The notes under the pieces were generated by a model that was not told the DNA's origin, ran no database searches, and saw only the letters and a list, made by a program, of their open reading frames with translations. 37,009 nt of DNA. It comes from Planctomycetales bacterium. GTDB taxonomy: Bacteria; Planctomycetota; Planctomycetia; Isosphaerales; Isosphaeraceae. Positions 1-37,009 of the stretch are shown in pieces. A program made the translations under genes and the position numbers. Every line of letters starts with the position of its first letter. Position 1 is the stretch's first letter. Location: NCBI GenBank assembly GCA_027449865.1, contig DAIDKV010000133.1, positions 1-37,009 on the forward strand. The letters run 5' to 3'.

Positions 1-250
1 GACCTCGTCGGCCAGGGCCTTCACCGCCTTCGACGCCGCCGACCTCGGCTTGTAGTGAGTCACCGGCTTTCGGTGGGCGACCGCCTCGGGGAAATCGGCC
101 GCGGCGGGAATACGGGTCGCGAGCACGTCGGTCCCGTAGTCGGTGCGGAGCTGCTCCTCGTAGAGCTGGTGGATTGCCCGCCTCGGCTGGGCCATCGTGA
201 TCAGGTAGCCGAGCAAGCGGAGGTCGGGATTCACCGCGGTTCGGACCCGG
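1..250 (-). pseudogene. ParA/Soj-like ATPase, C-terminal fragment
   Basis: Read on the minus strand, an open frame without a start gives about 80 residues, beginning RVRTAVNPDLRLLGYLITMA and ending PRSAASKAVKALADEV at the window edge. This matches the C-terminal third of ParA/MinD-type partition ATPases: the NPDL-LG strand, then the IP-A---EA----P-----P--AA segment. The true 3' end lies beyond position 1. The expected N-terminal part with the Walker A motif should be at higher coordinates, but 250-520 shows nothing like it in any minus frame, and the frame upstream of RVRTAV becomes low-complexity Arg/Ala. I read it as a 5'-truncated remnant. Family is fairly clear; whether any product is made is doubtful. 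Confidence 0.6.
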
Positions 251-592
251 CCGATCGACCGCCGGCGCGACCGGGCCGCCGCGACGGACGAACGCCCGGT
301 ACTCCGCCCGCGCCTTCGGGCCGGGATGCCAACCTTACAGTGACGCTCCGTTTCGAAAAAGGAAATGCGGCCGCGCTCGCTCGGTTCCGGTTAGCCGTCC
401 AGGCCACCCCCGGACCCGGCCCGGCCCTCGCCCCTCGCACATACATGCCAGTCGGCCCCAGTTCCGCCGAATGGCCCGCATTGGCGACAGTCCGAGCCTT
501 TCCGCGGCGAGTGGACACAAGCCCGCGACGAGCTCATTCGGGACAGAACGGGGATCGCCCCCTGTTCCCCGCTGGAGGATCTTCTGCTGTCA
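251..592. other. junction region without a convincing gene
   Basis: Between the ParA-like remnant and the TPR fragment. Several short overlapping frames exist on both strands, but they have biased Arg/Pro/Gly composition and no recognisable family. The frame of the following TPR fragment stays open leftwards through roughly 430-592 and contains a protein-like stretch (EPFRGEWTQARDELIRD). That fragment may therefore have extended further before being cut off. I see no clear promoter or terminator. Confidence 0.4.
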
Positions 593-1261
593 TTGGCCTA
601 CGACGAGTTGGACCGTGATGATCTCGCCGCCATGGCGTCCGAGCGGGCCGTGGAACGCGACCTGCTGACGGGGGCCGATACGGCTCTCCTTGAGTTCGCA
701 ATCCAGGTCGCGGGTCGGAGGATCGAGCGGCATCCTGAAGACGCCAGGCTCCGGGTTCAGCGGGCTCGTTGGATGATCCTTTGTGGTCGATGGGATGAAC
801 AAAGGATCGACCTGCAAGTCGCCGACCGGATTGCACCGGACCATTGGATCGAATGGGCCGGCGACTCCCTGGTGTTGCTGCAAGGGAGAGCCAACGGTGC
901 CGCCAGGGGTCGCGACTGGCCAGGGGCCCTCAGGACACTTGCCAGGCTACGAACGATCCGACCTGAAGACGCCGACTACCGAGACCGCCGGTGGAACGAA
1001 GCGGTTCGCGACCTGGATCAATGCATGGCCGCTTCGCAGACCTTCTTGCCCGAGGCGGCCGGATTCGTCCTGGCCATGGTTTACCAGAAGACGGGAAGGA
1101 CTGAGGAGGTTCGACGCCAGGTGAAGCGAGCCGACGCTCGGATCCAGGCGATCACGAAGGAAGATCGGGAGAACGCATGGAAAGTGAGTATCCTTGTTGA
1201 TGTACTCCGCCGGGAGGCCCTTGAGCTGGTCTCGCCTCAGGAATCCCGAACTCGAGAATAG
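593..1261 (+). pseudogene. TPR protein, C-terminal fragment (probable remnant)
   Basis: The frame gives about 222 residues from a TTG at 593; an in-frame ATG lies at 632. It is helical with TPR-like spacing: a repeat around ERHPEDARLRVQRARWMILC, a central WPGALRTLARLRTIRPEDADY unit, and a last one around EAAGFVLAMVYQKTGRTEEV, followed by a basic C-terminal helix. The ending resembles the C-terminal tails of planctomycete Ser/Thr kinases and WD40/TPR proteins, where such repeats follow long N-terminal domains. No kinase or WD40 part is present, no Shine-Dalgarno sits before 593 or 632, and the frame stays open upstream without a start. Together with decayed genes on both sides, this suggests a 5'-truncated remnant. 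A short stand-alone TPR protein is possible. Confidence 0.45.
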
Positions 1262-1317
1262 TGGCGTATGCTGGCGACTGGCCTCCGGCGATCCCCTTCG
1301 GTTAGGGGAACGGTACG

Positions 1318-1579
1318 AGGGGAACTTGACCGCCGTGCCGAAGAGCCGAGCGGCGATGAGCTCCGCCTGCTTGCCCGCCGCGGCGACCGTCGTGTCGCAG
1401 TGCTGATACTGGCGGCTGAGACCGGCGGCGCGGATCCAGCTCGTGACGGTGGGTCGGCCGCGGGCCAGCACGGCGCCGAGGAACAGCCGGATCAGCCTGG
1501 GGGCGCTTCAGCGATCGAGAACACCGGCGAGTCGATCGAACCACGGACGCGGTGTGGGGCCCGAGTGCGAAGAGGTCAT
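1318..1579 (-). pseudogene. DDE transposase, N-terminal fragment with internal stop
   Basis: From the ATG at 1579 the minus strand reads MTSSHSGPTPRPWFDRLAGV then LDR, an in-frame TGA, then SAPRLIRLFLGAVLARGRPT and VTSWIRAAGLSRQYQHC in the same frame. The LAVLARGRRTVTxWIRAAG block is typical of the N-terminus of a large planctomycete/actinobacterial transposase family in which it precedes the catalytic domain. Similarity ends near 1318 (AARLFGTAVKF), and no catalytic region follows. It is therefore broken by a stop codon and truncated. The IS family is not certain, and no terminal repeats were found. Confidence 0.6.
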
Positions 1580-1749
1580 GGCTGGCTCGCTCCGGGTTGA
1601 TGAATTGGCGTGGTAACCGCCATCAGCCCGGCGGGGCCGGCAAGCGTCTACCTATTGCGGCTGAGCGGCGTTGGGAAGCTAATCGCCGAAAGTACAGGCT
1701 CTGGGCCGCTGTGGTGGATTCTTTATCGTGAGTGCCGGTGGCGATTTGG

Positions 1750-2031
1750 CTACTCGTAGATCTTGCCGAAGTAGAGGAACTCCGCAAACATCTTCCAGCT
1801 CGGCGAGCCCTCCGGCTGATGGAACGGCCCCGGCTCGAAGTCCTGGAGCGCCGCCTCGAGGAACATCGAGATCTCGCTGTTCTGCCAGCTCAATGCCCCG
1901 CCCCACTGATAACGCTCGGGCTCGTCCCGCTCCATCCGCTCGGCTTCCTCGCGATCGTCGATCAGTGCCCGAACGAAGGCGAGGAACGACTCGCGATCGA
2001 CGACGGAGTCCAGCATTTCTTCCGGAGACAT
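1750..2031 (-). CDS. small conserved protein, DUF7660-like
   Basis: 93 residues, acidic, with no signal peptide or membrane segment. It has an N-terminal helix (MSPEEMLDSVVDRESFLAFV), then a conserved-looking W-N----FLEA block (SWQNSEISMFLEAALQDF) and a C-terminal W--FAEFLYFGKIYE. This order resembles the small DUF7660 family of unknown function; I assign it from memory of the pattern and am not certain. It lies 52 nt downstream of metH on the same strand, so the two are probably co-transcribed, but nothing in the sequence ties it to methionine synthesis. Immunity-like or regulatory roles are only guesses. Confidence 0.7.
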   Translation of the reverse strand: MSPEEMLDSVVDRESFLAFVRALIDDREEAERMERDEPERYQWGGALSWQNSEISMFLEAALQDFEPGPFHQPEGSPSWKMFAEFLYFGKIYE

Positions 2032-2083
2032 CAGCCGGACTCCTCACCAGATTGCGCTTCAGGAGAGAAGGAGCAGGCCGCCT

Positions 2084-5812
<3,729 letters not shown>

Positions 5813-5913
5813 ACCATTTCTGGGGCCCGGCCCGTTCGCGATCTCGGGTCCGGTTCCGAGCGGGGAGACGGTCGCCGACCGGGCGTGTCGATCATGATGC
5901 AGTTTTCAAGTTG

Positions 5914-5943
5914 ATTGTTGGTGGGGCTCTTGCGCTCTGTCAA
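5914..5943 (-). promoter_or_regulatory. probable sigma-70 promoter of metH
   Basis: On the minus strand, TTGACA (complement of 5938-5943) is followed after 18 nt by AACAAT (complement of 5914-5919). This gives a consensus -35 and a 4/6 -10 about 100 nt before metH. The IS target duplication begins at 5952, only 8 bp beyond the -35, so the insertion left the core promoter intact but replaced everything upstream of it. Based on motif matching only. Confidence 0.45.
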
Positions 5944-5951
5944 GCGACGTT

Positions 5952-5961
5952 GCTCCGACCG
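5952..5961. repeat. target site duplication, left copy
   Basis: gctccgaccg directly outside the left inverted repeat, identical in all 10 bases to 9765-9774. A 10-bp duplication fits the 8-10 bp known for ISAs1-family elements and shows that the outer element arrived as one unit. Confidence 0.95.
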
Positions 5962-5981
5962 CAGGGCCGTTTCATTCTCAG
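5962..5981. repeat. terminal inverted repeat, left end of the IS
   Basis: cagggccgtttcattctcag. Its reverse complement matches 9745-9764 (ctgaacaggaaaccgccctg) at 16 of 20 positions, including the outer GCCCTG. It overlaps the transposase stop codon at 5978-5980. Confidence 0.92.
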
Positions 5982-6190
5982 ATCGGGGTTGACAGGATCT
6001 CGATCGACTTCTCCGGGTGGCAGACGTAATGTCGCGTCGCCACCGCGGCACTCTTATGGCCCCGGCGATGGAACAAGAAGATGACGATGTTCCTCAACAC
6101 GGCCATGACCTGCGTCGAGGACCCTTTTCGGATGCGGCTGGCGTCCTCGCGCAGCGTCCCGTCGCGCACCCCATGCAGGCCGTTCTCGAT
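5978..6190 (-). pseudogene. ISAs1 transposase, C-terminal part cut off by the nested element
   Basis: In-frame continuation of the transposase begun at 9664. Read on the minus strand it starts IENGLHGVRDGTLREDASRI and continues through RKGSSTQVMAVLRNIVIFLF to the end ILSTPI. This is the conserved C-terminal region of ISAs1-family transposases (EN-LH-VRD----ED--R-R-G). The last 68 codons follow the insertion point. Alone it has no catalytic residue. An ATG at 6232, inside the nested element, would give a fortuitous 84-residue ORF. The join with 8729-9664 across the 7-bp repeat is in frame. Confidence 0.9.
6184..6190. repeat. 7-bp direct repeat, left junction of the nested element
   Basis: tctcgat, identical to 8728-8734. 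On the transposase strand it reads atcgaga, the IE-N codons of the HWGIEN motif. The two copies are 2544 bp apart, a multiple of 3, so collapsing them restores the reading frame. It is either the recombination core of a serine recombinase or a short duplication. Confidence 0.8.
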
Positions 6191-6218
6191 GGGCCTGTCA
6201 TACTGCCCTCCAAGGCAC

Positions 6219-6230
6219 AAGTTGTGTGAC
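6219..6230 (+). repeat. subterminal inverted motif, left end of nested element
   Basis: aagttgtgtgac. The reverse complement of the opposite copy at 8687-8698 is aacttgtgcgac, 10 of 12 identical. The overlapping 9-mer gcacaagtt also occurs as a direct repeat at 6215-6223 and 8690-8698. If the ends were joined at that 9-mer they would form the near-perfect palindrome gtcgcacaagttgtgtgac. Possible recombinase-binding site. Confidence 0.55.
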
Positions 6231-6281
6231 ATAGGGATCGAGTCGCATCGGCTCGACCCCCTCGGGATCAGTTGAACGAGA

Positions 6282-8419
6282 TCAGTCGCCGCGTGGCCCC
6301 GGTGTTCGCAAGCGGGCCAGCCGCTCCTGATGATTCCAGAGTCGGGGGCATTCTTTCAACGCCCGCAGGCGGTCCAACTCCGTCGCGTCGGCCCAGACCG
6401 CCCAAGGGCCGCCACGTCCACCTACCTGGCGAGAGTGCATCCAGCCCTTCTTTCGCCAGCCGTGCACCGTGTAAGGCGATAAGGCCAGGGTCTCCGCCAG
6501 TTCGTGCAGCCACACCTCGCCCGAGGCCAGAACGCCCTCCGCGGTCTGGCGAGGCACGCGCAGCCTCAGTCCCAGTTCGTGGAGCAACCGTCGCACCATC
6601 CCGTCCGTGAACTGGGTCGCCCGCTTCGGCGGCCGGAAACCTTCCCGGCCGAGGATCGCCGCGATCGCCCTCGGCGTCTCCCCGGCTCCGAGCAGCGCCG
6701 CCAAGCGGTCCGAGAGCGATCGCCTTTCGCGTTTGTCTTTATATCGATTTACTTCCCTGGGCAGCATCCGCTCCCGCACCGCTCCTCCGGCCCATTCGAT
6801 CGTCGCTTGCACATGATCATTCGAGGGAACGACCGTCAGGACCACCCGGTCGATGAGGAGCCTCGCGATCTGGCGTCGGTCTGCGTGCGTCGTCGTCGGG
6901 GCATGCCACAGGGCTGGCACCTCCGCAGCCAGGCGGCGGATCCGCTCCCGGTCGGTCTCCCCCAATACGCGCGGCTGCGCCCTGAGGAAACGATCGAAGT
7001 CCTCCTCCGCTTCTCGGACGGCCTGCAACGCCTCATCCCAGCGACGCTCCAGGGTGCGGCCCACCAGGCGATTCTCCGGTTCGCAGGCCTGGTATTGCCG
7101 GCCGGTTCGATCGGCTTCGTACCGCGCCCGCTCGATCCGGCGCTCCCAGTCGCCGATCACCTGGCGTCGCTGCTCATCGACCCGCGACGCGGCATCGAGG
7201 CTGGCGTCCAGGGCCGCCGGTTGCAAGGCCACCAGGACCTCCTGGGCCACCCAGGCCTCAATCGCCATCGCCGAGACCGATTGACAGAGCGGGAGGCCAT
7301 AGTCCGACCGCAACGTGCTGCAGACGTACGTCGGGCAGCGACCGCTCCGCCTGTAGCGGACGTACATCCGATGCCCACATCGCCCGCAACGCACCAGGCC
7401 CGCCAGCAGGGCGGGCCCTTCCCGGACCGCGCCGGCCGACTCGGCTCGGGACCGATTCGCCGCCAACCGAGCCTGGTTCGCCTCGAACCGTTCCCAGCTG
7501 ATGTATGCCGGGTACCGGTCCTTCAAGAAGACTTGGCAGTCCTCCGCAGCCAGCCCGCTGGCGCGGCCACCGCTGGGACTCCCGGGCTTCCGACGGCGGG
7601 GATCGACCGGACGGAATCCATAGATGTAAGCTCCCGCATAGATCGGATGGCGGAGGATGTAGCGGACGGTCTCCCGGCCCGGAGGCCGCCGGTCCAATCC
7701 CCCCCGATCGGGTCCGCTGCGCCGACGTAACGGCATCCGGATGCCGCAGGCGATCAGATGGCGAAGGACCCCATGGACCGTCCCCTGGCGATCGAACTGA
7801 TCGAAGACCAGTCGGACGATCTCCTGGACCTGCTCGTCCGGGTCGAAGGTGACCTCCCCGGCCGGCGACTTGACGTACCCGACCGGGACGCCGACCACCA
7901 ACTCCCCGCGACGGGCCTTGTTCAATTTCCCCTGGGACATCCTTTGGTTGAGAATATGCAATTCCGCTTCGTTCATCATGCCGGTCAGTCCGAGTAACAG
8001 GCGGTCCGAGTATTCGGTCGGGTCGTAGATCGACTCCGCGTCGGCGAGCAGGACGCGGAATCGGCCGCAGAGCTCGAAGAGGTGATGCCAATCCTTGCAG
8101 GACCGAGCCAGCCGGCTCATCTCCAGACCGAGGATCAGCCCCACCCGATCCAGGGCGACCTCGGCGAGCAACCGCTGGAATCCCGGCCGGCCTTCGATCG
8201 ATTGCCGCTCTTACCCAGGTCGTCGATCACCCGGATCTGGGGTCGCGACCAACCCAGGGCCACGGCCCGATCGGTCAAGGCATATTGGCGGGCAGTGGAT
8301 TCCTGATGCTCGAGGACCTGCTGTGGCGTCGACTGCCGGACATAAACGACGGCGGCCCGGTCGAGATGCCAGGACTTGAGCTTCGGGGATGGGGGCGTGT
8401 CACGCGAGGGGGTGATCAT
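6282..8419 (-). pseudogene. large serine recombinase, frameshifted
   Basis: The gene lies in two frames. The first, from the ATG at 8419, carries the start of the resolvase domain with nucleophile Ser30 (AAVVYVRQSTPQQ) and reaches VIDDLGKSGNRSKAGR. The second, open from 8171, continues at once with LLAEVALDRVGLILGLEMSR and holds the rest of the catalytic domain. It also holds the recombinase domain (NKARRGELVVGVPVGYV), a zinc ribbon (LVRCGRCGHRMYV with a later CSTLRSDYGLPLC), a long coiled coil and a C-terminal HTH-like segment ending near WADATELDRLRALKE. The switch falls at about 8181-8192, where gccggccgg suggests loss of one ccgg unit. Joined, the protein would be about 713 residues, normal for the family. 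It would catalyse site-specific integration and excision. Either the gene is dead or frameshifting rescues it; I favour dead. Confidence 0.9.
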
Positions 8420-8596
8420 ATTTTCCCTCCCCCGGCGCCGTCGCGCCTGCCTCCAGGGTACGTGCGAGGAGTTCGGCGAGGAGGCGGTGGAGCCTCCGCC
8501 GACGATCCGGTGGGAGTTGGGTCCAGATCGCGGTCAGTGGGTTCGGCGGAGGAACTGTGGGCGGGGGGGGACGTAGGTGGAGTCGTTGTTGAGCAT
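8400..8596 (-). CDS. small ORF of the nested element, needs a frame change at a C8 tract
   Basis: The ATG at 8596 has a good Shine-Dalgarno (ggagg, 6 nt upstream) and begins MLNNDSTYVPP, but its own frame stops at 8534 after 20 residues. At 8563-8570 the coding strand has eight C in a row. A -1 shift (or one extra C) there leads into a frame with good coding character (TAIWTQLPPDRRRRLHRLLA, ELLARTLEAGATAPGEGKYD) that stops at 8400, overlapping the recombinase start by 20 nt. The result would be a basic helical protein of about 65 residues. Small ORFs directly upstream of such recombinases are common and could be directionality or DNA-binding factors. Whether the shift is programmed slippage, mutation or a different start is unresolved. 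Confidence 0.4.
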
Positions 8597-8686
8597 GAGG
8601 TGCCTCCGTGGTCCTGAGAGCTTCTGTCGCTCCACGCGGCCAACGCCAACAGGGCGTCTACGGCGATGGTAACCGGCCCTTCCGGC

Positions 8687-8698
8687 GTCGCACAAGTT
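8687..8698 (-). repeat. subterminal inverted motif, right end of nested element
   Basis: gtcgcacaagtt; partner of 6219-6230 in inverted orientation (10/12). It lies 29 bp inside the right tctcgat repeat and contains the 9-mer gcacaagtt that is also found at 6215-6223. Confidence 0.55.
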
Positions 8699-8727
8699 AT
8701 CGCTTCGTGGGTCTTCTGGCTGGTTGA

Positions 8728-8734
8728 TCTCGAT
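8728..8734. repeat. 7-bp direct repeat, right junction of the nested element
   Basis: tctcgat, identical to 6184-6190. Read on the minus strand it follows cactggggg (HWG), so the inner element begins at the catalytic-glutamate codon of the transposase. Confidence 0.8.
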
Positions 8735-9664
8735 CCCCCAGTGGCCTCGCGTCAGCCGCAACAGCGCCGTCGCATCGGCCCGAGGGCGCGACAAGCTGGT
8801 GATCCCCAGCACGACCTCCCTCTCGACCTTCTCACCGATGCGACGCTCACGTTCCAGGCGGAAGACTTGCGCGCAGCCGGCCCAGTCCGCGCCCAGGTAT
8901 TCACTGAGCGACGACGTGACCTCAATCGACCGCTTCTCTAGCCGGCCGTGCCCCTTGTCGACCTCGCAGGCCCGCTCGATCTCCGCTTCACGCCGCGCCG
9001 CCTGGAGGGGGGAAAGGCCGGCCAGAGGCTCGGCGAAGGCGGCTGCGATGTCCTGGACGAGAGTCGGTTGATTGTCCTTCGCCGGCAGGATGTAATCCCC
9101 TCCGCCCTCGATCACCTCGGCGCAGAGACCACGCTGGGTGAAGATAGCATCACCGCTGATGACCTTGCCCTTGATGGGCAACACCCCCAAGAGCTCCAGC
9201 GCCGCCTTATGCTCGTTGGTCTTGGCATCGACCCGGAGTTGGGCCAGGACCGCCTTGACGTCGGGGGCGTAAGCGCTGACCAGGTGGACCCCGGGCGTCT
9301 CGCGGTCGCGGCTCCCCCGCGCGGTCTTGCCGTCGAAGGCGATGTGGGGGGCGTCACCGGGCTCGAGCCGCCCGCGGATCCACTGCCCGACCCGCGTCTC
9401 GAAGTCGGCGACGTCGATGCGGCGGAAGACGCGCGAGTAAGTGGCCTTGCAGAGGCCCCACCTGGTGGTGAAGCCCAGGAGCTTGAGGAACTCCCCGCCT
9501 CGCTCCTTGCCGTACTGGACGATGGCCTCATAGCTGGTCATGCCGGCGAGCATGGCGACTACAGCCAAGCCGAGCAAGGCCGGCAGGGGGTGCCGTTTGC
9601 CGCGGGCAGAGCGCGGATCATGAAGGCCCTCAAGGAGTTCCATCAAGGTGACGCCGGCTTCCAT
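8729..9664 (-). pseudogene. ISAs1-family transposase, N-terminal and catalytic part
   Basis: DDE transposase of the ISAs1 (H-repeat-like) family. From the ATG at 9664 it has the N-terminal associated domain (LMELLEGLHDPRSARGKRHP, then a hydrophobic stretch) and the catalytic domain with IAFDGKTARGS (first Asp), VISGDAIFTQ (second Asp) and RGHWGIE (Glu, the last codon before the insertion at 8728). All three catalytic residues are therefore upstream of the break, and 312 of 380 codons remain. The open frame runs on into the nested element to 8534. That adds 64 foreign residues in place of the native C-terminal 68 and gives a 376-residue chimeric ORF. Whether the chimera is made or active is unknown. 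Confidence 0.9.
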
Positions 9665-9744
9665 GCCCCAACCCTCATGCGATGTCCATCATGGTGTATC
9701 GGCCACGGCGAATGAACTTAACCAATGGCATCACTTGAAGCTAG

Positions 9745-9764
9745 CTGAACAGGAAACCGCCCTG
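9745..9764. repeat. terminal inverted repeat, right end of the IS
   Basis: ctgaacaggaaaccgccctg, matching the reverse complement of 5962-5981 at 16/20 positions. It lies 81 bp upstream of the transposase ATG, the usual position for the transposase-proximal end. Confidence 0.92.
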
Positions 9765-9774
9765 GCTCCGACCG
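9765..9774. repeat. target site duplication, right copy
   Basis: gctccgaccg, identical to 5952-5961. Confidence 0.95.
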
Positions 9775-9961
9775 AAGCGGGACCATCCGTCCGGCGGAGG
9801 CGAGCCAGTCGGGGTCCGACGATCTTTACAAGTAGCCGGCGGGACGGAATGATAGAAACTTTCCCCCGGACCGGCGCAAGCGATCACACAGGCCGTGATG
9901 ACCGAGGGGCGGTTCGAGATCAATCGGACGCGGGCGATACCTGATCGGGGGTGCGAGGGTC

Positions 9962-10912
9962 GTGGCTGTACATGAAGAAGCGATCCGCAAGGCGGATGTT
10001 CTGATCGAGGCGCTGGGGTACATCCGCCAGTTCCATGGTGGATTCACCGTGATCAAGCTGGGCGGCTCGGTGATGGAGGATCCGGAGACGTTGCGTGCGC
10101 TGCTGGTGGATGTCGTCTTCATGCAGACGGTCGGCATGCGGCCGGTGATCGTCCATGGCGGCGGCAAGGCGATCACGGCCGCGATGGAAAAGGCCGGACT
10201 GACAGCCCGGTTCGTCAAGGGGCGTCGATACACTGACGAGGCGACGCTCGAGATCGTCGCGCGGGTTCTGGCCGAGGAGATCAACGCCGACATCGTCCGG
10301 CACATCAATAAATTTGGCGGCCGTGCTTCGGGCCTGCACCACAAGGCGACCCTTCAATGCCTCTACGGCCATCGGTTGGCCCTCCCAGACGGGGAGAACG
10401 GCTCGATCGACCTGGGTCTCGTTGGTGAGGTGACCGAGGTTGAGACCCAGCCCATCGAGAATCACTGTCTGGCCGGCGTCGTGCCGGTTCTGCCCTCGCT
10501 CGCCGAGGACGAGGACGTCGAGGGCCAGTTGCTCAACGTCAACGCCGACACGGCCGCCGCCGCGGTCGCCCAGGCGATCCGCGCCGAGAAGCTTGTCTTC
10601 CTCACGGACACACCGGGCATCCTCATGGACAGGAATGACTCCGAGAGCCTCCTCCCGGCGCTTAGCCCCGAGGACTGCCGTGAACTGATTGATCGGGGGA
10701 TCATCGATCGGGGAATGATCCCGAAGGTCGAGGCCTGTCTCACCAGCCTCGACGCGGGCGTCAAGAAGACGCATATCATCGACGGCCGGCTGCCACATGC
10801 CCTGCTGCTGGAAATCTTCACCCACACCGGGATCGGCACCGAAATCGCCCGACAGGACCGCAACTCGCCGTCGAACCCCCACGGGCGACGAGCCGTCCTG
10901 GCGAAAAGCTGA
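9962..10912 (+). CDS. argB: acetylglutamate kinase
   Basis: Phosphorylates N-acetylglutamate with ATP, the second step of arginine synthesis by the acetylated route. The 316 residues carry the amino-acid-kinase signatures: VIKLGGSVMED near residue 30, PVIVHGGGKAIT, FVKGRRYTDEATLEIV, LNVNADTAAAAVA and KLVFLTDTPGIL, with a closing GMIPKVEACLTSLDAGVKK segment and IIDGRLPHALLLEIFT. An N-terminal extension of about 25 residues (KADVLIEALGYIRQFHGG) is of the kind seen in arginine-feedback-inhibited ArgB, so allosteric control by arginine is plausible. The GTG at 9962 is the only start that fits; the nearby ATG is out of frame. It is followed after 93 nt by argD. The IS right end is about 190 bp upstream, so the gene's original upstream region is partly displaced. 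Confidence 0.96.
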   Translation: MAVHEEAIRKADVLIEALGYIRQFHGGFTVIKLGGSVMEDPETLRALLVDVVFMQTVGMRPVIVHGGGKAITAAMEKAGLTARFVKGRRYTDEATLEIVARVLAEEINADIVRHINKFGGRASGLHHKATLQCLYGHRLALPDGENGSIDLGLVGEVTEVETQPIENHCLAGVVPVLPSLAEDEDVEGQLLNVNADTAAAAVAQAIRAEKLVFLTDTPGILMDRNDSESLLPALSPEDCRELIDRGIIDRGMIPKVEACLTSLDAGVKKTHIIDGRLPHALLLEIFTHTGIGTEIARQDRNSPSNPHGRRAVLAKS

Positions 10913-11005
10913 ACGTCGGCGAACCACGACCTGATCCATCCCAGATCGAACGAGCAACGGCCGCGACCGGCCGAAATCTTTTAGAATCCTAGCGGGGAAC
11001 CTTCC

Positions 11006-12214
11006 TTGAAACCAAGTGCCGAGACCTCGACCGAGGCGACGATCGCCCAGTTCGACCGCTACGTGATCGGCAACTACAGGCGATACCCGGTCTGTCTGGT
11101 CCGGGGCGAGGGCTCCTGGATCTGGGACGCCGAGGGAAATCGGTATCTCGACCTCTTCCCAGGCTGGGGCTGCAACCTTCTTGGGCATTGCCCGCCGCGG
11201 GTTGTCGAGGCGGTTCGCGACCAGGTGGGTCGACTGATTCACGTCCCCAACACCTGGTACATGGAACCCCAGGGGCAGCTCGCCCAGGCACTCTCCGAGC
11301 GATCGTTCGGCGGCCAGTGCTTTTTTTGCAATAGTGGAGCCGAGGCCAACGAGGCCGCGATCAAGCTGGCCCGGGCCTTCGGTCACGAGCGGGGACGGAC
11401 CAAGATCGTCACGATGCAGGGCGGCTTTCACGGCCGGACCTACGCCGCGCTCACCGCGACGGCCCAGCCGAAGTACCACGAAGGCTTCGAGCCGATGGTC
11501 CCAGGCTTCGAGTACGTTCCGTTCAACGACATTCCCGCGGTCGCCGAGGTGCTCGACGACCGGACCGCCGCCATCCTGGTCGAGCCGATCCAGGGCGAGG
11601 GAGGAGTCCACATCCCCTCGCCCGACTACCTCATCGAACTGCGACGTCTCTGCGATCGCCGAGGCGTCTTGCTGATGCTCGATGAAGTGCAGACCGGGAT
11701 GGCGCGGACCGGTAGGTGGTTCGGATACCAGCACCGCGGCGCCATCCCCGACATCCTGACCTGCGCCAAGGCACTGGCCGGAGGGATCGCGATGGGCGTG
11801 ATGATCGCCTCGCCGACAGTCGCCTCGGTTCTGAAGCCTGGGATGCACGCCTCGACCTTCGGCGGCAACCCCATCGCCTGCCGCGCGGCCCTGGCGACGA
11901 TCGAGACGATTGAGGAGGAAGGACTGCTCGAACGCGGGACCGCGATCGGTGAGCGGTTCCGCTCGCATTTCGAGGGACTGCGCCACGAACTGGGCGGCCT
12001 GATCCGCGAGGTCCGGATTCTTGGAACAATGATCGGGATCGACCTGACCATCGACGCAAGCGGGATTGTCGCCGAATGCCTGAAGCGCCGGCTCCTGATC
12101 AACGCGACCCACGGGCACGTGATTCGTCTCCTGCCCGCTCTCACGGTCACGGACGAACAGATTGACGAAGGATGCTCCATTCTGGCCGATGTCCTGCGTC
12201 GGGCCTCGGCCTGA
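11006..12214 (+). CDS. argD: acetylornithine aminotransferase
   Basis: PLP enzyme that converts N-acetylglutamate semialdehyde to N-acetylornithine with glutamate as amino donor. It is a 402-residue class-III (subgroup II) aminotransferase. It has the substrate/PLP phosphate segment FFCNSGAEANEAAIKLARAF, GGFHGRT, the Asp of LMLDEVQTGMARTG, and the Schiff-base lysine in LTCAKALAGG, followed by STFGGNPIACRAALA. The start at 11006 is a TTG; no ATG or GTG gives the right N-terminus. It sits between argB and argF (20 nt before argF), so the three form an arginine operon. Some homologues also act on succinyl-diaminopimelate; the context favours arginine. Confidence 0.94.
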   Translation: MKPSAETSTEATIAQFDRYVIGNYRRYPVCLVRGEGSWIWDAEGNRYLDLFPGWGCNLLGHCPPRVVEAVRDQVGRLIHVPNTWYMEPQGQLAQALSERSFGGQCFFCNSGAEANEAAIKLARAFGHERGRTKIVTMQGGFHGRTYAALTATAQPKYHEGFEPMVPGFEYVPFNDIPAVAEVLDDRTAAILVEPIQGEGGVHIPSPDYLIELRRLCDRRGVLLMLDEVQTGMARTGRWFGYQHRGAIPDILTCAKALAGGIAMGVMIASPTVASVLKPGMHASTFGGNPIACRAALATIETIEEEGLLERGTAIGERFRSHFEGLRHELGGLIREVRILGTMIGIDLTIDASGIVAECLKRRLLINATHGHVIRLLPALTVTDEQIDEGCSILADVLRRASA

Positions 12215-12234
12215 TCCACGGGGGGTATCCCACC

Positions 12235-13164
12235 ATGCTTCGCCATTTCGTCGATCTCCTCGACCTGAATCCCGAGGAAGCCCGGATGCTCATCGACCGG
12301 GCAATCGAGCTGAAACGCTCTGGGCAAGAGGGCAACCGTCCGCCGCTGCTCTCGGGCCGGACTCTGGGCCTCATCTTCGAGAAGCCCTCGCTCCGGACCC
12401 GCGTGAGCTTCGAGGCCGCGATCGCCCGCCTGGGTGGCAATGCCATCTTCCTCCGAGGCGAGGATGTGGGCCTAGGCACGCGGGAGAGCGTCGTCGACTT
12501 CGCCCGGGTGATCAGCCAGTATGTGGATGGGCTTGCGGTGCGGACCTTCTCGCACACAACGATCGAAGAGCTAGCCGGGGCAGCCTCGATCCCGATCATC
12601 AACGCCCTCTCTGACGCCTCGCACCCGTGCCAGGCCATGGCCGATTTCCTGACGATTGAGGAGCTACGCGGATCGCCCCAGGGCCGGAAGCTCGTCTTCG
12701 TCGGCGACGGCAACAATGTCGCTCGATCGCTCGCGGTTGCCTCGGCTCTCCTCGGAGCCGAGTTTGTTCTCGCGGCTCCCGAGGGCTACGACTTGCCCGA
12801 GGATTTTCGCGAGCAATACGCCCGGCGGTTCCCAGGAATCCCGCTCCGGATGGAGCGAGACCCACGTCTTGCGGTGGCTGGAGCGGACGTCGTCTACACC
12901 GACGTCTGGACCAGCATGGGCCAGGAACATGAGGCGGTCCACCGCCGAGAGGCCTTTGCTCAGTATCGGGTCGACGAGGAATTGCTGGCCCTCGCCCGGA
13001 GCGATGCCATTTTCCTCCATTGCCTACCGGCACACCGCGAGGAGGAGGTCACATCGGCCGTCCTCGACGGACCGCAGAGCCAGATTCTCCACCAGGCCGC
13101 CAATCGCCTCCACTTTCAGATGGCACTGCTCGCCTGGCTCCTAGGCGAGGAACCTGGGCGGTAA
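12235..13164 (+). CDS. argF: ornithine carbamoyltransferase
   Basis: Joins carbamoyl phosphate and ornithine to give citrulline in the cytoplasm. It is 309 residues from the ATG at 12235, which lies after a ggggg stretch and matches the family N-terminus (LRHFVDLLDLNPEEARMLID). The carbamoyl-phosphate site is KPSLRTRVSFE (residues 50-60), where Leu replaces the more usual Thr of S-T-R-T-R. HPCQAMADFLTIEE, the DVVYTDVWTSMGQE ornithine loop (SMG) and the catalytic HCLPAHREEEV are all present. It follows argD by 20 nt and precedes rph by 32 nt, so it is likely co-transcribed with both. Confidence 0.96.
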   Translation: MLRHFVDLLDLNPEEARMLIDRAIELKRSGQEGNRPPLLSGRTLGLIFEKPSLRTRVSFEAAIARLGGNAIFLRGEDVGLGTRESVVDFARVISQYVDGLAVRTFSHTTIEELAGAASIPIINALSDASHPCQAMADFLTIEELRGSPQGRKLVFVGDGNNVARSLAVASALLGAEFVLAAPEGYDLPEDFREQYARRFPGIPLRMERDPRLAVAGADVVYTDVWTSMGQEHEAVHRREAFAQYRVDEELLALARSDAIFLHCLPAHREEEVTSAVLDGPQSQILHQAANRLHFQMALLAWLLGEEPGR

Positions 13165-13196
13165 GAGGATCGAGTCAGCGAAAGGAACTCAGCGCG

Positions 13197-13907
13197 ATGA
13201 CCAGGAGAGACGGCCGGAGTCCCGAGCAACTGAGGCCGGTTTCGATCGAGCGCGGTTATCTACCGAACAGCCCAGGGAGCGTCCTGTATCGCTCAGGTGC
13301 CACGGTGGTTCTGGCGACCGCACAGGTCTCCGAGACGGTCCCGCCGTTTCTCGACGGTAAGGGGATCGGCTGGCTAACCGCCGAGTACGCAATGCTCCCG
13401 GGAAGCACGCCGACCCGAGCCCGAAGAGGCGGCGACGGTCGGTCCACCGAGATTCAGCGTCTGATTGGCCGGAGTCTCCGCGCCGTCATTGACCGTGCAG
13501 CACTCGGGCCGTTCACCATTCACGTCGACACCGACGTACTCAACGCCGACGGGGGTACGCGCACCGCCGCGATCACGGCCGCGTTCGTCGCGGTTGCCGA
13601 TGCAATCCGGATCAGCCGGGGTGGCCAGGTTCGCTCCATTCTTCGCGACAGCATCGCGGCAGTGAGTGTCGGGATCATTGAGGGAGAACCAGTCCTCGAC
13701 CTCGACTACTGGGAAGACTCCCGGGCGGAAGTCGATTTCAACGTCGTCCGCCTGGGCGGAGGGGGGATGGTGGAGGTCCAGGGGACAGGTGAGGGAGGCA
13801 CCTTCTCTCGTCCGCAACTTGGCAGGCTGCTCGACCTGGCAGAGGTCGGGCTCGAGCAGATCGGCCGGTGTCAGCGCGAGTGCCTCGGGAATGACTGGCC
13901 CTTCTAA
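13197..13907 (+). CDS. rph: ribonuclease PH
   Basis: Phosphorolytic 3'-5' exoribonuclease that trims tRNA 3' ends and other RNAs. The ATG at 13197 follows aaaggaac and gives 236 residues, the family length; an upstream-extended frame overlapping argF is rejected. Motifs include RDGRSPEQLRPVSIERGYLP, the ring segment YAMLPGSTPTR, GRSTEIQRLIGRSLRAV (phosphate-binding Arg), VDTDVLNADGGTRTAAITAA and the closing VEVQGTGEGGTFSR. rph and rdgB are neighbours in many bacteria; here they are separated by one secreted-protein gene. Confidence 0.96.
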   Translation: MTRRDGRSPEQLRPVSIERGYLPNSPGSVLYRSGATVVLATAQVSETVPPFLDGKGIGWLTAEYAMLPGSTPTRARRGGDGRSTEIQRLIGRSLRAVIDRAALGPFTIHVDTDVLNADGGTRTAAITAAFVAVADAIRISRGGQVRSILRDSIAAVSVGIIEGEPVLDLDYWEDSRAEVDFNVVRLGGGGMVEVQGTGEGGTFSRPQLGRLLDLAEVGLEQIGRCQRECLGNDWPF

Positions 13908-14167
13908 AACAGAGAGCGGGAGGTCGGAATGCCGGAGTGCTACGGCCGGAAAGCGCTCTGGTCGACCAGCGAGGAGTCTGTTATCGTCTCGCCGTCCTTT
14001 CCGCGGGATGAGCCGCCTGTCTCCAGACCCCGTCCGACCTGTACGGCGAGCTCACCGGAATTCGTAATGGAAATGGGGACTCCGCACGACGCGGAACCCC
14101 TGGCGCGCGTCGCCTGGCGTCCCTAATGGCGGGGCGTCGGGGGACACAAGGAGAGGGATCTCCCATC

Positions 14168-15361
14168 ATGAAGAGTCGAATCGCCGCGATCGCGATCTGG
14201 GGATGCCTGGCAAGCGTCCCCGCTGGCGCCCAGACTCCCCCGGCTGCCGGCCGGGTCCCGTCGGCCCCGCCGACGACGACGGGCGGTTCCTACGGCAGCC
14301 AGGCCGCCACGCCACCGGCCGGACAGCCGAAGGAGTATGCTGCCGACGCCATCCCCGGCCCAACGCTGGAGGAGGACCTCAAGCCCGTCTCCATCGCCCT
14401 TCCGAACGACCCGCTCGAGCCCTATCTTCTCACCAAGGAAAATGGGCCGTTCATGGTACTGGCCCAGGTATTCCGTGGGGTCGACTCCGAGAGGCTAGCT
14501 CTCGCCCTCTGCAAGGAGCTGCGTGAGGAGTACCACCTGCCGGCCTATATCCTGCGATCCAAGGAATTCCCCATGAAAAGCTACATTCGGGGAACCCCGG
14601 TCCAGGCTCCCAGCGAGACCACCAAGTCGGCCATCAAGCTTCCCGAGCGTATTCGAATCCAGGACGAGGCCGCCGTGCTGGTCGGTAACGAGAAGACGGA
14701 ACAGGGAACCGAGGTCCTTCTCCACAAGGTCCGCAAGATCTATCCGAAGTGCCTCAAGCACATGCCGAGACTCTTCGCCTGGCGTGACGGTAGCCTCTAC
14801 CGCGCCATCCGTACCACGAATCCGTACGTTCCCGCGCAATGGCTCTACCCACGCCCGCCCGACAAGCTCATGATCCAGATGAACTCCGGGCTGCGCAGCA
14901 TCGCCCATTGCCCCGGTCACTACACGATCCAGGTCGCGCAGTTCGCTGGGCACACCGCCTACAATTTGACCGGCGGCGAGGAATCGAAGTTCGATAAGTT
15001 TATCAACGAGCGAAAGAGCCCGCTCCGAACCGCACACGACGACGCCGAGCGACTGGCCGATCGACTGGCCGCGATGCCTGAGGTCAAGCAGCTCGGCCTA
15101 CCGGTCTTCGTCTATCACGATCGGACCACCAGCCGCGTTTACGTCGGCTCGTTCAACTCGCCGGACGACCCGAACGCCAGCGCCGTCCACGAGGAGTTGA
15201 TTCGAGTCGCGGCGAAAGCCAACTCGTCGCTCCAGCCGACGAGCCGATGGAAGAAGCCCCAGTCGGACATGCAGGTCCTGCCGGCCTCGCTCGCCTCGCA
15301 GATGATCGTTCCGGCCGCGATGCTGACCAACGTGGACGATCTCAAGAAAACGATTCAATGA
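14168..15361 (+). CDS. secreted protein with SPOR-like repeats, function unknown
   Basis: Starting at the ATG at 14168, 8 nt after a GGAGAGG, the product has 397 residues and a clear signal peptide (MKSRIAAIAIWGCLASVPAG, AQT cleavage region). A Pro/Gly/Ala-rich linker follows to about residue 85. Two stretches look like sporulation-related (SPOR) repeat folds. One is PFMVLAQVFRGVDSERLALA through LPAYIL; the other is HYTIQVAQFAGHTAY through ADRLAAM, VFVYHDRTTSRVYVGSF. SPOR domains bind denuded peptidoglycan in other bacteria; the assignment here is by pattern only. An upstream in-frame ATG at 14126 would destroy the signal peptide, so I reject it. It lies between rph and rdgB. Confidence 0.75.
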   Translation: MKSRIAAIAIWGCLASVPAGAQTPPAAGRVPSAPPTTTGGSYGSQAATPPAGQPKEYAADAIPGPTLEEDLKPVSIALPNDPLEPYLLTKENGPFMVLAQVFRGVDSERLALALCKELREEYHLPAYILRSKEFPMKSYIRGTPVQAPSETTKSAIKLPERIRIQDEAAVLVGNEKTEQGTEVLLHKVRKIYPKCLKHMPRLFAWRDGSLYRAIRTTNPYVPAQWLYPRPPDKLMIQMNSGLRSIAHCPGHYTIQVAQFAGHTAYNLTGGEESKFDKFINERKSPLRTAHDDAERLADRLAAMPEVKQLGLPVFVYHDRTTSRVYVGSFNSPDDPNASAVHEELIRVAAKANSSLQPTSRWKKPQSDMQVLPASLASQMIVPAAMLTNVDDLKKTIQ

Positions 15362-15371
15362 TCGCGACCGA

Positions 15372-15417
15372 GAACAAACCCGGCCTCGGATGAGCATCAT
15401 CTCTTGTTCGAGGCCGG
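15372..15417 (+). promoter_or_regulatory. mutually exclusive hairpins upstream of rdgB
   Basis: Two stems share the right arm region. ccggcctcg (15380-15388) pairs perfectly with cgaggccgg (15409-15417), and gaacaa (15372-15377) pairs with ttgttc (15404-15409). They cannot both form completely. No U-tract follows, so it is not a classical terminator. It lies 21 nt before the rdgB ATG and could affect its translation. Prediction from pairing only. Confidence 0.35.
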
Positions 15418-15438
15418 CGGAACGGACAAAATCCACTC

Positions 15439-16119
15439 ATGCAAAAAGAGCCGAACCGATCATCGATCGTTCTGGTGCTAGGCACGCGCAACGTAAAGAA
15501 ATGCCGGGAGATGGCCGAGCTCATCGCGCCACCATGGGAGCCCGATCCACAACTTGGCCGGCTTCTGATCCAATCGGTCGGCGACTTCGCCGGCGTTGCC
15601 GACGTGGTTGAGGACGCGGACACATTCGCGGGGAATGCCCGCAAAAAAGCCACCGAGACCGCCAGGGCACTGGGAACCTGGACCCTGGCCGATGACTCGG
15701 GACTGACCGTCGACGCCCTCGACGGAGCGCCCGGTGTCCTCTCAGCCAGATATGCCGGCGAACCCTCCGACGACGAGGCGAACAATCACAAACTCCTGGA
15801 AGCTCTCGCCGGGGTTGAGGACGATCGTCGAGGCGCCGCCTTTCGATGTTCACTGGCGCTGGCCGATCCTTCGGGAATGATTCGCCTGGAGGCGGAGGGC
15901 TCCTGTCGAGGCCGCATCACTCGCCTTCAGCGAGGGCCTGGCGGGTTCGGCTACGATCCGCTGTTCCTGATCCTGGAATATCACCAGACTTTCGGCGAAC
16001 TCAGTTCGATCGTCAAGCATCAGCTCAGCCATCGAGCCCGGGCCTTCGCCAGACTTCGACCGGCTCTGATCCGGATGATCGCACGCGGGGAGATGGAAAC
16101 GTCTCCGACAGAAGGCTGA
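15439..16119 (+). CDS. rdgB: non-canonical purine NTP pyrophosphatase (RdgB/Ham1)
   Basis: Hydrolyses dITP, ITP and XTP to monophosphates and so keeps deaminated purines out of nucleic acids. It is 226 residues. The family signatures are LGTRNVKKCREMAELI (substrate loop), the catalytic LADDSGLTVDALDGAPGVLSAR, GGFGYDPLF and the C-terminal LSHRARAF. The N-terminus is about 10 residues longer than the usual start, so a slightly later initiation cannot be excluded, but the ATG at 15439 is the only good one. It belongs to the rph group on the plus strand and converges with the YTV gene. Confidence 0.95.
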   Translation: MQKEPNRSSIVLVLGTRNVKKCREMAELIAPPWEPDPQLGRLLIQSVGDFAGVADVVEDADTFAGNARKKATETARALGTWTLADDSGLTVDALDGAPGVLSARYAGEPSDDEANNHKLLEALAGVEDDRRGAAFRCSLALADPSGMIRLEAEGSCRGRITRLQRGPGGFGYDPLFLILEYHQTFGELSSIVKHQLSHRARAFARLRPALIRMIARGEMETSPTEG

Positions 16120-16131
16120 AGTTCCGGGTTC

Positions 16132-16172
16132 GAAAAACAAGAAACGCCCCCAAGTCTTTCGACTCGGAGGCG
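16132..16172 (-). terminator. rho-independent terminator of the YTV gene
   Basis: Read on the minus strand, a GC-rich stem (complement of 16145-16172; arms cgcctccgag and cttgggggcg, loop of about 8) is followed by a T-rich run (complement of 16132-16144, tttcttgttttt). It sits 44 nt after the stop of the YTV gene, between the convergent ends of that gene and rdgB. Confidence 0.7.
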
Positions 16173-16215
16173 CTTCCCGATCAGGGAGCGTGGACGATTC
16201 AGGGAGCCGGCTGGA

Positions 16216-18423
16216 TCAGTGGATCACTGTCTGGCCGCTCGCAGCGACGCCCTGCGGCGATGGTGCCACCTGAGGCGAGGCAGCCACGACCGGATCGCAA
16301 CGGACGACCACCGGGACCCGCACGCAGACCTCGACCGGAACCTGCTTGCAGATCGTCTTTGGAACGCAGACCGGCTTCATCTCGGTGACCTGACGAGCGA
16401 CGGTCACTGGGCAGCAGATCGACTTCGTCTCGCAGACCTGACGGCAGGTCTTCACCGGAACTCTGCGAACGCATTGCACGGTTTGCATCTCGCAGATTGT
16501 CTGCGGCACGGTTTTCACGCAGGTCTCCGTCACCATCTCGCAGACCTTCTCGCAAACCCGCTTGACGCAAGGATCGGCAACCATCCGGCAGGTCGTCACC
16601 GGCACTTGCTTGACACAGGTCTCGGCGACCATGCGGCAGGTCGTCACCGGCACCTGCTTCACACAGGTCTGAGTGACCATCCGGCAGGTCGTCACCGGAA
16701 CGCGCTTCACGCAGGTCTGCGGAACCATCCGGGTCACCGTGCAGGGGACCTGCTTGTAAGCACACTCGCGGATCGTCCTTGTCACCGTGTACGGCACCTG
16801 CCGAGTCTGCGTCTCCTTGACGTAGCTGGTGACCGTGTACTGCTCCTGGCGATACGCCGTCTTCGGGCACATCCTGGTCACACAGACCGGAACCTGCTTC
16901 ATGACCGTTCGAGGCTGCATCGTGCAGAAGGTGTACGGCACCGTTTTGGTGCAGGTCTCCTGCACTGTCCGGCAGACCTTCACCGGAACCTGCTTGACGC
17001 ACTCCTGCGTGGTGTACTCGCAGATAGTGACCGGCACCTGCTTGACGTGGCTTTCCTGCACCATCCGGCAAACAGTGACAGGAACCTGTCGTACACACTC
17101 CTCGGCAACCATCCGACAAGTCGTGACAGGAACCTGCTCGCAGACCGTGTACGGGACCTGCTTGCAAATGGTGACAGGAACCTGCTTGCGTACCACCTGT
17201 CGCTCGTAAACGGTGCAGCTGACATTCTCAACGACGGTCCTCGGTGTGCAGACCGGTCGCTCGCACCAGGTTCCTGGGCATTCGACCAGGCACCCATTGA
17301 CGCAGACCGTCTTACCGGGCACGAAGTAGCGTTCCATCGTCGTCTCGTTGACCGTCCGACAAACCTGTTGAGTGACGGTTTTCGGCACGCAGATGGTCTC
17401 GCATTCCTCACGGTAACTGGTCTCGTTCACCGTTTGATAGGAGGTCCGACTTACCGTCTTGTAGCTGGTCGTTTGAACCGGCCGACAGACGGTGTAGCGG
17501 CACTCCTTCATGACGGTTTCCTGCACCGGCCTGCAGACGGTGTAGGTGCAAGAACGCATCTCTGTCCGCTGAACCGGGACCCGAACGGTGTATCGACACT
17601 CGCGGAGTTGGGTCTCCTGTACCTGACGGCAGATCGTGTACGGAACCTGCTTGTAAGCGCACTGGCGAACCGGAACCATCTCGGTGAACGGCTGACACTG
17701 CATCACGGTCTGCTGAACCGGAACCTGTACTGTGTACGGAATGCAACGCGTCTTGACGCTCTGCACGGGCCGGCACACGGTATAGGCACAGGTTTTGTAG
17801 CAAGTCTGCTGCACCGGTCGACAGACGGTGTACTGAACCGTCTTCATCATGGTCTCCTGCACAGGGCGGCAGACCGTGTAGCAGACGTCCTTGTAGCTCA
17901 CCTCGCGGACCGGATGGCTGACGTTGTACGTACTGGTCTTCATCACGGTCTCGCGCACAGGGCGGCAGACCGTGTAGGTCCGCGTTTCCATGTGGGTCTC
18001 GCGGACCGGGCGGCAGACCGTGTACGTCACGTCCTTCCAGATGGTCCGATACACCGGTCGCTGAACCGTGTATGGGACCTGCCGGCAAATCGTCCGGTAA
18101 ACGGGCCGCTGAACCGTGTAAGGCTCCTCGCGAACCGACTCCTCGACGATGTTCCGGACGGTATTGATTGTCCGCGGCTGCATGACCGTCTCGCAGACAG
18201 TCCGCACGCACGGCACATATTGCGTCTCATAGACGGTCTCCGAGACATTCTGGAGGACCGTCTGTCGTTGGAGTTGATATTCCGTGTGCCCACAACACTC
18301 CTGAGGCACCGGGCAATTTCGATGAGATGCACCACCCGCGTAGCTCGCTCCCTGCGCCGGGTGCGCGGCCAGCATCCACCCCGTCCCCAGGGCAAATACG
18401 ACCGACAGCAGTTTTCTCAACAT
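16216..18423 (-). CDS. secreted Cys-rich YTV-repeat protein
   Basis: 735 residues from the ATG at 18423, 6 nt after GGAG; a GTG at 18435 is the alternative. A signal peptide (MLRKLLSVVFALGTGWMLAA) is followed by an almost uninterrupted array of 16-residue units. The N-terminal half is of the type YTVCRPVRETHMETRT. The C-terminal half is of the type CVKQVPVTTCRMVAET. A short break near the centre contains GKTVCVNGCLVECPGTWCERPVC. This is the planctomycete-specific YTV repeat, found in large secreted proteins thought to belong to the proteinaceous cell wall or surface; the exact role is unknown. The very high Cys content and the regular spacing suggest disulfide cross-linked beta structure. The antisense strand is open over the same length, a by-product of repeated codons. 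It is monocistronic and flanked by a terminator. Confidence 0.93.
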   Translation of the reverse strand: MLRKLLSVVFALGTGWMLAAHPAQGASYAGGASHRNCPVPQECCGHTEYQLQRQTVLQNVSETVYETQYVPCVRTVCETVMQPRTINTVRNIVEESVREEPYTVQRPVYRTICRQVPYTVQRPVYRTIWKDVTYTVCRPVRETHMETRTYTVCRPVRETVMKTSTYNVSHPVREVSYKDVCYTVCRPVQETMMKTVQYTVCRPVQQTCYKTCAYTVCRPVQSVKTRCIPYTVQVPVQQTVMQCQPFTEMVPVRQCAYKQVPYTICRQVQETQLRECRYTVRVPVQRTEMRSCTYTVCRPVQETVMKECRYTVCRPVQTTSYKTVSRTSYQTVNETSYREECETICVPKTVTQQVCRTVNETTMERYFVPGKTVCVNGCLVECPGTWCERPVCTPRTVVENVSCTVYERQVVRKQVPVTICKQVPYTVCEQVPVTTCRMVAEECVRQVPVTVCRMVQESHVKQVPVTICEYTTQECVKQVPVKVCRTVQETCTKTVPYTFCTMQPRTVMKQVPVCVTRMCPKTAYRQEQYTVTSYVKETQTRQVPYTVTRTIRECAYKQVPCTVTRMVPQTCVKRVPVTTCRMVTQTCVKQVPVTTCRMVAETCVKQVPVTTCRMVADPCVKRVCEKVCEMVTETCVKTVPQTICEMQTVQCVRRVPVKTCRQVCETKSICCPVTVARQVTEMKPVCVPKTICKQVPVEVCVRVPVVVRCDPVVAASPQVAPSPQGVAASGQTVIH
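16570..16710. repeat. 48-bp tandem repeats coding the 16-residue units
   Basis: Within the YTV gene the 48-bp unit recurs nearly unchanged at least three times here (caggtcgtcaccggcacctg ... cacaggtctc-g-gaccat). Nucleotide identity between units is much higher than in the N-terminal half. This points to recent unit duplication and possible copy-number variation. Confidence 0.75.
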
Positions 18424-18825
18424 CGGACGCTCCACTAAGACATCCCCGACCTACTTCGGCGCTTCATCGGAATCCGGACCGCAAAGACTCCGTCTCCCGT
18501 CCGGGACCGCCAACTCACAGATAACCTTCGTCTCGAACCCTCCGGGCCCTTCAGGAACTTTCTCTAAATTCTCCAGTAATCCGATCTTCCCAAAACGCAC
18601 TGTTTACCCAGAACTCATATAAGTCACGCAATCAGCCTGTATTATCGCGGTATTCGTTGGAGAGACCGGGACTGTTGCGGAAGGAGTGGTCGGCAAGGTT
18701 TGCCGGGATGTTACCCGCGGAATTGAAGAACAGGACTCGGGAGGCATGATCTTCCCCGGAGTGCAGAGATTGGGATAACCTGGCGGGGGTTTTGAGGTCC
18801 GTGAACCACGGCGAGGGAGGCGGTG
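18424..18825. other. divergent intergenic region, YTV gene and SDR gene
   Basis: About 400 bp holding the 5' regions of both divergent genes. Part of it (about 18560-18650) is AT-richer than its surroundings, as expected of promoters, but I could not pick -35/-10 pairs with confidence. No ORF with coding character, RNA gene or strong terminator is seen. A GGGAGG Shine-Dalgarno for the SDR gene is at 18815-18820. Confidence 0.5.
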
Positions 18826-19599
18826 ATGGGCGGCGTGATGGACCGATTCCGACTCGATGGCCGGGTCGCACTCGTCACTGGAGGAACGAAGGGCCTCGGA
18901 CGAGTGATTGCTGAAGCGCTGGCCGGTGCGGGCGCGTCGGTGGCCATCTCGGCTCGCAACGGTGAGGCCGCGGCACAGGTCGCCCTGGAGATCGCCACGC
19001 AGGGGGGTCGAGCATCGATCGGGATTGGGGCGGACGTCTCCGTCGCGGTTCAGGTTGAGGCGATGGTCGAGCGGACCATCAAGGAGCTAGGCGCGGTGGA
19101 CATCCTGGTCAATAACGCCGGGATCAACATTCGGGGCCCGATCGAGGATCTGACCGAGTCAGACTGGGACGCGGTGATCGACACCAATTTGAAGGGCCCC
19201 TGGCTTTGCTCGCGGGCGGTCGCAAGGCAAATGAAGGCGCGAAAGTGGGGCCGGGTGATCAACGTCTCGAGCATGCTGGGTGAAATTTCGATGCCGGGAC
19301 GTACGCCGTACGCTTCCAGCAAGGGCGGCCTGACGCTGATGACCAAGACTCTCGCCCTGGAGTGGGCACGTGACGGGATCAATGTCAACGCGCTCTGTCC
19401 CGGACCGTTCGCCACGGAGATCAACACCCCGCTGCTGAACGACCCAGCCGCGCGGGCGCAGATGGAGGCGAATGTTCCGCTGGGGCGGTGGGGCGACCCG
19501 ATCGAGCTAGGACCCGCGGCGATCTTTCTGGCTTCTGATGCGTCAAGCTTCATGACCGGCGCGACTCTTTTCATCGATGGTGGTTACACGGCACGCTGA
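18826..19599 (+). CDS. short-chain dehydrogenase/reductase (SDR)
   Basis: A classical SDR of about 257 residues acting on an unknown alcohol or ketone with NAD(P). The cofactor motif is TGGTKGLG near residue 20, and the structural NNAG is in ILVNNAGIN. The catalytic triad is in INVSSML (Ser) and YASSK (Tyr, Lys). The PG motif is in LCPGPFATEI, and the C-terminus is FMTGATLFIDGGY. Overall it resembles gluconate 5-dehydrogenase/3-oxoacyl-ACP-reductase-type SDRs; the substrate cannot be told. The ATG at 18826 is 5 nt after GGGAGG; the ATG at 18838 is an alternative. argJ follows after 32 nt, so they are probably co-transcribed, with no obvious metabolic link. Confidence 0.9.
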   Translation: MGGVMDRFRLDGRVALVTGGTKGLGRVIAEALAGAGASVAISARNGEAAAQVALEIATQGGRASIGIGADVSVAVQVEAMVERTIKELGAVDILVNNAGINIRGPIEDLTESDWDAVIDTNLKGPWLCSRAVARQMKARKWGRVINVSSMLGEISMPGRTPYASSKGGLTLMTKTLALEWARDGINVNALCPGPFATEINTPLLNDPAARAQMEANVPLGRWGDPIELGPAAIFLASDASSFMTGATLFIDGGYTAR

Positions 19600-19631
19600 T
19601 TCGGCCAGCGGTTCCGAGGGGGTGATCCGGT

Positions 19632-20834
19632 ATGGACGAGATCAAAGGAATCCTGGTCCCACGTGGATTTCGAGCGTCCGGGGTGAAGGCGGGGATCAAG
19701 CCGTCCGGCGGCGACGACCTGGCGTTTCTCCTGGCCGAGAACCCATCGGCCGCGGCTGGAACTTTCACCACGAATCGAGTGTGCGCGGCTCCGGTCAAGT
19801 GGTGTCGCGGCTTGCTTCCGCGCGAGGATATCCGGGGCGTGGTCATCAACTCGGGCAACGCCAATGCCGCGACGGGTGAACTCGGCATGGAGAACGTCCG
19901 AAAAACAGCCGAGCGAGCGGCCTCTCGAATTGGATGTGCCCCCGAGCAGGTTCTCATTGCGTCAACCGGAGTGATCGGGCACCAGCTCCCGATGGAGAAG
20001 ATCGAGCGGGGAATCGACGACGCGTTCGCCCGATTGTCAACCGAGTCCGAAGGATTCGAGGCGGTGTCTCGTGCGATCATGACGACCGACACCCGTCCCA
20101 AGATTTCCTGTCATCGAGAGACGATCGACGGTCGGGAAGTGACCTTGCTTGGCATTGCCAAGGGTGCGGCGATGATTGGGCCGAGGATGGCGACCATGCT
20201 CGGCTTTCTCCTCACCGACGCTCCGATCTCCGCCTGCGACATCCGCGGCCTTCTAGCCGACGCGGTGGATTTGAGTTTCAACTGCCTCTCGGTCGAGGGT
20301 CACGCCAGCACCAACGACACGGTTTTACTGATCTCGAGCACGGTTTCGACCGAGCCGGTCATACCACCCGGGGAGCTCGCCAGCTTCGGATTGATGGTCC
20401 GAGCCGCATGTGAATCGCTCGCCCGGCAGATTGCCGATGACGGCGAGGGTTCGACACACTTCATCACGGTCGAGGTTGAAGGTTGCCGGACAGTTACCGA
20501 GGCCCGTGCCATCGCTCGATGCGTCGCCGAGAGCGCGCTTGTGAAGACAGCAATCCACGGCGCTGATCCGAACTGGGGCCGGATTGTCTCGGCCGCCGGA
20601 TACGCTGGAGTCCCCTTTCAGGAGGGAGAACTCTCGCTCGCCATCAACGGGGTGCCTGTCTACGCGAATGGTTCACCGGTCCATTTCGATGATCTTGCCC
20701 TCTCCGAGTCGATCCGGCACCGGCGCCCCGTTGACCTCCACCTAACTCTTCAGTCTGGGCGTGAGTCGTGCCGGTTCTGGACCTGTGATCTCACCGCTGA
20801 CTATGTACGTCTGAACGCCGACTACACGACCTGA
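19632..20834 (+). CDS. argJ: glutamate N-acetyltransferase / amino-acid acetyltransferase
   Basis: Transfers acetyl from N-acetylornithine to glutamate, closing the acetyl cycle of arginine synthesis. Bifunctional members also use acetyl-CoA. The 400 residues keep the oxyanion pair T112-G113 (ASTGVIGHQLP) and the self-cleavage site before the nucleophile T188 in KGAAMIGPRMATMLGFLLTD, where autoproteolysis would give alpha and beta chains. The usual sequence there is KGSGMI-PNMATML, so AA for SG and R for N are departures. NDTVLL and the closing HGADPNWGRIVSAAGYAG are also conserved. With argB, argD and argF 6.5 kb upstream, the acetyl cycle is mostly encoded in this window; argC is not seen. 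It lies 32 nt after the SDR gene. Confidence 0.95.
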   Translation: MDEIKGILVPRGFRASGVKAGIKPSGGDDLAFLLAENPSAAAGTFTTNRVCAAPVKWCRGLLPREDIRGVVINSGNANAATGELGMENVRKTAERAASRIGCAPEQVLIASTGVIGHQLPMEKIERGIDDAFARLSTESEGFEAVSRAIMTTDTRPKISCHRETIDGREVTLLGIAKGAAMIGPRMATMLGFLLTDAPISACDIRGLLADAVDLSFNCLSVEGHASTNDTVLLISSTVSTEPVIPPGELASFGLMVRAACESLARQIADDGEGSTHFITVEVEGCRTVTEARAIARCVAESALVKTAIHGADPNWGRIVSAAGYAGVPFQEGELSLAINGVPVYANGSPVHFDDLALSESIRHRRPVDLHLTLQSGRESCRFWTCDLTADYVRLNADYTT

Positions 20835-21049
20835 GAAAGCTGCGAAGGCTTCTCGGAATTCCGGGGTAGTCCCCGCGCATCAGGACGAGGATTCGGATAC
20901 AATTTTCGGGCCAGGCTGGGAGAGCGGGCAGAACGACCCGGGTCTCCGTGAATATTGAGCATCCCCGAGCGAACGATGGAGTGGGGGATGTGGTCGGGAT
21001 GGGGTGGCGCGACAAATCCCTCGAAGAATTCGGGCCGGGACGCGAGCCG

Positions 21050-21985
21050 ATGAAAAAGACCCTGAAACTGCTGGTCTTGCTGGGGAGTAGCTTCGTGCTG
21101 CTCAGCTTCGGAGTGATCGTGGTCAATCAGACGGCCCAAGTGGTAGAACTTGCCGGGCGGGCCCACCCTGCGCTGGGAGTCGCCACTTTTTGGAGCCTGA
21201 TCGCTGTCTACTCTGGTCTGGTTGGCATCCCGATCGTGATGATCGTAATGATGCCTCGCGCGTTGACTCCTCCCGAGACCGAGGGCGGTCCTGAATTCGA
21301 GGCGCACCTGGCCGCCCTGGGCCGTCGACTGGATTCGAATCCGTATCTGCCGGAGCCGATGGGTCCGAGGCCGAACCGCGGGGAAATTGAGCGAGCGCTC
21401 GAGTCACTGGATGCCGAGGCGGACCGTGAAATCCGGAAGATGGCCCGGTTGGTCTTCATGACGACCGCTGTCTCGCAGAGCGGCCGACTCGACTCACTGC
21501 TTGTTCTGGCGGCCCAGTCTCGAATGGTCTGGCGGATCGCACACATTTACTATCAGCGTCCCTCTCTCCGCGAGATGGCCCATCTTTATGGTAATGTGGC
21601 GGCCACGGCCTTCGTCGCTGGAGAACTGGACAGCGTCGAGCTACACCAGATGATTCAACCGATGGTCGCGGCCTCACTAGGAACTGTGGGCGGGGCGATC
21701 CCCGGGCTCCAGGTGATCACCTCGGTTGCGGTCAACTCGATGATCAGCGGCAGCGCGAATGCGTTTCTGACGCTCCGGATCGGGATGATCACCAGAGCCT
21801 ACTGCGGCTCACTCGTCGCCCAGCCGAGAAAATTCATCCGAAAATCAGCGACGGCAAGGGCGGCTCGAATGCTCTCGGATGTCGTTTCCGACTGTGGCAA
21901 GCAGGTCATCGGCGCGCTCAAGGATGAGCTCTGGCAGAAGCTTCCCCGTCCATTCGCTACCCGGAAGGCCCCGGAGCCGGTCTGA
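21050..21985 (+). CDS. membrane protein, DUF697/YcjF-like
   Basis: 311 residues from the ATG at 21050; an upstream in-frame GTG at 20948 would add 34 charged residues before the first membrane helix. Two N-terminal membrane helices (LKLLVLLGSSFVLLSFGVIV and WSLIAVYSGLVGIPIVMIVM) are followed by a charged cytoplasmic part. The later segment from LYGNVAATAFVAGELD through GGAIPGLQVITSVAVNSMIS to NAFLTLRIGMITRAY matches the pattern of the DUF697 family (inner-membrane proteins such as YcjF). The role is unknown. Upstream it is separated from argJ by about 215 bp; downstream a 311-bp leader precedes the RNA-binding protein gene. Confidence 0.75.
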   Translation: MKKTLKLLVLLGSSFVLLSFGVIVVNQTAQVVELAGRAHPALGVATFWSLIAVYSGLVGIPIVMIVMMPRALTPPETEGGPEFEAHLAALGRRLDSNPYLPEPMGPRPNRGEIERALESLDAEADREIRKMARLVFMTTAVSQSGRLDSLLVLAAQSRMVWRIAHIYYQRPSLREMAHLYGNVAATAFVAGELDSVELHQMIQPMVAASLGTVGGAIPGLQVITSVAVNSMISGSANAFLTLRIGMITRAYCGSLVAQPRKFIRKSATARAARMLSDVVSDCGKQVIGALKDELWQKLPRPFATRKAPEPV

Positions 21986-22296
21986 TCCAGAGATCGTCGG
22001 GACCATCCGAGAGAGCCCTTGGTCGTTGGAATGTCGGACACAGAGGCGCCCTCCTGCCGGGGAGCCCTGGGGTCGGATTTTGAATTTTTCGAAGATTTGC
22101 TCTATCCGGGATTCCGGACACACGATTCAATAGAGAATGGTTGGAAATCGACCGAGTGCCTGTCAGAGATCCCTTCGGAATCTGTACGCTCGCCTCTCTC
22201 GCCTTTCCACCCACCTGGGCCGCCAGGGCGGCCATGCGATGCGGCCCGCGTCGCCTACAAGCGGGCCGGGACTCCTGGTCTGAGGAGATTGATCGA
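21986..22296 (+). other. long leader region before the RRM gene
   Basis: 311 bp without a convincing gene. It holds an AT-rich stretch at about 22077-22100, suitable for a promoter, and a short GC-rich hairpin at 22218-22233 (ggccgcc/ggcggcc with 2 nt between the arms). A GAGGAG Shine-Dalgarno lies about 10 nt before the GTG at 22297. Gly-rich RRM proteins are often cold-regulated, so a structured 5' leader would be reasonable, but that is inference. Confidence 0.4.
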
Positions 22297-22692
22297 GTGG
22301 GTAAGAAATTGTACGTCGGAAATCTCTCCTATCGGGTGAGCAGTTCCGACCTGGAGCAGATCTTCACCCCGTACGGCAGTGTGGAGAGCGCGGAAGTGAT
22401 CTCCGACCGGGAGACCGGCCGGAGCAAGGGCTTCGGCTTTGTCGAGATGGCCTCGGACGCCGAAGCTCAGTCGGCCATCGACGCCCTGCATGACCAGGAG
22501 CACGATGGGCGGCGGCTCACCGTCAATGAGGCCCGGCCTCGCGAGCCTCGCCCCGGCGGCGGCGGTGGTGGTGGTGGTGGCGGCGGCTGGCGTGGAGGCG
22601 GCGGCGGCGGATACGGTGGTGGTGGCGGCGGATACGGCGGCGGCGGCGGTGGCCGAGGTGGCCGGTCCGGCGGTGGTTACGGCCGATATTGA
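22297..22692 (+). CDS. single-RRM glycine-rich RNA-binding protein
   Basis: 131 residues. A single RNA recognition motif (about residues 3-80) has RNP2 KLYVGNLSY and RNP1 SKGFGFVEM. A C-terminal tail of about 45 residues made of Gly with Trp, Tyr and Arg (GGYGGGGGGYGGGGGGRGGR type) follows. Bacterial members, best known in cyanobacteria and planctomycetes, bind single-stranded RNA and are often cold-induced; the Gly/Arg/Tyr tail could drive self-association. The start is the GTG at 22297, with GAGGAG upstream; a longer frame from 22141 has no coding support. A perfect 13-bp hairpin downstream probably ends transcription. Confidence 0.92.
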   Translation: MGKKLYVGNLSYRVSSSDLEQIFTPYGSVESAEVISDRETGRSKGFGFVEMASDAEAQSAIDALHDQEHDGRRLTVNEARPREPRPGGGGGGGGGGGWRGGGGGGYGGGGGGYGGGGGGRGGRSGGGYGRY

Positions 22693-22717
22693 TCGCGAAC
22701 GCGACACAACATCCACG

Positions 22718-22758
22718 ATCGCCGCGAGCCCTTCCCTTCACGATCGGCTCGCGGCGAT
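22718..22758. terminator. hairpin between convergent genes
   Basis: atcgccgcgagcc (22718-22730) pairs perfectly over 13 bp with ggctcgcggcgat (22746-22758), with a 15-nt loop. It lies between the ends of the RRM gene and the minus-strand coiled-coil gene, so it may serve both. No long U-tract follows on either strand. Confidence 0.6.
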
Positions 22759-22779
22759 TCGCGTTTCGAAGGCAGTCGA

Positions 22780-23289
22780 TTATCCCTCGGTCTTGCTCTT
22801 GGCGGCAGCGAGCGGCCGAAGGACGGCGAGCATCGTGTTGAGGTGAGCCAGTCGCGGACCGAATCGATCGACGAAGTCGCTCAGCGAGAAGTCGCCTTCG
22901 AGCAAATTCTCGTGGTTGTCCTCAACATAGACGGCCAGGTCGCTCATCAGAGCGGCATGCACCTGTTCGAGTCGGCCGAGGGTCTCACGGCAGGAATCAA
23001 TAACGTGTTCGTGACCGGCCTGCCATCGCTCCAGTTCCGCGCCCTGACGTGCCCGCTGCTCTCGATTGACCTGCAGGAGTTCGCGACTGATTTCCAGTTG
23101 CTGCCGCTGAATCTCGAGGATCTGGCGCTGCGATTCGAGCGTCTGATTTTGCAGGTTCACGAGGAGGTGAAGCAAAATGATCGGGTCGTTGGTGTTGGAG
23201 ATGGCGGGCATGGTTTGGCCGGTCGGGGAGACCTCCATCCGATAGGTCCAGGCGGCTGCGGCCGACGGCGGGTTCTCATGCGATGACAC
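22780..23289 (-). CDS. coiled-coil protein of unknown function
   Basis: 169 residues from a GTG at 23289 placed 5 nt after a strong GGGGAGG; ATGs at 23238 and 23211 lack such a site. The middle is a long Gln/Glu/Leu-rich helix (LESQRQILEIQRQQLEISRE) with heptad spacing, so a dimeric coiled coil is likely. The C-terminal part is mixed (VYVEDNHENLLEGDFSLSDF, then a last helical segment). No signal peptide or membrane segment. I do not recognise a family. It is separated from nnrD by about 165 bp on the same strand. Confidence 0.7.
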   Translation of the reverse strand: MSSHENPPSAAAAWTYRMEVSPTGQTMPAISNTNDPIILLHLLVNLQNQTLESQRQILEIQRQQLEISRELLQVNREQRARQGAELERWQAGHEHVIDSCRETLGRLEQVHAALMSDLAVYVEDNHENLLEGDFSLSDFVDRFGPRLAHLNTMLAVLRPLAAAKSKTEG

Positions 23290-23453
23290 TCCAACCTCCC
23301 CTGCTCTTGACGACGAGTTGGCTGCACTCCTCACCGATCGGCCGGGCCGGTGGACTAAAGAAGCCCCGGTGCCCGCAAGATCGTATTCTACGCCCGATCG
23401 AGCAAGCCGGATAGGTCAATGGATACCGACCCGAGGACGAAGGTCGGATTTCT

Positions 23454-24347
23454 TCAAAATCCATCGACATCCGGCGTCAGATGGGCGAACGCATCAGGAA
23501 GCGAATCGACGATGTCCCCGGCGATCATGCCGATCTCGCCGTGGTGATCGCGTGCGATGTCGCCGGCGAGTCCGTGGGCGAAGACGCCCAGTCGAGCCGC
23601 CTCGAAAGCCGTGAGGCCCTGACCGATCAGCGCGGCGATCACACCGGTCAACACGTCGCCCGCCCCACCGGTGGCCATCCCAGGATTTCCGGTCCCGTTG
23701 ATGTAGTAGTGTGCCCCATCCGTCACCACGGAGCCCTGTCCCTTGAGCACGACCACGACGGGATCGGCAATCCTCGCCAGTTCGGCGGCGTGGCGGATAC
23801 GATCCGATTGCACAACGTGGACATCCGCGCCGACGAGCCGGGCAAACTCGCCCGGATGAGGCGTCAGAACGACTGGACCTGACCGGCACTTGAGCCAGTC
23901 GATGTGTCCGGCGAGCAAATTCAGGGCGTCGGCGTCGAGGACAAGCGGCCGGTCAACCTCCTGAATCAGGAACCGAATCAGGCCCCGTAGGTCATCCGAT
24001 TGGCCGAGCCCCGGACCCACAGCGATCACATCGGCCGGCTCGACCAGGCGTTCAAAAATCGGTTGTGATCCGAGAAAATCGATCAGACCATCCTCGCCGG
24101 ACGGGAGTGGATAAGTCATGTAGGAGGGTTCGAACGAGGCAACAACCGGCTGGACTTCGGTAGAAGTGGCCACGCGGACGAGTCCTGCGCCCGATCGGAG
24201 CGCCGAGGCTCCGCAGAGCGCCGCCGCGCCAGCCATGCCCCGGCCCCCGGCGATCACCAGTACCGTCCCGTATCGGCCCTTGTGCCCGTCGCGAGCACGA
24301 GGGGCGAGCCTCGGGATTGCGTCGATCTGCTCCAGTTCCGTCGCCAT
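23454..24347 (-). CDS. nnrD: ADP-dependent NAD(P)H-hydrate dehydratase
   Basis: Repairs damaged NAD(P)HX by dehydrating the S-hydrate back to NAD(P)H with ADP. The 297 residues match the YjeF C-terminal (ribokinase-like) domain alone: HKGRYGTVLVIAGGRGMAGA, GLVRVATS, IAVGPGLGQ, VLDADALNLL, VLTPHPGEFARL and the catalytic NPGMATGGAGDVLTGVIAAL. The partner epimerase domain (NnrE), fused in E. coli YjeF, is absent here and must be elsewhere or missing. The gene follows larB by 48 nt, so the two are probably one transcript. Confidence 0.94.
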   Translation of the reverse strand: MATELEQIDAIPRLAPRARDGHKGRYGTVLVIAGGRGMAGAAALCGASALRSGAGLVRVATSTEVQPVVASFEPSYMTYPLPSGEDGLIDFLGSQPIFERLVEPADVIAVGPGLGQSDDLRGLIRFLIQEVDRPLVLDADALNLLAGHIDWLKCRSGPVVLTPHPGEFARLVGADVHVVQSDRIRHAAELARIADPVVVVLKGQGSVVTDGAHYYINGTGNPGMATGGAGDVLTGVIAALIGQGLTAFEAARLGVFAHGLAGDIARDHHGEIGMIAGDIVDSLPDAFAHLTPDVDGF

Positions 24348-24395
24348 GAAACGACCTGCCTCGGGATCGATGATTCGTGCGCTACCGGTAGAATA

Positions 24396-25181
24396 TCAGG
24401 ACTGGGCGGCAACGAGCCGGGCCTGGCCCATCCGCCTGGCGATCAGGCCGGCCATGTGGCCGCCGTTAAATCCGGCGTCGATGTTCACCACCACCACGTT
24501 CGAGGCGCAGCTATTGAGCATCCCCAGCAGCGCGGCAAGCCCCTGAAAATGGGCGCCGTAGCCGATGCTGGTCGGCACGGCGATGACAGGGCAATTCACG
24601 AGTCCACCGACCACGCTCGGCAGGGCGCCCTCCATCCCGGCGACGACGACCATCGCGTCGGCATCCTCGAACCGTGGAAGCTGGTGCAGGAGTCGGTGAA
24701 GTCCGGCGACCCCAACGTCGGCCACCAGAGTGACCTCGCAGTTCCAGGCCTCAGCGGTGACGCGGGCCTCCTCGGCGACCGGCAGGTCGCTGGTCCCGGC
24801 GGTGACGATCACGACTCGGCCGAGCTTCGGCTCATCGGTTGCGGGCCCCTGGACGCGGAAAGTCCGGCCGATCGCGTTGTGCTCGCCTTCCGGAAAGGCG
24901 CCGCGCAGGTGCTCGGCCACACTCGGATCGACCCGGGTCACCAGCCCCCCCTGGCCGTGCGAGAGCATGGTCCGGAGGATCGCCTCGATCTGCCCGGCGG
25001 TCTTCCCCTGGCCGAAGATGACTTCCGGAAAGCCACAGCGGAGTCGACGGTGCAGGTCGACCTTGGCAAAGTCTCCAGCGTCCTGGAACGGGCGAACGCG
25101 CACGCGATGAGCCGCCTCCTCGGGGCCAATCCGCCCCTCCTGGACATCGCGGAACAGTTGTCTCAACTCGTGCGTATCCAT
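24396..25181 (-). CDS. larB: LarB, nickel-pincer cofactor carboxylase
   Basis: LarB carboxylates and hydrolyses nicotinic acid adenine dinucleotide to start synthesis of the nickel-pincer nucleotide cofactor of lactate racemase-type enzymes. The 261 residues begin with a helical LRQLFRDVQEGRIGPEEAAH domain and the segment FPEVIFGQGKTAGQIEAI. The C-terminal PurE-like domain follows (VVIVTAGTSDLPVAEEA, VVVAGMEGALPSVVGGLV, PTSIGYGAHFQGLAALLGML and SCASNVVVVNIDAGFNGGHM). The ATG at 25181 fits the family N-terminus; the longer frame adds 90 non-coding-like residues. LarC, LarE and LarA are not in the window. It pairs with nnrD; both act in pyridine-nucleotide chemistry, so the link may be more than chance. 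Confidence 0.93.
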   Translation of the reverse strand: MDTHELRQLFRDVQEGRIGPEEAAHRVRVRPFQDAGDFAKVDLHRRLRCGFPEVIFGQGKTAGQIEAILRTMLSHGQGGLVTRVDPSVAEHLRGAFPEGEHNAIGRTFRVQGPATDEPKLGRVVIVTAGTSDLPVAEEARVTAEAWNCEVTLVADVGVAGLHRLLHQLPRFEDADAMVVVAGMEGALPSVVGGLVNCPVIAVPTSIGYGAHFQGLAALLGMLNSCASNVVVVNIDAGFNGGHMAGLIARRMGQARLVAAQS

Positions 25182-25435
25182 GGAGAAGGACCTCGGAGAC
25201 AGGGCCAGGATCGTCAGACCGACGAGTATTCCACAGGCCACCCTACTCTTGTATCCGCCCTCGCCGGACGCCGCAACCGGTTGGGGACTTCCTGCGAAGC
25301 GATCGGGCTTGATATGCTGAGTATGATAAAAGGGAAGGCTGTCGGTGATGGCGGCAAATCCCGTTCGCCATCTTGACGCCTCGAGGCCGAAACGTCGTTC
25401 TCGGTATCGGATTGAAAGACTTATCGAGGGTGGTG

Positions 25436-26398
25436 ATGTCCGCCAGCCCATCCCCCATCCCGAGGATCCGCCCGGGGGTCGCCGAGGCTATCCCGACAGC
25501 GGGACCGCCTCCATCGAAGCCGACGGCGTCTCTCGTTTCGATGGAGCTTCCGACCGAGCCCGAACCGTGGTGGACTCCTGAATCGCTCCGCGGTTGGGTC
25601 GCCTCGTGCGGTCTGCACGTTTGCCTCCTGATTATCCTGGCTTTCTGCTACTTCTCGCCAGAGACGAGGCGTCCTCCGACATTCGACTCGAGGCTGGCCG
25701 GCTCTCCCAATGGCCTTGAGAACGCCGAGGCACTCACCGGCGGGATCAATACCCCCCTGCCGATGCCCCCGTCGCCGATGGCCGCCAAGGAGACCCCGCT
25801 CCTTTCGCCAGCTCTCGATAAACTCGAGATGCCTCCCATAGAGCCCAGGTCCGTCGTTCGACGAAATTCGGCCCCAGCCGGTGGCGGCGGCCTGGATGCC
25901 CGGAACCCAGGAGCCGGCGATGGCGACGGATTCGGAATCGCGCGCTTCGGTAACGGAGGCGAGCTGATCCGAGGCGTGCAGGTCAAGGTCGGAGATCCTC
26001 AGTTTACCCTGCTCTGGGACACCAATGACGTGGACCTCGACCTTCACGTGATCGAGCCCGGCGGCAAGGAGATTTACTGGGAGGATCCTAAAGGGAACAA
26101 CGGCGGCGAACTCGACGTCGACAACACGAAGGGATTTGGGCCCGAGAACATCTACTGGATGGTCGAGTCCGATGGCCCCGGTTCCGAGAAGGTGAAAGGC
26201 GCGGGCCCTTCCGGCGTGTATAAATGGTTCGTCGTCTACTGGGGGGGCTTCGGCGGGATCTCCAAGCCGACGCACTGGCAGGTCCGCGTCAAGCACGCCG
26301 GCCAGGTCCACGTCTATCACGGCAAGTTCAAGGCGCTGAATGAGCGAAGCAAAACCCACACGCTCACCGTCGAGCCCACCAAAACTGGTGCCTCGTGA
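25436..26398 (+). CDS. membrane-anchored protein with a DUF2135-like domain
   Basis: 320 residues from the ATG at 25436, after cgaggg. A cytoplasmic Pro-rich N-terminus is followed by one membrane helix (WVASCGLHVCLLIILAFCYF). A long Pro/Gly-rich linker comes next, then a C-terminal beta domain with FTLLWDTNDVDLDLHVIEPG, KEIYWEDP and VYKWFVVYWGGFGGI. This WDTN-DLDLHV-P pattern is that of DUF2135/YfaP-like beta-sandwich domains of unknown function, often in large secreted or surface proteins. It overlaps the next gene by 59 nt, so the two are translationally linked and probably form a membrane complex. The start could be further downstream, but not past the helix. Confidence 0.75.
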   Translation: MSASPSPIPRIRPGVAEAIPTAGPPPSKPTASLVSMELPTEPEPWWTPESLRGWVASCGLHVCLLIILAFCYFSPETRRPPTFDSRLAGSPNGLENAEALTGGINTPLPMPPSPMAAKETPLLSPALDKLEMPPIEPRSVVRRNSAPAGGGGLDARNPGAGDGDGFGIARFGNGGELIRGVQVKVGDPQFTLLWDTNDVDLDLHVIEPGGKEIYWEDPKGNNGGELDVDNTKGFGPENIYWMVESDGPGSEKVKGAGPSGVYKWFVVYWGGFGGISKPTHWQVRVKHAGQVHVYHGKFKALNERSKTHTLTVEPTKTGAS

Positions 26399-27599
26399 GC
26401 ATTCTCGGCTTTCGAAGCCTCGCCTCCTCGCCGGGTCGATCGCCATAGCGGCGATGGTGGCCGGCCTCCTGTTCTCCCGCCTTGTCGGGCCGGATGCCGC
26501 GGAATGGACCCGGCGGGCCGAGGCTGATCTTCAGGCCAATCGCTGGGAGGCGGCTCAGGATGATATTCGAGGACTTGCCTCGCTCCGCCCCCTGACACCG
26601 CAAGATCGTTTCCTTCAGGCACGGATCGAGATCGGAGCAGGTCAATCCGAGAAGGCGCTCGGAACTCTCGGCAGGCTGGTCGACGACCCCGAACTTGGCG
26701 CTCAGGCGCTCTATCTTTCCGGGCTGATCGAGAGAAAGCGCAATCGGCTCCGGTTTGCCGAGGCTGCCTACCGACAGGCCATCGACCGCGATCCCCACCT
26801 GAACGGCGCACGCCGCGAACTTATCTATATTCTGGGAATGCAATCCCGGCGTGGCGAACTCGACGCCGCCTTCCACGAGATGTCCCGAATTGTGCCGCTC
26901 AATCAGTATGACATGTATATTTGGTGCCTCACGCATTTCGTCAACTGGGGCACCGAGAGCGCCGAGGACCTGAAACCCTTCCTGGATGCCGATCCGGACG
27001 ACCGAGAGACGCGACTGGCGATGGCCCGGCTACTGCTCGCCTCGCCCGGCCAGGAGGGCCGAGTCGACGATTTACTTCGCCCGCTTCCGTCCGACGACCC
27101 CGCCGTGCTCGCGTTCCGGGCCGAACAGGACCTGAACCGGGGCCGTTTGGCCGAGGCTCTCAGGCGGATCGAGTCGACAAAGTCCGAGGATCCCATGCTC
27201 GAGCGTCTCCGGGCCAGGATCGCGCTTCGGCGGGGCGATCGAGAGGGTGCTGTCGGCCACTTTCGACGCGCTCTCAGCAAGGCGCCCTATGATCGGGTCT
27301 CGACCGCTGAGCTGGGGAAGGCCCTGATCCTGCTGGGTGATCGGTCGTCGGCACAGGCGTACATCGACCAGTCTCACCGGCTGGACCAGGTCTACAATCT
27401 GGTCACGCGGATCGGGAAGCCAGACGAGCCGGTGCTCTCCGTCGCCGAATTGAAGAGGCTGGCTCACTCCTGCGAAGTCGCCGGTCTGACTGCCGAGGCT
27501 CGGGGATGGTATCAGCTCGCCATTGATCGAGATGTGTTCGACCAGGAGGCGCAAGAGGGCCTGCATCGGCTCCGCGCGGCCGCGGTCTCGAAAGGCTGA
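26340..27599 (+). CDS. membrane-anchored TPR protein
   Basis: 419 residues. A basic N-terminal tail, one membrane helix (LLAGSIAIAAMVAGLLFSRL) and then at least seven TPR-like helix pairs, e.g. AALYLSGLIERKRNRLRFAE-like, PAVLAFRAEQDLNRGRLAEA, LERLRARIALRRGDREGAVG and AELGKALILLGDRSSAQAYI. TPR domains bind other proteins; the partner is unknown. The ATG at 26340 overlaps the upstream gene by 59 nt. A GTG at 26388 would shorten the overlap to 11 nt and keep the helix. I leave the longer form because no Shine-Dalgarno decides. It converges on the MBL-fold gene with 20 nt between ends. Confidence 0.8.
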   Translation: MSEAKPTRSPSSPPKLVPREHSRLSKPRLLAGSIAIAAMVAGLLFSRLVGPDAAEWTRRAEADLQANRWEAAQDDIRGLASLRPLTPQDRFLQARIEIGAGQSEKALGTLGRLVDDPELGAQALYLSGLIERKRNRLRFAEAAYRQAIDRDPHLNGARRELIYILGMQSRRGELDAAFHEMSRIVPLNQYDMYIWCLTHFVNWGTESAEDLKPFLDADPDDRETRLAMARLLLASPGQEGRVDDLLRPLPSDDPAVLAFRAEQDLNRGRLAEALRRIESTKSEDPMLERLRARIALRRGDREGAVGHFRRALSKAPYDRVSTAELGKALILLGDRSSAQAYIDQSHRLDQVYNLVTRIGKPDEPVLSVAELKRLAHSCEVAGLTAEARGWYQLAIDRDVFDQEAQEGLHRLRAAAVSKG

Positions 27600-27619
27600 T
27601 ACCAATCGCTCCGGCTCGA

Positions 27620-28282
27620 TCATCGCGCGTATTCGAGGCGGATGACGGTCATGGCCTCGGGAAGATTGTCACGAGTCACCTCGAGCGAGGAGGTTCTGTC
27701 GCGGATCACTGGGACGTCCGGGATCGTCTCCAGGAATCGCTCGATCGGCTGGATATTGAGGTCTATCTTCGGCGTCTTGTAATGCATCGGAATCACGATC
27801 CGGGGGCGGATCGCGGCGAGAAGGCTGGGTATCGACGAAAAATCTAACGTGGGCGGCCCGCCGGCCGGCACGAGCAAAACGTCGGCACCTCGGATCGGTT
27901 CGAGTTCGTCAGTGGTCAGGTCGTGGCCGAGGTCGCCGAGGAAGGCGAGGTGCAGGCCCTCCGATCGAAGGTGGACCATGGCGACCTCGTCGCCAGCGAG
28001 TCGTTCGGGAGTCTCATAGACCATCACCGCACCGATCTCGACGTCCTGAAACGTTGTTCCGTCAGGGCCGATCTCGAGAGCCCGGATTGTTTCGAACGGC
28101 GGGACGATCTGCCCGACGTGGCTGTGATATCGATCGTTCTCATGGCTGACAATCACGAGATCCGCCGGCTCGGCGATGGGCTCGTAACCACCGCAGTCGG
28201 GCGATCGGTAGGGGTCGAGGATCATCCGAACATGGTTCGTCTCGATCAGGAAGGCGGCGTGTCCGTACCATGTGATCTGCAT
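27620..28282 (-). CDS. metallo-beta-lactamase-fold protein with atypical metal motif
   Basis: 220 residues from the ATG at 28282 (MQITWYGHAAFLIETNHVRM), preceded by gagg. The fold signals are TWYGHAAFLIET, MILDPYRSPD, LVIVSHENDRYHSHV, LAFLGDLGH and IVIPMHYKT. Members of this Lactamase_B_3/UPF0173-like group normally have HxHxDH at the first metal site. Here it reads SHENDRYHSH, which keeps the first His but loses the second His/Asp pattern unless the loop is shifted. The distal His residues in GDLGH and PMHYK are present. The substrate is unknown. Its start lies about 84 bp from the divergent GT-C-like gene (135 bp if the later start of that gene is used). Confidence 0.8.
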   Translation of the reverse strand: MQITWYGHAAFLIETNHVRMILDPYRSPDCGGYEPIAEPADLVIVSHENDRYHSHVGQIVPPFETIRALEIGPDGTTFQDVEIGAVMVYETPERLAGDEVAMVHLRSEGLHLAFLGDLGHDLTTDELEPIRGADVLLVPAGGPPTLDFSSIPSLLAAIRPRIVIPMHYKTPKIDLNIQPIERFLETIPDVPVIRDRTSSLEVTRDNLPEAMTVIRLEYAR

Positions 28283-28416
28283 CGTCCTCGGTGCTCCTCG
28301 CAAGGGCAGGTCGTCCGTCGATCTCGGAGAGTCGATCATAACGATCCCTCGGACGTTCTGTTAGCATGGCAGTCGGTCTGAGGCTGCCCCGACTCTTACC
28401 CTGGGAATCCGCGCTG

Positions 28417-29712
28417 ATGTCCTCGTCGACTCTTCCCGGCCCGCAGCCCCTCTGGAAGCGAGAGCTCAGGATCGACTGGCAACGGATGGATCGAGTAGCA
28501 AGGGAACGTCCCGAAGCCCTCCTCATCTGGCTCGGCGTGGCGCTTCGAGTCATCACGTATCTTTGGAATCGGGCCATGTGGCTCGACGAGCTCTCTCTCC
28601 GGGGCAATATCGTCGAAAAGCCGGTCCTCGACTTCTTCGAGCCGCTCTGGAACGACCAGCTTGCTCCTCTGGGTTTCCTGGTCGCCGAGCGGCTCATCGC
28701 GGCATTCGTCTCGACTCGCAACTACGCCTTGCGACTCATCCCGCTGGTGGCCGGGATCGCGTCGATCTTCGTCTTCTCGCAAATCGCCCGGCGGGTTCTG
28801 CCAAGGCGGCCGGCGCTTGTTGCGCTGGCCCTCTTCGCCCTCTCCGACGACCTGATCTACTACTCCAGCGAACTGAAGCCATACATGATCGACCTCGCCC
28901 TCGGGCTGGCCATCACGCTCGGAACAATCCGGGCGATTGGGGGCGAGCTTTCGAGACGACTCCTCACCTGGATGGCTGTGCTTCTCGCCATCGCTCCCTG
29001 GTTTTCATTCGCCTCGGCATTCGTGGTGGTCGGCTGCGGGCTGATGCTCGTCGTGGACGCCTCGCTCGCCCGGCGAGGCTGGATTGCCGGAATCTGGCTG
29101 GTCATGGGGCTCGGCTGGCTGGCCAATTTCACGATCGCCTACCAGGTTTCTCAGGCACTTCTGAGCCCCTATACCACGATGTATCGGTTCTGGGACTTCG
29201 CCTTTCTGCGTCTCAGCATTCCGATGTCAGTCGAGGATCTGTCGAAGACGGCCAATTTGCTGCTGGAGGTCTTCGTCAACCCGCTCAATCTTCTCTGCCC
29301 CGGTGGCGTCCGGTTGGGCGTCATCCTGCCGCTGACGCTCTTCCTCCTCGGTATACCGTCGCTCGCCCGCCGATCCTCTCGAGCCTTCCTTATCCTCGCC
29401 GGACCGATCGCGATGGCAATGGCCGCCTCCGTTGCGCGGCGATATCCGTTTCACGGACGACTCATTCTGGAGTTAATCCCGGCCTTCTTCCTGACGGTCG
29501 CCGCCGGAACCGAGGTCTTCGCGACGCGATTTCCGGGCGCAGGCGGCCTGGTCCATCGGACCGTTTTGATCGTCCTTATGACCTTCCCCGCCTGGGATGC
29601 CCTCTCCAACTGCACATCCCGACGCATGCGGCCTTTCCAGGTCCACGGCGACCTTCACGAGACAGTCTTCATCGACCGGGATCTGAGAAAGAAGCCCGGC
29701 GGACGTCCCTGA
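28417..29712 (+). CDS. integral membrane protein, GT-C/ArnT-like glycosyltransferase
   Basis: 431 residues from the ATG at 28417; an upstream in-frame ATG at 28366 would add 17. There are about ten predicted membrane helices, for example ALRLIPLVAGIASIFVFSQI, LVALALFALSDDLIYYSSEL, LTWMAVLLAIAPWFSFASAF, IWLVMGLGWLANFTIAYQVS and LGVILPLTLFLLGIP. Between the first two helices is RAMWLDELSLRGNI. The Asp-Glu in this first periplasmic loop, the ELKPYM segment after helix 3 and the overall topology fit GT-C enzymes of the PMT/ArnT/GT39 type, which use polyprenyl-linked sugars. I do not see enough to name donor or acceptor. A 456-codon shadow frame on the same strand is rejected. Confidence 0.75.
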   Translation: MSSSTLPGPQPLWKRELRIDWQRMDRVARERPEALLIWLGVALRVITYLWNRAMWLDELSLRGNIVEKPVLDFFEPLWNDQLAPLGFLVAERLIAAFVSTRNYALRLIPLVAGIASIFVFSQIARRVLPRRPALVALALFALSDDLIYYSSELKPYMIDLALGLAITLGTIRAIGGELSRRLLTWMAVLLAIAPWFSFASAFVVVGCGLMLVVDASLARRGWIAGIWLVMGLGWLANFTIAYQVSQALLSPYTTMYRFWDFAFLRLSIPMSVEDLSKTANLLLEVFVNPLNLLCPGGVRLGVILPLTLFLLGIPSLARRSSRAFLILAGPIAMAMAASVARRYPFHGRLILELIPAFFLTVAAGTEVFATRFPGAGGLVHRTVLIVLMTFPAWDALSNCTSRRMRPFQVHGDLHETVFIDRDLRKKPGGRP

Positions 29713-29748
29713 CTGGGCACGGACGCCCCCCCCTGTTTCGTAGGACGA

Positions 29749-30888
29749 TCAGAAGACCGGAAGATCCACTCGCTTCCCGCCGTTCATGGCCGATTCATGG
29801 GCGCACAGGCCGACCATCGTCCAGTTGGCCGAGGTTTCCGCGTCGGGCAGTGCCGGCCTCTCACCGCGTACCGCGCTCAGGAAAGCGTGGACGAGGTGCG
29901 GGTGTGACCCGCCGTGTCCACCACCCTGAGTGAAGGACAGATGCTGTTCGCCCTCATCCGAGCTATAAACTCCCTTGGTTGTGAACCGCTGGATCGGGCC
30001 GGGCAGTAGGTGGGCGTAGTCGGGAACCTTTACCCTTTGAGGAATCTCCGGCTCGGGGATCGGATGTGCCTCGGTACTCTTGGTGTGGATCACCGGTTCC
30101 TCGTTCTCGACCTGCTGCCATTCGAAGCTCTTCCTGCTTCCGTAAGCATCGAAGCTTTCACGATACTGGCGCGCGGTGTCGAAGAGGCTTCGCGTGACCT
30201 CGGCGACCACATCCGAATCCTTGATGGTGAATGTCGCCGTTTCAATCGCGAACGGACTTCCATAACGGCCGATCAGATCCTCACGAATTCGCCCCGAACC
30301 GTGGCAGACGACGCTCTGTGCATGCTTCCCGAGAATCGCAAGACATGGGCTAACGCAGTGGGTCGCGTACCACATCGGCGGAAGGCCAGGCCAGTAGTCA
30401 GGCCAGCCATCCATGTCTTGCTGATGGCTCCCACGAAGGAACTGCAACCGGCCCAGCTCGCCCTTCTCATGAAGTTCCTTCACGAATAGGTACTCGCGGC
30501 TATAAACAACAGTCTCCATCATCATGTAGACCTTGCCGCTGGCCCGCTGCGCCTCGACAATCTGGCGGCACTCGTCGATGCTTGTTCCCATGGGAACCGT
30601 ACAGGCGACGTGTTTGCCCGCCTTCAACGCTTCGACGGACATCCAGGCATGATCCGGGATGGGCGAGTTGATGTGTACGGCATCGATCTCAGGATCTTTC
30701 AGAAGCTCGCGATAGTCGGTATAGCGGACCCGGATTCCATACTGATCGCCGCACTGGTCCACACCTTGACGATCGCGCCGGCAAATTGCGTAAATCTCAG
30801 CGCCGGGATAGTTTTGGTAGATGGGGATAAACTCGGCCCCGAATCCCAGGCCGATGATTGCGACGCGGATCGGTTTGTCGGTAGCCAT
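29749..30888 (-). CDS. Gfo/Idh/MocA-family oxidoreductase
   Basis: NAD(P)-dependent dehydrogenase of the glucose-fructose oxidoreductase/inositol dehydrogenase family, 379 residues, no signal peptide. The Rossmann motif is VAIIGLGFGAEFIPIYQNYP (residues 8-27). The family signature comes as DAVHINSPIPDHAWMSVEAL and GKHVACTVPMGTSIDE, where the usual EKP is replaced by TVP, an important change because its Lys is normally catalytic. The C-terminal domain holds MWYATHCVSPCLAILG and the Gly/His-rich GGGHGGSHPHLVHAF. The gene is divergent from a second family member 112 bp away. Substrate unknown, probably a sugar or cyclitol. Confidence 0.88.
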   Translation of the reverse strand: MATDKPIRVAIIGLGFGAEFIPIYQNYPGAEIYAICRRDRQGVDQCGDQYGIRVRYTDYRELLKDPEIDAVHINSPIPDHAWMSVEALKAGKHVACTVPMGTSIDECRQIVEAQRASGKVYMMMETVVYSREYLFVKELHEKGELGRLQFLRGSHQQDMDGWPDYWPGLPPMWYATHCVSPCLAILGKHAQSVVCHGSGRIREDLIGRYGSPFAIETATFTIKDSDVVAEVTRSLFDTARQYRESFDAYGSRKSFEWQQVENEEPVIHTKSTEAHPIPEPEIPQRVKVPDYAHLLPGPIQRFTTKGVYSSDEGEQHLSFTQGGGHGGSHPHLVHAFLSAVRGERPALPDAETSANWTMVGLCAHESAMNGGKRVDLPVF

Positions 30889-31000
30889 CGCCGATATCCT
30901 CGAAATAGGCTGAAAACAGGAGGGCGGGGACTTGCGAATGCCCGTGCAAGATAGTACGACGGGAGCAACAAGGCAAGGACCTCGCGAGGAGAGATGTTCG
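30889..31000. promoter_or_regulatory. divergent promoter region of two oxidoreductases
   Basis: 112 bp separating the two Gfo/Idh/MocA genes. A clear aggagag Shine-Dalgarno lies 7 nt before the ATG at 31001. Both promoters must lie here, but I cannot choose specific hexamers. Joint control by one regulator would be economical; no operator palindrome is obvious. Confidence 0.4.
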
Positions 31001-32107
31001 ATGGCGACGAAGGTAGATCGACCGGTCCGCGTGGCGTTTATTGGTACGGGTGCTGTGACGGCCTATCATCACCTGCCCGGACTCCGACTCGATCCCCGCG
31101 CCGAACTGACGGCGATCTGCGACACCGATCCCGATCTGCTTGAGAAGCGACGACAGGAATGGAATGTCCCGTTCGCCTCGACAGACCCAGCGGAGGTCTG
31201 TCGGCGAGACGACGTCGACGCCGTTGTGATTTGCACGCCAAATGACACGCACCGACCAATCTCGGTAGAGGCCGCGCGATCAGGTAAGCATGTGATGTGC
31301 GAGAAGCCGCTGGGTCTCTCGGCAGCGGAGGTACGCGAGATGTATGAGGCAGCTCGCGAGGCCGGCGTCGTTCACATGACTGCGTTCACCTACCGGTTCG
31401 CTCCGTCGATGAGATACTTACGCCACTTGCTGAAGTCGGGTGCGCTGGGAACTCCGAGGCATTTCCGATCGCAAAGGTTTCTCGACTGGCCGGAAACGAG
31501 CTGGGGCTGGCGTCAATACAAGGCTCGAGCCGGCGCCGGCGACCTCTTTGACATGACGATCCACAGGATCGACTTCGCCATGGATCTGCTCGGACCGATC
31601 GCCCGTGTGTGCGGAGCGGTCGCACGGTTCGCGCCGAGAGACCGGACTCCTGACGGCCGCGCCTGCCCCCCCTCGGAAGTCGATGATTGGTCGTGTCTGA
31701 TCGGCGAGTTCGCCAGTGGGGCCACTGGAGTCTGGGAAGGAACAACTCTTGCCAAGGGGTACCACCGCGAGGGCTTTGGCCACGAGTGGGCCGAGATCAA
31801 TGGCTCAGAGGGATCGGCCGTCTACCGCCTTCATGAGCCCAACACGATTCTCCTCGGCAAGACCGGGCACGACCTCGCACCGGTCGACGTACCAGCCGAG
31901 TTCCTCAAGCCCGCCGATAGCCCTCGTAACCCAGCCGAGGGAGCACCAGCGACCGTCTTCCGATACGACCTCATGTGGGAATTCATCTCGGCGATTTTCG
32001 AGAATCGTCCCGCCGTCCCGAGCTTCCTGGACGGGCTCAACGCTCAGATTGTCGCGGACTCCGTACTCGAATCTCATGCCCATCGTCATTGGGTGGAGAT
32101 CAAGTGA
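31001..32107 (+). CDS. Gfo/Idh/MocA-family oxidoreductase
   Basis: 368 residues from the ATG at 31001 (7 nt after aggagag). The Rossmann motif is VAFIGTGAVTAYHHLPGLRL, followed by AICDTDPDLL. The family segment DAVVICTPNDTHRPISVEAA is followed by GKHVMCEKPLGLSAAEVREM with the classical EKP. The C-terminal domain has FDMTIHRIDFAMDLLG, where the catalytic-type Asp/His pair sits. Likely a sugar or inositol dehydrogenase; substrate unknown. Unlike its divergent neighbour it keeps the EKP lysine. Its 3' end overlaps that of the kynureninase-like gene by 8 nt, tail to tail. Confidence 0.9.
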   Translation: MATKVDRPVRVAFIGTGAVTAYHHLPGLRLDPRAELTAICDTDPDLLEKRRQEWNVPFASTDPAEVCRRDDVDAVVICTPNDTHRPISVEAARSGKHVMCEKPLGLSAAEVREMYEAAREAGVVHMTAFTYRFAPSMRYLRHLLKSGALGTPRHFRSQRFLDWPETSWGWRQYKARAGAGDLFDMTIHRIDFAMDLLGPIARVCGAVARFAPRDRTPDGRACPPSEVDDWSCLIGEFASGATGVWEGTTLAKGYHREGFGHEWAEINGSEGSAVYRLHEPNTILLGKTGHDLAPVDVPAEFLKPADSPRNPAEGAPATVFRYDLMWEFISAIFENRPAVPSFLDGLNAQIVADSVLESHAHRHWVEIK

Positions 32108-33308
32108 CGGTCGATCGCAGAGTCATGAAAGCCTTCCAGCTCCCGGTCGAAAGAATCTCTCCGATCACGGCGACGGCTTCGTCTAGCTCGCGATCGCTCG
32201 TATAAAAATGCGGCGAGAGCCGAATCCCGGCGCCAGGACGGTAGTCGCAAAGGATATCGAGTGCCTTAAGTCGGCGCGAGACTTCGTAGCCATTCTCGAT
32301 GTCAATCGCCACGGTGCCTCCCCGTTCGTTGGGATCGCGGGGGGTCGTGCATGGATAACCAGCTTGGTCGGCGAGCTCGAGCAGCCGGCCGGTCTGACGG
32401 AGCGATTTCGCCCGGATCGCGTCGATGCCCGCCTTCAAGACGATCTCGAGGCCGGGTCGGGCGGCATGGAGAGCCGGGATGCTCGGTGTACCGACCAGCA
32501 TCCTCCAGGCATCATCCCGGCGAGAGAGACGGTCTTCGAAGTCAAACGGAGCCTGGTGCGAGACCCAGCCCGTGATCCTCGGTTCGAGCCGGCGGATGAG
32601 GTCCGGCTCGACCCAGAGAAACGCCGCGCCCGGGCCTCCGCAGAGCCACTTCAAACATCCTCCGATATAGAAGTCGACGCACAGCTCGCGTACGTTCACC
32701 GGAATCGTCCCGACCGCCTGATAGCCGTCGACAACGATGAGCGCTCCGACCGCACGGGCCCGAGCCGCGATACTCGCAATGTCATGGATATACGCCGATT
32801 TGAATAGGATATGCGAAACGAAGACCGCGGAGGTCCGTTCGTCGACGGCCTCGACAATCCGCTGCGTTTCGACCCGAATCCCGTCATCGGTCGGGACAAC
32901 GACGACCTCGATACCCTCTCTCCGCTTCTGATCGAGCAAATAGAGGATTGACGGAAAATGCATCGCATCCGTGACGATCCTCCTCCGCCCGTCTGGAAAA
33001 TCGAGCGCGCTCAGGACGATCGCATGCGCCATTGTCACGTTCGGCTGGAAGACGACCTCGCCACGACGGGCACCGATCAACGGAGCGGTGAGGTCGCCGA
33101 GGTCCGCTGCCAGCGTCCACCAACCCTCTTCCCAGGCACGCACACCACGCGTTGCCCAGGTCTCGTAATATTCTTTCAGGGAGTCGCTGGCCGCACGCGG
33201 GACAGCGCCGAGCGAGTTGCTAATCAGATAATTCGTCCGTCCGAGGATCGGGAATTCGCCCCGGAATTCAAGAAGCGGATCGATCTGGTCTCGATCGGCG
33301 GATTCCAT
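32100..33308 (-). CDS. class-V aminotransferase-fold PLP enzyme, kynureninase-like
   Basis: 402 residues from the ATG at 33308; two earlier in-frame starts would add doubtful sequence. The N-terminal LGRTNYLISNSLGAVPRAAS is followed by ETWATRGVRAWEEGWW. VFVSHILFKSAYIHDIASIA and ALIVVDGYQAVGTIPVN provide the PLP-binding Asp. The Schiff-base lysine is in FYIGGCLKWLCGGPGAAFLW. This layout is that of kynureninase and relatives in the class-V family. Kynureninase cleaves kynurenine to anthranilate and alanine, but no other kynurenine-pathway gene is near, so I keep the call general. It overlaps the oxidoreductase gene tail to tail by 8 nt. Confidence 0.85.
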   Translation of the reverse strand: MESADRDQIDPLLEFRGEFPILGRTNYLISNSLGAVPRAASDSLKEYYETWATRGVRAWEEGWWTLAADLGDLTAPLIGARRGEVVFQPNVTMAHAIVLSALDFPDGRRRIVTDAMHFPSILYLLDQKRREGIEVVVVPTDDGIRVETQRIVEAVDERTSAVFVSHILFKSAYIHDIASIAARARAVGALIVVDGYQAVGTIPVNVRELCVDFYIGGCLKWLCGGPGAAFLWVEPDLIRRLEPRITGWVSHQAPFDFEDRLSRRDDAWRMLVGTPSIPALHAARPGLEIVLKAGIDAIRAKSLRQTGRLLELADQAGYPCTTPRDPNERGGTVAIDIENGYEVSRRLKALDILCDYRPGAGIRLSPHFYTSDRELDEAVAVIGEILSTGSWKAFMTLRSTVT

Positions 33309-33503
33309 GGCCCAAAACCCCCTGAAGTCGTCATGAGAGGTCTGAATCCCGAACATCGTAAAACAAGGAAGAGGCACCTGGAAGACCGGGACAGCCGCCT
33401 CTTGCAGGAACAATCTCTCAGGACGATGATTGCGGTGTGGACTCTGGGTGTCGCGGGTCTCAGGTTCGTCGAATCGTCGTTCAACGATCGAGAGCGATCC
33501 ACC

Positions 33504-34421
33504 ATGCAAAAGGCGAGTTTGAGTATCGTCCTGGCCGCGACCTGGCTCGCGTCCACGGCCGTCGCTGATGGGCAGGAAGGAGGGCCAGGAAAGCGATCCG
33601 TCGACGAGCAGGCCCTGCACTCGCTCGGGCAGCGATATGCGGACGCCTACAAGGCCGGCAAGGCCGAAAGTCTCGCGTCCCTCTTCACGGAGGACGCCGA
33701 GATGATCGACGAGAACGGCGATCGCATCCGAGGCCGCCAGGCGATCCAGGAGGTCTTCTCCGCCATTTTCCGTCGACGGCCCGGCGCGAGCCTGACCATC
33801 ACTCCGAACTCCCTTCGCTTCCTGACTCCGGACGTGGCTCTGGAGGAGGGGATAACGATCGTGAAGGTCGGGAAGGAATCACCCTCCACCCGCCGATACA
33901 CCGTTCTTTACGTCAAGCAAGGAGACCAGTGGAGGTACTCGAGTGCTCGCGAGGAGCGTGATCCAAGCGTCGCGCACCAGCATCTCGAGGAACTGGCCTG
34001 GCTGGTCGGCGATTGGAACGATGAGAGTCCCGACTCGGTCGTTCAGATCCATTGCCAGTGGTCGCCTGACGGGCATTTCCTGCTCCGCGACTTCACGGTT
34101 CGAGTACGAGGCAAACCCGTCATGACGGTGAACGAGCGAATCGGATGGGACGCCCAGTCGCGTCAAATTCGGTCGTGGGTCTTCGATTCCGAGGGCGGCC
34201 ACGGCTCCGGCCTCTGGAGCCGGGCTGGCGACCGATGGGTGATCAAGTCGATGGGCATCCTGCCGGATGGCCGGCTTGCCAGCGCAACCCACGCCCTCTC
34301 GAAAATCGACGCGCATTCCGCCCGATGGACCTCGGTCGAGCGGACGGTCGGCGAACACGTCGTCCCCGATCGCGCCGAGTATCTGATGGTCCGCAGACCC
34401 CCACAGCCCGGAACGCCCTGA
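33504..34421 (+). CDS. secreted SnoaL-like/DUF4440 protein
   Basis: 305 residues from the ATG at 33504. The longer open frame upstream (from 32958) lies antisense to the kynureninase-like gene and is not used. A signal peptide (MQKASLSIVLAATWLASTAV, ADG) is followed by a SnoaL-like/SgcJ-type cone fold at about 40-150 (LHSLGQRYADAYKAGKAESL, LFTEDAEMIDENGDRIRGR). A second domain from about 155 (LAWLVGDWNDESPDSVVQIH and IRSWVFDSEGGHGSGLWSRA) resembles DUF1579/lipocalin-like sheets. Function unknown; such proteins often bind small ligands in the periplasm. It precedes the Gly-rich TPR gene by 25 nt, probably in one transcript. Confidence 0.85.
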   Translation: MQKASLSIVLAATWLASTAVADGQEGGPGKRSVDEQALHSLGQRYADAYKAGKAESLASLFTEDAEMIDENGDRIRGRQAIQEVFSAIFRRRPGASLTITPNSLRFLTPDVALEEGITIVKVGKESPSTRRYTVLYVKQGDQWRYSSAREERDPSVAHQHLEELAWLVGDWNDESPDSVVQIHCQWSPDGHFLLRDFTVRVRGKPVMTVNERIGWDAQSRQIRSWVFDSEGGHGSGLWSRAGDRWVIKSMGILPDGRLASATHALSKIDAHSARWTSVERTVGEHVVPDRAEYLMVRRPPQPGTP

Positions 34422-34446
34422 AATCCCGACCCACGGAGCACCTTCC

Positions 34447-36087
34447 ATGTCGATCCGCGCTGTCGGTCTTTTTCTCATAGCCTTTCTCGCCATCCCAGTC
34501 GCTCCAGCTTCCGCTCGCCACGGCGGGGGACATGGTGGATTCGGCGGTGGAGGCGCCCATTTCGGCGGCGGAGGCGCCCATTTCGGCGGCGGAGGCGGTC
34601 GTTTTGAGGGCGGATTCGGAGGCTATCACCCGATGGGCACCTATCATCCTTCGGCACCAGCCTTCAACCGAACTCCATCCTTCAGCATGCCCAGGTCGTT
34701 CGAATCGCCTCGGTTCGAGGCCGGTGGGATGCGTCCAGAGGCCTTCAACGCCCGGGAATTCAGCCGCCAGCCTGGGTTCGAGCGTGCCCCGATGGCCCGC
34801 CCGGAATTCGGTCCGAGGGCCGGGGGCTTCGATCGAATCCCCGTACGAAACGAGAATGTCAACGTCAACCGATTCGAGAATCGGCCGGCTTTCGGCTACC
34901 AAAACCGATACCTCAACTATCATCGCGACTGGATTCACGGGTACTGGAACGGGCATTATCCAGGCGGATGGGGCTGGCGCGGAGGGTATGGTTACCCCGG
35001 GTACGGCTACTGGGGCGGCTACAACAGCGGCCTCGGTTATGGAGGATTCGGCTGGGGACTTGGCAGTGGCCTAGGGCTCGGTCTGGGCCTCGGCGCGGGC
35101 TACGGGCTCAGTTCCTGGCTGTTCGGCCCGATGCTCTATAACTGGGGCTATTCAAGCTACGCCAACCCCTATTTCGGTGGGACGACGGTCATTCAGCAAC
35201 CCATCGTTTACGATTACTCGCAACCGATCGATGCCAGCGCCTCTGTCCCGGACGAAGTCCCGACGAACCAGGCCATGGCGACGTTCGAGCAGGCCCGCGT
35301 CCTCTTCCAGCAGGGGGATTACGGCGGGGCACTCAACCTCGACGAACAGGCGCTGGCAACGCTTGCGAACGATCCTACCTTGCACGAGTTCCGCGCACTG
35401 GCCCTTTTCGCGCTTGGCCGCTACGATGAGGCTGCCGCCGCACTCTACGCTGTCCTGGCGGTCGGACCCGGCTGGGACTGGTCCACACTGATTCGTCTCT
35501 ATGGCGACCCCGAGGCTTACACCCAGCAACTTCGAGCTCTTGAAGCCTACGTGACCCAGAACCGGCAATCCGCGCCGGCACGATTCGTCCTGGCCTATCA
35601 TTACCTGACCGAGGGCCATGCCGAGGCCGCCGCCGACCAGTATCGCGAGGTCGTCCGGCTTCGACCCAGCGATCGGCTCTCCGCACAACTCCTGCGGCAA
35701 TTACAGCCGCCCGAATCCCAACCCGGTGGAACGCCGACAGCCGCGACCACCCCCGTCGGGACTGCCGCTCCGGAAACGAACAGACAGCCCGAATCCACTA
35801 CCTCCGGAAACCTGACCGGCACCTGGACCGTTCAGCCCGCTCCCGATACGCAGATCACAGTCATTTTCCCGGATCCAGGCCACTTTACCTGGCGGGTCTC
35901 TCGCCAAGGCCATGTCCAGGAGTTCCAGGGCGCTGCGAGCTTCGCCAATGGCATTCTGACACTTGCGCAGGACCAGGCCAACGCGATGGTCGGCGATCTC
36001 ACCTGGAAGGACGCCGACCATTTCAAGTTCACGGTTCTGGGCGGAGGTCCAGAAGATCCCGGATTGGTCTTCACGCGCGGAAGATGA
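34447..36087 (+). CDS. secreted glycine-rich TPR protein
   Basis: 546 residues. A signal peptide (MSIRAVGLFLIAFLAIPVAP, ASARHG) is followed by a Gly/His-rich low-complexity region with a tandem AHFGGGG repeat. A Pro/Arg/Phe-rich stretch follows. Next is a Gly/Tyr/Trp-rich region (GYPGYGYWGGYNSGLGYGGF) reaching about residue 230. TPR-like helices follow at about 275-415 (ATFEQARVLFQQGDYGGALN, LHEFRALALFALGRYDEAAA and PARFVLAYHYLTEGHAEAAA). After a Thr/Pro linker comes a beta-rich C-terminal domain (GNLTGTWTVQPAPDTQITVI). Such architecture is common in planctomycetes, with unknown role, probably surface or periplasmic. It follows the SnoaL-like gene by 25 nt. Confidence 0.85.
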   Translation: MSIRAVGLFLIAFLAIPVAPASARHGGGHGGFGGGGAHFGGGGAHFGGGGGRFEGGFGGYHPMGTYHPSAPAFNRTPSFSMPRSFESPRFEAGGMRPEAFNAREFSRQPGFERAPMARPEFGPRAGGFDRIPVRNENVNVNRFENRPAFGYQNRYLNYHRDWIHGYWNGHYPGGWGWRGGYGYPGYGYWGGYNSGLGYGGFGWGLGSGLGLGLGLGAGYGLSSWLFGPMLYNWGYSSYANPYFGGTTVIQQPIVYDYSQPIDASASVPDEVPTNQAMATFEQARVLFQQGDYGGALNLDEQALATLANDPTLHEFRALALFALGRYDEAAAALYAVLAVGPGWDWSTLIRLYGDPEAYTQQLRALEAYVTQNRQSAPARFVLAYHYLTEGHAEAAADQYREVVRLRPSDRLSAQLLRQLQPPESQPGGTPTAATTPVGTAAPETNRQPESTTSGNLTGTWTVQPAPDTQITVIFPDPGHFTWRVSRQGHVQEFQGAASFANGILTLAQDQANAMVGDLTWKDADHFKFTVLGGGPEDPGLVFTRGR

Positions 36088-36900
36088 GTAGACCGATGGA
36101 TTCCGGCCGCATTTCTGATTATAATCCTGATTCCGCGAGAACGGACCAGCGGAACGAGCGGCTTCAAGAATTGGCGTTTCCGCAAAATGCCGTCCCACGA
36201 AAAAACCCATCCTTTTACCACACTCGCCTCGGCATGACGTTGAGGATGGTGACGGAATCTGGATGGTCTTGCTTAGGTGCTTCACACGAAACACTCAGGA
36301 CAACCACAACAGAACCGGAGAAAGTCTCCGAAACGTGGGGAGAACCGAACTTTCGATGAACGGTCGATCTATCGAGCTCGAACTGGAATCGAGCTGGGAC
36401 TTGAGTTGACTCACTCTCGCTAGTGGAAAGGCGCGTCCGCTACCAGGAATTCGAATCTCGCGTGCAACGTTCGGTGGGGAACGTTTCAGGCAGAATCCAT
36501 CCACTTCCATCGAGCCGGGAATGTGCCTGCGAGGACTTCAATCTCAGCCTGAACGTATCCCGTACGATCATTCACGCCCGGTTCGACGCGAGCGAGAGGG
36601 GCACATTTATCCCCATTCGCTCGCGATTGCAATCATCGAAAATCGCGGCTGGGACGACTGCTGAAAGAAGATCTGGCAGGCCTCGAGGCCCGACGTCGTG
36701 GGCCGTGTTCGATCGTCGAGAATCGTTCGATCCAGAGAACACCTGATCCGGAGGCGATCGGGAAATCAAACCGTTGCGACCGAGGTCGATCGCACGATAG
36801 TCCCCCGTTTTCACCGTCCTCGGCGCGCTCGATGGTTACCACGATTTCCCGGCCCGAGCAACCTGGGCCCTAGGAGGCTGTCCGAGTATCTCGATCCGCG
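36088..36900. other. about 0.8 kb without a convincing gene
   Basis: Several short frames exist on both strands, but none has family similarity, a Shine-Dalgarno and proper composition together. I looked for tRNA (a ttcgaat occurs at 36449, without pairing arms) and for terminators. A palindrome ggcctcgaggcc lies at about 36676. Near the right end, ggaggctgtccgag (36873-36886) resembles the ends of some insertion sequences, but no partner is visible in the window. Confidence 0.4.
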
Positions 36901-37009
36901 TCAGAGCGGACGAGGGTTGTAGTCAGACGGACACGGCTCGGGCACAATGCGGATCGCCGAGCTTTCGACCCACTTGAGGCCACGTCGGAGAGCCGAGTCA
37001 TGGAGGGGC
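36901..37009 (-). CDS. possible C-terminus of an unidentified gene, cut by the window edge
   Basis: On the minus strand a frame open from the edge ends at a TGA at 36901-36903. It reads LHDSALRRGLKWVESSAIRI then VPEPCPSDYNPRPL. The sequence looks protein-like and has the local codon bias, but 35 residues are too few to assign. Its end lies 14 bp from an IS-end-like string (36873-36886), so it could be the end of a transposase. Low confidence. Confidence 0.3.
   Translation of the reverse strand, partial: PLHDSALRRGLKWVESSAIRIVPEPCPSDYNPRPL

Follow-up and report, generated by a model that had tools for sequence, protein, structure and literature searches.

The window (the whole stretch of planctomycete DNA that we analyzed, 37,009 nucleotides) contains an insertion sequence (IS) of the ISAs1 family whose transposase gene is split by a second mobile element. 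Judging from sequence alone, without an integration assay and without control enzymes, we consider it very probable that the inserted DNA is a 2.5-kb integrative element in which a large serine recombinase (LSR) is the only large gene, and that its attB is the DNA encoding the catalytic-Glu signature of DDE transposases, with the crossover at GA. As judged from our survey of homologous recombinases, insertion at this codon is more than chance.

Positions 5962–9764 are a single ISAs1 copy that is split at the GAG codon of the catalytic Glu by an element of 2544 bp (6188–8731, minus strand, one copy of the GA core included). The ORF at 8534–9664 (minus strand) is an ISAs1 transposase (NCBIfam NF033564, 185 bits vs a cut-off of 70); its genuine N-terminal part, through the catalytic Glu, occupies 8729–9664, and the C-terminal part, from the Glu codon on, occupies 5981–6187 of the same strand, starting at 6187 and reading E-NGLHGVRDGTLREDASRIRKG. 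The first-pass annotation had placed the junction at 8728–8734 and read it as encoding the catalytic Glu, and this is correct: the plus strand is TCTCGAT (reverse complement ATCGAGA), the Glu codon is 8731–8729 and the crossover GA is 8731–8730; the same 7-mer is found at the other end of the element (6184–6190, minus strand; crossover GA at 6187–6186). A 10-bp direct repeat, GCTCCGACCG, at 5952–5961 and 9765–9774 (a third copy of the 10-mer is present in the window) and imperfect terminal repeats in inverted orientation at 5962–5981 and 9745–9764 (16 of 20 bases match between one and the reverse complement of the other, counted by eye) bracket the whole; therefore, both transposase halves are parts of one ISAs1 copy. 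Thus, the host shows what is expected of an ISAs1 element: its transposase is above the NCBIfam cut-off, and the two halves are enclosed by terminal inverted repeats and a target duplication. No intact close ISAs1 that could represent the empty site of this insertion was found in the same genome; the next matches are 32–34% identical over most of their length, accompanied by short fragments.

The split ORF has 376 codons, 312 up to and including the Glu, so the chimera does gain the 64 element-coded residues that were claimed from the first reading. These residues are probably not a designed product, because their frame differs from that of the small ORF A of the element (vide infra); a functional fusion of transposase and element was considered and rejected, both for this reason and for the lack of conservation of the fusion frame. 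Elsewhere in the window, an ORF of 739 residues (16216–18435, minus strand) is built from numerous imperfect V(P)V..C....ET..K repeats.

In its main frame (6282–8171, minus strand), the recombinase contains the end of the Resolvase domain followed by the Recombinase and Zn_ribbon_recom domains; Resolvase, Recombinase and zinc-ribbon matches in that order, all above the Pfam cut-offs in this frame, satisfy the domain test for an LSR. The N-terminal part is in another frame (about 8201–8419, minus strand; the tblastn frame change is near 8201 and the start codon was chosen by eye) and includes the RQS motif of the catalytic serine (read by eye). The gene is broken by the frameshift between the first part and the main frame, and this copy of the element is probably dead. 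Besides the recombinase, the element encodes two small overlapping ORFs, ORF A (..TIAVDALLALAAWSDRSSQDHGG..; 8571–8671) and ORF B (..IWTQLPPDRRRRLHRLLAELLART..; 8417–8545; a similar ORF is present in relatives), both on the minus strand with approximate ends, mutually out of frame and separated by a C8 tract (8563–8570, minus strand; G8 on the plus strand). The relatives also have a tract of C6–C8, located between two small ORFs that precede the recombinase; 28 elements were examined, 18 were readable, and in 15 of these the two ORFs are offset by one and the same frame step (as judged by eye), the exceptions being L002 and L048, which look in frame, and L063, which is shifted otherwise. The tract with its constant frame step suggests programmed slippage. 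It is absent from the seven Streptomyces-type elements, and several members of a second clade have an A-run near that place. No excision protein was found for the elements.

We searched for homologues of the recombinase in several collections. Its own genome contains three matches, and 44 of 99 related genomes have matches at an E-value of 0.001, many of them distant (12 candidates at most were scored per genome). A scan of a public genome collection identified 64 homologous loci in Planctomycetota, Cyanobacteriota, Actinomycetota, Chloroflexota, Pseudomonadota, Acidobacteriota, Myxococcota and Gemmatimonadota, and a plasmid scan identified 359 matching records. The matches in phage records were all distant and partial (15 records, with no match reaching 80% query coverage); a phage origin was rejected, no relative having been confirmed in viral contigs.

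At 46 of the 64 loci, the flanking DNA leads into a DDE transposase at its catalytic-Glu motif; 34 do so on both sides (L033 via its duplicate L006, L034, L035, L039, L040, L043–L050, L052–L055, L057–L059, L063, L064, L066, L068 via its duplicate L012, L071, L078, L079, L082, L084, L085, L088 and L090–L092) and 12 on one side (L036, L037, L041, L067, L069, L075, L076, L081, L083, L087, L089 and L093). The transposases are of the IS4, IS5, IS701, ISAs1, IS630, IS3, IS6, IS21 and IS481 types, with ISNCY in the wider group; Glu-codon junctions on both sides are found in IS4, IS5, IS701, ISAs1, IS630 and IS3 transposases. Two loci are in other mobile genes, that is, an IS256-type transposase, not at the Glu (L065), and a group II intron reverse transcriptase (L070); the remaining 16, several of which are fragments or contig ends, are outside the assignment (L038, L042, L051, L056, L060–L062, L072–L074, L077, L080, L086 and L094–L096). 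Further loci have no explained target (L015, L017, L018, L020 and L173; also L097, L101, L104 and L112), and L014 and L021 are in IS3 genes, away from the Glu codon (read by eye, with weak model support for L014). The survey counts loci, not independent events: 11 loci represent one Leptolyngbya IS, close copies inflate the counts, and the independence of landings was examined in one genome only. The junctions were set partly by eye; L093 was assigned from its left side by eye, and L058, in which the left junction is TG instead of TC, by evidence other than the automatic joined reading. The halves that flank L007 and L103 come from two different transposases (the left half of L103 has no Pfam match), a pattern that recombination between two inserted copies could produce.

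Recombinase homologues at unrelated sites, lacking transposase halves on their flanks, would have refuted the first-pass annotation; for most readable loci this is not what is found. Its broader inference, that IS genes are the preferred target of this recombinase group, is supported and widened by the 46 of 64 loci at the Glu motif, with the qualification that some sister clades insert elsewhere. ISAs1 specificity of the whole group is rejected, since among the resolved loci it holds for the window clade only.

Profile models of the transposase families locate the split at a constant position. In the window clade, all six elements for which both junctions are fixed (window included) interrupt their ISAs1 transposase at one and the same codon, and the N-terminal halves of the other five (L002, L004, L006, L035 and L034, the last with a score below the cut-off) all end at position 276 of 314 in the ISAs1 model. 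Similarly, N-terminal halves stop at 221–222 of 258 in the IS5_3 model (7/7) and at 122 of 146 in the DDE_3 model (2/2). Other halves match the models for IS4 (L039, L011, L098, L007, L045 and L155), IS5 (L048, L053, L063, L111, L054, L057 and L079) and IS701 (L099); further matches are to IS21, IS481, DDE_3 and the IS6-type DDE_Tnp_IS240, and DDE_Tnp_1, DDE_5 or rve matched six of the ten halves run (L106 was just below the cut-off; L103, L045, L097 and L101 gave none). The models were run on part of the halves, and several matches score under the curated cut-off, as half-length sequences can be expected to do; the IS630 match for L012 is weak, and L055, L037 and L158 have no model match, so their assignment rests on the motif.

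The two attachment sites share the GA, and most also share a TGG located seven bases upstream of it (24 of 31 attB sites). The attP is an imperfect inverted repeat about the GA that is nearly perfect in the Streptomyces elements (by eye). Conservation in the attB is concentrated at the first and second positions of codons, a pattern that conservation of the protein would produce even by itself. Elements are found in both the sense and antisense orientations relative to the transposase, the dinucleotide on the element strand being GA or TC depending on the orientation, and this orientation has changed several times on the recombinase tree (a quick method with SH-aLRT support only; unresolved rows were treated as their own group). 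When any GA/TC of each joined target ORF is considered eligible, the concentration at the Glu codon has a log10 p of −63 (31 targets); when only TGG-N6-GA sites are eligible, log10 p is −8.9 (24 targets with the motif at Glu). This set excludes four non-transposase sites, L058 and three near-duplicates; the remaining targets are not all independent.

We propose that the recombinase joins the attP of the element to an attB that is DNA for the catalytic-Glu signature (R-W-x-x-E in most cases, P-x-E in IS630). Strand exchange would occur at the GA dinucleotide that opens the Glu codon, duplicating no target bases, keeping a Glu codon at either end and dividing the transposase gene. The bases common to attB and attP fall on non-wobble positions (the TGG of Trp in most targets, the GA of Glu), and because of this one enzyme could land in unrelated IS families; the element may thereby gain many equivalent, harmless and mobile landing sites. 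The sequences themselves show the junctions, an empty site, repeated landing within one genome and the division of the gene. We infer, and have not observed, that the enzyme alone causes insertion, that selection for harmless sites adds to its recognition and that the IS is disarmed, that is, loses activity.

Identical copies of one element within a genome provide a direct view of target choice. A full scan of the planctomycete genome G041 identified 13 identical copies, and the block they share ends at GAG on both sides; 10 are at the Glu codon of a DDE transposase (L098, L099, L100, L102, L103, L105–L108 and L172; L100 has only a short open stretch on the N-side), and three (L097, L101 and L104) are in other genes that are not recognized transposases. 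A 74% relative (L173) is present in the same genome. The exact uninterrupted site of L099 (120 bases) is present in L126, an intact IS701 copy of G041, and 52 of these bases are also present in L130, an IS701 copy that is broken elsewhere. With this empty site, which we have for the relative L099 only, the insertion test for an LSR is met, that is, exact insertion without target duplication, a dinucleotide core and an inverted-repeat attP. In the genome G030, three of four identical copies split IS5-type transposases at the Glu, and the fourth (L112) is not in a recognized transposase. Of these 17 repeated-copy insertions, then, four are not at a transposase Glu codon. These four, the attB consensus in G041, which is weak outside the core, and the existence of multi-targeting LSRs (PMC10083194) are compatible with a recombinase so relaxed that it lands at many GA sites, with only the landings in expendable IS genes persisting. 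We consider this explanation possible but unlikely, because survivorship predicts landings throughout IS genes and in intergenic DNA, whereas the resolved hits in DDE genes fall on one codon; selection for expendable sites can add to recognition of the attB but cannot replace it.

A single landing followed by copying of the carrier IS by transposition would also produce many copies, all representing one event. Leptolyngbya PCC 7375, with 11 copies of one IS that each carry the element at the same codon, appears at first to be such a case: the outer flanks differ, and the 9-bp duplications are exact in nine of the ten readable IS copies (not in L091). However, 69 of 1325 columns vary in the IS vs nine of 2565 in the element (Fisher p 9e-24), and the mean pairwise divergence is 1.45% for the IS vs 0.062% for the element; the element is 23-fold less diverged than the IS halves that carry it and, therefore, has landed repeatedly. 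The ten 97–100% copies of the transposase half that were found in the genome all share a 202-aa open frame, as expected if each is split; thus, these ten IS copies look interrupted. In G041, moreover, the identical element is carried by different IS families. As a general explanation, copying with the carrier is contradicted by the divergence of IS vs element and is rejected; we regard it as improbable for the group, and it may still explain a near-identical subset (L040, L043, L044, L046 and L047). Two loci, L045 and L066, do share a 4.07-kb composite. IS-rich genomes often nest one element within another, so nesting by chance, without any targeting, also deserves mention; the same codon is hit in many unrelated transposases from several phyla, the homologue survey refutes chance, and we assign it practically no weight. 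Recognition of the catalytic-Glu DNA remains our preferred explanation.

Some related elements use other fixed sites. In the second clade (L084, L088, L085 and L078, in IS21, IS481 and IS3 genes), the common core is AA, the dinucleotide that opens the codon located four positions ahead of the Glu. A relative of the window recombinase is encoded by an element of pNGR234a at about 33.9–37.3 kb that is located in an ISNCY transposase (N-terminal half 322 bits, cut-off 250) at PQAK|GRVE. We read nine such elements (L163 and eight chosen among 30 matches listed of 220 matching records), and in all nine the N-terminal half stops at the codon four before the Glu; the models are ISNCY (L163), IS21 (L164, L165, L166, L169 and L171) and IS3 (L167 and L168), with L170 not run because its flanks repeat L164, L167 read on the right side only and the C-terminal half of L171 fitting least well. 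The second-clade N-half match to the IS21 model ends at 226 of 294 in 9/9, and these elements and the second-clade loci form one clade in the tree (16 rows plus L074, itself unresolved). All 16 plasmid regions that we read are in mobile-element genes; these were picked among 60 matches listed of 359, were read mostly on one side and are not a random sample. Five are at the Glu of a DDE transposase (L118, L155 and L158–L160; L158 by motif only), seven are in IS21 istB (L117, L151–L154, L156 and L161; the Pfam istB match ends at 206–210 of 238 in all seven), three are in group II intron reverse transcriptases (L119, L120 and L157) and one is in an IS66 transposase (L162). The RVT_1 match begins at 13–15 in L120, L157 and L070; L119 is split near 78. 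The istB and reverse-transcriptase targets are those of further clades (a third and a fourth).

Some sister clades are at other sites: L016 and L114 are beside a gene that does not look mobile (by eye). This sister pair lies between gene halves (..LQDGSI.. and ..DGSIKLT.., by eye), and the right halves have no NCBIfam match. The left flanks of L003 (own genome) and L022, in a more distant clade, adjoin the same palindromic repeat, CCCTCGCTGGCGCGTCGGG (by eye), a different kind of repeated target.

Taken more broadly, and with only slightly more confidence than doubt, we suggest that serine-recombinase elements form a guild, spread over several bacterial phyla, that exploits other mobile elements. 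Each clade would have evolved an attB from the non-degenerate codon positions of one conserved motif. In DDE transposases this would be the catalytic Glu, in integrase-type transposases the codon four positions ahead of it, in IS21 istB a fixed site and in group II introns the point where the reverse-transcriptase domain begins. The members of the guild would be natural IS silencers, able to saturate an IS family as in Leptolyngbya. If this is true, they are mobile elements specialized in parasitizing other mobile elements via catalytic codons that are hard for an IS to mutate away; they would explain some nested IS islands, act as a natural brake on IS expansion, explain why NGRIS-4 has reportedly been found only in other ISs and provide a ready set of recombinases and attB sites for asking how an LSR tolerates wobble positions.

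Our literature search, which covered titles and the starts of abstracts and left most subscription journals out of scope, found no description of an LSR that targets the catalytic codons of transposases. Homing introns and inteins use a conserved active-site codon as a landing site; in contrast, the host gene here appears simply split, although no search for a splicing signal was made. The abstract on NGRIS-4 is said to report that all nine copies are within other ISs, and that paper is not known to give a catalytic-motif rule. The work, Perret et al. (1997, J Bacteriol 179:7488) on NGRIS-4 and NGRRS-1 of Sinorhizobium fredii NGR234, is cited in PMC4339197. From its position and size we infer that the pNGR234a element is NGRIS-4, so an element that is apparently in print seems to belong to the second clade. 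It resembles the window element in having a related recombinase and in being inside the transposase of another IS; it differs in its length (about 3.3 kb), its extra ORFs, its AA crossover four codons before the Glu, its antisense orientation and its separate clade. The window element, with its crossover at the Glu, sense orientation, length of 2.5 kb and other position in the tree, does not qualify as a member of the NGRIS-4 clade.

The IS607 family is similar in that a short autonomous element is moved by a serine recombinase; the IS607 enzymes are small. Their domain order is inverted (PMC4058570), whereas the window protein is a large recombinase with the ordinary order, so the element is not an IS607 member. 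The multi-targeting LSRs (Durrant et al., 2022; PMC10083194) likewise have Resolvase, Recombinase and zinc-ribbon domains, and the G041 relative is like them in that an identical element is found in more than three kinds of target gene (IS701-type, IS4-type, DDE_5 and others). DUF4368, which that study gives as present in 63% of the multi-targeting clade, was not detected in the window protein. The targets named there include magnesium chelatase, prolyl isomerase and competence genes; the targets of the present elements, in contrast, are mostly fixed codons of the enzymes of mobile elements.
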